Positions 1 to 64,000 of a stretch of DNA of 64,000 nt are shown here, piece after piece. Made by a program: the position numbers and the translations under genes. The notes under the pieces are model-generated. The model saw only the letters and a program-made list of their open reading frames with translations, ran no database searches and was not told the DNA's origin. The stretch comes from Acidihalobacter yilgarnensis (GTDB taxonomy: Bacteria > Pseudomonadota > Gammaproteobacteria > DSM-5130 > Acidihalobacteraceae). Every line of letters starts with the position of its first letter. Within the stretch, counting starts at the first letter, position 1. The stretch is from contig NZ_CP017415.1 of assembly GCF_001753245.1 (NCBI RefSeq), positions 2,136,501 to 2,200,500 of the forward strand. Reading direction: 5' to 3'.

Positions 1-312
1 GAGCAGAGGGGAAATGGCCAGGTAATCGTTTCCGCGATCACCGCTTGGGAGATTGCCATGCTCGCATCCAAGGGGCAGCTGGTGCTGTCGAAAGATGTTG
101 ATGACTGGCTGGCGACCGTGGACGCTATCGAGGTCGTGGAGTTTGCCCCGGTGACTCAGGAGCTGGCCGTTCAGTCGGTACGCCTACCCGGCGACTTTCA
201 TCCCGACCCGGCGGATCGGATGATCGTCGCATTGGCTCGACACCTATCGGCTTCGCTTGTGACAGCAGACTCAAAAATCCGCGCCTATCGTCACGTTAAG
301 ACGATTTGGTAA
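1..312 (+). CDS. vapC: PIN-domain toxin, VapC type (5' end outside window)
   Basis: The reading frame is open from base 1, so the start codon lies upstream of the window. The visible 103 residues begin with SAITAWEIAML and end in VKTIW. Typical VapC ribonuclease motifs are present: the W-E-I-A segment after beta-strand 2, LPGDFHPDPADRMI with the acidic metal-ligand cluster, and the late LVTADSKI strand. By family knowledge these are Mg2+-dependent endoribonucleases of type II toxin-antitoxin pairs. The antitoxin would lie upstream, out of view. The next ORF (340-486) is not an antitoxin of a known type. Confident for the family; the actual RNA target cannot be inferred. Confidence 0.85.
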   Translation, partial: EQRGNGQVIVSAITAWEIAMLASKGQLVLSKDVDDWLATVDAIEVVEFAPVTQELAVQSVRLPGDFHPDPADRMIVALARHLSASLVTADSKIRAYRHVKTIW

Positions 313-339
313 ACACAAGACATCATTGGAGACCGAACG

Positions 340-486
340 ATGAATCTTGCAGAAGTCCTGACCACTCCAGCAGTGAAGAGCGGCGATGCCTGGTTTCGTC
401 CTGTTGCATGGCGTGGCGCCAACTGCGCCTATGCGCTCAAGGACGGACGCACATATCGGGTGCCTATTGATCCGGCCGGCAAATAG
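340..486 (+). CDS. Small hypothetical protein (48 aa)
   Basis: An ATG at 340 is preceded by TTGGAGACCGAACG, a good ribosome-binding site about seven bases upstream, 28 bp after the VapC stop. The product has no membrane segment or signal peptide and ends in IDPAGK. I do not recognise the family. The stop codon lies two bases before the coding remnant of an IS630 element, so the protein may be a truncated version of a longer ancestor. Confidence 0.5.
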   Translation: MNLAEVLTTPAVKSGDAWFRPVAWRGANCAYALKDGRTYRVPIDPAGK

Positions 487-488
487 TA

Positions 489-1040
489 TTACGCGGTATA
501 CTTCACGCGCGGGTCCTGGAAATACGTTTTGACGCGCTCTGGCGAGCCCTCCAAGGTCTGCATGTATTCGGCGGTTGCGGCCTTCAGTTTGGCTTTGGTG
601 CGCGCCGGCACTTTTGTATAAATCGCTTGTTTCAAATCCGCATTGAGCCGCTCCTCCGGGTTCAGTTCAGGACTGTAGCTGGGCAGGTAAAACAACTCGA
701 TCTTGTCTGTGCGATCAGCAACCCAGGCCTTAACCACCTTGCTGTGGTGTACCCGCAGATTGTCGAGAATCAAAAACACTTTGCGTCCCGCGTCTTTGAT
801 CAAAGCACCCAAAAATTCGATGAGCCTGTCCGCATTGAACGCCTCATCAATCATCATCCAGCGCGTCTTGCCCTGGTTGGTCACGGTGGCGATCATCGAC
901 AGTTTCTGGCGCGTGCCGCCCACCGCAAAAGTCACAGGTGTTTTGCCAGCCGGCACGTAGCTACGGCCACGCACATCGGTATTGACCACCGCTGTTTCGT
1001 CACCCCAATGTACCTCGTCACCTTCTACCTTGACGCGCAC
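489..1040 (-). pseudogene. IS630-family transposase, 3' fragment
   Basis: The last ~183 codons match the C-terminal half of the complete IS630 transposase at 7812-8849 almost residue for residue: WGDETAVVNTDVRGRSY, then LILDNLRVHHS, then PELNPEERLNAD, which carry the three acidic DDE residues. Similarity stops abruptly near 1040, where the helix-turn-helix half should begin, and unrelated sequence follows. It cannot encode a working transposase. Confidence 0.85.
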
Positions 1041-1263
1041 CAACTATCCCAATCGCATGACCTCCCATATGCTTACCAAGCCATTAAAGCTCCCATTCAC
1101 TCCGCACCACCCTATCTTGTTTCATGTTGTCTATCATTGCGCGATTTGTCGAGAGCATGACGTTTTGATCGCATGGTGGCATTCGCCGAGTTGCTCATAC
1201 CTCAGTATCGCAGTCATGTACTCGGGATGCGCGAGGACAATGTGTTCCCCGAGTAACTGGGTT

Positions 1264-2436
1264 TTATCTGTTTGAAGACATGGATAACAGTTCGGATAGT
1301 GTTGTACCCCGCTCATCTATGTATCTGATCAACATCATGAGCGCGAACAGCGCATTGGACGTACCGGGTATGTCTGAGAACGCATAATGACCGTGATCAT
1401 CAAAATAAAGGCTGGCGGCGTTTTTGTGTAACGCTCCCCATGCTTCGAAGGCACCTCCACCCACTGCTTCGGCGGTTTCGATATCCGATGGGCGAGGATG
1501 GCAAGCTGGATCGAACAAGATTTTGCGGTCAGGATACACTTCGGTTTGCTGACGTGCCAACAGCCAACCTAATGCTTCGGGCGACACGCTACTGCCTTGC
1601 TCATCGACTACAGCCAAGCATTCACCGCTGACATCAATGGCCGCTCCGAAATTGCAACCGTTATCCTTCACCACTCGAGCAAGACGTTTTAATTTATTGC
1701 GACCGAATGGATTAGGCCCACTGGTCTTAAATCCAGGATCTGACTCAAATCCCAGCGGCCAGACACGGATGCCATTGAGGTGCGAAAGGATTGCGTCTAC
1801 TTGTACGCCAATCTGACCGTTCCCCGCGTCGAGCGCCAGCTTCATCAGCGCGACTGACCTCACCCACTGGCGAAGGGATGCCGCATAATCTGACAGCATT
1901 GGAAGCCGGCACAGTGTCTGGGTGCATTCCGTACTGAGCAAATCCTCCATACGGGACCAGCGGGAGGCGGCTTCTGCGATGGGTGCGACCGGCATAGGCT
2001 GTGCCTGTTTATGATAGAAGCGCAATCCATTCCAGTCGGGTGACGCATGCCCGCCTGTGATCATCATGCCACCACACAAATTGAGTTCCGAAATCGACCA
2101 CTCCAAGCAGGGCGTAGTACATTCATCCAGGTGGGTGACGTGATGCCCTCCCGAACGTAAACCGATGCTGACCAGCTCTGCCAGCGACGCGGAACTGGCG
2201 CGCGCGTCGTGACCAATGGCGAACATGCCATCGCCTTGCGGCGAAGCAAGGTCGCCATAGGCTCTGGCCAGCACCAACACATCTGCGCAACGCAGTTGCG
2301 AACCCACCTCACCCAGAAAGGCGTAGCGCTGAGCCAATGTGTGATAGTGGTCAAGGTTAATATTAATTCCATTCACGGGGAGTCCCCTCTCTTTTGACTC
2401 AACTCCCGAGAATTTGCCAAAGTACTGCCGATCCAT
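1264..2436 (-). CDS. Phosphohexomutase-family protein with degenerate active site (probable pseudoenzyme)
   Basis: 390 residues with the fold-defining order of phosphoglucomutase/phosphomannomutase: IGHDARASSASLAEL (~74-88), the phosphoserine loop region (127-137), the metal-loop region (266-280) and the sugar-specificity loop region (345-353). All catalytic signatures are changed. The loop normally T-G/A-S-H-N-P reads TGGHASPDWNG, so the catalytic serine is Gly129. The DGDGDR metal site reads DVSGEC. The GEMSGH sugar loop reads FDDHGH. The N-terminal FKAYDIRG motif is absent, and the protein is ~70 residues shorter than usual, missing most of phosphate-binding domain 4. The frame is long and intact, so it may be kept as a non-enzymatic or regulatory protein; early pseudogenisation is the alternative. 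It shares a 120-bp upstream block with the histidine-phosphatase gene at 18574-19209. Confidence 0.8.
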   Translation of the reverse strand: MDRQYFGKFSGVESKERGLPVNGININLDHYHTLAQRYAFLGEVGSQLRCADVLVLARAYGDLASPQGDGMFAIGHDARASSASLAELVSIGLRSGGHHVTHLDECTTPCLEWSISELNLCGGMMITGGHASPDWNGLRFYHKQAQPMPVAPIAEAASRWSRMEDLLSTECTQTLCRLPMLSDYAASLRQWVRSVALMKLALDAGNGQIGVQVDAILSHLNGIRVWPLGFESDPGFKTSGPNPFGRNKLKRLARVVKDNGCNFGAAIDVSGECLAVVDEQGSSVSPEALGWLLARQQTEVYPDRKILFDPACHPRPSDIETAEAVGGGAFEAWGALHKNAASLYFDDHGHYAFSDIPGTSNALFALMMLIRYIDERGTTLSELLSMSSNR

Positions 2437-2490
2437 TACCTGACTTCTATCCGTTGATCACTTTGATGATGGATTATGCCAGCCACCGAT

Positions 2491-2610
2491 AGACAGATGC
2501 TCCGCATACCAGAGTTATATCTCTAGACTGGCGAATAACATTGAAGTTCATGTTTGTCCAGCACGGGGAGCGAATCTTCCAGAAATATAGGTTATACGGG
2601 GTGAAAAGTG
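2491..2610. repeat. Upstream block A, shared with 19211-19330
   Basis: This 120-bp stretch aligns without gaps to 19211-19330. It includes identical TCCGCATACC (2501-2510) and a near-identical run around GTTCATGTTTGTCC (2547-2560). Both copies lie just upstream of minus-strand sugar-metabolism genes. It may be a duplicated promoter or leader, or the decayed 5' end of a duplicated gene. The rest of 2437-2860 shows no gene I can support. Confidence 0.6.
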
Positions 2611-2859
2611 ACCGTCCGCGTCGAAGAACGCTATGCCCCCGTCACCAGCCGCCCCCTCCCAGCTCATCGCCCCTGGCTAGATCGGCACGCCCGCGGTACA
2701 CGGTAACTGAACGAGGTTTTTCCGTTTCGCGCCGTGGTGAGGACAATGATTCTCCGGTTCAATGCTCGGAGAAGAAACGATGTCAGGTATCAGGTGGCAG
2801 CGGCGAAGTGCGGAAGGGTGACGAGCGTTGTTGACGCGGTTTGCCCACTGTGGCCAGAC

Positions 2860-3007
2860 GGCCAAGGTATTCTGCCAGCACGCGTCGGTCAGCCCGGCGA
2901 GCTTCTAGCGTTGGCGCTCGCACGGGATGGATTGGACCGCACTGAAACTGATGCTCGAAGGCATCGAGCCTGGACGCCAGCGCAAGCGTTGTCGGCTCAA
3001 TCAATAG
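2860..3007 (+). pseudogene. tnpB: Remnant of IS66 accessory gene tnpB
   Basis: In the frame ending at the TAG at 3005, the translation closes with LEGIEPGRQRKRCRLNQ, like the C-terminus of IS66 TnpB proteins (LLEGID..R.R.R). An in-frame TAG at 2906 and no recognisable N-terminus show it is decayed. It sits directly upstream of the TnpC-type transposase, as in intact IS66 elements. Confidence 0.35.
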
Positions 3008-3033
3008 TGACCAAAACAGCCGTCAATACGGCC

Positions 3034-4629
3034 ATGCATGTCGATGCTTCGGGTAAAAATACAGGCATGCAAAAAGCGACATCTACCCGCACGGAGGACA
3101 CGACGGACATCGCGTCATTGAGCGTGCCGCAGATGATCACCCTAGTGCAGTCCGAGGATGCCAAGATCCAGACGCTGAAGCACCAGCTCGACTGGTTTAA
3201 ACGCCAGTTGTTCGGGGCACCTGGCGCCGCTGCCCGATCCGACCCAGAGCTGTATCTGGGCGAGATGATATCGCCGCCGTCCACGCCGACAGCGCCGCCG
3301 TCCCGCACGGTAACTGCCCACACGCGGCGCGTCGCCCAGCGCGACCTGACGACCGACAGCGAGGCGGTACCCTTTTTCGACGAGTCTCGGGTGCCGATCC
3401 AGACGATCCATGTGCCCGATGCCGCCACGGCCGGGTTGACGGAAGATCAGTTCGAGGTGATCGGCGAGAAGGTCAGCTACCGCCTGGCACAGCGGCCAGG
3501 CAGCTTCGTGGTGCTGAAGTACCTGCGCCCGGTGACCAAGCGCCGCGACACCCAGGTGATCAGCTGCCCGCCGGCACCGATCAGCGTCATCGAGGGTGGC
3601 CGCGCCGACGTCAGCTTCGCCGCCGGGCTGCTGGTGGACAAGTTCGTCTATCACCTTCCGCTGTATCGCCTGAACCAGCGGCTGGCCGATAACGGGATCA
3701 CCGTCAGCCGGCCGTGGTTGACCCAGCTGTCGCAGAAGAACATCGCGCTGCTGGAGCCGATCCACGACGCTCAGTTCGACGTGATTCGCGGCGGCCGGGT
3801 GATCGCCATGGACGAGACGCCAATCAAGGCCGGTCGACGCGGCGATGGCAAGATGAAGGTCGAGTATTTCGGGCCGGTGTATGGCGAACACGACGAAGTG
3901 TGTTTTCCGTTCTTCCCCTCGCGCGCCCATGCCAACGTAATCAACCTGCTGGGGCTGTCCCCTGCCGAGGGCAGCGTGCTGCTGTCCGATGGCTATGGCG
4001 CCTACGCCAGCTACGCGAAGAAGACCGGCCTGACCCACGCCCAATGCTGGGCGCATACACGACGCGGCTTCTTCGAGGCCCAAGCGGCCGCGCCTGAGGG
4101 CGCACGCGAGGCGCTGGAACTGTATGTCGTCGAGGAGCAGATCCGCGAAGGCAAGCTGACCGGCGAGAACAAGCGCCTGCATCGGCTGACCCACAGTAAG
4201 CCGCAGGTGGAACGGTTCTTCGACTGGATCGATCGCCAGTTCCAAGGTCTGTTGCCCAGCAACCCATTCACCAAGGCACTAGCCTATGCGCGCGAACGCC
4301 GACTGGGTCTGGAAGTCTTCCTGACCGATCTGGATGTGCCGATCGACACCAACCATCTGGAACGCGCCCTGCGGGTGATACCGATGGGCCGCAAGAACTG
4401 GAATTTTTGCTGGACCGAACTCGGTGCCAAGCACGTCGGCATCGTGCAGAGCCTGATCGTCACTTGCCGTCTGCACGGCATCGACCCCTATACCTATCTG
4501 GTCGATGTGTTGCAGAGGGTCGGCCAGCATCCGTCCTCGCGGGTCGCCGAACTCACCCCGCGACAGTGGAAGCAGCACTTCGCCGAGAACCCGCTGCGCT
4601 CGGATCTCTACGCTATCGACGCCGGCTAG
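3034..4629 (+). CDS. tnpC: IS66-family transposase (TnpC)
   Basis: About 531 residues from the ATG at 3034; the frame stays open further upstream, but that part overlaps the tnpB remnant and looks non-coding. Order of parts: N-terminal coiled segment (LKHQLDWFKRQLFG), a proline-rich linker, a central zinc-binding/THAP-like region, the DDE catalytic core (IAMDETPIKA; LLSDGYGAYASY; NHLERALRVIPMGRKNW) and the IS66 C-terminal element. All catalytic blocks look intact, but its partner TnpB is only a remnant and no TnpA is visible, so independent transposition is doubtful. I could not define terminal inverted repeats by eye. Confidence 0.9.
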   Translation: MHVDASGKNTGMQKATSTRTEDTTDIASLSVPQMITLVQSEDAKIQTLKHQLDWFKRQLFGAPGAAARSDPELYLGEMISPPSTPTAPPSRTVTAHTRRVAQRDLTTDSEAVPFFDESRVPIQTIHVPDAATAGLTEDQFEVIGEKVSYRLAQRPGSFVVLKYLRPVTKRRDTQVISCPPAPISVIEGGRADVSFAAGLLVDKFVYHLPLYRLNQRLADNGITVSRPWLTQLSQKNIALLEPIHDAQFDVIRGGRVIAMDETPIKAGRRGDGKMKVEYFGPVYGEHDEVCFPFFPSRAHANVINLLGLSPAEGSVLLSDGYGAYASYAKKTGLTHAQCWAHTRRGFFEAQAAAPEGAREALELYVVEEQIREGKLTGENKRLHRLTHSKPQVERFFDWIDRQFQGLLPSNPFTKALAYARERRLGLEVFLTDLDVPIDTNHLERALRVIPMGRKNWNFCWTELGAKHVGIVQSLIVTCRLHGIDPYTYLVDVLQRVGQHPSSRVAELTPRQWKQHFAENPLRSDLYAIDAG

Positions 4630-4912
4630 GCAACAACGCCGCCCAGTTACCGCTGGTGGCATAACAGCCTCTCTGCTGTGCACCATGTGCTGTGACGATT
4701 GCCTACTTCGACCGGCTGGAAATCCGCGTCTCATGACCTCGATTTCTCAAACCGCCCGGTGCGAACCCGCATGCCGGCTGGTGCGACAGGGGAATCGTCA
4801 GCTTAGCTGATCGCCTCTAAGTCGATTACGGGTTGTCTGTTGACCCACATTCGTGTAAGTATTTGTGCGTGGTGGTCATCTCCCTCTAGCATCGGCCACT
4901 GTATTGGTATCT
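4630..4912. other. Gap between IS66 and IS5: no gene supported
   Basis: No open frame here has a plausible start and a recognisable product. The stretch contains GC-rich inverted segments near 4755-4790 but nothing I can name. It ends in the terminator hairpin at 4913-4940. Confidence 0.3.
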
Positions 4913-4940
4913 GCCCGCCCATGTGGCGGGCCTTTTTTTT
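4913..4940 (+). terminator. Intrinsic terminator
   Basis: A perfect 7-bp stem, GCCCGCC (4913-4919) and GGCGGGC (4925-4931), with loop CATGT, is followed by eight T on the plus strand. The upstream gene it once served is no longer recognisable. Confidence 0.75.
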
Positions 4941-5114
4941 GGGGGGGCATGTGATTTGTGTCACAGAATCACCCCACATAGGATGAGACCATTGTGGATA
5001 GCTATCGGCTCGGTAACAATCAATGGATGAACATGGATCTCACCGGGCGTTGTTGCTAGAACGGCTAAAGAGGGCAGAAGCGACATTACGCGAAAAAGAA
5101 ATTACGTACCTTAA

Positions 5115-6291
5115 GGCAACGCTGAATAAGTCGTCACAATCAATCAACCCTCAAGGTTGATCAGTTTTGCCCCTGATCAGACGTCTAGATCCCGGTTTTT
5201 GCTCTCGGTTTTCACCCTTCTCGCGCCTTGAGGCACGTTGTGGGCCCTCAACGCGCTATCAGGTGGGTACTCGGGTCCGTGATAGGTACAGGTTAGCTAA
5301 CCCGAGGACCACGAAGCTGCGGTTGGCATTCTTGTCCAAACCCCGGTAGCGCACTTTGCTGAACCCCCACAGCCGCTTCACCACCGCAAAGACGTGCTCG
5401 ACTCGGGCCCGGATCCGCGATTTGTTGCGGTTACGCGAACGTTCGGCCTCGTCAACTTCGCCACGCTTGCTGATGCGTTGATTGGTAAAGTCCTTCGCCC
5501 GAGGGGCATGCGCCCGAATCAGCGCTTTTTGACTGGCGTAGGCACTATCGCCATAGACTCGACGCTCCTCGCCGTGCAGTAGGTCCGCGAGCAGGTGTTT
5601 GTCGTGCACGTTGGCGGCGGTGACCGCCGCGCTGTGCACCACGCCGGTACGACTGTCCACACCGATGTGTAGCTTCATACCGAAATACCACTGTTGGCCC
5701 TTGCGGGTCTGATGCATGTCGGGATCACGTGTCTTGTGGGCATTCTTGGTCGAGCTCGGCGCACCGATGATCGTGGCGTCGACGATCGTTCCAGTACCGA
5801 CCTTCAGGCCCCGATCCTGCAGGGTCTGATTGACCTGTGCGAACAACGTCGCACCCAGGTCGTGCTGCTCCAACAGGCGACGAAACTTCAGCAGGGTCGT
5901 TCCGTCCGGGACCCGCTCGCGGCCCAGATCAATGCCCACGAATCGCCTCAGCGACGTGCTGTCCAGCAGCGCTTCTTCACACGCCTCGTCAGCCAGGTTG
6001 AACCAGTGCTGCACGAAGTACATCCGCAGCATCCGTTCCAGCCCCACCGGTGGACGACCTTTCCCTGCCTTCGGGTAGTGGGGCTCGATCACCGCACACA
6101 ACGCGGACCACGGCACGAGTTCCTCCATCGTCGATAGAAACACATCACGACGCGTCGCCCGCCGATAGACCTCGAATCCTTCGCCTGAGTCCGCTGCCAT
6201 CGCCAGTGTCTGCTGTTTCATCGTTACGGTCCCCATTGGTTGTCAGAGCAACTCAATTTTCGCAGAGGTAAGAGACTTTTTCAGCGTTGCC
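5115..6291 (-). mobile_element. Complete IS5-family element with TTAA target duplication
   Basis: Terminal inverted repeats are GGCAACGCTGAATAAGTC at the left (5115 on) and, read from the right end, GGCAACGCTGAAAAAGTC. Both ends are flanked by TTAA (5111-5114 and 6292-6295), a target duplication matching the YTAR preference of the IS5 group. It interrupts a short plus-strand ORF that starts at 5023 (MDEHGSHRALLLERLKRAE...). With one TTAA copy restored, that ORF would run only a few codons past the junction and stop at 6309, so its status as a gene is doubtful. Confidence 0.9.
5259..6221 (-). CDS. IS5-family transposase
   Basis: 320 residues from the ATG at 6221, chosen over the ATG at 6236 because GGGGA lies eight bases upstream. 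An N-terminal helix-rich domain (LVPWSALCAVIEPHYPK, the IS5/DUF772 region) precedes the DDE core: TIVDATIIGAPSS (first D), VYGDSAYAS (second D) and the C-terminal ARVEHVFAVVKRLWGF block (E). No internal stop or frameshift is seen and the length is normal for the IS5 group, so this copy may still be active. A solo end of the same element occurs at 21841-21914. Confidence 0.93.
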   Translation of the reverse strand: MKQQTLAMAADSGEGFEVYRRATRRDVFLSTMEELVPWSALCAVIEPHYPKAGKGRPPVGLERMLRMYFVQHWFNLADEACEEALLDSTSLRRFVGIDLGRERVPDGTTLLKFRRLLEQHDLGATLFAQVNQTLQDRGLKVGTGTIVDATIIGAPSSTKNAHKTRDPDMHQTRKGQQWYFGMKLHIGVDSRTGVVHSAAVTAANVHDKHLLADLLHGEERRVYGDSAYASQKALIRAHAPRAKDFTNQRISKRGEVDEAERSRNRNKSRIRARVEHVFAVVKRLWGFSKVRYRGLDKNANRSFVVLGLANLYLSRTRVPT

Positions 6292-6295
6292 TTAA

Positions 6296-6799
6296 ATTTC
6301 CGCCGGTGTAGCCATCGACGGGATTTTTTATGCGCACTAATATCCATTCACACTAATTTTGATAAAAGGACTACCTGGCAATTACCGCGCAACAATACAA
6401 AATCATCGAGCCTCCGTTGCCCATTCCGCGCGGCAACGTAAAAATATCGAACTTACAGGTGCTTAACGCAGACCAACCAACAGGGTTACAACCAGAAGCA
6501 CGCCGGAGACATCCAAATATTCATCGGGCCGTCTGACAATGGCTATCCCGTGGCGATCACTGATCATGAAGAGGCAATCGCCGCTTACATATCTTGTCTG
6601 CCCGGTTTTCGGGTAGAAACCGCATTGCCGTATGGACCCTATCCTGCGCAACATCGTCATTTCACAGCAGGCCGTGCCAAGCGGACCTCACTCCCGCCGT
6701 TCACGCGCAGGGTCAAGCGTCATGCTGGGCGGTCTCGAAGTACGATGGGTAATTTGTAATGGTTAGCGGATCCCGGAAACAACCGCCGGAAATCAATTA
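6296..6799. other. Gap: no gene supported
   Basis: Open frames occur on both strands (plus 6550-6759, minus 6463-6660), but neither has a ribosome-binding site or a product I recognise. The plus frame contains DIQIFIGPSDNGYPVAITDH upstream of its ATG, which looks protein-like and may be the remains of a broken gene. Confidence 0.3.
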
Positions 6800-6826
6800 C
6801 GGGCCTGGCAACTGAACCAGGCCCGC
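6800..6826 (-). terminator. Probable intrinsic terminator for the 58-aa membrane protein gene
   Basis: An 8-bp perfect stem, GGGCCTGG/CCAGGCCC, with an eight-base loop lies 40 bp downstream of the stop at 6866. On the minus strand it is followed by GTAATTGATTT, a weak T-rich tail. Confidence 0.5.
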
Positions 6827-6865
6827 GTGGTCCCGTAAATGTTTAGCTTAATGGCGTATTAACCG

Positions 6866-7042
6866 TCAATCCTGGCCACTACGAACACCGACAAAGGCTG
6901 CCCAGGTGAAAAAGATCATGACGATGGTCAACGTCCCGGTACCTACCGCACCGGTGGTCAGCCCGGTTGAAAGCAGAACACCCGTCCAAATGGCAAGACC
7001 AATGATGGTCAGAAGAACGATTACCGTACTCACGAGTGACAT
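6866..7042 (-). CDS. Small two-helix membrane protein (58 aa)
   Basis: The minus-strand ATG at 7042 follows CAAGGAGGATACGTCG, a near-perfect Shine-Dalgarno sequence, and this is the main reason to call a gene. The product has two hydrophobic segments (about residues 4-28 and 36-52) joined by a small-residue loop rich in G and T, ending VGVRSGQD. It looks like a small inner-membrane protein of the kind often kept near stress genes; I do not recognise the family. A terminator hairpin follows. Confidence 0.7.
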   Translation of the reverse strand: MSLVSTVIVLLTIIGLAIWTGVLLSTGLTTGAVGTGTLTIVMIFFTWAAFVGVRSGQD

Positions 7043-7261
7043 CGACGTATCCTCCTTGCAGGTAGATGACGAACCCGCGCCGATGGGTCGACTCGCTCAT
7101 CGCTAGGGTTCGGCCGTCCTGGCGACCTTGGCGAACTCCGCGCAGGGAAACAGGACTCCAAGGAGTATAGACATCACAAGCTCAAACACGTGGCCACAGG
7201 TTTTACGCTACGCATCGAGCCGGTCGTCGATTGACGACCGGCTCGATCAGCCACTTGTGAT

Positions 7262-7707
7262 GCGCGCTTACAGTAAGGCGAAAGAACCGGAACACGTGAG
7301 GAATGGCTGGCAGTGCGACGACGAGCTGGCGCGACAGCGGCAGGAGCTGCCATGGGTTCAGATCGACAAGGACTATCGATTCGAGACCGACGAGGGGAGC
7401 GCATCGCTGGCTGACCTCTTCCGAGGGCGCTCGCAGCTGCTCGTCTACCACTTCATGTTCGGGCCCGACTACACGGAGGGGTCCGCACAGCTCTGCGATC
7501 GCAGATGGCTTCAACGGGTTCGTCACGTACGATGTCATGCTCTGGGGGACGTCTCGGGCGCCGCTCGTAAAGCTGCAGGCGTACCAACGGCGGATGGGCT
7601 GACGTTTCCCTTGGGCCTCGTCGGGCGGAAGCGACTTCGCCACAGACTTCGGTGTCGCATACACGGACGAGCAACTGTGGTCCGGGGTGGCCCCAATACA
7701 ATTTTAG
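7262..7707 (+). pseudogene. DUF899 (thioredoxin-like) protein, frameshifted and interrupted
   Basis: The first part reads ELPWVQIDKDYRFET, then SLADLFRGRSQLLVYHFMFG, the hallmark N-terminus of DUF899 proteins. Near 7490 the frame shifts, with loss of the C-P-S-C-type motif. The homology resumes in another frame as IADGFNGFVTYDVMLWGTSR and APLVKLQAYQRRMG. A TGA at about 7600 then replaces the conserved Trp codon of the MGW motif, before RFPWASSGGSDFATDFG. Similarity ends near 7707. Three lesions mean it is not functional. Confidence 0.8.
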
Positions 7708-7811
7708 GTAGGTGGCGTGGCCGCCGCTGCCGATCGGCGAAGTGGAGATGCTCACCGAGCTCACGGCGGGAACCGCCACGAACTATTGATCCGGCCACAT
7801 TTATCCGCGAA

Positions 7812-8849
7812 TCACGCTGCATATTTTACGCGAGCATCCTGGAAATATTTTTTGACGCGTTCAGGCGACTTCTCCAGTGTCCGCATGTGCTCGGTTGTCG
7901 CTGCTTTCAGCCTGGCTTTGGTGCGTACCGGAACTTTCGAATAAAGAGCCTGTTTCAAGTCAGCATTAAGCCGCTCTTCCGGGTTCAATTCCGGGCTATA
8001 GCTGGGCAGATAGAACAACTCAATCTTGTCTTTATGCGCTTCAACCCAAGCCTTGACCGGCTTGCTGTGGTGTACTCGTAGATTATCCAGAATCAGGAAC
8101 ACTTTCTTTGCTGCGTCCCGGAGCAGTGCTTCCAGAAACTCAATCAGCCTATCCGCGTTGAACGCCTCATCAATAATCATCCAGCGAGTCTTGCCCTGGT
8201 TGGTGACGGTGGCGATCATCGATAGTTTCTGGCGTGTGCCGCCCACCGCTAAAGTCACCGGGGTCTTTCCCACCGGCGCGTAGCTGCGACCACGCACATC
8301 GGTATTGACCACCGCTGTTTCGTCTCCCCAATGAACCTCGGCACCTTCTGCCTTGGCGCGTTGCTCAATGGCCGGGTATTCGTTGTCCAGCCAAGCCTTC
8401 ACCGCCTCTGGGGATTGCTCGTAGGCTTTCTTGATCGGCTTTTGCGGAGTAAATCCCCAGCGCTTGAGATGGTTGCCAACACCCCGTACAGATAGCTTGA
8501 TGCCGCATTCGCGCTCAATCAGCTGCATAACCGCTGCCCGGTTCCACAGCGCAAATTCCATCTTCAGCTGTTCCGGCCGCTTGTCGCAAATGATTTGCCG
8601 TACAGCCATTTCTTGCGATCCGCTCAATCTGCGTCCGCTTCCTTGTTTCTTGCCGCGCGCAGCAGGCTTGAGGGCCACCGCCCCCGCAGTTGAATAAGCC
8701 GTGATCGCAGCGTTCACGGCATACCAACTCAGGCCGCTATGCTCAACAATTCGCATCACGGGCATTCCCTTGCGGTACAGGCGGATGACTTGCTTGCGTC
8801 TCTCGTGCAGTACTTCTCGCGACTGCTTGCGGGCGTCTTCTTTTTCCAT
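7812..8849 (-). CDS. IS630-family transposase (complete)
   Basis: 345 residues from the ATG at 8849. The N-terminal helix-turn-helix/winged-helix region (RKQVIRLYRKGMPVMRIVEH, then a second HTH around IKLSVRGVGNHLKRWGF) is followed by the DDE core: VHWGDETAV, KVFLILDNLRVHHS and YSPELNPEERLNADLK. IS630 elements insert at TA. An imperfect inverted match (TTTATCCGCGAA at ~7799 against TTAATCCGTGAA read from the right at ~8880) may be the ends. A truncated relative lies at 489-1040. No disabling mutation is seen. Confidence 0.93.
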   Translation of the reverse strand: MEKEDARKQSREVLHERRKQVIRLYRKGMPVMRIVEHSGLSWYAVNAAITAYSTAGAVALKPAARGKKQGSGRRLSGSQEMAVRQIICDKRPEQLKMEFALWNRAAVMQLIERECGIKLSVRGVGNHLKRWGFTPQKPIKKAYEQSPEAVKAWLDNEYPAIEQRAKAEGAEVHWGDETAVVNTDVRGRSYAPVGKTPVTLAVGGTRQKLSMIATVTNQGKTRWMIIDEAFNADRLIEFLEALLRDAAKKVFLILDNLRVHHSKPVKAWVEAHKDKIELFYLPSYSPELNPEERLNADLKQALYSKVPVRTKARLKAATTEHMRTLEKSPERVKKYFQDARVKYAA

Positions 8850-9013
8850 GACCAATGAGACACATCACCGCACCTTAAAGTTCACGGATTAATCGTGCCG
8901 AGTCTATAGGCGACGTACACACGAGAGACTCCCGGCATGAGTACTTTCGTGCTGAAGGACTGCCTTGTCTACCACACCTACCCGATCTACGTGCACAGGC
9001 TGGACGGCCTATC

Positions 9014-9151
9014 AACGGCCTTGATCCGATGACCTATTTGCGGCAGGCTCTTGCCATGATCGCCACTCATCCGATCAACCGAAACGACGAACTGCTGCCC
9101 TGGCAACTGCCATTGCCGTCGGTGCCCGATGCCGCCAAGGAGGTCGCATGA
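9014..9151 (+). pseudogene. IS66-type transposase, C-terminal fragment
   Basis: Forty-five codons reading NGLDPMTYLRQALAMIATH and then NDELLPWQLPLP match the C-terminal element of IS66 transposases (D-P-x-x-Y-L-R-x-x-L). The rest of the gene is missing. Its TGA overlaps the ATG of the next gene (ATGA at 9148-9151), so the downstream protein was once, and may still be, translationally coupled to an IS66 transposase. Confidence 0.6.
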
Positions 9152-9735
9152 GCAAGATTCAGCGACTGGGCCCGACGGCGCAGCTGCAACTGCGCATCGA
9201 ACTCGAACACAGCCAGCCATTGATCTGGCGCACGGTCGTGGTACCGAGCAACATCACCCTCGTCAAGCTGCACAGCGTCATCCAAGCGGCGATGGGCTGG
9301 TGGGGTGGCCACCTGCATGAGTTCGTGATCGACCATTGCCATTATGGTCAGGTGTTCGACGAGGCTCCATTCCTGGGCATGGAACCTGAACTGGTCGACG
9401 AACGGCGCAAGAAACTGATCAACCTGCTGGGTCGAAAACGGCAGTTCGAGTACCTGTACGACTTCGGCGACAACTGGTGGCATAAGCTTCGCGTTGAGGG
9501 TGTTCTACCGCTCACAACAACACCTCGGCCCCAAATTCTGTGTCTGGCCGGTGAAATGGCTTGTCCGCCGGAAGACGTGGGCGGACTGGTTGGTTACTTC
9601 GAGTTCCTCGCGGCGGCGACCAATCCGCTACACGAAGAACACGAAGCCATGATCGAATGGTGCGGCGGTCACTTCGATCCGACCGACTTCGATATCACGC
9701 TAACAAATCAGCGGCTCCAACACATCAAGTGCTGA
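9148..9735 (+). CDS. Plasmid pRiA4b ORF-3-like protein (IS66 passenger)
   Basis: 195 residues with the PRiA4_ORF3 signature: LQLRIELEHSQPLIWR at the start, GWWGGHLHEFVI, the acidic YLYDFGDNWWHKL motif, then a conserved LAGEMACPPEDVGG-xxGYFEFL block. AAGGAGG precedes the ATG at a good distance. Proteins of this family are common cargo next to transposases; their biochemical role is unknown. Here it follows and overlaps the tail of an IS66 transposase, so it is probably a passenger gene left after loss of the rest of the element. The frame is intact. Confidence 0.88.
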   Translation: MSKIQRLGPTAQLQLRIELEHSQPLIWRTVVVPSNITLVKLHSVIQAAMGWWGGHLHEFVIDHCHYGQVFDEAPFLGMEPELVDERRKKLINLLGRKRQFEYLYDFGDNWWHKLRVEGVLPLTTTPRPQILCLAGEMACPPEDVGGLVGYFEFLAAATNPLHEEHEAMIEWCGGHFDPTDFDITLTNQRLQHIKC

Positions 9736-9754
9736 CTGAATAGGGCATAGCTGT

Positions 9755-9995
9755 CGGACGCTTGCCGGGATTCTCCTTCGCGACGTCCACGTCGTGCAGG
9801 AGCCAGTGCGCTGATACCTTTGTCTTCACGCGCGCGGTAGCGCTTTACGATGTTGCAGACCGCGACGTAGCTCAAACCAATCTCTTCGCTGATCTGAACG
9901 CGATTACGCTCGCGTTTCCGTGCCCGGATAATCTGCTTGCGCAGTTTTTTATTGCGCCGCCTGCTCCAGTTTTCTTGCGTCTTGTTTGTCCACGC
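9755..9995 (-). pseudogene. IS630-family transposase, N-terminal HTH fragment
   Basis: The minus-strand frame reads KKLRKQIIRARKRERNRVQI, then SEEIGLSYVAVCNIVKRYRA, then SALAPARRGRREGESR. This is the helix-turn-helix and linker at the start of another IS630 transposase lineage, distinct from the copy at 7812-8849. No DDE domain follows. Confidence 0.65.
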
Positions 9996-10141
9996 AAGGT
10001 TTTTGCATGACACGGTCAATAGTTCACATCATTAGTGTGCTGAATCTATAATTCATCAGTGCCAATGAAGGGTGAGTAGTTACGAGATGCCTTATAATAC
10101 CGCTATAGAGGAACCCGCACTTGGCTGATGAGGAAAGCACC

Positions 10142-10507
10142 ATGCCGACGATGCTTGTGGTGAAACGTGTCTATGCGCCAGTAGCCGAAGACGACGGGTT
10201 TCGCGTGCTCGTTGATCGACTATGGCCGCGAGGCCTGAGCAAGGCCGCTGCGCGCATCGACTTGTGGGCGAAGGATGTGGCACCGAGTGACGCCTTGCGC
10301 CAGTGGTTCGGACACGACCCAGCAAAGTGGGACGTGTTCCAACACCGTTATTCTGCTGAACTGGCGAAAAACGTCGACGCAATGGCAGCACTTCGAAGCG
10401 AACTTTCCGCGCACGTGCGCGGTGCTACGCTACTGTACGCCGCGCACGACGAACAACATAACAACGCCGTCGTGCTGTTGCGCTACCTGCAAGCACAACA
10501 CGCGTGA
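10142..10507 (+). CDS. DUF488 family protein
   Basis: 121 residues from the ATG at 10142, chosen because GAGGAAAG lies just upstream; an in-frame start 21 bases earlier lacks a site. Family motifs are clear: VKRVYAP near the N-terminus, FRVLVDRLWPRGLSK, RQWFGHDPAKWDVFQHRYSAEL and the late LLYAAHDEQHNNAVVLLRYL. DUF488 proteins are small cytoplasmic proteins of unknown enzymatic function, often next to nitrite, hemerythrin or heme-related genes. Here a hemerythrin gene follows 94 bp later and an NsrR-type regulator faces them, which suggests a nitrosative-stress set. Confidence 0.88.
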   Translation: MPTMLVVKRVYAPVAEDDGFRVLVDRLWPRGLSKAAARIDLWAKDVAPSDALRQWFGHDPAKWDVFQHRYSAELAKNVDAMAALRSELSAHVRGATLLYAAHDEQHNNAVVLLRYLQAQHA

Positions 10508-10601
10508 CCCTGCTGATCAAGATCACGAGGCGCGCGACGTTTCGGTTTGATCTCACCGTCTGAGCGTGACACCACAGCAGAGCCATTGATCCCGAACGAC
10601 C

Positions 10602-11006
10602 ATGCCCCAGCATTTGATCGACGCGCTGACTCATGAACATCAAGCGATGTTGCAGGCAATGCAACGCCTGCGTCTGGCATTGCTCGACGGCGACATCAAT
10701 TCCGCGCACGAGGCACGCGACGTCTTGCAGCGACTGCACGTCGCGCACATCGCCGCCGAGGAAACCGAACTGATTCCGCAGTTGCCGGCTGCCGCGCGTT
10801 GGCAGGCCAAGGTTTACCTAGCCGAGCACGCCAAGCTCGCTGCGATGATCGAACAGTGGCACGAACGTCTGCAACAGCACGGCGCACATATCGACTCGTC
10901 CGTGCTGCGCCTAGCCCTGCTCGACGCTTCGCTGCCACTGCAACACCTACTCGAACACCATTTCGAGCGGGAGGAGAAAGGCTTGTTCCTCGAAACCGCG
11001 ACTTGA
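10602..11006 (+). CDS. Hemerythrin HHE-domain protein
   Basis: 134 residues forming one four-helix hemerythrin-like domain. Candidate di-iron ligands are in order: THEHQAM (residues ~10-16), HVAHIAAEETELIP (~47-60), YLAEHAKL (~73-80) and LLEHHFEREEKGLF (~116-129), matching the H/H-E/H/H-E spacing of HHE proteins. Family members bind O2 or NO or help repair Fe-S clusters (YtfE/DnrN group). Its position beside DUF488 and a frameshifted NsrR homologue on the opposite strand fits an NO-response role, which is inference. Confidence 0.9.
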   Translation: MPQHLIDALTHEHQAMLQAMQRLRLALLDGDINSAHEARDVLQRLHVAHIAAEETELIPQLPAAARWQAKVYLAEHAKLAAMIEQWHERLQQHGAHIDSSVLRLALLDASLPLQHLLEHHFEREEKGLFLETAT

Positions 11007-11043
11007 AGCTGCACGTGACGGCCAGAACCATTTACGCCACCTG

Positions 11044-11473
11044 CTAGGGCTGGCCGACAAACTCGCGCAGCGCCGGGTTCAGGCCATCGGCCAAACTTGC
11101 CGAGTCAAGCTCGGCATAGAAGGCGCGGCGCGCACGCTCAAGCCTAAGGCGCAGGGCGCAAAATCTGGGGAGCAAACAATGCCCGCCATCGTCACGAAAA
11201 CATTCAGCGAGTGCCGATTCATCCTCTAGCCAATCGAACACCTCACTCAGGCGAATCACCGACGCTTCCTTGGCCAGCTTCACCCCGCCGCCCGCACCGC
11301 GCGTGGTCAGCATATAGCCGCCGGCAGCCAGTCGTCGCAGTACCTTAACGAGATGATCGCGCGAAAATGTCGAGCTTGCCCGCAATCTCCACGCTCGACC
11401 AGGTCTCACGATCGCTACCGGCCAATACCAGCAAGGCGGGCAGGCCGAAGTCGGAAAAAGAAGTCAGTCGCAT
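11044..11473 (-). pseudogene. nsrR: NsrR-like Rrf2 regulator with internal frameshift
   Basis: From the ATG at 11473 the translation is MRLTSFSDFGLPALLVLAGS, then SSVEIAGKLDI, and then runs out of frame. The protein resumes in another frame near 11365 with FSRDHLVKVLRRLAAGGYML, then TTRGAGGGVKLAKE. The three cysteines expected to hold the [2Fe-2S] cluster are present in ECFRDDGGHCLLPRFCAL. One base change in length separates the halves, so this is either a recent loss or a sequencing error. An intact protein would be a NO-sensing repressor of ~143 residues. It converges with the hemerythrin gene. Confidence 0.8.
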
Positions 11474-11601
11474 GGCTCGCTCCGAAGAGGTAATTGCAAA
11501 TACCAGTCATGAATCCGATAGTGATATTCATCATATCCGTTTGCTTCACATTTCTACTTTTTTCGCCGTTTCCGATCAGGAGATTCCGACACACACAGTG
11601 C

Positions 11602-11859
11602 TCAGCCCCGAGCCAGATCAACCAGCAATGTGAGTGTTTCGTCGGTGATCCGGTTTTTGGAAAAGTCCAAATAAAGCCCGGCCGCTTCGACCTGCAGGCG
11701 TTCTCCGCGCTGGGGATCATCGGCGAAAAACTGGCGCAGGTGCCGCGCACTCATGCTGCGGTGATGATCGACAAGTGCCTGCCACGCGGGAAGTTGAATC
11801 AGTGTTAGTGTCGATGGGTTCGGCAAGCGGGACGATGCGGAAGATGCTGTGCGAATCAT
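11602..11859 (-). pseudogene. pgi: Glucose-6-phosphate isomerase, N-terminal fragment
   Basis: 85 residues from the ATG at 11859, which overlaps the tal stop (ATGA). The sequence [20 protein letters not shown], then [20 protein letters not shown] and [14 protein letters not shown] is the start of bacterial Pgi (normally ~550 residues). A stop at 11602 and unrelated sequence beyond show that over 80% of the gene is missing. Pgi interconverts glucose-6-P and fructose-6-P; this fragment cannot. It was the last gene of the gnd-zwf-tal-pgi series on this strand. Confidence 0.85.
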
Positions 11860-12947
11860 GACGCGCTGCTCCTCGCAAGATGCGCTGCTTTGGTGCCGAT
11901 CGCTTGCAAGAGTTGACGCCACGACGCGACAAACGCCTCAGCACCTTCACGCTGCAGGCGCTCGGCCAGGACATCAATGTCGATGCCCTGGCGGTCGAAG
12001 TCCGCAAGCACGGCGCCTGCCTCGCCTCCATCCATTGGCAGCACCTGCTTGGCTTGGCCGTGGTCGGCAAAGGCGAGTAATGTTTTTTCTGGAATGGTAT
12101 TGATGGTATGCGGTGCGGCCAACGCCTCGACATACAAGGTGTCAGACGCCTGCGGGTCTTTCGTGCCGGTGCTGGCCCACAGCACGCGCTGTGCGCTGGC
12201 GCCAGCCGCAGCCAGCGTCTGCCAACGGGACGACGCGAGTAAGTCACAATAGGCCTGGTAGGTCTGCATGGCCACAGCAATGCCGAGACGATTGCGCGAT
12301 TGCGGTGAAACGGTGTCTTTCACCGCAACATCCCAACGGCTGATGAAAAGCGATGCGACCGAGCCGACATTCGCATCGAGCCCGGCCTCGATGCGCCGCT
12401 CGATGCCGCGCAAATAGGCCTCGGCCGCAGCCAGGTATTGTTTGCACGAAAACAGCAGCGTGACATTCACGGGAACGCCGGCAAAGATAGACGCTTCAAT
12501 CGCCACCAAGCCTTCGGTGGTGCCCGGAATTTTGATGAACAGGTTGGGCCGATTGGCACGCGCATGCAGTTCTGCCGCTTCCTTGAGGGTTTTCGCGGCG
12601 TCATGGGCCAGCAGTGGAGACACCTCCAGCGAGACCCAGCCATCCACCCCGGCGCTGGCGTCGAAGGTGGGGCGGAATAAATCGGCCGCCTGGCTCAGGT
12701 CTTCCAGCGCCAAATCGAAAAACAGGCTTTCGTCCGATTTGTCATTGTCCGACTGACTGCGAATTGCGGCGTCGTAGGCGGTGGAGTGTCCGATGGCATG
12801 CTCGAAAATGGTTGGGTTCTAGGTCAGGCCCGTCACCTGTAAATCGCGTATATAGCCGGCCAGGATGCCGCTGGTGAGTAGCTCCCGCGTAATATTGTCG
12901 AGCCAAATGCTTTGGCCGAGATCGTGCAACTTTTGGGTCGAGTTCAT
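11856..12947 (-). pseudogene. tal: Transaldolase with in-frame amber codon
   Basis: From the ATG at 12947 the frame reads NSTQKLHDLGQSIWLDNITR, then DLQVTGLT, then TAG (12821-12819, codon 43), then NPTIFEHAIG and an otherwise intact transaldolase to 11856. The amber stands where the family has Ser in the T-S-N-P-T-I-F active-site motif (TCG to TAG is one base change). Downstream, LFIKIPGTTEGL carries the Schiff-base lysine and VNVTLLFS is intact. Total 363 codons. Without readthrough only 42 residues are made; an internal start would lack the first beta-strand. It lies 343 bp after zwf on the same strand and overlaps pgi. Confidence 0.85.
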
Positions 12948-13290
12948 GGCGATTCCTGTGTTGAACGACGGGCTGATTTTTGCCCCAGCAACGTGGGGAA
13001 ATCGATGGCCAGCAAATCACCGATACAATCGATGCTATCGCGAACAGACTGTCTCTCTGGAGGGGCGCGGTACACCCTGTGTACTCGACGGACACAATAC
13101 ATCTGCACGGCGCAACCGAGATCCAACTTCGTTCAGAATAACAGAGCGTCGCATCAACCCATGAGGTCGATCAGTATTTTGGTTACAATTTTTCATATGC
13201 ATCACACCTCTTAGAGACCCTCTCGAAAAGTCGTTGGTTTTGTTTATTGATTTCCGACCTCAATTGGATTGTTACAATATTTCCATTCGA
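12948..13290. other. Gap between zwf and tal
   Basis: 343 bp with no supported gene and no clear terminator hairpin. It may carry a promoter for tal-pgi, but I cannot point to convincing -35/-10 boxes. Confidence 0.3.
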
Positions 13291-14682
13291 TTATGGGTTA
13301 TGCCAAGTACCGTTTTTTTTGATCAGTGCATCGGCCTGCGCTGGACCCCAGCTGCCAGGTGAATATGGATAGATATGGTCATGCACCTTGAGAATAGGTT
13401 CAACGACCGCCCATGCCGCTTCGACTGCATCTTCACGAGTAAAAAGCGCCCCATCACCTGCCATAGCATCGCTTAATAATCGTTCATAAGGTTTCTCCTC
13501 TCCCGACTGTTCTTCGAGTAGATATAGTTCACGTTGATCACCGACGAATTCCTTACCTGCTCGCTTGACGCGAGCAGCGAGGGCGACAGCAGAATTAGGA
13601 GACAATCGAAAACGCAGATAGTTGGCACGGATCCCTTTTTGTACGGAATCATCAAAAAGCATCTGCGGCGGTGGATACAATTCCACGAGTACCTCAGCCG
13701 CTGTAGTGCCGAGCTTTTTGCCAGAGCGGAGGTACCATGGCACCCCACTCCAACGCCAGGAATCGATGTACAGTTTCAACGCACAAAATGTTTCAACATC
13801 AGAATTTGGCGATACGTCTGGCTCATTTCGATAACCTACATACTGGCCTCGTATAATATCCTTCCGTTGCAAGGGCCGCATCGCTTGCAATATTTTTGCT
13901 TTCTCGTTATGAACTGCACCAAAACCTTGATAAGCAGGAGGCTCCATAGCCAACAGGGCTACTATCTGGAAAAGATGATTTTGTATAACATCGCGCAGAC
14001 AACCTGTGTCTTCATAAAATGCGCCACGACCATCGACTCCGAATTCTTCGGCTAGCGTGATCTGAACGCTTGCCACATAGTTGCGATTCCAGATGGGTTC
14101 AAGAAATGAATTTGCAAAGCGAAAATAAAGGATGTTCATGATCGCTTCTTTTCCCAGATAGTGATCTATTCGAAAGATCGAATCTTCGGGGAAAACTGCA
14201 CGCACAGTACGATTGAGTGATTGTGCCGAAGCCAGATCGTGGCCAAATGGTTTTTCAATGATGATGCGTGCACGCGTCGCCAGACCACACGCATCAAGTC
14301 CTTCAATCACCGTAGAAAATAGAGCAGGCGGAATCGCAAGATAATGTGTTGGTTGCTGGGCGTGGCCGATTACTCGTTTAAGTGTAGTGAATGTTTCCGG
14401 ATTCGAATAGTCACCGCTCACATATTCTAGCAATAAAAGAAATTTCTCGAGCGTTTCCAGGTCCGTGTTTTCAACAGCTTGGGTTATACTGGCCTTCGCT
14501 CGATCACGCAATTGCGTCACACCCCATTTAGATGAGGCGACACCGATAACCGGGATATTAAGGCGATCATTCAAAAATAACGCAAAAAGCGCTGGAAAAA
14601 TCATTTTATACGCGAGATCTCCGGTTGCGCCGAAAACCACCAGGACATCGGACAACTGCTTTGAGTGCAATTTACTAGCCAT
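13291..14682 (-). CDS. zwf: Glucose-6-phosphate 1-dehydrogenase
   Basis: 463 residues from the ATG at 14682, preceded by GGAGAGCTGAG; an alternative ATG at 14706 overlaps the end of gnd. The Rossmann motif [13 protein letters not shown] binds [13 protein letters not shown] follows, and the substrate/catalytic motif RIDHYLGKE with its histidine is intact. LRSGKKL and the C-terminal beta+alpha domain are complete. It catalyses glucose-6-P to 6-phosphogluconolactone, the entry to the pentose-phosphate pathway. It follows gnd with a 13-bp gap, so the two are co-transcribed. A ruined second copy lies at 49953-51134. No lactonase gene (pgl) is present between them. Confidence 0.96.
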
Positions 14683-14695
14683 CTCAGCTCTCCGA

Positions 14696-15703
14696 TTATG
14701 TTTCATTGTGCCCGCCAAACTGCTTTCGCATCGCGGACAAGACACGATTGGCGTAATCCGCCCCATTTCGTGAAGCAAACCTCTCAAATAGTGCGGCGCT
14801 AATAACAGGTATTGGCACACCTTCGTCTATCGCAGCCAATGCAGTCCACCGGCCCTCACCTGAATCTGATACGCGTCCTGAATATCCGTTAAGCTCTGCA
14901 TTTTCGACCAAAGCAGCTGCAGTTAAATCAAGCAGCCACGAAGCCACTACACTGCCACGCCTCCAAACCTCTGTTATTTCCGGAAGATTAAAATCATACT
15001 GATAATATTCCGGATTAGGCATCGGTGTTGTTTCGGCATCATTTTCCTGCGCATGCCTACCAGCATTCGCATTCCGTAATATATTTAAACCCTCGGCACA
15101 AGCCGCCATTAATCCATATTCAATGCCATTGTGAACCATCTTGACGAAATGACCAGCACCTGCTGGCCCGCAATGGAGATAACCTTGTTCGGATGGATCA
15201 GGTGGCCCCACTCTTCCGAGAGTGCGTGATGCCGAACCCACACCAGGCGCAATACTTTCGAAGATAGGTGTCAGAAGTTGCACGATCGAGGCTTCTCCGC
15301 CGATCATCAGACAGTATCCACGTTCCAGCCCAAACACACCGCCACTGGTACCGCAATCAATGTAATGTATCTCTTTTGATTTGAGCATTTCCGCGCGCAA
15401 AAGATCATCCCGATAATAGCTGTTTCCGCCGTCGATTATGATGTCGCCGGCACACAGATGTTCAGCTAATTCTTCAACACTTTTTTGCGTTACGCTAGCA
15501 GGCACCATTAGCCAGATGATCCGTGGCCCCGAAAGTTTTTCAGCTAGGTCTTCAAGCGAATCGGCACCTATAATCCCAGGCCCATGGAGATCCTTTACAA
15601 CGTCTTCATTTACATCATAGACTACACATTGGTGGCCATCTTTGACAAGACGTCGCACCAGATTTGCACCCATGCGTCCTAATCCGACCATTCCGATTTG
15701 CAT
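14696..15703 (-). CDS. gnd: 6-phosphogluconate dehydrogenase, decarboxylating (short, GntZ/YqeC type)
   Basis: 335 residues, matching the short family rather than the ~470-residue enterobacterial type. [16 protein letters not shown] is the dinucleotide-binding motif, [19 protein letters not shown] carries the substrate site, and [20 protein letters not shown] contains the catalytic Lys and Asn. GAGGAGATAGGGA precedes the ATG. It converts 6-phosphogluconate to ribulose-5-P with release of CO2, probably NAD-dependent in this subgroup. It is first of the gnd-zwf pair; a decayed gnd in front of a decayed zwf at 51131-51495 shows the pair was once duplicated. Confidence 0.95.
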
Positions 15704-16004
15704 TCCCTATCTCCTCAACTTATTTATCCAGATATTGCTCTATGACACAAGGCTATAATTTACTCTTGATTAACAGGCATTAAAACCAATACCTAATAGA
15801 TAGCGTAATAGATAACCCGTTGCCATAAATCTCTTTATGAGAACGACATATGCTTTAATTCTCGAGAGACACGACGCTCTTTATTTCGTCCTTTCATCGA
15901 ATACCGGGTTTATGTCTAAAAAAATCGATTACCTTCATTTCTGATATGCTATTCTCCAATGGTTCCATTCTGGATGAGAACCATCTCTATGGGCATCCGA
16001 TGCA
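15704..16004 (-). promoter_or_regulatory. AT-rich intergenic region, probable gnd-zwf promoter
   Basis: 301 bp between glgP and gnd, clearly more AT-rich than the flanking genes. On the minus strand TTGTGT, 16 bases, then GATAAA lies about 25 bp before the gnd ATG and could be a -35/-10 pair. No gene is seen in it. Confidence 0.3.
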
Positions 16005-18533
16005 TCATCGTGACCATAGAATATGAGGTTCTTCAAGTGGCACTTCAGCCAACGGATGTGCAGGTCTCACACGTACGGTATAGTCATTGCTCGGACGAGT
16101 TGTCGTCAATGACACCCGATAGCGGAAACCGTTAACCGCTCCAGCCAGGGTTTGCACGCGCTCCATCCAATAACATTCCGATGCCCCATTCGCCCCTATA
16201 CCATCAGCATACAGCTCCACGGCAATATCATCAGGTGGCAAACCATCGAGAAATATTTGCGCATTGGCAATCATCCCGTTGTCCTGTTTCTGACATTCAA
16301 GATCGCCGATACGCACAGCCGACCAATGTGCTGCAACACGTGCCGACCACTTACGCAAGTCGCATGCACCGCGGCCATTATTTGCAATCCGCCTCGAGAA
16401 TGCTTCCGCACGGGGTAAATAATAGTTCTCAACATATTCACGCAGCATGCGATTGGTCGAATAGGCAGGCGTAAGTCGCGCCATACTAGCGCGCACACGC
16501 GACACCCACCGTGAGGGTATCCCATCGTCATTGCGCTCATAGAATTCAGGAACAATGGATGTTTCAAGTAGCTGGTATAGGGCATCGGCCTCCTCGAAAT
16601 CCCAGGCTGGATCAATCCCATGCTCGTTACCATCGCCTAACGCCCACCCGACTTCTGGACTGTAGGCCTCTGCCCACCAACCATCCAACTCGGAGATGTT
16701 AAGCCCACCGTTAACCAGTATCTTCATGCCGCTGGTGCCACTGGCTTCCCAGGGTCGACGTGGTGTATTGATCCATGCATCAACACCTTGTACCAAATCG
16801 GACGCCACTGCCATATCGTAGTCTTCGATAAAGACCACTCGACCTTGTATATCCGCTCGGGCAATGAACTCGATCCACTGGCGAATCATGTCTTGCCCAT
16901 CAAGATCACGCGGATGCGCTTTGCCTGACAATACCAATTGAACTGGGTGTCGTTGATTACACAATAGACGTGCCAGACGCTCAGGTTGCACCAATAATAA
17001 ATTTGGACGTTTATAACCGGTGAATCGTCTTGCAAAACCGAGTGTAAGCGCATTGGGATCGAATAGAAGACTACATTCTTCGATCCGGCGTTCCGATTCA
17101 GCACGTCCAGCACGCTGGTGTGCGGCATGCACACGGACTGTACTGATCAACCGTTGACGTTGTCGGGTGCGAAAATCCCACAGGGTGGTGTCATCAAGTG
17201 TAGTGATTGCGACTTCGATGCCATCCAAGCTGGATATCCATCGATTCTCTCCACAAGCTTTTGTCCACAGGTCATCGGCCTCAGCAGAATCCCAGCTAGG
17301 GGTATGTACACCATTGGTCACATGCCCAACCGGAATCTCAGCTAGAGGCCATCGTGGGAAAAGAGGGGCGAACAACTCTCGGGAAACAATACCATGCAAG
17401 CGTGATACACCGTTGATTGCTCCGCTTGCCCGCAAAGCGAGAAACGCCATGTTAAACAATTCACGCTCATCACCTAAATGAGTACGCCCCAAGTCGAGTA
17501 ACGCCTCAATATCGACCATCCACTGCTTGGCGAAGCTATTGAAATATTTACGAATGAGCGCAGACGGAAACTGGTCGAATGCCGCAACCACCGGGGTATG
17601 CGTGGTAAACAGATTACCTGCGCGTGTCGCTTGTAATGCCGTGATAAAATCAAGATCATGTTGCCGTGCACATTGTGCCGCCCGTTGCAGTACCGCGAAT
17701 GCCGCATGACCTTCATTAAGATGACTGACTGTGGGAGTAAGTCCTAGTGCGTCTAGCATCCGCCAGCCGCCGATTCCTAAAACGATTTCCTGCTGTAAAC
17801 GCGTTTCCTCATCTCCGCCATAAAGTTCCCCAGTAATGCCGCGATCACGGGGATGATTGCTCATGCCGTTGGCATCGAGCAATAATAGACGTACTCGACC
17901 AACGCGTGCTTCCCAACAACGCAAGCGGAGCATACGCCCAGGAAATTCGACATTAACATGCAACCAACTGCCGTCACTCTTTCGTACAGGAAGTACCGGC
18001 AACATGGCAGGATTGTTATAAGGAAAATAAGCCTGTTGCTGACCTTTGACGTTGATCATTTGTCGGAAATAACCTTGCTGATAAAGCAGACCGACCCCCA
18101 CCATCGGCACACCAAGATCGCTGGCGGTCTTGAGCATATCGCCAGCTAAAATACCGAGTCCACCAGAATAAATTGGTAGCGCCTCACTCAACCCAAATTC
18201 CATGCTGAAATACGCGACCAAGTCGAGCTCGCGAGTATCATCCTGCTCACTAAACCAAGTGGGCGCATTCAAACTTTCATCGCGGGCCCGAACTTGACCT
18301 CTGAGTTTGTCGAGAAAATCGTTATCGCGTGCGAGCGCTTCCAAATGGTCGCGAGAAGTGTTCTCCAGTATCAACCAAGGATTACCGGTAGCCTCCCACA
18401 GCTCTTGATCAATCCGTTTCCAGAGAGTATCTGAGGCATGACTCCAGCTCCAGCGCAGGTCCAAGGCCAAATCACCCAGGGATTCCAGGCCCGCTGGCAA
18501 TTCTCGCGCGAAGTAGTGTTGCATATGGACCAT
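16005..18533 (-). CDS. glgP: Alpha-glucan (glycogen/maltodextrin) phosphorylase
   Basis: 842 residues of the GT35 family, in the group with an N-terminal DUF3417 domain (GDLALDLRWSWSHASDTLWK). MEFGLSEALPIYSGGLGILA and LNEGHAAF mark the catalytic core. The pyridoxal-phosphate region has RFTGYKRPNLLL and EASGTSGMKILVNGGLNIS, then LDGWWAEAY. The enzyme releases glucose-1-phosphate from alpha-1,4-glucans in the cytoplasm. GAGAGGAC precedes the ATG; the histidine-phosphatase gene ends only 40 bp upstream, so the two form an operon. Glucose-1-P would need a phosphoglucomutase to feed Zwf, but the only homologue in the window (1264-2436) has lost its active site. Confidence 0.95.
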   Translation of the reverse strand: MVHMQHYFARELPAGLESLGDLALDLRWSWSHASDTLWKRIDQELWEATGNPWLILENTSRDHLEALARDNDFLDKLRGQVRARDESLNAPTWFSEQDDTRELDLVAYFSMEFGLSEALPIYSGGLGILAGDMLKTASDLGVPMVGVGLLYQQGYFRQMINVKGQQQAYFPYNNPAMLPVLPVRKSDGSWLHVNVEFPGRMLRLRCWEARVGRVRLLLLDANGMSNHPRDRGITGELYGGDEETRLQQEIVLGIGGWRMLDALGLTPTVSHLNEGHAAFAVLQRAAQCARQHDLDFITALQATRAGNLFTTHTPVVAAFDQFPSALIRKYFNSFAKQWMVDIEALLDLGRTHLGDERELFNMAFLALRASGAINGVSRLHGIVSRELFAPLFPRWPLAEIPVGHVTNGVHTPSWDSAEADDLWTKACGENRWISSLDGIEVAITTLDDTTLWDFRTRQRQRLISTVRVHAAHQRAGRAESERRIEECSLLFDPNALTLGFARRFTGYKRPNLLLVQPERLARLLCNQRHPVQLVLSGKAHPRDLDGQDMIRQWIEFIARADIQGRVVFIEDYDMAVASDLVQGVDAWINTPRRPWEASGTSGMKILVNGGLNISELDGWWAEAYSPEVGWALGDGNEHGIDPAWDFEEADALYQLLETSIVPEFYERNDDGIPSRWVSRVRASMARLTPAYSTNRMLREYVENYYLPRAEAFSRRIANNGRGACDLRKWSARVAAHWSAVRIGDLECQKQDNGMIANAQIFLDGLPPDDIAVELYADGIGANGASECYWMERVQTLAGAVNGFRYRVSLTTTRPSNDYTVRVRPAHPLAEVPLEEPHILWSR

Positions 18534-18573
18534 GTGAAGCTGTCCTCTCGAGAAAGTGGATAAGGGGAAGGCA

Positions 18574-19209
18574 TCAACTGCGGTTTATCACACCTGTCGG
18601 AGCAGGATCATTTGCAAGGTTGATTATTTTCGGTGAGCGCAGGTTCCAGGCCAACAACGCCGCCTCGCCATGCAAACGTCCAAGTAAGCCAATTGCACCC
18701 GAGTCGAGCCCTAGCCGGGCACCCAGGCGGATATCATGACCCAACCAGCGTGCCGCCAGTGAACGCAGCACGTGTCCGTGAGCGAAAGCTAGCACTGGTT
18801 TGCAATCCTGGTCCCTAATGCGTGTGATCAGTTGATCTACACGTTTGGCAACCGCCATCGGACTCTCGCCGCCGGCACCAGCGCCCCCCCCAACAAAGAC
18901 CGTCCAACCTGGGGAATCAAGGTGAATTTCCGGGGTCGTCAGGCCCTCATAGTCACCGTAGTCCCACTCCTGCAATTCCGGCACCACTTCGGCTTCGGCA
19001 TAACCGCAAATGGCAGCAGTCTCGCGGGCACGGCGCAAGGGACTGGTCCAGACCGCCGCAGGCGACCATTGTGCAAGCCAAGGCTGCAGACGTTCTGCCT
19101 CAATACGACCGGCCGCAGTCAGCCCGAGATCGGTATGCGATGTATGCTGACCACTGACGCTCCAGGGCGTCGCGCCGTGTCGCACGACAATGAGGTCGAG
19201 TTCTTCCAT
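18574..19209 (-). CDS. Histidine phosphatase family protein (PGAM-like)
   Basis: 211 residues from the ATG at 19209; in-frame upstream starts at 19227 and 19284 are possible. The catalytic motif IVVRHGATPW holds the phosphoryl-acceptor histidine. TSPLRRARETA, the acidic EWDYGDYEG motif and the second histidine in LAFAHGHVLRSLAARWLG complete the active site. Substrates in this family range from phosphoglycerate and fructose-2,6-bisphosphate to alpha-ribazole phosphate, so the substrate is open. The gene is first of an operon with glgP, which favours a sugar-phosphate. Block B lies immediately upstream. Confidence 0.9.
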   Translation of the reverse strand: MEELDLIVVRHGATPWSVSGQHTSHTDLGLTAAGRIEAERLQPWLAQWSPAAVWTSPLRRARETAAICGYAEAEVVPELQEWDYGDYEGLTTPEIHLDSPGWTVFVGGGAGAGGESPMAVAKRVDQLITRIRDQDCKPVLAFAHGHVLRSLAARWLGHDIRLGARLGLDSGAIGLLGRLHGEAALLAWNLRSPKIINLANDPAPTGVINRS

Positions 19210-19210
19210 T

Positions 19211-19330
19211 GAATAGATACTCCGCATACCCCGAGTGATACGTTGGACTGATGAACCGCATTGAGGTTCATGTTTGTCCTGCACCGAAGGCGTATCTATA
19301 GGAAATAGGCGCTGTACAGGGTGACGGTTT
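19211..19330. repeat. Upstream block B, homologous to 2491-2610
   Basis: Gapless 120-bp alignment with block A, with identical TCCGCATACC and GTTCATGTTTGTCC. It abuts the histidine-phosphatase start, so it contains the 5' leader and probably the promoter of the phosphatase-glgP operon. Confidence 0.6.
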
Positions 19331-19509
19331 GGCGTGCCTCAAGTAACATGAAAAGAAGGTCTCCGGCTGAAAAATCCGACTGGATTGATCAACGCGAATC
19401 GATACGCTTAACAAGTATCATTACCTGAATGCTAATCACTCAGAAGGCATCAGCGCATTGCCGTCGCCACTGAGATGGTCTGCATCTACCATCATAAGGA
19501 AATTTGGAT

Positions 19510-20097
19510 ATGCCCTCGCTACGATTGAACCTTCATCCACTACAGCCTGCCACGCGTGTGGAGCAGAAACATTCAGATCATCCTCAACACATCAGAGGCG
19601 AGAGTCCAGCGATTGATGTAATGACCGATCTACAGCATGTCCGTGCGGTCACCACAATCACCGGAGCGTCACTTAGTAACGCACACCAACGCATGATCCA
19701 TACGGGTGTGCGTTTATTGTTCGTGCTCGACAGGGAGGGGTGCGTGGCCGGTCTAATTAGCGCGCGCGACCTAATGGGTGAGCAACCCATGTTGGCGGCA
19801 GTCCGTGAGCATTTATCTTACGATCAACTGCATGTAGAACACATCATGACGCCCGCCAGTGCCATTCAAGTGTTGGATTTTACAGAGGTCTTACGCGCCC
19901 AGGTTTCAGACGTCATCCAGACATTACGCGAACATGACCGCCAGCATGCCCTTGTCGTCGAGTACCATACAGACGGGGAGCAAAGAATACGTGGTATTTT
20001 CTCGCTCAGTCAGATCAGTCGTCTGCTCGGTATTCCGCTTTCCCCGTCGGGCATCGCACAAAACGTCGCAGAGCTAGACCATATACTCAACCATTGA
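19510..20097 (+). CDS. CBS-domain pair protein
   Basis: 195 residues from the ATG at 19510; AAGGA lies nine bases upstream, better placed than for the TTG at 19504. After a ~30-residue non-conserved lead come two CBS motifs: DVMTDLQHVRAVTTITGASL to VLDREGCVAGLISARDL, and HIMTPASAIQVLDFTEV to IRGIFSLSQISRLLG. Such stand-alone pairs bind adenosine nucleotides and act as energy-sensing regulators; the partner is not evident. It is divergent from the histidine-phosphatase/glgP operon, so it may report adenylate state to carbon-storage metabolism (inference). Confidence 0.88.
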   Translation: MPSLRLNLHPLQPATRVEQKHSDHPQHIRGESPAIDVMTDLQHVRAVTTITGASLSNAHQRMIHTGVRLLFVLDREGCVAGLISARDLMGEQPMLAAVREHLSYDQLHVEHIMTPASAIQVLDFTEVLRAQVSDVIQTLREHDRQHALVVEYHTDGEQRIRGIFSLSQISRLLGIPLSPSGIAQNVAELDHILNH

Positions 20098-20226
20098 GCC
20101 AAGAGAAACGGGACGCCCCCACACACCGAATATCAAAAAAGGATGCCAGTCTCGTATGCCCCCTGAATACAATCTGTTTCAGTTTGATTACCAGCGATCA
20201 CACCCCATTGCCATGAGGGAAATTGA

Positions 20227-20589
20227 TCAGCGTCGCAAGTTGCCATGCGAGCAGAAAACATCTCGTATATTCTGGATGATGACCATGGTCCGGTGATGGT
20301 TGACGCGATAGTAATGTCGCACACCAAGGCGACGTCGTACCATAACCCTACTCCGAAGCAGAATATTCAGATGTTGTGAGACATTGGTTTGCGTGGTGTT
20401 GAGTAACAAGACTAGCTCATTTACGCACAGCTCACTATCTCCCACTGTGCATAATAGTCGCAGACGCAACGGATGCCCCATCGCTTTCAATACTGCGGCA
20501 ACAAGCTCTAAATCCTCAGCATGATCGAGTATTGCATGCTGCACATCAGGCAAGATGCGCGCCTGGCCAATTATAATACTACGAATCAT
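20227..20589 (-). CDS. ArsR-family winged-helix regulator
   Basis: About 120 residues from the ATG at 20589; a GTG at 20643 is the alternative start and neither has a strong ribosome-binding site. The winged-helix core is clear: LKAMGHPLRLRLLC, ELCVNELVLLLNTTQTNVSQ (recognition helix TQTNVSQHLNIL) and RRRLGVRHYYRVNH as the wing. A Cys precedes VNEL, as in some metal- or redox-sensing members, but no complete ArsR/SmtB metal site is seen. It stands alone between the CBS gene and the Sel1 pseudogene, so its target is unknown. Confidence 0.85.
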   Translation of the reverse strand: MIRSIIIGQARILPDVQHAILDHAEDLELVAAVLKAMGHPLRLRLLCTVGDSELCVNELVLLLNTTQTNVSQHLNILLRSRVMVRRRLGVRHYYRVNHHRTMVIIQNIRDVFCSHGNLRR

Positions 20590-20761
20590 TATTTTTACCG
20601 CCGATAGTAGATGAATGTCTATATTGTCGCGATCATTGGCCACATGAAGTCACAATTCTCATCACAAATTAGCGCGTAGCGGTATTTTAGGCAGAACTCC
20701 TGGCAAGGCTGAATGAATGCCGGAATTTAATGGGCATCGATTCTCTTACAATCTCGCAAGC

Positions 20762-21622
20762 TCATCGCGTATCCGGCGTGGTGTAAGCGGCTAAATCCAT
20801 ACCTTTATTGGCTAGGGGTTCATCTTGCGCTGAAGCCATTTCCCACCATTTCATGGCTTTTGCGATATCCTTCTTCACCCCGACGCCCTTGTAGTACAAG
20901 GTGCCAAGATTATATTCAGCATCCGGGTTTCCTTGCAGGGCTGATTTGTGCCACCACTCGACAGTATTCTCGATGTTTTTAACGAATCCATGTCCCTTGT
21001 AATATAGGACACCCAAATTATATTCCGCTCTGGGGTCATTACCTTTGGCCGCCATTCGCCACCAGCTGATGGCATTCGGGAGGCTTTTTATCAGTCCATT
21101 GCCCTCATAATAGGATAGCGCAAGATTGTATTCTGCTTTTGTGCTACCTCGCTTGGCCGCCATTTCATACCAATGAATTGCCTTCACATGGTCCTGCATC
21201 ACACCCCAACCAAGATCATAATAAATCGCCAGATTGTATTGTGCGGTCACATTGCCCGATTCCGCAGACTGTCTGTACCAGCGGGCTGATTCTGCATAAT
21301 TGATCGGCACACCCTCGCCGTTGTAAAAGGCGAGTCCAAGACTGAGCGACGCTCTCGAGTCGCCCTCGCCAGCGGCTTTTTTGTACCAATATATTGATTT
21401 ACTGGGTGATTTTTTAAGCGAGTAGTATACACCAAGCCATTATTGTGCAGCTGAGTCACCTTTTTTCGCATAGTTGGATAATTCAGAAAGCATCTGCTGA
21501 TTGCCAACGGCCGCGTTAGCGGCCAAACTCTCCGCCCGCTGCTGTGTCAAGGCCAGCGCTTGTGTGCTGAATAAAGTCAATCCAACTGACAATGCAATTA
21601 TCGTTACGTTTCTGCTTGGCAT
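20762..21622 (-). pseudogene. Secreted Sel1-repeat protein with in-frame ochre stop
   Basis: From the ATG at 21622 a signal peptide (SRNVTIIALSVGLTLFSTQA, then LA) leads into SNYAKKGDSAAQ, then a TAA (21440-21442), then WLGVYYSLKK in the same frame and about six Sel1 repeats (xxxAEYNLGxLYYKGxGVxKDxxKAxxWWxxAA). The repeats continue to 20762. The single stop divides an otherwise perfect reading frame of 286 codons. Sel1 proteins are helical scaffolds, often periplasmic. An internal start at 21310 could yield a repeat-only cytoplasmic product without the signal peptide. Confidence 0.85.
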
Positions 21623-21840
21623 AATCGATTCCTCTTAGCAGCTAGTTGCGAAACTCAAAATTTGATTGATAAATTGCCCTGCTTTCCAAAAGATACCGTT
21701 TTCGACCTGCCAGGTCGAGATGCGTTTGCGGACCCAATAACGAAAAACCTGACCGCGACGTGTTCCGGTGCTCCTTTAGCCAAGCCCTCACGCGTGGTGT
21801 AAATCGAGGGCATCGCATTGATGCGAAAACCGTTACTTCA

Positions 21841-21914
21841 GGCAACGCTGTATAAGTCTTCACAAGCAATCAACCTCAAGGTTCATCAGTTTTGCCTCTG
21901 GTCAGACGTCTAGA
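21841..21914. repeat. Solo end of an IS5-family element
   Basis: About 74 bp match the left terminal region of the IS5 copy at 5115-5189, starting with the terminal repeat GGCAACGCTG and including CAAGGTTSATCAGTTTTGCC and CAGACGTCTAGA. No TTAA flank and no transposase follow. The last codons of the large c-di-GMP gene fall inside it. Confidence 0.8.
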
Positions 21915-24900
21915 ACCCGTGCGGCCAAGTGTTCAATTCCATGATCACTTCCGACCCATTGAAATAGATGGCGCAAGGCAACCATCCGGTCACCTTTGGA
22001 AATGCTGGCGTCATGCAGTCGACGATGCCAGGCATCGACCTCGTCACCCTCATTGACATCTAGCGTGGTGAAGACCGTCTTACCCGGACAGTTGTCGTAG
22101 GTAATCGTAGACATGGATTTACCGGGCAGATGCTGAAACAAAAGTGCCAGCAGTCCCAATCGGCTAGTTGGTAATGTGGGTTTAGACGGAAGACGAAAAT
22201 GTGTCACCCAGTCAGGCAAGTCCTCGATCGGCATGGGTCTAGCAATTGCAAAGCCCTGCCCCAGAGGGATTCTCAGCCATTGTGCGACTTCGATAAGATC
22301 TGGCGTCTCCAACCCCTCTACGACCAGTGCCTGGTCTAGATCATCAGCCAGCCGGATTAAAGTCGACAACAATATCAACGTCGACAAAGGATCTGCAGTC
22401 ATGCGTCGCACCACGTTCTGGTCGATCTTGAGGACATCAAAAGGCTCCTGGATCAGTCGTAGCAAACTACCGTAACCGCCACCGAGATCATCTAAAGCCA
22501 GTTCGACACCCAATTCGCGGAGTGATTTCAATGTTTCGTGTGCACGACACGGATCAACCTCCTCCGTTTCCAACACTTCAAACGCGATTCGGTGGCGAAG
22601 TGCATCGTAGACGTCGAGAACCTTGGTAAGGCGGGCAACAAGGTCCGATTCTAGCAAGCATGAAGGTGGCAGGTTGACCGTGACTTGGAGTGTCGGAAAG
22701 CAATGATTGATCCTCTTCAATGCTGCCAGCGCCTGTTGCAACGTCAACCAAAAGAGCCGATAGCGCTCAGCCGCGCCTAGAATAGGGAGGAATTCACCGG
22801 GTAACAGTGGCTCGCCATTTTCCAGATTCAATCGGGCCAGCGCTTCGATCTTGACCATCTGGCCTGTGCGCAGGTCGATGACCGGCTGGAAATAGAGCAT
22901 CAATCCCTCGCCAAACAAGCGCTGACGTAGATGTGTCTGTTCTTTATGCGTGAGCAGTGGAATAGATCCGGTCTTCGGGGATGAGTTTGGCATCAACAGC
23001 AGGTGTTCCGCGATTGTCTGCAACTGGTGCACGAATGCTTGGGCATCTTCGTGCGTGAACTGGTGCGGATAGGCGCCGTAGAGCGCGAGCACCATCAACA
23101 CATGGCCCTGTGCGTCACGCAGGGGCATCGCCACAGCGGAGCGCACGTCCAATGCCAACTGCATATCCCGCCACAAGGTCATGCCGGCGTCTTTTTCCAC
23201 ATGATCGACGGTTTCAATACGCAAGGAATGCCAAGCGCGAGTGACGACCCCTTTCCCGCGAGGGTGCCCGGACACGAGCCCAACCCGGTAGGTAGGCTCG
23301 GACAATTGCACGCGCCCCCGCGCAGCCGCAGGCCCTTCAGCCTCCACGATGTCAAAAAATCCTTCCGCATCGGGGCGATACAAGACGACGGCCCTGATAC
23401 CAAATAGCGCTCCCAGTTGACTGATCAGCGCGTGCAAATTGTCCATGGCTCCTAGAGCTGCGTTGGCTACAAAGGACAGTACGTCCCGAAGGGCAAGCCG
23501 CGCTTGATTCATGGCATCAACTTGGTTCTGAATATCCAAACCCAGGCGTGCATCGATAATATTGAGCAAAGACAGCGCCGCGCGGGCATCAACCGTGAGG
23601 TTCAGGTGCGAACCGAGTAAATCTCGGTACGCAGCGTTAGCGCGCAGTAATAGCGCAGCATCGACGCCAGTGAGAAAGTGGATGCGTCCGAGCCGTTCGG
23701 ACACCGTTTGGAGCTCGTTGCGCTGCAGACTCGGGGTCGCGAGAAAACGCAGGTGCCCGGCCTGGGCTTGCTTGAGCTGGACCATCTCGGTGTCGGTCAC
23801 GGAGGCCAGAATTGGGGCAATCAAATCATCCTGAACAAGCTGTTGATAGAACGCTTCAACAAAGCCATCGAGCCACGGTCCGAGTGCATTTTGATATCGG
23901 TCTAGCAAATGAGCAGCCGACGCCGAGAAGGGATTGATGGGGCTGAACTCAGGCTTTGGCGCTTGCGCCGCCCTCCCCAACGTCTGCCACCAGGAGCCCC
24001 CTGACTGACGATCTTTGGCCTGATAGAGTGCGGCATCCGCTTCGCGCAACAACGTGTCGCCTTGCCGACCGACACTGGACAGTGCGACCCCGGCCGATAT
24101 ATTGATGCGAATACTCGCGCCCTCGCATTCGAACGGCAATTCCACCACGCGGTGTAGCCGCTCCATGCTACGGGATAGATTATCCTGAAAGTCGTTGCCA
24201 TCGAGATATTCGAGTACGAGGACGAACTCATCACCGCCCAGGCGAGCGATGAAGTCGCTCTCACGCAGGATTTTTCTCAGGCGTGTGGCCAGTTCAATCA
24301 GTAAGAGATCGCCGACGGCGTGACCGTAGCGGTCGTTGACCGGTTTGAACCCATCCAGATCCAGCATGACGATGGCATAAGGTCGTTTCAGACGCGTCGA
24401 GCGCATCTCGACTTCGCGCAGACGCTCCTCCAGTGACAGGCGATTGGGCAGATCAGTGAGATAATCACTGCGGGCGGCATGTGCTTCTTTCTGTTTCAAT
24501 GCAACCAGGTGTTGCCTGAGGTCGATTTGATCCAACCCATGGCCAAGCAATGCGGCTATTCGTTGGCACAAGGCCTCAATGTCGCCATCAAAAACCTGTG
24601 GTTGATCGGCCGCAAATACCAAAATCGCCCAGGAGACACCGGCTCGCATAATGGGGGTGGCCAGAGTGGCAATCCAGTGATGGTGTATGGCCCAGTTCTC
24701 CCAGGGCGTGCCATGCACGGCTGCAAGGTTGTCGTTGTCGCAGAGAGATCGGCCCTCGCGCCACGCGCGTGCGATCAACGAACGTTCGTCAACCAAGGGC
24801 AACAGGGTCTCAATTTGGCGGCTGCCAGGACCCGCTGCCGCCAAATTGCGCCAGCCATCCTGGGTTGGCTGGACAATCATCACAGCGCAAAAGGGTGTGT

Positions 24901-25564
24901 CGTGTACGAGCGTTTTGCAGGTATCCTGAAGTAATTCATACTCGGTGTCTGCTCGCAACACGAGGTCATCTTCTTCCACCAGTGCCCGGTAAATCTCGAG
25001 TTTTCGCGTTAGCTGACGTTGCAGGTTATGGCGGTGTTCGAGGTTCGCCGCATGCTCCAGTACAATGGCCGTCGCAGTCGCAGCGGTTTGCAACAGTTGA
25101 CGATGAAAGTCAGCCGGATGACGAGGTTCAAAACTCGACAGTGCAAAGCTACCGACGATTGATCCGTTGCGGTCAACTATCGGGTGCGACCAGCAGGCAA
25201 GCACGCCATAATGATTGGTCAGTGGCAGGAGATTAAGCCAACGATCATCGGTGAGGGCATTGGTGATGAACTGCGCCTGACCCGAGCTTACGGCATGGCC
25301 GCATGAACCGGCCTGTGTACCCGGCAGCAAACCTTCCAGATCGGCGCGCGCGCCCATTGGCACATCGGGTGCGGCGGCGATGTGCAATCGTCCATCTTTT
25401 CCCAGCACCATGATGCTGGCAACCGAGCGCGACAGACACTTCTGGGTAAGGCGACAAATCTGATCAAGCAGTTGTTGGGGAGGCTCATGGGCTAGCGTCG
25501 CCTCAAGAATGCAACTTTGCAGTGTCAGTAAAGATTCTTCTGGAGAAGGAGCCTTGGCCGTCAT
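21902..25564 (-). CDS. Multidomain c-di-GMP protein: GAF, GAF, GGDEF, globin-like sensor, GAF, EAL
   Basis: 1220 residues from the ATG at 25564, which overlaps the upstream ORF stop (ATGA). Order, approximate: GAF (~40-190) with CGHAVSSGQAQFI; a second GAF (~210-350); GGDEF with intact ARLGGDEF at ~440 and an RESD inhibitory site five residues before it; a globin/protoglobin-like sensor (~553-700) with candidate proximal heme histidine in GRIHFLTGVD (~627); a third GAF (~700-850); and EAL with IEALARL (~905), FEVLETE, LALDDLGGGYGSLL, LKID and VVEGLET, so phosphodiesterase residues are kept. A ~70-residue C-terminal tail of unknown nature follows. It probably couples O2/NO/redox sensing to c-di-GMP making or breaking. 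The last ~5 codons come from an IS5 end, so the native C-terminus may be lost. Confidence 0.92.
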   Translation of the reverse strand: MTAKAPSPEESLLTLQSCILEATLAHEPPQQLLDQICRLTQKCLSRSVASIMVLGKDGRLHIAAAPDVPMGARADLEGLLPGTQAGSCGHAVSSGQAQFITNALTDDRWLNLLPLTNHYGVLACWSHPIVDRNGSIVGSFALSSFEPRHPADFHRQLLQTAATATAIVLEHAANLEHRHNLQRQLTRKLEIYRALVEEDDLVLRADTEYELLQDTCKTLVHDTPFCAVMIVQPTQDGWRNLAAAGPGSRQIETLLPLVDERSLIARAWREGRSLCDNDNLAAVHGTPWENWAIHHHWIATLATPIMRAGVSWAILVFAADQPQVFDGDIEALCQRIAALLGHGLDQIDLRQHLVALKQKEAHAARSDYLTDLPNRLSLEERLREVEMRSTRLKRPYAIVMLDLDGFKPVNDRYGHAVGDLLLIELATRLRKILRESDFIARLGGDEFVLVLEYLDGNDFQDNLSRSMERLHRVVELPFECEGASIRINISAGVALSSVGRQGDTLLREADAALYQAKDRQSGGSWWQTLGRAAQAPKPEFSPINPFSASAAHLLDRYQNALGPWLDGFVEAFYQQLVQDDLIAPILASVTDTEMVQLKQAQAGHLRFLATPSLQRNELQTVSERLGRIHFLTGVDAALLLRANAAYRDLLGSHLNLTVDARAALSLLNIIDARLGLDIQNQVDAMNQARLALRDVLSFVANAALGAMDNLHALISQLGALFGIRAVVLYRPDAEGFFDIVEAEGPAAARGRVQLSEPTYRVGLVSGHPRGKGVVTRAWHSLRIETVDHVEKDAGMTLWRDMQLALDVRSAVAMPLRDAQGHVLMVLALYGAYPHQFTHEDAQAFVHQLQTIAEHLLLMPNSSPKTGSIPLLTHKEQTHLRQRLFGEGLMLYFQPVIDLRTGQMVKIEALARLNLENGEPLLPGEFLPILGAAERYRLFWLTLQQALAALKRINHCFPTLQVTVNLPPSCLLESDLVARLTKVLDVYDALRHRIAFEVLETEEVDPCRAHETLKSLRELGVELALDDLGGGYGSLLRLIQEPFDVLKIDQNVVRRMTADPLSTLILLSTLIRLADDLDQALVVEGLETPDLIEVAQWLRIPLGQGFAIARPMPIEDLPDWVTHFRLPSKPTLPTSRLGLLALLFQHLPGKSMSTITYDNCPGKTVFTTLDVNEGDEVDAWHRRLHDASISKGDRMVALRHLFQWVGSDHGIEHLAARVLDV

Positions 25565-25824
25565 AAGCGTGTGCCGTGTAAAGTCGTGAAATATCCGGGT
25601 TGCGACAGCGGTCGATAGGCAACATCGAAGTGCTGCGCCAAACTTGCCAGGGGTTTGTCTAGCCTCCACAACTGTGCGCCCGGCTTCACCCGTATGGAAG
25701 CGAGCAGCATAATATTTTCCAGCCTGCATACGAGCCCGCACAGCCTTTTCCGCTCAATGAACGCTCGCGCTTCGATCTGGCTCGCCTGGTTGTAAGGCAG
25801 CAGGAGACCAATGGTGTTAAGCAT
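25561..25824 (-). CDS. Hypothetical protein coupled to the c-di-GMP gene
   Basis: 87 residues from the ATG at 25824, ending in a TGA that overlaps the ATG of the large c-di-GMP gene. The product is protein-like (LNTIGLLLPYNQASQIEARA at the start, LWRLDKPLASLAQHFDVAYR later) with no motif I recognise. No ribosome-binding site is visible for this start and the frame is open upstream. The ATGA coupling is the best argument for a real gene; it may also be a degraded 3' end of a longer one. Confidence 0.4.
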   Translation of the reverse strand: MLNTIGLLLPYNQASQIEARAFIERKRLCGLVCRLENIMLLASIRVKPGAQLWRLDKPLASLAQHFDVAYRPLSQPGYFTTLHGTRL

Positions 25825-26424
25825 CTGGGCACGCTTTTGGCAGCGTTCCGCAGGCCAGCTTAGCCGAGGCCATCGTGGACGGGATCCGTCCCGGTTTGGC
25901 AGTGGCCGCGCCGCTGACGCCGCCAATATTTCGCGGGGTGCTGCGACGACCTTTGATCAATGCGCACATCTCGAGCATCAGTTGACCGGCATCCCTTGTC
26001 GCGGGTGCTGGCAGGCATCGCCAGGGTGGAAGACAGCATTATACTTGGGGGCATCTGCACGACGGTCACGGAACGCGAAATTTCGGGGTCATGCAAGCGC
26101 CAAATGTCTCTGATAGTTTCTGCTCCGTCGTCGCTTTGAGATCACGCGCGCGCTGCGCCATAACGTCTTCGCCAACGTGCTCGCGGCTTCCTACAGTCTG
26201 TCGCGCGATTATCTCTACGGGATGGCAATTGGTCGCTGGCCGTCGAGTCCTGTCGCGTTGCTTACGTTTTTCCAACAGCGCATATTATGCCACGCGCGTG
26301 ATAAGTTTTACGATGCGGAATGGCTTCACCCCCAACCCGTACGCAGGCCATGCGAATACGAGTAATCATGGCCACGATGTCGAACTCGCGAATATTGCCA
26401 ACTGAGGCTCGATTGAGGAAAAAA
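25825..26424. other. Gap: decayed sequence, no gene supported
   Basis: 600 bp with short frames on both strands, none with a start site or known family. The plus-strand stretch around 26160-26300 (NVLAASYSLSRDYLYGMAIG) reads like protein but is flanked by stops, so a broken gene is likely. Confidence 0.3.
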
Positions 26425-26673
26425 ATGCCTGAGACAGCATCACAAGCACAGACCTCGACCGCGATCTTGATGTCTGAATCTCCTTCCGAAGACGCCATTG
26501 GCGAAACGAAACTGCGAGCCTTTTTGAATGCGTTTGCGAGGCATTTCGGCCGCTGGCTGGAATTCGCTGGACATCGCATTTGCCGATTCGATTATGCGCT
26601 CAAGCTGGCATACGGCGCGCGTTCGCATCGGCGCTATTGCCGCCCGGATTGCTGCCGCATCGCTTCGTTGTGA
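26425..26673 (+). CDS. Small hypothetical protein upstream of dsbB
   Basis: 82 residues. GAGGAA sits five bases before the ATG at 26425. The N-terminal third is Ser/Thr/Glu-rich and probably disordered; the rest is basic and aromatic (FARHFGRWLEFAGHRICRFD) and ends with a Cys-containing CRPDCCRIASL tail. I do not recognise it. It lies 67 bp before dsbB on the same strand, so the cysteines could be relevant, but that is speculation. Confidence 0.5.
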   Translation: MPETASQAQTSTAILMSESPSEDAIGETKLRAFLNAFARHFGRWLEFAGHRICRFDYALKLAYGARSHRRYCRPDCCRIASL

Positions 26674-26740
26674 CGCGTCATCACATGATTACCCGGACAC
26701 TCGTCGAGGCCCGGACTGGAGTCGACGGGGAGCCGGTCAA

Positions 26741-27235
26741 ATGAAATGGCCTCTAAATGGCCCACCTGCTCTGGTGAAGTCACGTTCCGGCCCACATATT
26801 CGGCGCGTACTCGCTTGGTTGGGTGTGCTGCTGGCGATGGCGTCGTTGCTGGCGGCATTCTGGTTGCAATGGGGGGACGGCTGGCGACCGTGCGCCTTGT
26901 GCTGGTTGCAGCGAGGCTGTTTGTCGCTTGCGATGGTCGGGTTTGGGTATTACGCGATCGGCGCCCGCAGGCCGCTATGGGGTCTGCGCCTAGCTTTTGC
27001 CCTCGCGCTTGGGGGGCTGGTCGCGGCCTGGATTCAATTTGGCGAGGTGAATGCCGGAACCTTCGTCTGTCCGTTGCAGTTCACGGGTGCCATCACCAGT
27101 TGCGCGGCGGCCGGCGCTCATCCCTTGATGGGCCTACCTATCGTTGATTGGTCGGTTGAGCTGTTCATGGCACTGCTGTTGTTGGCCACCTTGATCGAAA
27201 TCTTGAGTTTCTTGCACGGAAACGGAAATGCCTGA
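26741..27235 (+). CDS. dsbB: Disulfide bond formation protein DsbB
   Basis: 164 residues from the ATG at 26741, preceded by GGGGAG. Four transmembrane helices alternate with two short periplasmic loops. The first redox pair is in GWRPCALCWLQRG (CxxC, ~50-53); the second pair is in FVCPLQFTGAITSCAAAG. By family knowledge DsbB reoxidises periplasmic DsbA and passes electrons to quinone. No dsbA is in the window. A 54-residue ORF overlaps its 3' end. Confidence 0.95.
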   Translation: MKWPLNGPPALVKSRSGPHIRRVLAWLGVLLAMASLLAAFWLQWGDGWRPCALCWLQRGCLSLAMVGFGYYAIGARRPLWGLRLAFALALGGLVAAWIQFGEVNAGTFVCPLQFTGAITSCAAAGAHPLMGLPIVDWSVELFMALLLLATLIEILSFLHGNGNA

Positions 27236-27392
27236 GCCTCGCCTACCCTTTGTCGAGGAATTAACGCGTCTGGGAATCGATGGGCTTGTACTCGATATCT
27301 GCGATCAATTCACCTTGAAAAAAGGAATGCTCAGGGTGATTCGCGAGATATTACTCAGGAGTCAGGAATATAGGCAACAGTTGGATGCTTGA
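27228..27392 (+). CDS. Small hypothetical protein overlapping dsbB
   Basis: The ATG at 27228 lies in the last codons of dsbB (overlap of eight bases), suggesting coupled translation. The 54-residue product (PEPRLPFVEELTRLGIDGLV, then LDICDQFTLKKGMLRVIREI) looks like a soluble helical domain. Its 3' end runs into the truncated IS630 copy, so its natural C-terminus may be missing. Family not recognised. Confidence 0.4.
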   Translation: MPEPRLPFVEELTRLGIDGLVLDICDQFTLKKGMLRVIREILLRSQEYRQQLDA

Positions 27393-27886
27393 AGAAAGAT
27401 CGAATCAAGGATCGCCGGATAGGTTTCCCGTTGCCAGCGCTCGATCGCGTCAGGGTCCCTCTGATACGCACGCTGGAGTGGCTTTTGCGCAGTCAAGCCG
27501 ACCCGCGCCAGCAACGCGCCCACTGAGGCCAAGCTCAGCGAAACGCCCAATCGCTGTGCGATCAGTTCGCGCACGATCTGGCGTGTCCATAAACCGAAGT
27601 CGAAGCCATACTGCCGCGGGTTCTTGCCGTTGACCCACCGGAACACTTGCCGTCCTTGGGCATCGGTCAACTTCCGGCGCCGCCCGGGGGCCCGCCGCAA
27701 CTGCAGGGCCTGCTTGCCTTGGCCGCGCCCGCGCACCTTCAGCCGTACCTTGTACGCCCAAGTCCGGTGCATCCCGAACGACGCCGAGACCGCTGCCGGC
27801 GATTCGCCTTCCGCCATCCGCTCCAGCGCCATGAAGCGCATCGCTTCCAGCGTCTCGCGGGTCAATGTCCGTCCATCGTTCTTCAT
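27362..27886 (-). pseudogene. IS630-family transposase, N-terminal half
   Basis: Begins MKNDGRTLTRETLEAMRFMA and holds the HTH regions (SPAAVSASFGMHRTWAYKV; GVSLSLASVGALLARVG) up to IERWQRETYPAI, where the DDE core should begin. It then switches to an unrelated tail (FLQASNCCLYS). It is truncated near 27400 at the border with the ORF downstream of dsbB. This is a third IS630 lineage in the window. Confidence 0.85.
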
Positions 27887-27939
27887 ACCCAATTATGACC
27901 GAAGTCGACGCCATTTGTTCCCTAATCTACTGACTTATG

Positions 27940-28064
27940 AGTAATCGCCGATAAATCTGCGATTAATTAGGCGGGATCTTACGTAACCGCGTAATCAATT
28001 TTATTGCAGGCACTTCGGAGCGATTGTTGACAGGCTTTGCGTAATCTCGCGATTACGCGGTTAC
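27940..28064. other. Candidate origin of transfer with nested inverted repeats
   Basis: GTAACCGCGTAATC (27983-27996) and GATTACGCGGTTAC (28051-28064) are exact reverse complements 54 bp apart. Inside, GCGTAATC-TCGC-GATTACGC (28039-28058) forms a compact palindrome with 8-bp arms. Degenerate half-sites (GAGTAATCGC ~27940, GCGATTAA ~27959) lie to the left. The position just upstream of an RHH protein, T4CP and MOBF relaxase is that of oriT in R388-like plasmids. The nic site cannot be assigned by eye. Confidence 0.55.
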
Positions 28065-28108
28065 TTGAAATTTCTGGATTTTGGAATCGGGTAAACAAAG
28101 GATCATCT

Positions 28109-28336
28109 ATGAAAAATCAAAATGTGGCATTCCGAGTCCCTGCGGCGATCTACGATGAGGTTTGCAGCCGCGCCGAGGCGGACCGACAAACCTTGGCGGA
28201 CTGGTTACGTAGGGCGGTGCGTAATGAGATCGAGCGCCAACAGGAAGGTGATCGGCTGGCTGCTATGGAGGCTCGCCTGGAAGCTCAGATCGCCGATCTG
28301 AGCGCGCTCATTCGTCGCCTGGCCGTCGAGGACTGA
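28109..28336 (+). CDS. Ribbon-helix-helix relaxosome accessory protein (TrwA-like)
   Basis: 75 residues. AAGGAT lies six bases before the ATG. The N-terminal NQNVAFRVPAAIYDEVCSRA followed by RQTLADWLRRAVRNEIERQQ is a typical RHH fold (DNA-contacting beta-strand VAFRV, then two helices); the C-terminal half is a coiled coil suited to tetramerisation. In R388 the equivalent TrwA binds oriT, aids the relaxase and represses its own operon. The inverted GCGTAATC sites 45-170 bp upstream are the likely operators. The T4CP gene starts three bases after its stop. Confidence 0.75.
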   Translation: MKNQNVAFRVPAAIYDEVCSRAEADRQTLADWLRRAVRNEIERQQEGDRLAAMEARLEAQIADLSALIRRLAVED

Positions 28337-28339
28337 TTT

Positions 28340-30094
28340 GTGCCCCGCGACTGGCTTTCGACGGCAGGCATAGCAGTTGGCGTCGGTCTTCCCCTGAGCG
28401 CGCTGGGCGCGGCCGCAGCGCTCTCAATTGGCGTCGCGGGGCACCAGCTGCCGCCACTGAGCACGCTTGCCAGAGCGATCGCCGGTGCGCATCTACCCTC
28501 CTTGCTTTCAGATGCTCTCAGGCTCCCGAATCCCATCTATTCCCAGGTGTGGCTCGCAAGATTCGCACCAACCTGGCCCGCATGGGCAACAGTCGGCGCT
28601 GCCGCTGGTATCACCGCTGGCATCGCCCTCGGTTGGCTCGCCGGGTCGGTCGCCGAAATCAAGGCCGAGCGCGGGCGCTCAGTCGCTCGGGGGCATGCCG
28701 CTGCGCGCGCCGAGGCGGCCATCGAGACCAAGGTCTCCGGCCCAGGCATCCAGATTCACCCCCAGTTACAAATCTCTCGTGATCGCGAGACACGCGGCAT
28801 TCAGTTAACCGGATCCCCTGGCTCCGGCAAGACCGTAATCATTGTGTGGCTCCTGCAGCAGATCCTCCGCGACCCGGGCGCGCGGGTCTTAATCCATGAC
28901 ATCAAAGGAGACTTCACGTCGCGCATATTCTCAATCCTCCGCGAGGACGAACGTGTTTCGCTCGTTGCCCCTTGGGACCGACGCTCCGCGCGTTGGTCCG
29001 CCGCCGCCGACATTCGGTCTGCAGCTGATGCACGCGAGCTCGCCACGCGACTGATCGCCACTCCCACAACGGGGAACGCGCAATGGGCGCAGGGCGCGCA
29101 GCTGATTCTGGCGGGCTTGGTCGTGACGCTTGCGAAGGGAACGAAAGGCCGCTGGACATGGGCTGACCTGCAGGATGAAATCGCGCAGCCCTACTCACAG
29201 ATGCGTGCGTCGGCAATCACAGGCGCGCCGATGGCGGCGGGTTTGCTCCCGGCCGAACCGAATGCCACAACGGCCTCTTACATGGCCAACCTGACGGCCG
29301 CCGCCGGCGGTCTGATTTCTGATTTAGCCGCCGCTGACCGTGCCACACGAGGGTCTTGGAACGCCCGGTCCTGGCTTGCCGGCCGCGGCCCCCGAATCGT
29401 TATTTTGCAAGGCTCGACACGCTTCAGCGAGCTCTCAAAGGCCGTCAATTCCTCAATCATCCGCGCCATCTCGGGCAATTTGGATTCGATGCCTGACAGC
29501 AGAACAAGGCGGATCTGGCTCGTCATGGATGAGCTCGCGCAACTTGGAAAGGTTGAGTTATCACCGCTGATCGAAACGGGGCGCAGCAAAGGCGTTTGCT
29601 TGATTTCGGGATGGCAAGACGTAGGCCAACGCCGAGCAATCTACGGCCGAGACGTGGCCGACAGCTGGGATTCGATGATCGGCACCCACTTAATTTGCCG
29701 TTTGATCGGCCCGGACTCGCAGCAATGGGCGAGCGCACTAGTCGGACGCCGCCAGGTACGCCGGCAGGTCAGGAGCGCCAGCGGTGATCCTACGGCTCTA
29801 AGCTCGCGCAACATGTCGAGAGCGCGAAACGTGAGCATAAGCGAGCAAATCGCGGACGAAGATGTCGTTCGACCGGAAGAATTCGCGGCGCTGGGTCCGA
29901 GAGCAGGCGGCGTAGAGGCAATGCTGATTACTGGCGGGCAGACCGTGCATCGAATGGTTTGGCCGTTTCCTCAAAACTGGAGAGAGGTCGCGCCAGCGCA
30001 CGTTCCAGCAGCGTGGACTCAGGGGCTAGCAACAGAGTCGGACGACTCCGCCGAAGAAAAGTCTCCCCAAACCCTTCTGCGCCCTTGGCTGTGA
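28340..30094 (+). CDS. trwB: Type IV coupling protein (TrwB/VirD4/TraD family)
   Basis: 584 residues with a GTG start three bases after the RHH gene. Two N-terminal transmembrane helices (~10-33 and ~82-103) flank a short periplasmic loop. The cytosolic ATPase has Walker A LTGSPGSGKTV (158-165) and Walker B IWLVMDELAQLGK; a late SGWQDVGQRRAIYGRDVADSW-like region is typical of TraD/TrwB. The hexameric ATPase brings the relaxosome to the secretion channel and pumps DNA. The order RHH-T4CP-relaxase copies trwA-trwB-trwC. No damage is seen. Confidence 0.92.
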   Translation: MPRDWLSTAGIAVGVGLPLSALGAAAALSIGVAGHQLPPLSTLARAIAGAHLPSLLSDALRLPNPIYSQVWLARFAPTWPAWATVGAAAGITAGIALGWLAGSVAEIKAERGRSVARGHAAARAEAAIETKVSGPGIQIHPQLQISRDRETRGIQLTGSPGSGKTVIIVWLLQQILRDPGARVLIHDIKGDFTSRIFSILREDERVSLVAPWDRRSARWSAAADIRSAADARELATRLIATPTTGNAQWAQGAQLILAGLVVTLAKGTKGRWTWADLQDEIAQPYSQMRASAITGAPMAAGLLPAEPNATTASYMANLTAAAGGLISDLAAADRATRGSWNARSWLAGRGPRIVILQGSTRFSELSKAVNSSIIRAISGNLDSMPDSRTRRIWLVMDELAQLGKVELSPLIETGRSKGVCLISGWQDVGQRRAIYGRDVADSWDSMIGTHLICRLIGPDSQQWASALVGRRQVRRQVRSASGDPTALSSRNMSRARNVSISEQIADEDVVRPEEFAALGPRAGGVEAMLITGGQTVHRMVWPFPQNWREVAPAHVPAAWTQGLATESDDSAEEKSPQTLLRPWL

Positions 30095-30495
30095 ACGACA
30101 ACAACAAGCAAAGCCGAGCGACAGTCCAGATTGAGACCGAGGCCGAATCGCCTGCCGAAGAGTCGGCCCCACTGCCCACGCCCATAATCACCCTAGACGA
30201 AAACACCACTGCAGGCTCTACAAGCGAGCAATTCATCGCCGACGCCGATGAATCGCCATCTGATGAGGTCGGAGACGAGCTCGTGGATGAGGTTTTGAAG
30301 ACCACAATCGACGCCGTCATCCCCGGTGCTGGTATAGCGGCCGACCTAGCTGAGGCCCTTGATGATGCTGCCGGACCTCCAAGCGACGCCGGTACACCAA
30401 CGGCAACACCTGCCGCGCCCCCAGAAGACCCCAAGCCTCGGAAACGACGGCTCAGGCTCCGGCCAGAAAACGAAGCAGCAAGCGACGACATCTGA
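30091..30495 (+). CDS. Acidic hypothetical protein
   Basis: 134 residues from the GTG at 30091 overlapping the T4CP stop (GTGA). The sequence is very acidic and Pro/Thr/Ala-rich, with a short hydrophobic stretch (TTIDAVIPGAGIAADLAEAL) and a basic tail RKRRLRLR. Low complexity suggests a largely disordered protein. I do not recognise it; R388 has no gene at this place between trwB and trwC. Confidence 0.55.
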   Translation: MNDNNKQSRATVQIETEAESPAEESAPLPTPIITLDENTTAGSTSEQFIADADESPSDEVGDELVDEVLKTTIDAVIPGAGIAADLAEALDDAAGPPSDAGTPTATPAAPPEDPKPRKRRLRLRPENEAASDDI

Positions 30496-30514
30496 TCAAT
30501 AAGGAGAATTGATA

Positions 30515-30787
30515 ATGCAACGCCAAGCCAGCGACCCTCTAGTTTTCCCAGTTCCATCGTTCTTCGCAGCGGCTCGCATCATCTTCAACCACACAGCAGC
30601 TGGAGGAGAATTCACCTCACGCGACCTCATGAAAATCTCGGGGTTGACCGACTCTCGAATGCTGTTCGAAGCAGCCTGGCTCGCCGCCGATCAGATCCAG
30701 GGTCTCGCGTGGTTCAACTCGAGGAGGTTGGCCAATACCTGGTGGCGTGAGTGGGTTCTCTGCGTGCAGCCGCCGAGGCTGCACTGA
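30515..30787 (+). CDS. Hypothetical protein upstream of relaxase
   Basis: 90 residues; AAGGAGAA lies about seven bases before the ATG at 30515, a strong start signal. The product (VFPVPSFFAAARIIFNHTAA; FTSRDLMKISGLTDSRMLFE) may contain a small helix-turn-helix-like region but has no known motif. Its TGA overlaps the relaxase ATG (TGATG), so the two are translationally coupled. Confidence 0.6.
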   Translation: MQRQASDPLVFPVPSFFAAARIIFNHTAAGGEFTSRDLMKISGLTDSRMLFEAAWLAADQIQGLAWFNSRRLANTWWREWVLCVQPPRLH

Positions 30788-33549
30788 TGCTGAGCATCAG
30801 CGCGCGCGGATCTGCGGCCGAGGCCGTTTCTTACTACCTACACCTGAAGGACGAGCGCGGCAGACAGGATGAATATTATTCATCCGAAGGCGCCGGCCAG
30901 TGGTTCGGTGCAGGCGCCGAGGCGCTGGGCATCGCCGGTGAAATCACGCCGGAGGCCTTCGCGCTCGCAGCCGCCGGCCGCTCGCCAGACGGCGAGAACC
31001 TGGTGCAAGGTGCCGGCGATAAGCATCGTGCCGGGTGGGACCTGACGCTTTCAGCTCCTAAATCGGTATCCGTCTTATGGGGGATCGCGGACGCTTCCCG
31101 CCAAACTGAAATCCAAGCCGCTCACGGGCAGGCCGTTGAGCGCGCGCTGCAGCATATTGAGCAGGAATTCACCCTTGCCCGACGCGGCAAAGGTGGCGTG
31201 GAGCGTGAACAGGCAAAGCTGCTGTGGTCCGTTTTCCAGCACGGAACCAGCCGCGAACAAGACCCACAGCTGCACAGCCACGCGTTCTTGCACAACCTCG
31301 CGCAGCGCGCCGACGGCACCTGGGGCGGAATCGACCCGCGCGAGCTGTATCAGTGGAAACTAGCCCTGGGTGCGACCTACCGTGCCGGGCTGGCCAGTTC
31401 TATGCGGGAACTGGGTTACAAGATCGAGGCCGACGGCGACAGCTTCCGGGTCTCGGGCGTGCCCCATGAGGTATGCCGGCAGTTTTCTAAGCGCCGCGAG
31501 CAGATCGAGGCTGCTCTGGCGGAGGCTGGCCAGAGCAGCGCGAAATCGTCAGAACTCGCCGCGTTGGGAACTCGCCAGGCCAAGTCCAGGGATCTCAACC
31601 TCGATGAATTGCACGCCCGTTGGCAGGATGAGGCCAGCGCTCTGCACTTCAGCGCCGACCAGGCGCTGGAAGTCGAAACCAAGGATGACCTCGGCCCGAT
31701 GCCCGCACCCGAAGAGCTGCTGCGTCGAGCCACCGAACACGACGCAGTGATCGAGGACCGCCATATCTGGCAGGCAGTCGCAGTTGCTGCCCAACATCGC
31801 GGCATGGGGCTGGACGCGATCCGCACGCACGTTGAGGACGTGCTGGCGTCAGACGCGTGTATGCGCCTGGTGCACCCAGAAACTGGCGACGTTCGCTACA
31901 CGACCCGCGAGCTGTATCGCCAAGAGCGCCAGATCATCTCCGCAGCGCAAGAGCGCGCCGAAGAGGATCACCACGCCGTCCCGGCGGCGCTGGTGGACCA
32001 GGCGCTGGAGCAATTCAGCACAGAAAAGGGGTTCGCGCTCAGCGCCGAGCAGCAGACCGCTGTCCGGCATGTCACTCAGCGCGACGGCGCGGTACAGGTG
32101 ATCGTTGGCGACGCCGGCACCGGCAAATCGACTGCGATGCTTGCCGCGCGCATGGCCTGGGAGTCTGCCGGCCAGCGCGTGATCGGCTGCGCAATATCAG
32201 GTAAGGCCGCCGCCGGGTTGCAGGAAGGTTCGGGCATCGAGTCCCGAACGATCGCGTCGCTGCTGATCACGCTGGAGCCCACCACAGACCCCCAGACAGG
32301 AGAGGTGCGTGCTCCCCGCGATGCATTGTCTTCCACCGACGTGCTGGTCATAGATGAAGCTGGGATGGTTGATAGCCGTACCATGCATCGACTGATGGAG
32401 CATGTGAATGCCGCCTGTTGCAGGGTCGTCATGGCTGGCGACCACAAACAACTGCAGAGCGTGGGCGCTGGTGGGGTTTTCAGGCATTTGGCCGAACGCG
32501 ACAGCGCGCGAATCACAGAGATTCACCGTCAGCGCGAGGGTTGGGCGCGCGATGCTGTTCGGGAGTTCAGCCGCGGCGACGCGGCGGAGGCTATCGGCCG
32601 ATTCCTCGACCGTGACCTGGTGCACGTCGCCGATGACCAACAGACGGCCATCACCCAGGCGGTAGATCGCTGGGCGGCGCACGCAGCCGAAGTTGGCGCG
32701 TCCGAAGCGCTACTGATGGCGAGCACAAATGCCGAGGTGGCGGCACTGAACACTGCAGCGCGCGCCCGAATGCAGGCCGAGCACCGGCTATGCAATGAAA
32801 TCGAGATTCAGGTCCACGACCGCCAAGGCCGGTCCGCGGGAAAGCTGGCCGTAGCCGAGGGCGACAGGCTGCTAGCCAAAAAAAACGACCGCGCCACGTC
32901 GCTCAAAAACGGGGATTTGATGACAGTCGAGCGCATCGAATACACGCCCTCGGGCGTACAGGTCATCGCGCGCCTCGACCGCACGGCTGAGCTAGTACGG
33001 TTTGACCCGGCCGAATATTCCCAGCTCCGTCACGGCTATGCCGTGACGACGCACGCCGCGCAGGGTGCGACCGTAGACCGAGCGGTGGCCCTAGCCGGCG
33101 GCTCCATGACCAGCCGCGAATCGACCTACGTACAGATGAGCCGAATGCGCGAGACCGCTGAAATCATCGCAACACGTCAGCAACTTCGCGATGCGGCCGA
33201 GCAGATCGGTCCGACCGAGAAGATGCTTGAGCTGGCTGCGACGGTTGTCGCCGAGCAGGCAACCGATCTGCCTCCCGAGTGCGCTGATTCCTTTTCTGAA
33301 TGCCGCGCCTGGCTGAATGATCACGCTAGAAACGAACTCGGCGGCGTAGAAGTAGATCGCCTGGCCGAACTGAAGGATCTGATTGAGGCGATGGGCGCGT
33401 CGCGCCAGAAAGAGACGACGCTCGATTATCAGATTGCAGTAGATCGTGAGGCCGAGCAGCATGCCGAAGCTCCCACACATGCCGCCGAACCCGTCCAGCC
33501 CGAGCCCCACCAGGCGCACGAGCACCACATGACGATGGAAATGGAGTGA
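30787..33549 (+). CDS. trwC: MOBF conjugative relaxase-helicase (TrwC/TraI-like)
   Basis: 920 residues from the ATG at 30787. The relaxase domain (1-~300) has paired catalytic tyrosines in AVSYYLHL (Y16/Y17) and DEYYSSEG (Y30/Y31) and the histidine triad in FQHGTSREQDPQLHSHAF (H152, H163, H165), nearly the same spacing as TrwC of R388. The SF1 helicase domain has Walker A VGDAGTGKSTAM (~440), Walker B VLVIDEAGMVDS and AGDHKQLQSVGAGG; a late motif VTTHAAQGATVDRAV completes it. It would nick oriT, stay bound to the 5' end and unwind the plasmid strand. No interruption is seen. The C-terminal ~60 residues are His/Glu/Pro-rich. Confidence 0.95.
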   Translation: MLSISARGSAAEAVSYYLHLKDERGRQDEYYSSEGAGQWFGAGAEALGIAGEITPEAFALAAAGRSPDGENLVQGAGDKHRAGWDLTLSAPKSVSVLWGIADASRQTEIQAAHGQAVERALQHIEQEFTLARRGKGGVEREQAKLLWSVFQHGTSREQDPQLHSHAFLHNLAQRADGTWGGIDPRELYQWKLALGATYRAGLASSMRELGYKIEADGDSFRVSGVPHEVCRQFSKRREQIEAALAEAGQSSAKSSELAALGTRQAKSRDLNLDELHARWQDEASALHFSADQALEVETKDDLGPMPAPEELLRRATEHDAVIEDRHIWQAVAVAAQHRGMGLDAIRTHVEDVLASDACMRLVHPETGDVRYTTRELYRQERQIISAAQERAEEDHHAVPAALVDQALEQFSTEKGFALSAEQQTAVRHVTQRDGAVQVIVGDAGTGKSTAMLAARMAWESAGQRVIGCAISGKAAAGLQEGSGIESRTIASLLITLEPTTDPQTGEVRAPRDALSSTDVLVIDEAGMVDSRTMHRLMEHVNAACCRVVMAGDHKQLQSVGAGGVFRHLAERDSARITEIHRQREGWARDAVREFSRGDAAEAIGRFLDRDLVHVADDQQTAITQAVDRWAAHAAEVGASEALLMASTNAEVAALNTAARARMQAEHRLCNEIEIQVHDRQGRSAGKLAVAEGDRLLAKKNDRATSLKNGDLMTVERIEYTPSGVQVIARLDRTAELVRFDPAEYSQLRHGYAVTTHAAQGATVDRAVALAGGSMTSRESTYVQMSRMRETAEIIATRQQLRDAAEQIGPTEKMLELAATVVAEQATDLPPECADSFSECRAWLNDHARNELGGVEVDRLAELKDLIEAMGASRQKETTLDYQIAVDREAEQHAEAPTHAAEPVQPEPHQAHEHHMTMEME

Positions 33550-33553
33550 TCAA

Positions 33554-33868
33554 ATGAATAAGAAAATCGAATCCGAGAAAGCCCAGCAGCTCGTCACCGT
33601 GCGCCTCGCGCGTCCCGGGTATATCCCCGTGGCTATCCCCGCGAAGCTCCGAATGACTCGCTTCCCCTTGAAACTTATTGCTATCACACGTTTCGGAGAT
33701 TTCGAGCTCCTGCCTACCCCGCATAAGCACGTCTACTCCCAGGAAGAGTTTGAATCAAAGATGGATTCTGAGCCCCCGCTCGATCCAGATCCGTTTTATA
33801 TCGACGCGGAAGGCTGGTTTCCGGAATTCGATGACGAAGATGAAGAGCTAGATCGGAACCAAGGATAA
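33554..33868 (+). CDS. Hypothetical protein, acidic C-terminus
   Basis: 104 residues starting four bases after the relaxase stop. The N-terminal half is mixed beta (LVTVRLARPGYIPVAIPAKL, then FPLKLIAITRFGDFELLP); the C-terminal third is strongly acidic (FDDEDEEL). No family recognised. It lies in the tra operon between relaxase and the TraY-like gene with tiny gaps, so it is probably expressed with them. Confidence 0.6.
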   Translation: MNKKIESEKAQQLVTVRLARPGYIPVAIPAKLRMTRFPLKLIAITRFGDFELLPTPHKHVYSQEEFESKMDSEPPLDPDPFYIDAEGWFPEFDDEDEELDRNQG

Positions 33869-33873
33869 GAACA

Positions 33874-35982
33874 ATGAATTACACAAACGCTACCGGCCCG
33901 GACGCCTCGACAAGCCTGCTCGGGCAATTATTCGATCTCAAACTGTTTCACGCCGCGATCGCAGGAGGTGCCAGCGCGCCGAGCGCGCTCGGGACGATGT
34001 TCGGCGCGCTGAACGGTTTTGCGCTGATCGCGACAGGTTTGGTTTTGCTCTACATGTACTCGGTCGCCATCATGCAGACCGCGCATGAGGGCGAGCCCCT
34101 GGGCAAACGCTACAGCACGCTGTGGGCGCCATTGCGATCGGTGGCCGCTACCGTATTCGTCAGTCCGTTCCCGGGATTGGGCGGCTTCTCCGTGCTGCAG
34201 GCGATCGTTTTGTCGATGGTCGCGGTATCGATCAACGGCGCCAACATCCTATACAAGGCAGAGCTCGGTTTTTTCAAATCCAACAACTACTCGCTGATGC
34301 CGATCAGCGCGAGTGCGCAGCCGAGCAAACAGCTCGCCAGCCAGATCCTCCAGTCTGAAACCTGCACCGCCGCCCTCAATCTGGAGGAAAAGTCGCTTGG
34401 CGTCAAAGCGAAGCGCATCGGTCTCGATACCGCCACAGGTAATCCAGAAGTGTATGGCTACACTTGGCAATCAACCTCGGGCGGGGTCCCCGTGAGCTGC
34501 GGCCAGATCGAGGTCAACTGTTCGAAGGTAGGGAAGAAAACGCCCGTCGGGCAGGCACTGTGCCAAGCGACAGGCCTCGCGACCGAGCAGCTGGCGATCG
34601 ACCTCAACCCGCTCGCGAAGTACCTCGTGCAGGGCAAGGCAGCCAATGAAGGATATGTTCGCTGGGCGCTGGAAGACTATGGCTACACGTGGAAAGAAGC
34701 AGCAAAATACGCTGAGAAAGCCGAAAAAAACAGCCAAAAATCGGCCTTGAACGCCTTTATCAAGCAGGCCGATGCTCAAGGCTGGCTGACGGCTGGCATG
34801 TGGTACTGGACCTTGGCTGCGACGAGCCTCCAGGACCAGGCCGCCGGCGATATGCGTCCGGCATACAAGTCGCCTGACTGGAGTTCGATACCGCTCCTTC
34901 GCCAGTCGATCATGCCCGACATCGGGCAGCTGAGGGCTTATCTTGCCAGCGCGCCAGGCCTCGATGGCTCGGCACCGTCTCAGGACTCCAGCGCCACCAC
35001 CAACACCGCGTCGCAGCAGTCCGGCGGTCCTCCTCAGGCGCAGGAAATTGTCAGTAAAATCTTCGGTCACAGCCTGGGCGCTTCTGGCCAGGTCCTGAGC
35101 GGCCTATTGGAAAAAGGCAACGACCCGATCCGTGCACTCGCGAGTTTTGGCCAGTACCTCATAGGTGGTGCTTATGGAATCGTCGCCACTTATGCAGTTG
35201 CTGAGGGTGCGGTCGGCGGCGTCCACGGGATCCCGCTCATTGGTTCGGTCGCGGCCGGCGCTGAATCCTCGATACTCCACGCAATCGGGCCGGTCGTCAT
35301 GATCGTCGCCGCAGCCCTCTGGAGCGAAGGCGGCGTCCTCGCCTACTACCTGCCGGCGATCCCCTTCATCTTCTGGAGTTTTGGTGTCCTGGGCTGGTTG
35401 CTGCTGATCGTCGAAAGCATGATCGCCGCGCCACTGTGGGCGGTATCGCACGCGGTACCGGAAGGGGAGGGATTCGCCGGTCGCTATGCGTTGCAGGGTT
35501 GGCAGATGTTCGTCAACGTGATTTTCCGTCCGATCTTGTTGACGGTCGGGCTGTTCGCGTCACTGCTGCTGATGCAGTTGATCGTTCGCTCCGCGCTCCA
35601 CGGCTACCAGGTGGCGAATCTATCGATTGTCGACAGCACCAGCATGGTGAGCCTGACCGGTTTCCTATTCACAAATCTGATCATGATCGCCCTAGCGATC
35701 GCGCTCGCGCACAAGTCACACGAATTGATCTATGAGACGGCGGACAACGTCATGAAGTGGATTGGGTTCGGAGTCCCCGGGCTCGGAGGCGAGGCCAACG
35801 GCGCCGCTGCCGTTGGTAATAGCGCGCGAGCCGGCGCAGGAACCGCGAACTCGGCTGCGCAGTCCATCGTAGCCGCCGGTAAGAAGGCGAAGGAAGGCGG
35901 TGATGACGAGGGCGGACAAGCACCGCGCCGCTTACCCAACGATGCCGACAATGGCGGAGCCGATGTCAAAAGGCCTCACTGA
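33874..35982 (+). CDS. traY: DotA/TraY family membrane protein (type IVB secretion/IncI transfer)
   Basis: 702 residues. N-terminal hydrophobic segments (FALIATGLVLLYMYSVAIM; VLQAIVLSMVAVSINGANI), a long periplasmic-type domain with cysteines (ETCTAAL, CGQIEVNCS), then a cluster of C-terminal membrane helices (VVMIVAAALWSEGGVLAYYL; IPFIFWSFGVLGWLLLIVES; FLFTNLIMIALAIALAH) with the conserved MIAAPLWAVSHAVPEGEGF signature. DotA/TraY is an inner-membrane component of type IVB systems. Its presence beside a MOBF (type IVA-associated) relaxase is unusual. AAGGATAAGAACA precedes the ATG. No other Dot/Icm or Tra channel gene is in the window. Confidence 0.88.
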   Translation: MNYTNATGPDASTSLLGQLFDLKLFHAAIAGGASAPSALGTMFGALNGFALIATGLVLLYMYSVAIMQTAHEGEPLGKRYSTLWAPLRSVAATVFVSPFPGLGGFSVLQAIVLSMVAVSINGANILYKAELGFFKSNNYSLMPISASAQPSKQLASQILQSETCTAALNLEEKSLGVKAKRIGLDTATGNPEVYGYTWQSTSGGVPVSCGQIEVNCSKVGKKTPVGQALCQATGLATEQLAIDLNPLAKYLVQGKAANEGYVRWALEDYGYTWKEAAKYAEKAEKNSQKSALNAFIKQADAQGWLTAGMWYWTLAATSLQDQAAGDMRPAYKSPDWSSIPLLRQSIMPDIGQLRAYLASAPGLDGSAPSQDSSATTNTASQQSGGPPQAQEIVSKIFGHSLGASGQVLSGLLEKGNDPIRALASFGQYLIGGAYGIVATYAVAEGAVGGVHGIPLIGSVAAGAESSILHAIGPVVMIVAAALWSEGGVLAYYLPAIPFIFWSFGVLGWLLLIVESMIAAPLWAVSHAVPEGEGFAGRYALQGWQMFVNVIFRPILLTVGLFASLLLMQLIVRSALHGYQVANLSIVDSTSMVSLTGFLFTNLIMIALAIALAHKSHELIYETADNVMKWIGFGVPGLGGEANGAAAVGNSARAGAGTANSAAQSIVAAGKKAKEGGDDEGGQAPRRLPNDADNGGADVKRPH

Positions 35983-35991
35983 GGAAAAAAC

Positions 35992-36195
35992 ATGAGTTAC
36001 TACCATCATGCTTACTACGGCGGCCACGGCATCGCCCACATGATCATCAGCGCGGTGATTCATTCGGTCATATGGGCGGTTGTCTGGAAAACGATGCGAG
36101 GTCTAGGCCTCGCGGATAGCGCGCTACTGGCGGTTGGCGCGATCATGGTGATCGCTGCTGGTATTTGGTTTTTACGCAGAATCAAAAGTACGTGA
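35992..36195 (+). CDS. Small membrane protein after traY
   Basis: 67 residues; GAGGAAAAAAC precedes the ATG, nine bases after the traY stop. A His/Tyr-rich N-terminus (SYYHHAYYGGHGIAH) is followed by two hydrophobic helices (~17-33 and ~44-60) and a basic end RRIKST. It probably works with the TraY-like protein in the inner membrane; family unknown. The histidines could bind metal, which is speculative. Confidence 0.6.
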   Translation: MSYYHHAYYGGHGIAHMIISAVIHSVIWAVVWKTMRGLGLADSALLAVGAIMVIAAGIWFLRRIKST

Positions 36196-36220
36196 GTCCG
36201 GGAACATTTCCCTAAATCAC

Positions 36221-36244
36221 AAAAAAAACCCGCCAAAAGACGGG
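36221..36244 (-). terminator. Intrinsic terminator, minus-strand oriented
   Basis: On the minus strand CCCGTC-TTTT-GGCGGG is followed by eight T. On the plus strand the tract would precede the stem, so it does not fit the tra operon; it should stop transcription coming from the right. Confidence 0.6.
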
Positions 36245-36307
36245 TAAATGAGGGGTACTCAGCATCGCAACATCGCGCTCCCACACGATCCCCGCGAGCA
36301 GAATAAC

Positions 36308-36335
36308 AAAAAACCCCCTAAGGGGCTCTGCCCCT
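36308..36335 (-). terminator. Second minus-strand terminator
   Basis: On the minus strand GGGGCAGAGCCCC then CCCCTTAGGGG is followed by six T. Together with 36221-36244 it suggests a minus-strand transcript coming from about 36336-36542. Confidence 0.55.
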
Positions 36336-36542
36336 CGCGTCGGTCAAGGATGCGCTCCGCTTCGCTGCGCCGTGAGGTCGGGTCTCCCCAACCTTCCGCG
36401 CTCACTTTGTTCGCTTGTGCAGGCCGGGTGATTCCCCTCCCGACCTCACGCCCTTGACCTTTGCTACCCCCGCGCTTCGCCAGCGTGGCAGGAGCCATGC
36501 GCGGCATGACTCCATGCCCGACGAAATGCGGAGGCAAAGGCG
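36336..36542. other. Gap with no supported gene; possible minus-strand RNA
   Basis: The minus strand is open (36259-36552), but that frame runs through both terminators, has a repetitive basic product and no ribosome-binding site, so I do not call it a protein. A short untranslated RNA is possible. Confidence 0.3.
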
Positions 36543-36767
36543 ATGAACCCAACCTTAAACAGACTCGACCGGATCGTGCATCAGGTGCTGCACGGCGACG
36601 ACGATGCGGCGGCGGGACTCTCTACGGCCGAAAGACTGTACGTCGCCCTGGCGGCGTGCCGGACCGAATGGCTGGTAAACAGTGGCTACACCATCCCTGC
36701 CGCACTCGGACGCATTGGCCCGGAGTGGACGGCGGAACTGGTCGCCCGTTGGGAGTATCGGGCATGA
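36543..36767 (+). CDS. Hypothetical protein coupled to RadC-like gene
   Basis: 74 residues; GGAGG lies ten bases before the ATG at 36543. The sequence is helical and polar (NPTLNRLDRIVHQVLHGDDD; STAERLYVALAACRTEWLVN). Its TGA overlaps the ATG of the radC-like gene (ATGA at 36764), a stable two-gene arrangement on mobile elements. Function unknown. Confidence 0.65.
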   Translation: MNPTLNRLDRIVHQVLHGDDDAAAGLSTAERLYVALAACRTEWLVNSGYTIPAALGRIGPEWTAELVARWEYRA

Positions 36768-37279
36768 GCGCGCAGCAGCAGGGCATCGAGGCCTGCGGGT
36801 TTGTGCGGGATGCGGCGGGTAACTACTGGATTGCGCAGACGGTCAGCCCTGACGAGATCATCGAGCAAGCCCGGCAGATCCTAGCCGAGCGCGTAAGACG
36901 CGAAAGCGTCATCGACTGCCCGCAGACCGCGCGTGACTTCGTGACCATGAGCCTTACAGGCCGTCAGTCCGAAGTCTTTTGCGTGATGTGGCTGGATAAC
37001 CGGCACCAGATCATCGCGTTCGATGAGCTGTTCCAAGGCACCATCGACGGGTGCAGCGTGCATCCGCGCGAGGTCGTGCGTGCTGCACTTCACCACAACG
37101 CGGCAGCTTGCATCCTGACCCACAATCACCCCTCGGGTGTAGCCGAACCCAGCCGGGCCGACCAGGCCATAACAGACAAGCTCAAGCAGGCGCTGGGACT
37201 GATCGATGTACGGGTTCTGGATCACTTGGTCGTGGGTGGTGCCGAGGTCACAAGCATGGCGGAGAGAGGTCAGCTTTAG
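36764..37279 (+). CDS. RadC-family JAB/MPN-domain protein
   Basis: 171 residues from the ATG at 36764; the frame is open ~100 codons upstream but that part overlaps the preceding gene. The JAMM metal motif is complete: a conserved Glu in IAFDELFQGT and HNHPSGVAEPSRAD with two His and one Asp. By the family pattern it binds zinc. The Shapes group on plasmids and ICEs lacks the N-terminal HhH region of chromosomal RadC, as here. Its biochemical role is unsettled; anti-restriction or recombination roles have been proposed for mobile copies. Confidence 0.9.
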   Translation: MSAQQQGIEACGFVRDAAGNYWIAQTVSPDEIIEQARQILAERVRRESVIDCPQTARDFVTMSLTGRQSEVFCVMWLDNRHQIIAFDELFQGTIDGCSVHPREVVRAALHHNAAACILTHNHPSGVAEPSRADQAITDKLKQALGLIDVRVLDHLVVGGAEVTSMAERGQL

Positions 37280-37290
37280 GGATTTCACAC

Positions 37291-37387
37291 CCCCGTATAT
37301 GGCCGCAGCTAACCCATATGCGGGTTTACAAACGCCAGTTTTTGGGACAACAAATCCCTATAGGGACGAGCAATCCCATATATGGGA
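37291..37387. repeat. Cluster of AT-centred palindromes, probable operators
   Basis: Three palindromes share a CCC-N6/7-GGG plan: ACCC-ATATGC-GGGT (37312-37325), TCCCTATAGGGA (37355-37366, perfect) and TCCCATATATGGGA (37374-37387, perfect). A partial one, CCCGTATATGG, lies at 37292-37302. They fill the space upstream of the gene at 37490. They look like binding sites of one dimeric regulator, or iterons; no repressor is adjacent. Confidence 0.55.
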
Positions 37388-37489
37388 TGAACTACGCAGT
37401 AACAGATTGATTAATCGATGTTTTGTGTGATTCATACGCCGCAATATGGCGGCACACATTAAGACCAACAAGAACGAGAGGACGAAATC

Positions 37490-38056
37490 ATGTCTGATAA
37501 CTCAACATTTTATGCGGTGTTGGCCGGCAACCGAGCAGCCGAAGCGGCTGAATGGCAAGCCGCTGCCGAAGGCTGGGCGCGCAGCTACATCGAGATGTAT
37601 ATCTTCCGGGATATCCTACTGGCCGAGATCGAGCGCCTATCGGGTAAAAGCTGGTTTGATCGACTGGACACGTTCGAAAGGCGTGTTGAGCACTACCGCA
37701 GCATGAACGAGAAGGTCGACAAGTACGCCAAGTCCCTTGGCATCGTTTGCTACCAGCGCCAGCCCTCTCGATCGCCTGAGGCAGTGGCAGTTGACCGGAT
37801 GCAGGCAGCTGGCTTGGAGGTCACGCCTGAGCAGAAGAAAGCCGCTCGCAAAACGGAGCGCCGACACCAGGTGAAAGGCCGCCGAGTGCAGATCTGGATC
37901 GATCGGCTGGTTGTGCTGGCGATCATTGCGGGTGCGAGTTATGTGTTCCTTGCAGTGAAGTACCCGCATCAGCCTCAAGTGGCAGCGGCCACAAGCTGGC
38001 TAAGCGGTCAATTTCACGCCCTGATCAATTGGATATCAACGAGGCCCTATAAGTAG
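37490..38056 (+). CDS. Hypothetical single-pass membrane protein
   Basis: 188 residues; GAGAGGACGAAATC precedes the ATG. The N-terminal ~135 residues are soluble, helical and charged (AEIERLSGKSWFDRLDTFER); a strongly basic stretch (RKTERRHQVKGRRVQIWIDR) leads into one membrane helix (~142-160, LVVLAIIAGASYVFLAVKY) and a short C-terminal tail. The positive-inside rule puts the N-terminal domain in the cytoplasm. No family recognised. The palindrome cluster at 37291-37387 lies upstream and a long stem-loop follows the stop, so it seems to be an independently regulated cargo gene. Confidence 0.6.
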   Translation: MSDNSTFYAVLAGNRAAEAAEWQAAAEGWARSYIEMYIFRDILLAEIERLSGKSWFDRLDTFERRVEHYRSMNEKVDKYAKSLGIVCYQRQPSRSPEAVAVDRMQAAGLEVTPEQKKAARKTERRHQVKGRRVQIWIDRLVVLAIIAGASYVFLAVKYPHQPQVAAATSWLSGQFHALINWISTRPYK

Positions 38057-38058
38057 CG

Positions 38059-38136
38059 CAGGCTGCCCACGGGCCGTCCACAGCGGGGCGACTACGTCGG
38101 CCCCAGAGCTGTGGGCGGGCGGTGGGCAGGCTGTGA
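38059..38136. other. Long imperfect stem-loop
   Basis: The left arm 38059-38092 (GGCTGCCCAC, then GTCCACAGC, then GGGGCGAC) pairs with the right arm 38096-38136 (GTCGGCCCC, GCTGTGGGC, GTGGGCAGGC) across an apex near TAC (38093-38095). About 30 of 36 positions pair, with small bulges. It begins just after the stop at 38056. It lacks a T-tract, so a simple terminator is unlikely; a recombination/replication site or a structured RNA are options. Confidence 0.5.
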
Positions 38137-38148
38137 CCTAGATAAACC

Positions 38149-38167
38149 ATACAAAGTTTTGTATAAT
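38149..38167 (+). promoter_or_regulatory. Promoter -10 with overlapping operator of the toxin-antitoxin operon
   Basis: The palindrome ATACAAA-GT-TTTGTAT (38149-38164) overlaps a consensus -10 TATAAT (38162-38167), seven bases before the toxin ATG at 38175. This fits repression by the HigA-type antitoxin. No strong -35 is seen, and the leader would be very short. Confidence 0.6.
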
Positions 38168-38174
38168 CCGAGTT

Positions 38175-38513
38175 ATGAAGATGCCCAAACCAGTCGAGTT
38201 CCGCGGTAGCGCGCTGGATGATTTGCGGTCCTTCCCGTCGGATGCTAGACGGGAAGCCGGTCATCAAATCGACCAGGTGCAAAACGGGCACGAGCCGGCC
38301 GACTGGAAACCTATGCCGACAGTCGGCAAGGGTGTCCGGGAGATTCGCATCCGCGATGCGGGCGATGCGTTCCGAGTGATCTACGTCGCAAAGCTGGGCG
38401 ATACCGTCTACATACTGCACTGCTTCCAGAAGAAGACGCAGAAAACGGCCAAGGGCGACTTGCACTTGGCGGAGCAACGCTACCGCGATCTGTTGAAGGA
38501 GCTAGGACGATGA
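38175..38513 (+). CDS. higB: HigB/RelE-superfamily toxin (phage Gp49-like)
   Basis: 112 residues with the Gp49-like pattern: VEFRGSALDDLRSFPSDARR, REIRIRDAGDAFRVIYVAK, VYILHCFQKKTQKT and a helical C-terminus. Family members cut mRNA at the ribosome. The toxin-first order and ATGA overlap with the downstream Xre antitoxin are typical of higBA. The promoter region carries a palindrome over the -10 box. Confidence 0.88.
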   Translation: MKMPKPVEFRGSALDDLRSFPSDARREAGHQIDQVQNGHEPADWKPMPTVGKGVREIRIRDAGDAFRVIYVAKLGDTVYILHCFQKKTQKTAKGDLHLAEQRYRDLLKELGR

Positions 38514-38791
38514 GCAACGAACGATACGCCAGCGTGTGGGACGCCATCGAGGACACCCCCGAGACGGCCGAGAACATGAAACTGCGCTCGGCGCTCATGA
38601 TGGCGCTGAAGAAGCACATTGAGGCCGCCGGACTCAGCCAGGGGCAAGCCGCCAAGCTGTTTGGCGTGACGCAGCCTCGCGTGTCCGACCTCATGCGCGG
38701 CAAGATCAACCTGTTCGGCCTCGATGCGCTGGTCAACATGGCAGCGGCAGCCGGGATGCACGTCGAGTTGCGGGTGAAGGACGCGGCTTGA
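38510..38791 (+). CDS. higA: HigA-type Xre antitoxin
   Basis: 93 residues; its ATG overlaps the toxin stop. The C-terminal half is a Cro/Xre helix-turn-helix: IEAAGLSQGQAAKLFGVTQP then RVSDLMRGKINLFGLDALVN. It would neutralise the toxin and, with it, repress the operon through the palindrome at 38149-38164. This pair would stabilise the integrated element. Confidence 0.88.
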   Translation: MSNERYASVWDAIEDTPETAENMKLRSALMMALKKHIEAAGLSQGQAAKLFGVTQPRVSDLMRGKINLFGLDALVNMAAAAGMHVELRVKDAA

Positions 38792-38875
38792 TGGCAGCCG
38801 CTGGCGTTGTATCGCACCCCCTAACCGAGGAACAGCGACGGACAGTATCAGCGTATCAGCTGCTTTAATATTAGC

Positions 38876-39772
38876 TCAATCAATGGGCAAATTAATTTGA
38901 GCAGCTCCAGGGCGATGATCAGTGACTAGCAAGATTGTATATTCCGTTCTAAGACCTTCTGCAGTTTGCCAGTGAGTTATCTTGGTATCAGCGATTAAGA
39001 TATCGCCCTTAGCAAAGCGCTCCAGATTTTTGTTCACTCTGTCCAAGAAGTCTGTATCACCGATAGTGACATATACCACCGATTGGCCATCATAAAGCCG
39101 CCATTTATTTTCTTCTTTGAATGACAAGCTGATGATAGAAAAGGGTATAACTCTGTTTTCTTCGCCGATCAGGCTATCTTCTGGTGGTGGCACATGAAAA
39201 TAAGAGGCTTCTTTCCTTTCAATTACAACATCAATCTTATCATCAGTACCAAAAGACACCGTATCAATCCCGTCCCTCTCGATAGGGTCAATCATTCGCT
39301 GCAAATGGCTGCGAATTTCGCGGCTTCTCAGTAGAAGTATTACCGCTTCTTCGACGGTAATCTCATCGCCATCTTCCGTGAGAATCCGCCGCCCATCAGG
39401 GGTTGTCTCAATCCTTTTGATCCGTCGATTCTTAAGCCAACGTAATACAAAGATAAGTCCCTTTCCAGAAGCACCAATTATTCCCAGAATGCCGGCGCCA
39501 TTTACGATCGCAGTCGCTGTATTCCCATGCATCCACCCCATGAGTTGCTGCATTAGCTGGGGTGTGACGGTCAGATCGATTCCAAACGAACCTGTTCGGA
39601 AGCTCGCTTTGACTTCTACTCTTGTAGTTGCCGCATCCCCGTAGAGTAACTTTCCTGTTTCCTCACATAAATCACCAAATGCAAGCAAGGCAGGGGCTAG
39701 CGTACGCACGTCCATCGTATGCGTCTGTAATGCAGGGCCATCATAAGTTATACGAATATGCGATGTGCTCAT
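38876..39772 (-). CDS. Uncharacterised 298-aa protein, cargo beside the integrase
   Basis: 298 residues, intact, in visibly lower-GC sequence than the tra genes. The N-terminal region (ITYDGPALQTHTMDVRTLAP) is followed by a region with one hydrophobic helix (TAIVNGAGILGIIGASGKGL, then IFVLRWL), a basic stretch KNRRIKRI, a linker, and a C-terminal beta-rich domain (ISLSFKEENKWRLYDGQSVV; FAKGDILIADTKITHWQTAE; YTILLVTDHRPG). No catalytic motif I can name. It lies alone between the toxin-antitoxin pair and the integrase, the usual place for accessory or defence cargo. Function unknown. Confidence 0.7.
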   Translation of the reverse strand: MSTSHIRITYDGPALQTHTMDVRTLAPALLAFGDLCEETGKLLYGDAATTRVEVKASFRTGSFGIDLTVTPQLMQQLMGWMHGNTATAIVNGAGILGIIGASGKGLIFVLRWLKNRRIKRIETTPDGRRILTEDGDEITVEEAVILLLRSREIRSHLQRMIDPIERDGIDTVSFGTDDKIDVVIERKEASYFHVPPPEDSLIGEENRVIPFSIISLSFKEENKWRLYDGQSVVYVTIGDTDFLDRVNKNLERFAKGDILIADTKITHWQTAEGLRTEYTILLVTDHRPGAAQINLPID

Positions 39773-39840
39773 GGTCTGGCTGAGTTCAATCTAGCAAAAG
39801 GAGTATTCAGAATAGTTAGAGTCCATAAGGAACGCATTAC

Positions 39841-40902
39841 CTACTCTCCACGCACCGCCTGTACCAAAGTAGCTGCCTGCAGGTGAGTATACCGCTTCAA
39901 CATCTGCACCGTCTTATGGCCGGTGACTGTTTGTATGAGCATGGGATTCAAGCCGCGCTCAAACAAGCGGCTAGTCGCCTCATGTCGTAGATCATGGAAC
40001 GTCAAGCCTGTGATACCGGCACGCCTGCGGGCCTTCTGCCAACTTGCCCGCAAGCCCTCGCCTGTATAGTTCCAGAGTGGCCTGACTTGGCCTGGCTCCT
40101 CGTCGCCACGCCTCCGTCCCGAGGCTTCACGTCCCGCCAATCGTGCTAGCTGTCTCCCGATAGCGGCCTCGGCTCGCACCGTAAGCGGCACGGTTCGACG
40201 TTCGCCATTCTTCGTATCAGCCAGAAATACAGTATGACGCTGAAAATCGACCACGCTCGCATTCATGGACAGGATCTCTCCCTGCCGCATGGCAGACTCG
40301 ATCGCGAGGATGATGATATCAGCGAGCTCGGGATTCACGATCAAAGCTGCCTCGATGAGATCGCTTTCTTCTCCATTCAACAATCGCCGCTCACGGCCAC
40401 GCGGCAAACGTGGCTTACGGACGAGCTGGACGGGGTTGTTTAGGAACTCCATTCCCCATTCTTTGGCACTGATCGTGAAGCAATGGGAGAGCGTCGCAAG
40501 GTATAGCCGAATGGTGTTCGGTGAACGCCCGCCCTCCTCCAGTTCCCGAACGAACACAGATACATCACGTCCGCGGACATCGGCCAACTTCATAGCGCTG
40601 AGTCTCATTGCCTGGATAACGCGAATACGGCTGAGCTCAGACCGCTTAGAATCCTCGTTCTTCTTCGTCGGGACTATCTCCAGCGCGTAGCGTTGGAGTG
40701 CGTCACCTACCGTTAACTGCATTGCTTCGGCCAAACCGTCATCTGCTCGGCCTAGCTTGCGCTGCTCTCTAAGCTTTCGTTCCAGCAGTGTCGCCCAGCG
40801 TTGGGCCTCCGCCTTGGAATCAAAAGTTCCTCGCTGAACCGGAAAACCCTTGAGCCGGACGATCGCCCTCCAGCTACCTCCACGCTTCTCAAGCGTCGCC
40901 AC
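39841..40902 (-). CDS. int: Site-specific tyrosine recombinase / integrase
   Basis: 353 residues. An N-terminal arm-binding domain (KRGGSWRAIVRLKGFPVQRG) precedes a SAM-like core-binding domain (~85-165) and the catalytic domain with the R-H-R-H-Y set: SAMRQGEIL (Arg), a Lys in the beta-hairpin (ADTKNGERR), FHDLRHEATS (His, Arg), VTGHKTVQ (His) and MLKRYTHL (nucleophile Tyr). The order is complete. It lies 200 bp from a tRNA-Asn 3' fragment, the presumed attachment site. It would drive integration and excision of the element; no excisionase gene is evident. Confidence 0.95.
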   Translation of the reverse strand: MATLEKRGGSWRAIVRLKGFPVQRGTFDSKAEAQRWATLLERKLREQRKLGRADDGLAEAMQLTVGDALQRYALEIVPTKKNEDSKRSELSRIRVIQAMRLSAMKLADVRGRDVSVFVRELEEGGRSPNTIRLYLATLSHCFTISAKEWGMEFLNNPVQLVRKPRLPRGRERRLLNGEESDLIEAALIVNPELADIIILAIESAMRQGEILSMNASVVDFQRHTVFLADTKNGERRTVPLTVRAEAAIGRQLARLAGREASGRRRGDEEPGQVRPLWNYTGEGLRASWQKARRRAGITGLTFHDLRHEATSRLFERGLNPMLIQTVTGHKTVQMLKRYTHLQAATLVQAVRGE

Positions 40903-41104
40903 GCGACTCGATTTCCTTATTCAAAGTGGTCTGAGTGATTTGAGTGATTCCTGAGTGACGATAGCACGCGCGGGACACTTTGGGACACTTTTAAGGGCGT
41001 TTTGATGATTTCAGATGTACTCAGATGATCTGAGATGTATTGCTTTTCCATATTTTTCAGTTGCTTATAATCTAAGTTCTTATTTTACATAAACCCCTTC
41101 ACTG

Positions 41105-41150
41105 CCTGTTAATCACCGGGTCCGTGGTTCGAGTCCGCGCTGGGGAGCCA
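41105..41150 (+). other. tRNA-Asn (GTT) 3' fragment, attachment-site scar
   Basis: The stretch carries the anticodon loop CTGTTAA, a complete T-arm (CGTGG-TTCGAGT-CCGCG), the acceptor strand CTGGGGA, discriminator G and CCA. The bases before CTGTTAA cannot pair with the anticodon stem, and there is no D-arm or 5' acceptor, so only the 3' part is present. This is how tRNA-targeting integrases leave the distal att site. The full tRNA gene should stand at the other end of the element; I do not see it to the left in this window. Confidence 0.8.
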
Positions 41151-41160
41151 AACAAAACAA

Positions 41161-41192
41161 GGACTTGGTGAATTAGCCAGGTCCTTTTTTTT
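41161..41192 (+). terminator. tRNA-Asn intrinsic terminator
   Basis: GGACtTGG / CCAgGTCC forms a stem with an eight-base loop, followed by eight T, ten bases after the tRNA CCA. It belonged to the original tRNA-Asn gene and marks the return to chromosome. Confidence 0.8.
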
Positions 41193-41667
41193 GCCAGAAT
41201 GGGCTCTACACATGCCCGCGCAGCGGGCGTCCTCTGCCCGCACCTAGGGTCAATGTTGATGCCTTGGCACTTCTGGACTTCGTTTCCTTCCGTTTTAATT
41301 CCACCGACACCAGCTGCCCAGCCCTCTCGAGAACACTCACCAGGAGAACGTGTCGTCAATCTTGGCTTTTTTGCCCTGCACCGCCATAGATTCCCGATCA
41401 TGGGCACCCTACGCCCCGAGAAAATCATCAGCCCGCCCCCCCAAAAGGCATCAGTAATAATTCGGTGCCAGCGGCTCTCGGCTAAGCTTGATTCTCACAG
41501 CAACCGATCTATTTCATGGAAATCTGATGCTGCGAGGGTTTCCGGACCGCTTATTTTCAGTAAGTTTGCAGTTTCCAGCCCACCACCTGACTGGCCCAGG
41601 GATAAGGAACATAACTATGGCTCGCTATATCATGGAGAACGGCGCCTCAGCGAAGATCGCCGCTACA
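41193..41667. other. Gap: no gene supported
   Basis: A 165-codon plus-strand frame (41199-41696) is open but has no start signal, unusual composition and no family. I see no other structure. Confidence 0.3.
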
Positions 41668-42018
41668 TTTGCTGCTGCGCTACACGCAAGTGCTGATCAC
41701 TCAAACCGGACAGACGGCCGTATGTAACCGGCACCACTCACTAGGCCAGCAGTTATGCCGCTGGCTGTTTTGTGCCTAGATCGACTGCCGTCCAACAGTC
41801 TGGTCATGACTCAAGAATTGATCGCTAACATGCTCGGCGTGCGTCGTGAGGGCGCGACCGAAGCTGCCGGTAACCTATAGCGGACCGGACTGGTCAAATA
41901 CCAGCATGGGCACATCACCGTATTGGACCGGGCCGGGCTTGAGCAGCGGGTATGCGAATGCTACGCCGTGGTCAAACACGAATACGAGCGTCCGCTACCG
42001 AAACAGCGCCCAACCTGA
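41668..42018 (+). pseudogene. Crp/Fnr-family regulator, decayed C-terminal part
   Basis: Reads LLRYTQVLITQTGQTAVCNR, then HHSLGQQLCRWL, a frameshift near 41765, LDRLPSNSLVMTQELIANML, GVRREGATEAAGNL, a TAG where relatives have Gln, then TGLVKYQHGHITVLDRAGLE and CECYAVVKHEYERPLP. This is the DNA-binding half of a Crp/Fnr protein with at least two lesions and no cyclic-nucleotide domain upstream. Confidence 0.85.
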
Positions 42019-42078
42019 TCACAGGCGCAAGGAAAGCGCTCCGAGGTATCCCCACGAACGAGGCAATACAGCAGCGAC

Positions 42079-42234
42079 TTAGATGCGGCCCATGAGTAGC
42101 AAGATAATCACAATCATCAAGACAATACCCAAGGCGCCGCTAGGTCCATACCCCCAGCTTCTGCTGTGTGGCCAACGCGGAACTGCGCCGATTAAAAACA
42201 CAATTAAAACAACCAGCAATATCGTGCCAAGCAT
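42079..42234 (-). CDS. DUF3309 family small membrane protein
   Basis: 51 residues; GGGAGAAAACCA precedes the ATG. Two hydrophobic helices (LGTILLVVLIVFLIGAV and GALGIVLMIVIILLLMG) flank the family motif PRWPHSRSWGYGPSG. Function unknown; common in acid- and soil-living Proteobacteria, often near stress regulators, here beside a ruined Crp/Fnr gene. Confidence 0.88.
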   Translation of the reverse strand: MLGTILLVVLIVFLIGAVPRWPHSRSWGYGPSGALGIVLMIVIILLLMGRI

Positions 42235-42338
42235 TGGTTTTCTCCCTGTGTTACGGGCAGCAAGATAGGCCGACTACCGCCATGCATGGATCGCTTGGCG
42301 GGAATACAGCACGGGGTCGCTGCAATGTACGGTACGAC

Positions 42339-42491
42339 TCAGGCATGCAGGGCACCCGTGCCAAAGAGTCCGACCAGCCCGATAACGATCAGATAAATTG
42401 CGACGATGTAACCCAGCAATCGCGGCATAATCAGAATAAGCACACCGGCAATCACAGAAACCAGTGGTCCGATACTCAGATGTAGGTTCAT
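42339..42491 (-). CDS. DUF3096 family small membrane protein
   Basis: 50 residues; AAAGGATAAG precedes the ATG. The sequence HLSIGPLVSVIAGVLILIMP, then RLLGYIVAIYLIVIGLVGLF is typical of DUF3096: two membrane helices around a Pro-Arg turn. It is 105 bp upstream of the DUF3309 gene on the same strand, so the two are likely co-expressed. Confidence 0.88.
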   Translation of the reverse strand: MNLHLSIGPLVSVIAGVLILIMPRLLGYIVAIYLIVIGLVGLFGTGALHA

Positions 42492-44054
42492 GACGATCTT
42501 ATCCTTTGATCACGTGATGGTATTCACCAGTTCATTGGTCCGCAGTCGCCCCGTCTTGGATCTGCTGTAAGCGTTTGAGCACATGCCCCCCGGACTTCAC
42601 TTCATGAATCAATTGGTCGATTATTGATACTTACCGTGCGAGACAGACATCACCCTCAATCTAAACACATGAGCAAATATATTTAGGGTGCCCTCATCGC
42701 CCACATCTAGATCGACCACCACGCAAGCAGGGACCTCAAAATCCAGGCCTCCTGCAATCAGACACACCTTGCAGCGACATAACCGATACGCACCGTGGCG
42801 TACCCAGCGAGCACCATCAGGCTGAGCCTACTTCCCGAAACACGCCAAGTCCTCGCAAGACTTGTCACCGCCAGACTTTGCATGCTCATGATCGGATTCA
42901 CGCTTCTCGCGATTCCCAAGTGCGCAAGTGCTACGCTTGTTTCTTGTCGAGACCGGAGGTGGGTGACTTGTTGCGGATGTTTTGTTTTTGAATATTCATC
43001 GCGTTGATTCCGCATATAACCTTCCGTTTTGAGGATTGACGAATCGCCACAAGTCAGCGCACCCATTGAGTGCTGTCACATTGCATACTACGATTGTCAT
43101 GCTGATGCGTCTGTACGCTAACGCACCCAACAGCATGCGTCTTGTGAGTGTATTTTCGGCCCATTATGGCCAATCACTGCGATATCCCGCCAGCAGATGT
43201 TCTGTTATCTGCTATAGCTTGTTCAGTGCGCCCCACGGATAAGCGCAACGCAGCAGACTCGATCAAGATCATCCACCGAGAAATCACCTTCGTGATCATG
43301 GGAATCGAGGTCATTCCCAGGCCCGCCTTCTTCGTAACCCGTCGCAATTGATCGGCAAACCGATCAAGAGGCTGTACAAATACTCCTCATCGTCTCACAA
43401 CCATGGCTGTTGCGAGACGACCGCTCATAACGAATCGGGTGTTAACTCGCGATACATCATCAAACTGAACCTGGATAGTAATCATATCGACATATGGATG
43501 ACTGCCCTTACATTGTCTCGCATCCAAGTCCGTCACGCGGGGAGCATGCAATCGCCATGAAGGAGACGCCCGTCAATCATGTTCTGGCGAATGTGGGAGC
43601 CAAGATTGAGATTGCCGCCAGGTAATCGGTGCCGAGATGCAAAGGTCCATTCATCCATACACTCATCCAAGCTGAGTCGCAATTTCGGCGCACAACCATC
43701 ATCGGATTTCACCCATGCACCGATAAAACGCAGAAATAGAGTCATGGCTTCGCACTGGGATTTCGCCGGAGTCAGGTATCCCGGATTCGTATATTTTGCA
43801 AACGGCATTCTATTCGGCGTTGCCAGTCTGATGTTCTATGGTCACCTGCCCGACCGGGGTTAATCAATGCCCAACACAAACGCATCAAACGGTAATCTGA
43901 TAGATCATTTTTACCTGATGCTTACCCTGTAATGAACTGATTCGGGAAAGCACGACCTAAAGCAATAACCCCAAGGGGAAACGCCTGCCCCTGCCAGGCA
44001 CGGCTTCGTCTCCATTCAGATCGAATGGATCGCGCACTATTAGGAGCATGCCGC
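42492..44054. other. Long gap: decayed sequence
   Basis: 1.56 kb without a supported gene. Short frames occur on both strands (e.g. 42758-43066 minus, 43579-43863 plus). A 39-codon plus ORF at 43744 (ASHWDFAGVRYPGFVYFANG) contains one hydrophobic segment and may be the tail of a lost membrane protein. I see no IS ends or RNA gene. Confidence 0.3.
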
Positions 44055-46412
44055 ATGCCCAATCAAGCACCTCGTTCATCTTGGCATCATCCATTTTGGT
44101 CAACTGCACGCAAGGATTGCGTAGGTACGGCGCTCAGTAGCTCAAGAGTATGGTTTACCGTAGGTAGCGGCATCATCACCGAGGTTTTTTATCCGCGCAT
44201 CGACATTCCGCAAATTCGCGACCTGGGTTTCATCATCGCTGACGCGCGAGGATACTGGCAAGAACTCAAAATTTTACCAAACTCGCGCACCACACTGGAT
44301 AAACCCAACATCCCCTTGCCGGTTATTCAACACCGCAACGACCGATTTACCTTCACACTGAAAGTCTGTGTAGATCCACAACGCGACGTATTGTTAGTGG
44401 ATTACGCGCTTGAGGGCGACGATTCTCTCAAGCCTTATTTGCTATGCGCTGCTCGATTGGGTGAAGACACGGAAAACAACTTGGCGTGGGTAGACGAATG
44501 GGCAGGCAGGACAACTTTATGGGCGGAACAAGGCCCTTTCGGTATCGCCTTGGCCTGCCGCGATCCCGCCGGGGTTTCCGCGTTGAGAATGTGTTCGGTG
44601 GGTGAAGTTGGCATCAGTGATCTCTGGCAAGATTTTCAGCAACACGGAAAAATGCACTGGCAATATCAGGAAGCCGGACCAGGGGAAGTATCCCTTGGCG
44701 CAGAACTCTCCCGCAGCGGGACCATTGCCTTGGGCCTGGGTACCAGTAAGGAAACCGCTGCCACGCTTGCCTGGTCCTCTCTGAGCCAAGGTTTTGATTC
44801 GGTCTGTGATGCCTATTGCCAAGGCTGGGAAACCTGGCAGCAACAACATCCAGCCCCTGCCGATCTGCTGCGCAAGTTACCTGAGCCCGCCCAAATCCTC
44901 TATCACCGCTCAACCAATGTGCTTCGCTGTCATGAAGATCGAACCCTTCCTGGGGCATTGGTAGCCAGCCTCTCCGTTCCTTGGGGAGAAGCCAGTGACA
45001 GCCGAGGAGGCTATCACCTGGTATGGGCCAGAGATCTAGTGGAAAGCGCCGGCGCACTGCTGGCCATGGGAGCGCATACGGAAGCGCGCCATGTCCTGTG
45101 CTACCTCATCAGCACACAACAGGCAGACGGCCACTGGCTACAAAACCAATGGTTAGGCGGAAAACCGTTCTGGCAAGGCATTCAGCTTGATGAAACTGCC
45201 TTTCCGGTCCTGCTTGCCGCTGCGCTAAAGGAATATAAAATCCTGGGCGACATTGTCGTCGACGATGTAATTTTTCGCGCCTTGCGATTCATTCTGCAGG
45301 AGGGTCCCTCAACCGATCAGGACCGCTGGGAAGAAGACAGTGGGGTCAATACCTTTACCCTGGCAGTGACGATTGCCGCACTGGTCGAAGGCGCCCAATT
45401 TCTAGATGGCAAGGCCAAAGATTGCGCGCTGATGGTTGCAGATTACTGGAATGCCTGCCTTGAAGACTGGACCTTCGTTCAAGACACTGACATGGCTCGC
45501 CAATTCGGTGTTGGGGGTTATTATCTACGCATCGCCCCAGCGGATATTCTGCTACACGACGGCACCAAGAATGAATGGCTCCTAATCAAAAATCGTGCTC
45601 ATGACCCTCATTTATCGGCCAGCGAGCAGGTCGCGACGGATTTTCTACAACTGGTTCGCTATGGCCTTCGCGCGGCGGATGATCCTGCTATCGTCGATTC
45701 CGTCAAGGTCATGGATGGTTTACTCAAGACCGACACGCCCAATGGCCCCGTTTGGCATCGCTACAACGGCGATGGTTATGGCGAGCACACCGACGGGACC
45801 CCTTTCAATGGCTCCGGCAAGGGACGAGGTTGGCCCTTACTAGTCGGAGAGCGCGGACATTACGCCATTTTAGCTGGAGAAGACCCGCTTCCCTATATCG
45901 AAACCATGACCCGGATGACGGGTGTTGGCGGGCTATTACCTGAACAGGTTTGGGACAGCGAGCCCATACCGGAGAAGGGACTTTTCCCGGGCCAACCGAG
46001 TGGGTCCGCCATGCCCCTAGTCTGGGCACATGGTGAATTCATCAAGCTTTGTCACAGCTACGCCTTGGGATATCCGGTGGATCGACCGGCCGCTACCTGG
46101 GCGCGTTATCAAGGCAAGCGCCCACAGCTGGACTATCGGCTCTGGCGACTGCGTCAGCATCCACACGTTATCAGCATTGGCCAGGAACTCCGTGTGTTGC
46201 TTCATGCTCCCTTCACGCTGCATTGGGGGATGAATGGCTGGCAAAGCGTTCAGGACATTACCTCCAGTGACTGGGCATTAGGACACGTGGCCATTATTCC
46301 AGCGCACAAGCTCGTACAAGCCGCCAGCATTCAGTTCACCATCCATTGGCACGATAAAGACCAGTGGCAAGGCGAGGACTTCGAGCTAGAGATCATAGGA
46401 GAGACATCATGA
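44055..46412 (+). CDS. Glucoamylase / glucodextranase-type glycoside hydrolase family 15
   Basis: 785 residues from the ATG at 44055, chosen because AGGAG lies upstream; an ATG at 44025 lacks one. The N-terminal beta-sandwich (GTALSSSRVWFTVGSGIITE, then VFYPRIDIPQIRDLGF) precedes an (alpha/alpha)6 barrel with WARDLVESA, RWEEDSGVNTFT (general-acid Glu region), GRGWPLLVGERGHY and EQVWDSEPIPEKG (general-base Glu region). A C-terminal domain (GQELRVLLHAPFTLHWGMNG) ends the protein. It releases glucose from the non-reducing ends of alpha-glucans. No signal peptide is visible, so a cytoplasmic role on glycogen is likelier than secretion. First gene of a four-gene coupled operon. Confidence 0.93.
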   Translation: MPNQAPRSSWHHPFWSTARKDCVGTALSSSRVWFTVGSGIITEVFYPRIDIPQIRDLGFIIADARGYWQELKILPNSRTTLDKPNIPLPVIQHRNDRFTFTLKVCVDPQRDVLLVDYALEGDDSLKPYLLCAARLGEDTENNLAWVDEWAGRTTLWAEQGPFGIALACRDPAGVSALRMCSVGEVGISDLWQDFQQHGKMHWQYQEAGPGEVSLGAELSRSGTIALGLGTSKETAATLAWSSLSQGFDSVCDAYCQGWETWQQQHPAPADLLRKLPEPAQILYHRSTNVLRCHEDRTLPGALVASLSVPWGEASDSRGGYHLVWARDLVESAGALLAMGAHTEARHVLCYLISTQQADGHWLQNQWLGGKPFWQGIQLDETAFPVLLAAALKEYKILGDIVVDDVIFRALRFILQEGPSTDQDRWEEDSGVNTFTLAVTIAALVEGAQFLDGKAKDCALMVADYWNACLEDWTFVQDTDMARQFGVGGYYLRIAPADILLHDGTKNEWLLIKNRAHDPHLSASEQVATDFLQLVRYGLRAADDPAIVDSVKVMDGLLKTDTPNGPVWHRYNGDGYGEHTDGTPFNGSGKGRGWPLLVGERGHYAILAGEDPLPYIETMTRMTGVGGLLPEQVWDSEPIPEKGLFPGQPSGSAMPLVWAHGEFIKLCHSYALGYPVDRPAATWARYQGKRPQLDYRLWRLRQHPHVISIGQELRVLLHAPFTLHWGMNGWQSVQDITSSDWALGHVAIIPAHKLVQAASIQFTIHWHDKDQWQGEDFELEIIGETS

Positions 46413-47209
46413 TTGGTATCGATCTCAAAAACCGCTGTGCCATGGTGACGGGTGGAAGTGGCGGTTTGGGGCGCTCGATCAGTGGGGTCCTGGCAGATGC
46501 GGGAGCGCGCGTGGTCGTGCACTATCTCAACGATGCTCAAGGACATAACGCGTCGGCAGCTGGCGACGTGGTGGACAACATCAAGACCCGCGGCGGAGAA
46601 GCCATGGCCTTTGCGGCCGACATTTCCGACCCGGCAGCGGTCGAGATACTTTTCAGACAGATCGATGAAGGCTTTGGCGGTCTGGATATCCTGATCAACA
46701 ACGCCGGCATCGACGGAACGCACGCCCTCGTTGGCCGTGACGACCCACATACCTGGGAAAAGGTGCTCGCGGTGGATCTCATGGGCCCCTATTACTGCGC
46801 CCGTGCCGCGATTCCGCACATGGAAAAATCCGGCCATGGCATCATCATCAATATCACCTCGGTACACGAATTCATCCCCTGGGAGGGCTATAGCGCCTAT
46901 ACCAGCGCCAAGGCTGGGCTCTCCATGTTTACCAAGACCCTCGCGCAGGAAACGGCGGACAAGGGCATCCGGGTGGTTTCCATCGCCCCCGGCGCGATCC
47001 AGACGCCCATCAACGAGGCAGTCTGGAGCGACCCCAAATCACTCAAGGATCTGGATCAAAAAATATCCATGGGTAGGTTGGGAAAACCTGAGGAAGTCGC
47101 TTACGCCGTGGCCTTTATCGCCAGCGACCTCGCCAGCTATATCACCGGAACCACGCTGACTGTCGATGGCGGCATGTTGATTTATCCCGACTTTCGGCAT
47201 GGTGGTTAA
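46409..47209 (+). CDS. SDR-family glucose 1-dehydrogenase
   Basis: 266 residues; the ATG overlaps the GH15 stop (ATGA) and ATAGGAGAG precedes it. TGGSGGLGRSI is the dinucleotide-binding glycine motif, ILINNAGIDG follows, and the catalytic Ser-Tyr-Lys are in ITSVHEFIPWEGYSAYTSAK. The C-terminal GGMLIYPDF agrees with classical SDR glucose dehydrogenases. It would oxidise free glucose made by the GH15 enzyme to gluconolactone with NAD(P). The assignment to glucose rests on context and similarity; other sugars are possible. Confidence 0.9.
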   Translation: MIGIDLKNRCAMVTGGSGGLGRSISGVLADAGARVVVHYLNDAQGHNASAAGDVVDNIKTRGGEAMAFAADISDPAAVEILFRQIDEGFGGLDILINNAGIDGTHALVGRDDPHTWEKVLAVDLMGPYYCARAAIPHMEKSGHGIIINITSVHEFIPWEGYSAYTSAKAGLSMFTKTLAQETADKGIRVVSIAPGAIQTPINEAVWSDPKSLKDLDQKISMGRLGKPEEVAYAVAFIASDLASYITGTTLTVDGGMLIYPDFRHGG

Positions 47210-47211
47210 GT

Positions 47212-48732
47212 ATGGATACGGATGTTCTGATTATAGGGTCCGGCGCGGGTGGCGGCACCCTCGCGCGCGCGCTGGCGCCCTCCGGTCTATCGATCCTCAT
47301 CCTCGAACGTGGCGACTACTTACCCAGAGAATGGGGTAACTGGGATGCCCATACGGTGTTTGCCGATCATCGTTACCATACCGATGAAACTTGGCGTGAT
47401 GAGAAAGGGAACCCTTTTTCTCCCGTCACCGGTTATCACGTCGGCGGCAATACCAAATTCTATGGTGCGGCAATTTTGCGTCGGCGCGAGCAGGATTTCG
47501 TCCCTCGCCAGCACCGGGAAGGCAGCACGCCGCCCTGGCCCATCGGTTATGACGATTTGGCGCCCTATTATGATCAGGCCGAGGCCTGGTATTTTGCGCA
47601 TGGACAGGCCGGTGCAGATCCTACAGAACCGCCACGTGAACCCTACCCATACCCTGCACTGACGCATGAATCGGCCGTCGATGAGGTAAACAAAGCGTTA
47701 CGCGATCTGCATTTACACCCGTTCCCACTGCCACTCGCACTGAATCGACTGGATGGAACACCGACACAAAGCGCCTGCGTGCGCTGCCCCACCTGCGATG
47801 GATTCCCCTGCCTGCTGCACGCCAAGGGTGATGCCGAAGTTTGCGGCATTGCGCCTGCTTTGGCATACGACAATGTCAGATTGCTGACAGGGCACCGGGT
47901 ACGACGCCTCATTGCCAGCGAGGACGGACGTCGAATCACGCGAGTTGAAACCGATCAAGGTTCATTTGCCGCAGACGTTGTTGTGCTCGCTGCCGGCGCG
48001 GTCAACAGTGCCGCTCTATTGCTAGCCTCAGCCAATGCACAAAGCCCGCACGGTCTGGCCAATAGCAGTGATCAGGTCGGGCGCAATTATATGGCTCACC
48101 TGAACAGCGCCTGCATGGCTATCAAACCAGGGCAGGGAAACCACACGGTTTTCCAGAAAACACTAGCAGTGAACGATTATTACAATGACTCAGGTGATCC
48201 GGACTATCCCTACCCTTTGGGCCACATACAGAATCTCGGCAAAATCACCCCCGCTATTTTACGTGCGCAACATCCTCGCCTGCCCAGTCCAGCCACCGCC
48301 TGGGCTGCAATCCACTCCATGGACTGGTGGCTTACCACCGAGGACCTACCCGATCCAAACAATCGGGTGACGATAGATTCGGACGGGACGATTCGACTAC
48401 ATTGGCACCCCAAGAACCGGGAAAGCCATCAGCGACTACAGCAAGTCTGGCGAAAAATTCTGCACAAAATTGGGTTTCGTCTGGTTTTTTTTCAAACCAT
48501 GGATATTTCCGCAACCGCGCATCAGGTAGGTACTTGTCGCTTTGGTGAAGACCCCAGGGAAAACGTTCTCGACGCTGCCTGCAAAGCACATGACCTGGAT
48601 AACCTGTACGTGGTTGATGCCAGTTTCATGCCTTCTATTAGTGCGGTAAATCCATCCCTGACCATTATGGCCAATGCGATTCGAGTGGCCGGCCATATAA
48701 CTGAAAGATTTTCGTTGCGCACCACGCGATGA
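47212..48732 (+). CDS. GMC-family FAD oxidoreductase
   Basis: 506 residues, two bases after the SDR stop. The N-terminal VLIIGSGAGGGTLARAL binds FAD; GYHVGGNTKFYGAAILRRR is the second GMC signature; a cysteine cluster ACVRCPTCDGFPC is inserted mid-protein; the C-terminal HQVGTCRFGEDP and NPSLTIMANAIR supply the catalytic His/Asn pair. No twin-arginine or Sec signal is seen, so it should act in the cytoplasm, or at the membrane with a partner. Likely substrate is a sugar or sugar acid from the preceding step (inference). It overlaps the MFS gene. Confidence 0.9.
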   Translation: MDTDVLIIGSGAGGGTLARALAPSGLSILILERGDYLPREWGNWDAHTVFADHRYHTDETWRDEKGNPFSPVTGYHVGGNTKFYGAAILRRREQDFVPRQHREGSTPPWPIGYDDLAPYYDQAEAWYFAHGQAGADPTEPPREPYPYPALTHESAVDEVNKALRDLHLHPFPLPLALNRLDGTPTQSACVRCPTCDGFPCLLHAKGDAEVCGIAPALAYDNVRLLTGHRVRRLIASEDGRRITRVETDQGSFAADVVVLAAGAVNSAALLLASANAQSPHGLANSSDQVGRNYMAHLNSACMAIKPGQGNHTVFQKTLAVNDYYNDSGDPDYPYPLGHIQNLGKITPAILRAQHPRLPSPATAWAAIHSMDWWLTTEDLPDPNNRVTIDSDGTIRLHWHPKNRESHQRLQQVWRKILHKIGFRLVFFQTMDISATAHQVGTCRFGEDPRENVLDAACKAHDLDNLYVVDASFMPSISAVNPSLTIMANAIRVAGHITERFSLRTTR

Positions 48733-49868
48733 AACGCGGCACGACCGCCACCTATCTCGCTGGATTCCTTCAGGGATCTGCGTTCGTCCTGATTCCCGCA
48801 CTGGGGCCAACACTGCGCCAGGCACCTTATCATCTCAGCAACACGGTGTACGGCCTGCTGTACGCGCCAGAAATTATCGGCGCCATCATTGCGGCCCTAG
48901 CGGCAGGCACCCTGCACAAGCGCCTGGGAAGCAACGGGCTCTTCCGTCTCGGCGCCCTTTTCAATGCGGCCGCGATGGCGCTGCTCGTTGCCGCTTATTT
49001 TCTGCGCGGTCCCAGCGTGGTGATATCGCTTCTGTTTGAAACCTTGATGCTGGGGATCGGTTTTGGGCTAACGAACGCCTCCATTAATCGCGCCGCATCC
49101 CTTCTTTTTGCCGGAACCGCTGCCGCCGCCGTCACTTTGCTCAATGCGGTGATAGGTGCCGCCACGGCTATTTCGCCCATGATCCTAGTCGGGTTTCAAC
49201 ATGCGCTGATCTGGAGCGTGTGGCCATGCCTCCTGTTTGCCCTCTGGCTGTTCATATTGGCATTTCCACAAGTGAACGACGACGAGAGGGAACTCGGCGG
49301 ATTGAGTGCTTGGCGTAAAACGATGATTCCCTTCGCGGTGGCCGTTCTAATCTATGCGGTCTGTGAGGGCAGCTTTGGCAGTTGGGCAAATATTCTGATC
49401 AGTGTTAATCGAAAACTACCCCCAGCGGATGGCGCATTTGCTCTTTCACTTTTTTGGGGTGGCATGACAATGGCCCGTTTCATACTGGGTGCAATCCCTG
49501 ACACTATTCTGCCTAGGCGTGTAGTCCTCCTCCTTGCCCCCATCGGCATGGCAGCGTGTTTCCTTATTGCACCACATTTACAATCAGCGGCCGGCCTCAT
49601 CAGTATTTTTGCTGCCGCCGGATTTGCATGCGGCATTTATTACCCCTACACCATGGCTTACGGCATTGCATCCCATGGCAAGGAAGGCACGCAAATGGCA
49701 GGGCTGCTCGTAGGTGCGTTGATGATTGGGGAAGGACTCGGTTCATTCGGACTCGGGCCCTTGCAACAGGTCATATCCCTCGGAACTATTTATAGTCTCT
49801 CGGCCATATGGAGTGTGCCATTATTCTTCCTGGCTTGGCACATCAGCCGAAAACCACAAAATGACTGA
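48729..49868 (+). CDS. Major facilitator superfamily transporter
   Basis: 379 residues; the ATG overlaps the GMC stop (ATGA). About eleven to twelve hydrophobic helices, with a first-loop motif GLLYAPEIIGAIIAALAAGT and HKRLGSNGLFRLG matching MFS motif A position. No sugar-phosphate or drug signature is clear. As last gene of the GH15-SDR-GMC operon it probably imports or exports a sugar or sugar acid (for example gluconate). The rest of the genes are soluble, so this is the only membrane step of the set. Confidence 0.88.
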   Translation: MKRGTTATYLAGFLQGSAFVLIPALGPTLRQAPYHLSNTVYGLLYAPEIIGAIIAALAAGTLHKRLGSNGLFRLGALFNAAAMALLVAAYFLRGPSVVISLLFETLMLGIGFGLTNASINRAASLLFAGTAAAAVTLLNAVIGAATAISPMILVGFQHALIWSVWPCLLFALWLFILAFPQVNDDERELGGLSAWRKTMIPFAVAVLIYAVCEGSFGSWANILISVNRKLPPADGAFALSLFWGGMTMARFILGAIPDTILPRRVVLLLAPIGMAACFLIAPHLQSAAGLISIFAAAGFACGIYYPYTMAYGIASHGKEGTQMAGLLVGALMIGEGLGSFGLGPLQQVISLGTIYSLSAIWSVPLFFLAWHISRKPQND

Positions 49869-49952
49869 AAATTCCAGCAATTCACCCCATGTAAAATTCG
49901 ACTCATCAATCCGATTGACATGCGCCCCCTCTCAAACAATAGATCCGCAATC

Positions 49953-51134
49953 AAGCTACGAGGATGCGTAAGTAAAATTCATGCAGGTCACCAACGGACT
50001 CTATGCCTGCACGCTCAACACGCGCGGCGGGCGCGACAACCAAGTTGGGAGAAAGCCGCAAGTGCAAATAATTAGCAAGCCCGGCCATCGGAACTGAATC
50101 GTCAAACAGCTTTTGCGGTCGCGGTTTTAATTCCACCATGACATTCGCCATCGATGCCGCCAGGTATTTGCCGGACACAGGTACCACTGCCCGCCCCTGC
50201 CAACGCCACGAAGCGATGAACAACCGCAGGGCACAAAGCGCCTCGACGTCTGACTCTCTCGCCACACCCGGCTCTTTGCGGTAGCCAGCGTATTGGCCGC
50301 GCACCACGTCGTCCAGTTGTAAAGGTCATATGGCCTGAAATACCTTAGCCTTCTCGTTGTGCACAGCACCATAGCTTTAATAGGCCTGCGATTCCATGGC
50401 CAGCAGCGCAATAATCTGAAGCAGATGATTCTTGATAACACCGTGCAGACAACCAACGCTTACATAAAACACACCGCGGCCATTCACGCCAAGTCCTCGG
50501 CCAGCGTAATCTGCACACTGGCCACATGATTACGTTTCCAGATCGGTTCTAGGAATGCGTTGGCGAAAGACTATAGAGAATAGTCATGTTCGTCTCATTC
50601 CCGAGATAATGATCGATACGGAAGATCGAGTCTTCCGGAAACATTGACAGCGCGATGTGGTTGAGCGACCGCGCCGATGCCAGATCACACCCAAACGGCT
50701 ATTTCAACGATAACTCGGGTTTGACCAGCCAAGCCCGCCACACCAAACCCTTTGATCACTGTCGCGAACAGCGCAGCTGGGATGGTAATCCCCCATTATT
50801 AGCGGCGCCGGACATCCCCAACGTCTGCCTGAGTACCTTGAATGTGTTTGCGTCATTGTAAGCACGGCCCACATACCGAAACAGGGAAAGAAGGTGTGCG
50901 AGGAGGCATCCTGGTCATCAATCTTGCCGGCTTGCTTGATACTGTCCTTTGCTCGTTTAAGTAATTGCGCCAGATCCCATTTCGAAGCTGCGACACCCTC
51001 AACCGACACACTGAACACACCGCGCCTAGCCATCGCATAGGGTACTGGAAAAATCATTTATGAGCCGGGTCACCGAACGCGCCAAAGAACACCAGCGCAT
51101 CGGTCACCGTTGTGCGGCTATCAGCATTGGTCAT
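49953..51134 (-). pseudogene. zwf: Second glucose-6-phosphate dehydrogenase copy, heavily decayed
   Basis: From the ATG at 51134 it reads TNADSRTTVTDALVFFGAFG, DPAHK, stop; then IFPVPYAMARRG and VAASKWDLAQLLKRAKDSIK in another frame; and finally RGQYAGYRKEPGVARESDVE, ALCALRLFIASWRWQGRA and LANYLHLRLSPNLVVAPAAR to 49953. These pieces follow the intact zwf (13291-14682) in order. At least five frameshifts and stops are present, and the last ~100 residues are lost. Confidence 0.9.
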
Positions 51135-51495
51135 TCCCGCTTCCTTTTCCTTTGTTTGCTCGCCGAATTCCGTTTCATCGCGAATGGAACCTGGCTGGCA
51201 TAATCAAGCGTTACCGTTCAATGCTGATCGCATGAATCGCGCCGCATAGATAATCGCCATCCCCACACTTCGGTAGCAGCCAGAGAACGGGGTCAAAATC
51301 CTGATATCTGCATCTTTTACCTACCCCATCACGATCAAATCGAGCAGCCATGACTGTTATCACACTACCTTGGCACCAAATTTCCGCGATATCGGACAAA
51401 TCCAGCCCATATTGTTAAAATTTCAGGTCGTATGTCGATGCGGCTTCAGCGTCGCTATCAAGCAAGCACCTGCCAACGCTAGCATTGTGAGAAAT
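51131..51495 (-). pseudogene. gnd: Second 6-phosphogluconate dehydrogenase copy, C-terminal remnant
   Basis: Matches the last third of the intact gnd: NASVGRCLLDSDAEAASTYD against [20 protein letters not shown], then LDLSDIAEIWCQGSVI against [16 protein letters not shown], then DYASQVPFAMKRNSASKQ against [18 protein letters not shown]. It contains internal stops and frameshifts. Its final TGA overlaps the ATG of the zwf pseudogene, so this locus once had the same gnd-zwf order. Confidence 0.8.
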
Positions 51496-51529
51496 ATTAT
51501 GGCCTTCGGCATATACCGAAGGCCATAAT
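51496..51529 (-). terminator. Terminator downstream of doxDA
   Basis: A 14-bp perfect inverted repeat, ATTATGGCCTTCGG (51496-51509) and CCGAAGGCCATAAT (51516-51529), with a six-base loop. On the minus strand it lies 123 bp after the doxDA stop and is followed by AATATTTCTC. It is the strongest hairpin in the window. Confidence 0.75.
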
Positions 51530-51652
51530 CGATATTGTTATTGACCATTTAGACGAAGTATCCGCGGCGCCGTACCTGCGTAAAATTCTTCCTACACTAA
51601 AACTCGGACATTCGATGAATTTACGCACTGGTACAAACGCCTATCCCAAAAC

Positions 51653-52750
51653 TCATTGCATGCCAACGACCACTTGGGTCTTCCACTGTTTTCCATCGAT
51701 ACCGAGGAATATCGCCCGGTAATTCCCTGGCGCTAACGTTAACAATCCTTGATGTGGTAGTGAAATCGTGGCGCGTGCGCCTAGCGCTCCGACGAAACCG
51801 TACTTCGTTGGCTTGAAAAGCGAATAGCTGTATTCGTTCGAAAGTTCAGTTTTCGCCAATTCGCTCAGCACCTTTCCGCCCCAGGTTTCCACCACATGTC
51901 CACTCGCATCAACAATTGAGGCCTGAATCACGTATGCGCCCTGCGTATCCGGCCCGGCATCCACGTAGGCAACCAACGACAGATTACCGGATGAGGAAAG
52001 TACCGGCTTGCTCAAGGCAATATGATGATTTTTTGGGTTCGTCCTCGCCACCAATGGGCTATAGACCGCCCCACGTAGATAACTGTAAAAACCCACGGCA
52101 AAGACAATGGCGAAAATACCGAACAGCTTCGCGAAACGCGTCACCACCACAACAGGTAACGGACCACTGAATATCCAGGGAAACCAGGCATGGCGCGCGA
52201 GTCTGGGGAATTTCTTCGCCACCCAGTGATCCAGAGACCACCAGCTGCCACCCCCGGCAATCATGATGCCAAGTCCCATGGCAAAACTATTGGAAGCCAT
52301 GGTCCATTCGTCGACACACGTGGAACCCAGCCAACCGAACATCAGCATCAAGGAAATCGCTAGGCCAACGCTGATCAAGCCAAAAAAGCGCGTCATGAAA
52401 CCGAAAACCAAACCCAAACCAACCAGCAACTCGACCAGCGTGAATATGATGATCGCGCCATACAACAAGGTGGGATGATGCAGTAGGGCGCTGAGTGCAT
52501 CCCCAGTTCCAAAAATCGCACCCGGTATCGCGGTGTTCATTTTGTGCCCCATATAGGCACTCGAACTTGGATCCAGCTTGCCTACACTATAGATCAACCG
52601 TCGGCTTGCCCCTCCCCAGTAAACCCATCCTTGAACCAGTCGCACACCAAGCATGGTGAGCCCCAAGAGCGTCCACATGTCGATATTACGCATCGTGGGG
52701 TCGGCCGCCGCAGCGGTAGTTTCCCGGGTTGTGGGCGATGAATCGGACAT
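51653..52750 (-). CDS. doxDA: Thiosulfate:quinone oxidoreductase, fused DoxD-DoxA
   Basis: 365 residues; AGGAGTGTCAAA precedes the ATG. The N-terminal DoxD part has about five membrane helices (TLLGLTMLGVRLVQGWVYWG; LYGAIIIFTLVELLVGLGLV; FGLISVGLAISLMLMFGW) with the conserved WYWGG-type W-x-Y-W-G-G start. After ~200, one more helix (LFGIFAIVFAVGFYSYL) leads to a periplasmic DoxA domain (SGNLSLVAYVDAGPDTQGAY; LPHQGLLTLAPGNYRAIFLG). In acidophilic sulfur oxidisers the fusion oxidises thiosulfate to tetrathionate and reduces quinone. Single-gene unit with a strong terminator. Confidence 0.93.
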   Translation of the reverse strand: MSDSSPTTRETTAAAADPTMRNIDMWTLLGLTMLGVRLVQGWVYWGGASRRLIYSVGKLDPSSSAYMGHKMNTAIPGAIFGTGDALSALLHHPTLLYGAIIIFTLVELLVGLGLVFGFMTRFFGLISVGLAISLMLMFGWLGSTCVDEWTMASNSFAMGLGIMIAGGGSWWSLDHWVAKKFPRLARHAWFPWIFSGPLPVVVVTRFAKLFGIFAIVFAVGFYSYLRGAVYSPLVARTNPKNHHIALSKPVLSSSGNLSLVAYVDAGPDTQGAYVIQASIVDASGHVVETWGGKVLSELAKTELSNEYSYSLFKPTKYGFVGALGARATISLPHQGLLTLAPGNYRAIFLGIDGKQWKTQVVVGMQ

Positions 52751-52969
52751 TTTGACACTCCTAGATGAAAAATTTTATGAGTTGTCAGGAGTCTGCCCTT
52801 CTTTACCAGGGTGTACCGTTCGATATCGCACATAACGACGCTATTTATTCACGATTGCCCGTCTTGTAAATCAGGACCACCAACACACGCGCTGTAATAC
52901 TTCATTGGGTGCGGATTCAACTGGTGGATGCAACACGCTAGATTCTGAGTAGAAATCAGGAGTGTTGTC

Positions 52970-53077
52970 ATGAAACAAAGACCGAGGATTTATTACACCG
53001 AGCAGCAGAAGGCGTTGATGTGGGAACGCTGGAGTACAGAGGACCCCTCCGTCAAGACAATAACGCATCGAGTTTAA
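52970..53077 (+). pseudogene. IS30-family element, left end and transposase N-terminus
   Basis: KQRPRIYYTEQQKALMWERW is the invariant start of IS30 transposases. The upstream GGTGCGGATTCAACTGGTGG (~52908-52930) resembles an IS30 terminal repeat, and CAGGAG precedes the ATG. After 21 codons the homology is lost and the frame stops at 53075, next to an IS3 element that probably cut it. Confidence 0.75.
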
Positions 53078-53130
53078 GAGGGTAACCTTTCATGTGCAGC
53101 GGAACGGCGCTGCCCCGGTTTTCGGTTTCT

Positions 53131-54056
53131 TTATTTTGTTGCTATTTTTGGGTGGGATTTTTCTTTCTCTCTGTATTTGTCCACAATCCTTGCGCCGCCG
53201 CCAATTGCTGTTCGGTATACCTGATCCGGTGTTTCATAGTCCAGTGACTGGTGCGGTCTTTCCGTGTTGTAAAGCACGAAGTATTCCGTCAATCCGATCA
53301 GCAAGTCAGGCATCGTGGCGTAGCCTTTCAAATACACATCTTCGTGTTTGACGCTGCGCCAGAGCCGTTCCACAAAGATGTTATCCAATGCCCGACCGCG
53401 TCCGTCCATGCTGATCGTGATCCCTTCTTTCAACAGCACACCCGTAAACGCTTCGCTGGTGAACTGACAGCCCTGGTCGGTGTTGAATATCTCCGGCGTG
53501 CCATAGGCCTGCAATGCTTGCTCCAGGCAGTCCACACAGAATCCGCTATCCAGCGTATTCGATAACCGCCATGACAACACTTTACGCGAGTACCAGTCGA
53601 TCACCGCCACCAGGTACACAAACCCACGCAGCAGGCGGATGTACGTAATATCCGTACTCCATACCTGATTGGGACGGATCACATTCACGCCCCTTAGCAA
53701 ATACGGATAAACCTTGTGCTGCGGGTGCGGACGGCTGGTATTCGGCCCCGGCGCCATGCCGGCAAGGCCCAGTATGCCCATCAGTCGCTGCACTCGCTTG
53801 CGGTTGATCTTGTACCCCAAGCCACGCAGGTAACGCTTGATCTTGCGGCTGCCGTAAAACGGATGCCGCGTGTATTCAGCGTCAATCAGTCCCAGCAACT
53901 TCAATTCCTGCTCGTCCGGTCTTACAGCCTTTTGTGGCGCATAGACCGTTGAGCGGTTGACGCCCGCCAGTTCGCATTGGCGGGTCAGTGCCAGTGGTTC
54001 GATGGCACCGACCCATTGCTTGCGTGTTTCTACTGGCTGATCCCGGACTTTTTTTT
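53131..54056 (-). CDS. IS3-family transposase OrfB (by -1 frameshift from OrfA)
   Basis: About 306 codons. The frame has no own good start; it joins orfA at A8-G (54049-54056 on the other strand as T8), a classic A_AAA_AAG slippery site, giving an OrfAB fusion. RTX-type HTH-21 region (VNRSTVYAPQKAV), then the rve core: VWSTDITYIRLLRGFVYLVA (first D), EIFNTDQGCQFTSEAF (second D), IFVERLWRSVKHEDVYLKGY (E). All three acidic residues are present and no stop interrupts it, so it may be active. Confidence 0.88.
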
Positions 54057-54326
54057 CAGCCAGTCCAGCTCCATCTTCAATCGCCCGATCTCAGAATACA
54101 GGCGCTCCGGACTGGCTGACGGGTCGGCAGGTTTTGGGCCACGCTTGGCATCAAATAAACTCGATGCCTCTTCTTGCAGCAACTTCTTCCAAGCACCGAC
54201 TTGCGTCGGGTGCACGCCAAATTCCTGGGCAATTTGGCTCACCGTCTTGACGCCTCGGATCGCTTCAAGTGCGACCTTGGCCTTGAACTCATCCGTAAAA
54301 GTCTTGCGCTTCGACTCACTCATCAC
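54030..54326 (-). CDS. IS3-family OrfA
   Basis: 98 residues. Helix-turn-helix FKAKVALEAIRGVKTVSQIA, then QEFGVHPTQVGAWKKLL, and a leucine-zipper-like C-terminus (RLYSEIGRLKMELDWLKKK) in which the slippery A8 run encodes the three lysines. It binds the terminal repeats and provides the N-terminus of OrfAB. Confidence 0.9.
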   Translation of the reverse strand: MMSESKRKTFTDEFKAKVALEAIRGVKTVSQIAQEFGVHPTQVGAWKKLLQEEASSLFDAKRGPKPADPSASPERLYSEIGRLKMELDWLKKKSGISQ

Positions 54327-54422
54327 CTGCTCCTCAATTGCAGCAGGTTACCACCTTAATTTAAGGTCTGAAAATCTGGGCCCTGAATCGCCCCGGGTAT
54401 CGTGGAGGCTGTTTGGTTTAAG

Positions 54423-55335
54423 TTAAGCAGCTACCGCTGTTTGACGGTTGAGTTGCTCGTAATAGTTTGCCTCAGCTTCTGCGGGAGGTATATGACCCAG
54501 TGGTCCCATCAATCTTTGATGGTTAAACCACGAGACCCATTCCAAGGTCGCCAGTTCCACAGATTCCCGCGTCTTCCAAGGCCCTCGACGATGGATAAGT
54601 TCGGCCTTATACAGTCCGTTGATGGTCTCGGCCAGGGCGTTGTCGTAGCTGTCGCCCTTGCTGCCAACCGACGGCGCGATGTCTGCCTCGGCAAGCCGCT
54701 CACTGTAGCGGATGGAGACATACTGCGAGCCCCGGACGCTGTGGTGGATCAGGGTATCCTCCGAGCTGGGCTGTCGGTCGTACAGCGCCTGCTCCAGGGC
54801 GTCGAGTACGAAGTCCGTGGTCATGCTGGTGCTGACACGCCAGCCCACAATGCGTCGGGCGAACACATCAACGACGAAGGCCACGTAGAGCCAGCCCTGC
54901 CAGGTTGAGACATACGTGAAGTCCGACACCCAGAGCTGGTTGGGGCGATCCGCCTGGAACTGACGATTGACCCTGTCCAGCGGGCAAGGTACCGATGTGT
55001 CAGGCGTCGTGGTGCGAACGATCTTGCCCCGACGTACGCCCTCCAGGCCCAGGCGACGCATGAGCCGCTCCACGGTACAGCGCGCTACGACAATGTCCTC
55101 GCGGTTCATCTGCTTCCAGACCTTCTCGGCACCGTAGACCTGCATATTGGCCTGCCAGACACGCTCAATATGCGGCATCAGCCATTCATCGCGCTTGGCC
55201 CTGGCGCTGCACAGTTCCGGATTGCGCTGCCGTGCCGCATGACGCCGGTAAGCCGATGGGGCGACCTGCAACACGCGGCAGATCGGCTCGACCCATAGGC
55301 ATCCCGATGCTCGTCGATGTAGGCGTTCAGGACTT
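54423..55335 (-). pseudogene. IS3-family transposase OrfB, catalytic Asp lost and frameshifted
   Basis: The rve core has WVSDFTYVSTWQGWLYVAFV (first D) and SYDNALAETINGLYKAELIH (E), but the second motif reads HHSVRGSQYVS where the family has HHSDRGSQY: a GAC to GTC change replaces the catalytic Asp. Near 55288 one base is missing between [14 protein letters not shown] and VEPICRVLQVAPSAYRRH, breaking the join to orfA. Two independent lesions make it inactive. Confidence 0.85.
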
Positions 55336-55650
55336 CAGCTTGCGGTCGAGCTCCGCTTGGGCGAAAAAAGCGCTGGCCGTGCGCAGGATGTCATTGGCAC
55401 GCCGCAACTCCTTGATCTCGCGCTCCAACTCCTTGATGCGCTGGGCCTCGGCTGTGGTCGTACCCGGCCGCATTCCGGCATCGACTTCCGCGCGTTTGAC
55501 CCATTCCAGCAATGTCTGTGGCACGCAACCGATCTTCGGTGCGATCGACTCGACGGCCGCCCACAACGATGGATACTCCCCGCGATGCTCCTGGACCATT
55601 CGCACCGCACGCTCACGGACCTCAGGGGAAAATTTGTTCAACTTGTTCAT
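55327..55650 (-). CDS. IS3-family OrfA (second copy)
   Basis: 107 residues: [20 protein letters not shown], then an HTH ([20 protein letters not shown]), then a coiled coil [20 protein letters not shown] and [17 protein letters not shown]. Intact, but its OrfB is not. If expressed it could only bind DNA, which may interfere with related elements. Confidence 0.88.
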
Positions 55651-55703
55651 GGCTTCATTCTCTCAAGAGTTGAAGCCTCCTCAAAACCCGGGGCGATTCA
55701 CCC

Positions 55704-56085
55704 ACCAGACAGCAACTGCCTTATATTGTTTTTTAATTATCATTCTATCAAGATAATTACGGACCACCGCTAAAATTTCAGAAGCAATTAATGCTCATTA
55801 TAAGCAATGACTGTCTATGGTAGAATTATGGTTTAGAGTCCCAGCTGGTGAATTAAGAGAATAAAGTCCAAACAAGGGACACTCAAGCCACAGAATGGCT
55901 TTGAGATTTTTTCTATCAATTTCACGGCCCGTTCGCAAGGACACACCTTTCAGTATCATAACGATAGTCAGATATCACGATGCGTACAGTCCACCATAAT
56001 TCGACCAAGGCGCCAAACGGCGCCTTGGTTTACCATCAAATACCCAGAAACTTCCAATTCAGGGGGTCTCAAAGCTATTGATTAA
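55704..56085. other. Gap with terminator hairpin
   Basis: No gene seen. The perfect repeat ACCAAGGCGCC (56004-56014) and GGCGCCTTGGT (56019-56029) with a four-base loop lies 57 bp downstream of the PEP-CTERM gene stop (minus strand). It is probably that gene's terminator, though its T-tract is weak. Confidence 0.6.
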
Positions 56086-56802
56086 CTAACAATCCCGGCG
56101 GTACTTCGCTTGACGGAAACGCAGACCAAGCATACCAACCAACAACAACCCAAGTCCCATCATGCCCAAATCGCTCGGTTCGGGAGCAGCAATGACATTC
56201 TTGATGTTCTGGTCTGTTGATGTCACCTGTGAGCCACTGCCTAACGTAAATAATGCATGCAATGTCAATGAATAAAGATCTGCAAACCCTTCCGTCGAGG
56301 ATGAACTTCCCTGGAAACTTGTCGCGGTGAGCACGCCACTACTCGAGAGCGGCGTCGACGTATTAAATGGTTGATTATTACCATTGGCATAGCTCCAGAA
56401 TTGGGCAGTTGAACCGCTATTCTGCGTGCCGCCGTAACTGCTGAGCAAGTGCAAAAATTGATGCTGCGAATAAAAACCCGTATCCGTCAACCACACATTG
56501 ATTGTTGAAATTGCGGAACCACCATTTGTCAGTGATACGCTGGATAAATCAAAGTTGGGATTCTGGGACGAGCCGATAGCGGGCTTGGAATTACCGGTAA
56601 AGCTAAACGTAACCGAATTGAGGGTCCCATTGCTAGTGACAGTTCCGGCAGATGACCCTGTCACCGTGATGGGAGTTCCACCGTCTATGGAATATTTTAA
56701 TATGGGCGTAGCTTGCGATACGGCCGGCAAGCCAACCAATACCGCTGCGGCCAGCGTAGCCGCGAGTGTTGCTTTTTTCATGCAGATGGACAGCGAACGC
56801 AT
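56086..56802 (-). CDS. PEP-CTERM sorting-domain exported protein
   Basis: 238 residues; TAGGAGTTAGAT precedes the ATG. An N-terminal signal peptide (KKATLAATLAAAVLVGLPAV, then SQA) leads into a Ser/Thr/Asn/Gly-rich beta-type domain with no cysteines in the mature part before the end. The C-terminus APEPSDLGMMGLGLLLVGML, then GLRFRQAKYRRDC has the PEP motif, a membrane helix and a basic tail. Such proteins are cut by an exosortase and go to the cell surface or exopolysaccharide. No exosortase or polysaccharide gene is in the window, so the sorting system must lie elsewhere. Confidence 0.9.
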   Translation of the reverse strand: MRSLSICMKKATLAATLAAAVLVGLPAVSQATPILKYSIDGGTPITVTGSSAGTVTSNGTLNSVTFSFTGNSKPAIGSSQNPNFDLSSVSLTNGGSAISTINVWLTDTGFYSQHQFLHLLSSYGGTQNSGSTAQFWSYANGNNQPFNTSTPLSSSGVLTATSFQGSSSSTEGFADLYSLTLHALFTLGSGSQVTSTDQNIKNVIAAPEPSDLGMMGLGLLLVGMLGLRFRQAKYRRDC

Positions 56803-57508
56803 ATCTAACTCCTAATGATGGTTCTTCAGATTGAAGATTTCTTCAATCAAACGAAGCCACTGCGAACCTGTCTTCCCCTCCCCGGCCTTCCCGTCGTCTC
56901 AGCACACAATCAGTGCTGGCGAAAGATAGACCGGGCTGTCGTCAGCATGTCTCATGCCAATAATCACAAACAATTGTTTTACATAGTATTTAATTTAAAA
57001 TCACGCTCTGACTGACACAGCTGACTGCCGGATCGGCAAACATCTCGACGGTTAGCCGCCCCCCTTTCGCCCCACCCATATAAGAACAATAGCAAAATGG
57101 AGGCGATCCGTTTAATATAATTCTTATATTTCAACAGCTTGAGCTAGCGAAATATAAGACATTCAAATGGTAAATAAAATCGACACAAAGCGATAAGTGT
57201 TTCTTAAAATTCAAACTATAGTAATCCTGTCGCACAATAAAATACGTCCTTGCTTTCTCATGCGGCGCTCCATAAAAAAACCGGACAAATCACATTGAAT
57301 TAAAACACAACACATCGTCAATGCATCATGAAATTTAGCGGGCAGTTGAAAATGACTGCGGTTTTTTGTCAATCTCGACGCTGAATATCGCCAGCGTGCG
57401 CTGACGGCAGTGATTGACTCGAATTTTTCAGAGAATTCGACAGATATATTGTTCTGCACCCGTCTCGTGCGGTTGCCCTCAACATGCCGACGCCCCCAGA
57501 TTCCGCAT
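56803..57508. other. AT-rich gap, no gene supported
   Basis: Over 700 bp, AT-rich from ~56960 to 57400. No coding frame with a start signal; it probably includes the PEP-CTERM promoter and remains of IS insertions. Confidence 0.35.
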
Positions 57509-58000
57509 CTAAATCAGATTGTAGGCAGCCATCGTCAGCACAAACTGAAAGTCGAGTTTCGCCAGGCCCAGGGACCGGCTTTTGCGCAACCCGCCGGTCG
57601 TCTTCGACCGCCCAAAACATTCCTCGATCCGCTTGCGGATCGTCTGCCTGGTCTTGTAGCTGACGCGGCCGGCCGTGCGCCCATCGATAGCGAGGAGCGC
57701 CGGGTATCCGTTCTGCGCCACGTGCGCCGTGGCGTTGGCCTCGCGAAACGCTGCACAAAGCCCCGTGAGTCGTAGTTCTTGTCCGCGCCCACCGCCACCC
57801 GATGTGAGCCGGTGAACGCTTCGACTCTTTCGGCTGCGACCTCCCGCTCGGCCCGACCCGTGGCCTGACTGATCCGCGCATTAACCACCAGGCCGTGGTG
57901 ATTATCCATCAGCATATGGCCAATATAGGAGCCATTCGAGAAATTTTCAGATGTCTTGACATCGGCATATCCAAGACACGAAAGACATGCTGGAATCCCG
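57509..58000 (-). pseudogene. IS5-family transposase, decayed C-terminal part
   Basis: Pieces in two frames: HMLMDNHHGLVVNARISQAT, then GADKNYDSRGFV (second-D region), then a frameshift near 57725, then RKRIEECFGRSKTTGGLRKS and LDFQFVLTMAAYNL. This is the second half of an IS5-group transposase unrelated at close range to the copy at 5259-6221. The N-terminal half is gone. Confidence 0.8.
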
Positions 58001-58028
58001 CGCCGGCATCGACGCGGGAACGATCCCA

Positions 58029-58727
58029 TTAACGCGGTGACCAGCCGAATTCGCCCAGAACATCGTCGACGGACATGACCTGGCAATAGATATTGTTGAG
58101 GATGGTCAGTTCCTGTTCGTGCAAGGATTGACTGGCAGCGGCGCAAGCGTCGTCAATGACGATCACATCGAAGCTCTCGTCGGCAAGACTGCGCACGGTG
58201 GAAGCCACGCACTGATCGGTAAAAATCCCGGCGACGACCACGTGACGCACCGCCATGTTCTGCATCACCAGACGCAGATTGGTGCCGGTCAGCGCCGAGT
58301 CCGTGGTCTTGGTGACCACCACCTCGCTGCCTACCGGCGCGACCGCCGGCACGATTTGACTCGCGTGTTCATCCTTGGGCAACAGCAGGTTGTTGAACCC
58401 CGGACGCCGCTGGCTCAGCGAGCGGTCGCGCCCCTCCGGCGTCAGGCAGGCGATCCGGGCATGAAATACGTCGGCACCGCGCGCACGGAAGGCGTCAAGC
58501 AGACGCCGGGTGTTGGGAATCACGACGTCACGCATGCGTGTGTGGAACGGTGTCCACAGATCCCAGGCATGCCGCTCGCCCTCGGGCACTGCATCGCGCG
58601 ACGGACGTTCGATGTAGGTATTCTGAATGTCGATCACGAGCAGCGCCGTGTGGGCGGGATCGAGGTCGATATCCGGAATCTCGGCATCGAGGTAGTAAAG
58701 TGATCGGTAGGCGTTTTTCCAGTCCAT
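58029..58727 (-). CDS. Isochorismatase-family cysteine hydrolase
   Basis: 232 residues; GGAGCGACAC precedes the ATG. Catalytic triad positions are clear: Asp in LLVIDIQNTYI, Lys in VVVTKTTDSALTGTNL, Cys in VAGIFTDQCVASTVRSLAD. Members hydrolyse isochorismate, nicotinamide, N-carbamoyl compounds, ureidoacrylate or biuret. Here it is the last gene of an operon with an acetamidase/formamidase and a peptide/amide ABC transporter, so an amide or carbamoyl substrate is likely. It lies 58 bp after the amidase gene. Confidence 0.92.
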   Translation of the reverse strand: MDWKNAYRSLYYLDAEIPDIDLDPAHTALLVIDIQNTYIERPSRDAVPEGERHAWDLWTPFHTRMRDVVIPNTRRLLDAFRARGADVFHARIACLTPEGRDRSLSQRRPGFNNLLLPKDEHASQIVPAVAPVGSEVVVTKTTDSALTGTNLRLVMQNMAVRHVVVAGIFTDQCVASTVRSLADESFDVIVIDDACAAASQSLHEQELTILNNIYCQVMSVDDVLGEFGWSPR

Positions 58728-58785
58728 GTGTCGCTCCTGCTCGGATTAAGGCTTCAAAATGAAGACTTGTCGTCATCGCCGGGGT

Positions 58786-59718
58786 TCAGAGAAAGATGCC
58801 CTTCGGTAGCTGCGCCGCCACCACCCAGTTCGGTATATCGACTATCTCGCCGATGCGCATATCCACCGCCACCGAACACAGGGCGTAGGCCATCTCAGGC
58901 GCGAGGCCGTAGTGCTTACCGAGATGGTCGATCATGGCGCGAATGGCGTCGCGCGATGCCTGCATCAGGTCCGGACCGACTCCGGTGGTAACGTAAAAAC
59001 CCTTGTCGTCGCGACGCGAACGGCGCAACGAACGCGTCGTTTCGCATTGTGGCGCTGGCAGGTTTGCCTGCTTGAGCAAGCCAATGCGCACAGTCACGCT
59101 GAACTGGGTTTCCACCGCAGTACCGCAGACCTCACCGTCGCCTTGCGCGGCATGGGTATCGCCCACGGACAGCAGGCCGCCGGGCACTTCGATAGGCAGA
59201 TACAGTGTGCTGCCGCGCGTCAGGTCGCGTAGGTCGAGATTGCCACCTACCCGTCGTGGCGGCACCACGCTATGGTGTCCCGGTGCGGCCGGTGCGAGCC
59301 CAACAGTGCCGGGGAACGGTGCGGTTTCCAGCTCGATACCGTCCACGAAGCGCACGCGTTGATCGTCATACTCCGAAATATGCAAAAACGGGCTCGAGAA
59401 TTCTTCGGCAAGCAGGCCGAAACCAGGAATGATCGCGGTCCATCCCCAGCCCACACCGGCGAAGTCGAGCATTTCGACGGCGATCGCGTCGCCTGGCTCG
59501 GCACCTTCCACATACAACGGCCCGGTCACCGGATTGATGCACGCGAAATCCAAACTCGGCACCGCCGATGCGTCCGATTTGGCAGTGAGCTGACCACCGG
59601 AAGCATCGCGAACCTCGAATTCAACGATTTCACCCGGTACGACGTGCTTGACCGGTACGAGAGTATTGTCCCAGCCATGATGCGAATGATGACTGTGTAT
59701 CGTTTGATAGCTGCTCAT
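58786..59718 (-). CDS. Acetamidase/formamidase family protein
   Basis: 310 residues from the ATG at 59718, preceded by CAGGAGGGC; the frame is open far upstream, but that part overlaps the permease gene. FmdA/AmdA features: GEIVEFEVRDASGGQLT, INPVTGPLYVEGAEPGDAIA, GIELETAPFPGTVGLAPA, LYLPIEVPGGLLSVGDTHAA and QGDGEVCGTAVE, with conserved Asp, His and Glu metal-site residues. It hydrolyses short amides to ammonia and the acid. Together with the ABC genes upstream it would supply nitrogen from imported amides. Confidence 0.93.
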   Translation of the reverse strand: MSSYQTIHSHHSHHGWDNTLVPVKHVVPGEIVEFEVRDASGGQLTAKSDASAVPSLDFACINPVTGPLYVEGAEPGDAIAVEMLDFAGVGWGWTAIIPGFGLLAEEFSSPFLHISEYDDQRVRFVDGIELETAPFPGTVGLAPAAPGHHSVVPPRRVGGNLDLRDLTRGSTLYLPIEVPGGLLSVGDTHAAQGDGEVCGTAVETQFSVTVRIGLLKQANLPAPQCETTRSLRRSRRDDKGFYVTTGVGPDLMQASRDAIRAMIDHLGKHYGLAPEMAYALCSVAVDMRIGEIVDIPNWVVAAQLPKGIFL

Positions 59719-59753
59719 GCCCTGCCCTCCTGACGGGGTGATTTTCGGTGGGT

Positions 59754-60686
59754 TCAACTCACCCGGATACGAGGATCGATGAGATAGGACACGATGTCGG
59801 CAACGATATTGGCCACTACCACGAAACAGGCCGCAAACAAGGTCACGCCCATGATGACCGGCACGTCGGTATTCTGGATGCCCTGCCACATGTATTGCCC
59901 GACACCCGGCCAGCCGAAGACCTGATCGATGATGACCGCGCCGCCCATCAGGAAGCCGAAATCCAGCCCGACCAAAGTTGGGACCGGCAGAATAGCGCCC
60001 GGCAGAATATGACGCAGCACGACCGTGCGCCGCGGGATGCCGCGGGCAAGCGCCGCCTCGACATAGGGCTCGCGGTGCTCGCGCACAATTTCCGAACGCA
60101 CCACGCGGGTATGCCAGGCCGCATTGAGCAAACCCAATGTAAGCGAAGGCAAAATCAGATAGCTCAAGCCGCCGTACCCACCCAAGGGCAACCAGCCGAG
60201 CTTGAAACCAAACACATACAGAAACAGCAGACCGGTAACGAATTGCGGAGCTGCGACGGTCACATAGGAGAAGCCCATGGCCAGCTTGTCTGGCCAGCGA
60301 CCGCGCCATAACCCACCGACGACACCTAGCGACACCCCGAGCAACACCTCCCAAAAAATCGCGCCGGTCACCAGCTCCAAGGTGGCAGGCACGCGCGAGA
60401 ACAACTCGTGGGCAACGCTGGTGCGCTCCACGTAAGACCAGCCGAGATTGCCCTGCAACAAATGCCACATATAAATCCCGTAACGCATCCACAGCGGTTG
60501 ATCGAGACCGAGCTGGGCATTGATTCGCACCAAGGTATCCGGGTTTGCGGCACGGCCAGCGATGAGGCTGGCCGGATCACTGGGTATGACGTATAGCAAC
60601 AGAAACGTGATGATCGACACACCGATCAACACGATCACGCCCTGCCCCAGGCGTCGCAGCAAAAAACTCAGAAAATGTCCGTTCAC
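59754..60686 (-). CDS. ABC transporter permease, DppB/OppB type
   Basis: 310 residues with six membrane helices: an N-terminal one (GQGVIVLIGVSIITFLLLYV), then a periplasmic stretch with NPDTLVRINAQLGLDQPLWM, and the EAA loop RSEIVREHREPYVEAALARG as ATPase contact. DVPVIMGVTLFAACFVVVAN and ADIVSYLIDPRIR form the standard end. It forms the channel with the DppC-like protein. The gene is 35 bp upstream of the amidase. Confidence 0.93.
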   Translation of the reverse strand: MNGHFLSFLLRRLGQGVIVLIGVSIITFLLLYVIPSDPASLIAGRAANPDTLVRINAQLGLDQPLWMRYGIYMWHLLQGNLGWSYVERTSVAHELFSRVPATLELVTGAIFWEVLLGVSLGVVGGLWRGRWPDKLAMGFSYVTVAAPQFVTGLLFLYVFGFKLGWLPLGGYGGLSYLILPSLTLGLLNAAWHTRVVRSEIVREHREPYVEAALARGIPRRTVVLRHILPGAILPVPTLVGLDFGFLMGGAVIIDQVFGWPGVGQYMWQGIQNTDVPVIMGVTLFAACFVVVANIVADIVSYLIDPRIRVS

Positions 60687-60737
60687 AAGGCAGCTCCGCG
60701 CATGCGTGTCAGATACGATGCAACAATCGGCTTCGAC

Positions 60738-61661
60738 TCAACCACCATGTTCGATTTCCCCCAATCGGGCCTGTTGATTATTTTCGATAGCCGCTCCATC
60801 CGCCCGCGCGCCACGCACTTCCATATTTTCCATACGCTCGTGCAGATACTCGCCGACGATATTAAAGGCCAGCGATAGCGCGAGAATGAAGGCGCCGGGA
60901 ATAAGCACTGTCCACGGCGCTACCGTGAAGTAATTCTGGTTGTCGTGAATGATATTGCCCCAGCTTGGCGTCGGCGGCTGCACGCCGACGCCAAGGAAGG
61001 ACAATGCCGCCGACATTTGCACGGTGGTAGCGATACCCAAGGTTTCCCAAACCAACATAATCGGCGCCAGATGCATCAGCAGATGACGCGTGAACAGATA
61101 CCAGCGCCCGGCGCCGAGCATCCTCGCCGCCGTCATGTAATTGCGCTCCTTGATCGACAACGTCTTGGTGTAGGCCACGCGCGCGATCCAGGTCCAGTTG
61201 GCCAGTGCGATAATCAGCGCTGCATTCCACAGGCTGGGACCAATTACCGCCGCGATGGCGATGGCGAGAATCAACGCCGGGAAGGCCAGCATCAGGTCGA
61301 CGAAGCGCATCACCGCTGCCTGCGCCCGCCCCTCCAGCATACCGGCGATACCGCCGATCAACGTGCCGATCAGGACTGCGATGGTATTGGAGACAATCCC
61401 GACCAGCAGGGTCGCCTGGGCGCCGTAGAGCACCCGAGAAAACAGACTGCGGCCGAGATTGTCGGTGCCAAACCAGTTGCTCCACGAGGGTGGCTGCGGC
61501 AGACCATCAATACTCAGACCATTGGCCAGCTGCAGATCTGGCGCATAAGGCGCGAGCACCGGTGCCAATACCGCACCCAGTACAATAAAGACGATGACGA
61601 TCAGACTGAGAAGCAGACCGAGTCGAGGGCGCTTGCGCATAACCCAATGATTTTTCAGCAT
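60738..61661 (-). CDS. ABC transporter permease, DppC/OppC type
   Basis: 307 residues. An N-terminal helix (LGLLLSLIVIVFIVLGAVLA) precedes a periplasmic loop with WFGTDNLGRSLFSRVLYGAQ, the DppC/OppC signature, followed by five helices and the EAA loop ERNYMTAARMLGAGRWYLFT. The ATG overlaps the end of the ATPase gene by seven bases and GAGGAGG precedes it. It pairs with the DppB-like permease. Confidence 0.93.
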   Translation of the reverse strand: MLKNHWVMRKRPRLGLLLSLIVIVFIVLGAVLAPVLAPYAPDLQLANGLSIDGLPQPPSWSNWFGTDNLGRSLFSRVLYGAQATLLVGIVSNTIAVLIGTLIGGIAGMLEGRAQAAVMRFVDLMLAFPALILAIAIAAVIGPSLWNAALIIALANWTWIARVAYTKTLSIKERNYMTAARMLGAGRWYLFTRHLLMHLAPIMLVWETLGIATTVQMSAALSFLGVGVQPPTPSWGNIIHDNQNYFTVAPWTVLIPGAFILALSLAFNIVGEYLHERMENMEVRGARADGAAIENNQQARLGEIEHGG

Positions 61662-62512
61662 GTACCCGCCTCCTCTACAGACGTGGCCTGCGTGGCCTGC
61701 AACCGCACTCGACCGGGTAATCGGGGAACAGCGGCGATCAATTGCCGCGTGTATTCGCTCTGCGGCGCGCGATAAAGGTGTGCAGCCGGACCGATCTCGA
61801 CCAGCTTGCCCGAGGCCATCACCGCGACGCGATCGGCAATCGCGCCAACCACGGCTAGGTTGTGTCCGATGAACACAATGGTCAGATCGAGATCACGCCG
61901 CAGTCGGCTCAGCAGCTCCAGTACATTGGCCTGGACCGACACATCCAACGAGGACAAGGCCTCGTCGAGTATCAGCAGGTCGGGGTTGATGGCGATGGCA
62001 CGTGCAATCGCCGCCCGCTGCACCTGCCCACCGGACAACCCACCGGGCCGACGGGCTGCGAAGCCGGCGTTAAGCCCGACCAGCCCCAACAAATCCCGTG
62101 CACCTCGGCCCTGCGGATCGGTGATGGTGCCGTATTTGAGCCGCAGTGCCTCCTCGATGGAGCGCTGCAAGGGCCAAAGCGGATCAAACGAGGAATAGGG
62201 ATCCTGAAAAACCAGCCCCACATGCCCGGCAACGTCGCGCGGCCGAGGCGAGACCAGCGTTCTACGGGTCTTGCCCGTTGTATCACGCAGCCACAGCCGC
62301 ACCTCTCCCGTGGTCGCGGCAAGCTGTCCCGTCATCACCTGGGCCAGCGTCGACTTGCCGCTACCAGAGCCGCCGACCAGGCCCAAGCACTCGCCTTCGT
62401 GCACATCCAATGTGACGCCATCGACCGCTAGGGTCTGCCGGCGATTACGCCCCCAACCACTGTGATAGCACAGCGAAACATCCTGTAAGGCAATGACTCG
62501 ATTCGCGCTCAC
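61655..62512 (-). CDS. ABC transporter ATP-binding protein, DppF/OppF type
   Basis: 285 residues from a GTG at 62512 that overlaps the stop of the preceding ATPase (GTGA). Walker A GLVGGSGSGKSTLAQVM, Q-loop VGLVFQDPYSSFDP, signature LSGGQVQRAAIARAIA, Walker B LLILDEALSSLDV and the H-loop IGHNLAVV are intact. The C-terminal oligopeptide/dipeptide extension is short and lacks a cysteine cluster. It is the second of two ATPases of the transporter. Confidence 0.92.
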   Translation of the reverse strand: MSANRVIALQDVSLCYHSGWGRNRRQTLAVDGVTLDVHEGECLGLVGGSGSGKSTLAQVMTGQLAATTGEVRLWLRDTTGKTRRTLVSPRPRDVAGHVGLVFQDPYSSFDPLWPLQRSIEEALRLKYGTITDPQGRGARDLLGLVGLNAGFAARRPGGLSGGQVQRAAIARAIAINPDLLILDEALSSLDVSVQANVLELLSRLRRDLDLTIVFIGHNLAVVGAIADRVAVMASGKLVEIGPAAHLYRAPQSEYTRQLIAAVPRLPGRVRLQATQATSVEEAGTC

Positions 62513-63534
62513 AGGCTCACCTCGGATTCCATCGAATGGCCGCTCAGCTTTGCGGGATCTGCGGAACGATTGAGTGGATACCAACAAGCCGTGTCATGGC
62601 GGCCATCGCCTTGCAATACAGGCCGTTCAACACGACAACGCGCCTCGGCCTGCGGACAGCGGGGAGCGAACACGCAACCGGGACCACGCCGCCCCGGATC
62701 GGGCACCTCGCCGGGAATCGCTCGCGGCAACGTCTCATCGCCCAACCCCACGATCGCATCGCACAGTGCCGACGTGTATGGATGCCCCGGACGACAGGTC
62801 ACTTCCTCCGCCGGTCCGCATTCCAGTACCTGCCCGCCGTAAAGCACATAAACCTTTTCCGCCATTTCGGCGATCAAGGCGATGTCGTGCGACACCAGCA
62901 CCACCCCCTTGCCGGCCACGCGCGCGATTTCCATCAAGGTCTCGACCACTTGCCGCTGCGCCAACACGTCCAGGGCCGTGGTCGCTTCGTCGCAGAACAG
63001 AAATTCCGGGTCGGTTATCAGCGCCATGGCTATCAATGCCCGCTGGCGCATCCCGCCCGAGAGCTGGTGCGGGTATTTCGGCAATATGTCTTCGACCTCC
63101 GGCAGACCCGCCGCACGAAAACTCTCCGCAATCCGCGTCTCGGCACCCGGCGCCTTGGAAGCACGCAGGGTTTCACGTGCCATCGAGCCGATCTTGCGGA
63201 CCGGCGTGAGCGACGAAAGCGGATCCTGAGGCACATAGCCGAGCACACGCCCGCGCAAGGCCTCACGGCTCGCCGCGCCCGCGGGCTCGAGCGCAAATTG
63301 CATTCCGTCGAGTTCAAGTGTGCCCGCCGTCACGGCCAGCCCTGGCGGCAACAAACCGAGAATGGCCTTGAGCAGCACACTCTTACCCGACCCGCTCTCG
63401 CCAATGATGCCCACACGTTCGCCGCGACCGAGCGCGAAATTCACGTCATCGAGCACCGCCGCACCCGAGGCATTGACCACCGTCAAGCCACTGACTGCCA
63501 GGGGCTCATTACTTGCGCCTGCATGTGTCACCAT
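62509..63534 (-). CDS. ABC transporter ATP-binding protein, DppD/OppD type
   Basis: 341 residues. Walker A GIIGESGSGKSVLLKAI, Q-loop LGYVPQDPLSSLTP, signature HQLSGGMRQRALIAMALI, Walker B FLFCDEATTALDV, H-loop LVSHDIALI. The C-terminal oligo_HPY extension GCVFAPRCPQAEARCRVERP with Cys residues is present. The gene follows the substrate-binding protein gene after a 142-bp gap containing a hairpin, so the transporter subunits may be made at a lower level than the binding protein. Confidence 0.93.
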   Translation of the reverse strand: MVTHAGASNEPLAVSGLTVVNASGAAVLDDVNFALGRGERVGIIGESGSGKSVLLKAILGLLPPGLAVTAGTLELDGMQFALEPAGAASREALRGRVLGYVPQDPLSSLTPVRKIGSMARETLRASKAPGAETRIAESFRAAGLPEVEDILPKYPHQLSGGMRQRALIAMALITDPEFLFCDEATTALDVLAQRQVVETLMEIARVAGKGVVLVSHDIALIAEMAEKVYVLYGGQVLECGPAEEVTCRPGHPYTSALCDAIVGLGDETLPRAIPGEVPDPGRRGPGCVFAPRCPQAEARCRVERPVLQGDGRHDTACWYPLNRSADPAKLSGHSMESEVSL

Positions 63535-63621
63535 CGTTTCATCCGCCGCCCACCTGCTGTCTATCGGTCACCACGCCATTGCGGCGCGTCCGCCACACCT
63601 TCATCTTGGCGATCCACCAAG

Positions 63622-63656
63622 AAAAATGGCCGGCGAGACAAATGCCCGCCGGCCAT
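63622..63656 (-). terminator. Partial terminator between binding-protein and ATPase genes
   Basis: ATGGCCGGC (63626-63634) and GCCGGCCAT (63648-63656) form a 9-bp perfect stem with a 13-base loop; on the minus strand it is followed by five T. It lies 21 bp after the binding-protein stop. Such intercistronic hairpins commonly protect or end most transcripts after the binding-protein gene. Confidence 0.65.
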
Positions 63657-63676
63657 CGGCCTTGCTTGATCCAGGC

Positions 63677-64000
63677 CTACGCCTTCACGCTGAACATGCG
63701 TGAATACGTGAAGGGATAAACCCCCGGATCGGCAAACACGTTACCGGGGCGACCCTCTATGTGCTTGCTGTGCATGGTGAAATCCACTTGGTTGAACACC
63801 GGAACCCAGGGCGCGTCGTGCATGACGGCACTGAAGATTTTCTTGTACAGAGCCATACGCTCATTGTGCTGATCGGCCTTGTACATACCGTCGGCCTTGG
63901 CCGCCAGTTGATCCAGTTTCGGATTTTTGTAGAACGCCCAGTTCCAGCCACCCTTGATCGCACTACTGCTGCCCAGGATGGGGCCGTAGAAATCCGAGGG
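63677..64000 (-). CDS. ABC transporter substrate-binding protein, family 5 (C-terminal part)
   Basis: The frame is open to the window edge, so the N-terminus with signal peptide lies outside. The visible 107 residues (SDFYGPILGSSSAIKGGWNW; QHNERMALYKKIFSAVMHDA, then PWVPVFNQVDFTMHSKHIEG; FTYSRMFSVKA) match the C-terminal lobe of dipeptide/oligopeptide/nickel-type SBP_bac_5 proteins. It gives specificity to the DppBCDF-like transporter; the ligand cannot be read from this part, but the amidase and amidohydrolase in the operon suggest an amide or small peptide. Confidence 0.9.
   Translation of the reverse strand, partial: PSDFYGPILGSSSAIKGGWNWAFYKNPKLDQLAAKADGMYKADQHNERMALYKKIFSAVMHDAPWVPVFNQVDFTMHSKHIEGRPGNVFADPGVYPFTYSRMFSVKA

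Follow-up and report, generated by a model that had tools for sequence, protein, structure and literature searches.

A MOBF relaxase operon with a lone TraY/DotA gene in Acidihalobacter yilgarnensis as the probable transfer module of a helper-dependent integrative mobilizable element

Within the genome of Acidihalobacter yilgarnensis (G000; single contig, 3.57 Mb), we analysed a stretch of 64,000 nucleotides (bases 2136501-2200500), hereafter the window, and found an operon that provides a relaxosome, a type IV coupling protein (T4CP) and one channel subunit, TraY/DotA, with corresponding sets in three families. We propose, with a probability of roughly 0.6, that this operon serves the transfer of a helper-dependent integrative mobilizable element (IME), which would bring its own relaxosome, T4CP and TraY to reshape the type IVB channel of a helper. 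This reading is based on the placement of traY in a tight operon with the relaxase and T4CP genes, the recurrence of the set in two further genomes (G030 and G336), the grouping of the T4CP, the precedents set by other elements, and an integrase with its att site. A sequence-only reading of the same DNA had offered either the hijacking of a type IVB system encoded elsewhere or a new class of transfer system. The former is the best reading, although this genome, which lacks DotH and DotC, does not encode the helper; the latter is not supported.

The operon and its surroundings

Eight frames, all intact, run head to tail from 28109 to 36195 as one compact operon (Table 1), with intergenic gaps of -4 to +19 nt and stop/start overlaps at the T4CP/ORF134 and ORF90/TrwC (TGATG) joints. 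A frameshift had been suspected in the T4CP gene and was ruled out because ORF134 begins at a GTG that overlaps the T4CP stop. The G+C content of the module is 61%, and that of the remaining window is about 55%; TrwC and TraY are each encoded once in the genome. Profiles and frames bear out the extent of the operon and its content of relaxase, coupling protein and TraY/DotA as the sequence-only reading described them. The three unknown proteins it counted are actually four small ones (ORF134, ORF90, ORF104 and ORF67), for which no supported homologue was found in any locus or library compared.

Table 1. Features of the operon and its flanks (window positions)
Feature	Position	Strand	Basis
Candidate oriT / RHH-binding region or operator	27942..28071	.	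repeats and inverted repeat 5' of operon
Small RHH-like relaxosome protein (TrwA/NikA position), 75 aa	28109..28336	+	weakly NikA-like, E 0.027
Type IV coupling protein, TrwB/TraD superfamily	28340..30094	+	TrwB_AAD_bind 7e-59, Walker A intact
ORF134, acidic, translationally coupled to T4CP (GTGA)	30091..30495	+	frame analysis
ORF90	30515..30787	+	
MOBF relaxase-helicase TrwC	30787..33549	+	TrwC 1.6e-79; MobF 258 bits (cut-off 100)
ORF104, soluble, C-terminus acidic	33554..33868	+	
TraY/DotA, VirB6-type inner-membrane channel subunit of type IVB systems	33874..35982	+	TIGR04346 DotA_TraY 332 bits
ORF67, small hydrophobic, starts 9 nt past traY	35992..36195	+	
RadC-like JAB-domain protein, cargo	36764..37279	+	
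Gp49/HTH_37 toxin-antitoxin pair, cargo	38175..38791	+	
Tyrosine integrase	39841..40902	-	Phage_integrase 3.7e-23
att site, 33-bp copy of tRNA-Asn 3' end	41118..41150	+	exact match to intact gene

The relaxase retains its tyrosines, its histidines and the catalytic and helicase motifs, and it belongs to the MOBF family. TraY exceeds the TIGR04346 cut-off of 100 bits over profile positions 15-656 of 656 and matches the solved DotA chain 9ngy at 1e-28 (phmmer); an AlphaFold2 model built from a five-sequence alignment had a pLDDT of 38. Judged by its position, ORF67 is a candidate exclusion or accessory protein. It showed no detectable relation to ExcA, and no ExcA-like protein was found beside the window traY.

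The region 5' of the operon contains three GCGTAATC-type repeats at a spacing of 50 nt and an imperfect inverted repeat of 21 nt, with 54 nt separating its arms. From this location ahead of the relaxosome operon, which matches R388, we take the region as a candidate oriT or operator. On the 3' side, a LAPAL-family protein is encoded in addition to the cargo in Table 1, and the integrase and the att copy of tRNA-Asn are the marks of an integrated element. A second att end was not found beside the element, and the sole other copy is the intact tRNA-Asn gene itself (G000:C1:1574124), which lies 603 kb from the att copy. On the left side of the element, an IS630-like transposase remnant (27362-27892) adjoins the operon, and its 99% identical counterpart is found 2.2 kb from the intact tRNA-Asn gene; a simple IS-mediated inversion was rejected as the cause of the 603 kb separation because the orientations do not fit. 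As in an IME, the element has a canonical (MOBF) relaxase of its own and a channel subunit, TraY only, without a complete channel. Its flanks show the integrase and one att copy, with the second end not adjacent.

Missing channel genes, recurrence and phylogeny

In agreement with the sequence-only reading, the window holds no channel gene besides TraY. That reading had called for a genome-wide search for Dot/Icm or Tra genes, and the absence of a helper reported here was judged by three marker families, DotH, DotC and VirB4. DotH was missing from the window genome and from four relatives; neither DotH nor DotC, the core genes of a complete type IVB (MPF_I) system, was detected in G000, G002, G030, G336 or G324; and the VirB4-type ATPase (CagE_TrbE_VirB) of a complete trw (MPF_T) system was absent from G000, G030 and G336. 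The positive controls matched in each case, namely genomes with known type IVB loci for DotH and DotC, plasmids with such loci for DotC as well, and R388 and a Xanthomonas type IVA plasmid for VirB4. Congener G001 has a dotD-dotC pair and a 96-residue dotB fragment amid chromosomal genes (G001:C1:2350001-2370000, about 8569-10434), a relic which indicates that type IVB elements have visited the genus; beyond this dotDCB remnant, no helper was found in the host genome or its congeners. Separately, C-terminal pieces of TraY stand alone in the chromosomes of G002 (L016 9766-10539; about 69% identical to the window TraY) and G324 (L052 9450-10454; 43-47% identical), and these are probably relics of related elements.

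TraY was found in 51 of the 369 genomes of the class that we surveyed. The trwC-then-traY order recurs in G030, from a second gammaproteobacterial family, as RHH-T4CP-TrwC-TraY, with an RHH-like protein at the corresponding place that is 46-48% identical to that of the window. In G336, from a third family, the set is rearranged (TraY-T4CP-TrwC) and adjoined by a tyrosine integrase. Searches with reference type IVB proteins (tblastn) detected no other channel genes within 60 kb of the G030 module or 20 kb of the G336 module, and the same order was not found inside a complete known IncI- or trw-type locus. When 398 genomes of the phylum were surveyed for TrwC, more RHH-T4CP-TrwC cassettes without TraY came to light, in G385, G495, G404 (twice) and G587, where no RHH gene was called, and a TrwC scan of viral contigs returned no match. 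Several further observations were made around these genes: the G030 module (L053) is adjoined by CRISPR-like repeats (about 13300-13600) and accompanied by genes for a phage GPA-type replication protein and a KfrA-like protein; a TraX-like protein suspected from a motif 5' of the G336 traY gained no support from profile comparison; and three gammaproteobacterial genomes (loci L054, L055 and L056) encode two DotA/TraY paralogues in tandem.

The relaxases of the three TraY-bearing modules group together in the TrwC tree (84/85), with those of the window and G336 as a pair (96/98). The T4CP tree instead pairs the window with G030 (91/85), inside a clade with type IVB plasmids of Martelella, Shinella and Sinorhizobium (97/98), and places the G336 protein with R388 TrwB (100/98). 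A single clade for the T4CPs of all three modules was rejected (p=0.0015), as was one for their TraY proteins (p=0.016), for which support for separate origins is moderate and long branches call for caution. The relaxase appears to be the stable part, while the motor and the channel subunit look exchanged, as would be expected if the parts that face the helper are swapped. Grouping of the window T4CP with R388 TrwB and F TraD was rejected (AU p=2e-10). The description of the module as R388-like therefore holds for the relaxase family and for the gene order, which is RHH-T4CP-MOBF relaxase as in R388 trwA-B-C, but not for the coupling-protein branch, and R388 differs further in having a full type IVA channel.

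The sequence-only reading had also taken TrwB-type coupling proteins to work normally with type IVA channels, a premise that several plasmids contradict. Plasmids of Martelella, Shinella and Sinorhizobium encode DotB, DotC and DotD together with a TrwB-family coupling protein, the Shinella plasmid has TraY as well, and in Desulfosarcina, plasmid Do28_1 has a compact type IVB locus that includes TraY and a TrwB-family protein. Based on these plasmids, and on the grouping of the window T4CP with the rhizobial ones, TrwB-family motors and type IVB channels are an existing pairing. The plasmids differ from the window element in having more channel genes (DotB/C/D and others) and different relaxases. 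The unusual feature of the window is one channel gene on its own, not the mixture of a TrwB-family protein with a type IVB one.

Precedents and a proposed role for TraY

In type IVB machines, the VirB6-type subunit is DotA, a pentamer at the centre that has been proposed to form part of the channel (PMC12857230). Elements that carry such a subunit have been described for other channels. SGI1 carries TraG, a VirB6 homologue that replaces that of the helper and reportedly disables entry exclusion (PMC5389848; PMC5704250), and both GIsul2 and the IncP island carry the VirB6 homologue TrbL, the latter together with its own relaxase (PMC5704250). SGI1 (traG, traH, traN) and GIsul2 (trbJ, trbK, trbL) share an element-borne VirB6-type subunit with the window but have no relaxase or coupling protein of their own (PMC5704250), and their channels are MPF_F and MPF_T. 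The IncP island and non-canonical IMEs (PMC5704250) are closer, being likewise integrated, with their own relaxosome, a VirB6-type subunit and no full channel, whereas their relaxase is MOBP, their channel genes are TrbJ/TrbL and their helpers are IncP (type IVA) plasmids; the window element has a MOBF relaxase, its own coupling protein and a TraY of type IVB. As of 2017, a review knew of no MobF relaxase in a canonical IME, and it does not list the combination of MOBF relaxase, own coupling protein and VirB6-type subunit (PMC5704250). Among titles and abstracts of the literature, where subscription journals are thinly covered, we recognised no account of type IVB IMEs, of a lone TraY or of mobilizable traY-excA plasmids. 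The window element is best explained as the equivalent, for type IVB channels, of what SGI1, GIsul2 and the IncP island represent for theirs, rather than as a new transfer class.

A second, independent type IVB example is provided by the mobilizable MOBP plasmids pYL19, p3_2010Ycf503 and a 13.7 kb plasmid of X. axonopodis (Xanthomonas, Burkholderia), which like the window element carry traY and no other channel gene. Their TraY belongs to the IncI branch (100/100 with ColIb-P9 TraY). The gene 3' of traY encodes a protein with weak similarity to ExcA (E about 3e-4; in a profile comparison with ExcA, 1.5e-4 at probability 52), and on two of the plasmids, pYL19 and that of X. axonopodis, the gene 5' of traY encodes a TraX homologue (E about 1e-8). 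In contrast to the window element, these are plasmids with a MOBP relaxase, no T4CP, an IncI-like TraY and excA-like (in two cases also traX-like) neighbours. Apart from these, p53EVA-3, which is typed non-mobilizable, has an isolated DotA/TraY gene close to genes for type 4 pilins, and about a dozen enterobacterial plasmids of 40-55 kb resemble it.

According to one account (PMC8923210, from Sakuma 2013), the recipient ExcA of IncI plasmids acts on donor TraY. Under the proposed mechanism, the IME would excise when a type IVB conjugative element is present in the cell, TrwC would nick its oriT, and its own coupling protein would dock the relaxosome onto the channel of the helper. The IME TraY would then take the place of helper TraY as the central pentameric inner-membrane subunit, and the resulting hybrid channel would favour transfer of the IME. 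Since the recipient exclusion proteins of IncI plasmids recognise TraY, the IME TraY may also let the element enter cells that already hold the helper, as SGI1 TraG does for IncC. Its role is probably to favour transfer of the element or to evade entry exclusion directed at TraY. Remodelling of the helper channel and disabling of exclusion have been shown for SGI1, whereas the window element is known from its sequence; for it, subunit replacement, helper identity and exclusion evasion are what we infer.

Alternative explanations and implications

The operon could instead be what survives of a formerly complete type IVB conjugative element, with TraY left over after the remaining channel genes were lost, for instance in an IS-linked rearrangement at the left end. 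The IS630-like remnant with its copy near tRNA-Asn, the decayed dotDCB remnant in G001 and the truncated TraY pieces in the congener G002 and the more distant G324 are all consistent with such a loss. However, the eight frames are intact, traY shares a tight operon with the relaxase, and an equal partial set without other channel genes occurs in G030 and G336, and we consider a decayed element unlikely. We find it improbable that TraY is an interference or defence-like protein, which would by itself poison or block a helper channel or mark the cell for exclusion without serving transfer. A VirB6-type subunit made on its own could act as a dominant negative, and plasmids typed non-mobilizable, such as p53EVA-3, also have lone TraY genes, yet co-transcription with the relaxosome and T4CP genes points to transfer, which is also what the subunits of SGI1, GIsul2 and the IncP island serve.

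MOBF relaxases are commonest with type IVA systems, and the T4CP of the G336 module lies with R388 TrwB, as might be expected if a type IVA helper mobilized the module and TraY did something unrelated. This has little to recommend it, given that the T4CPs of the window and G030 group with type IVB ones; to our knowledge, TraY/DotA is known from type IVB machines only. The least credible alternative is a self-sufficient minimal system, a new transfer class that moves DNA with nothing more than the T4CP and a TraY pentamer. By the three marker families, three host genomes do have no other channel gene, but such a system would lack a VirB4-type ATPase and an envelope-spanning core, and related RHH-T4CP-TrwC elements manage without TraY, which fits dependence on a helper.

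The helper-dependent IME may represent a class of elements that parasitise type IVB systems and swap T4CP and TraY to match or outwit their helpers, with the MOBF relaxase as a stable core, a generalisation that we advance tentatively and at somewhat less than even odds. If the proposal is true, capture of VirB6-type subunits by parasitic elements would be general across channels, with TraG for MPF_F, TrbL for MPF_T and TraY/DotA for type IVB. It would also mean that MOBF relaxases and TrwB-family motors can drive type IVB channels, would explain the lone traY genes of small plasmids and chromosomes, and would make the target of type IVB exclusion testable using natural variants.
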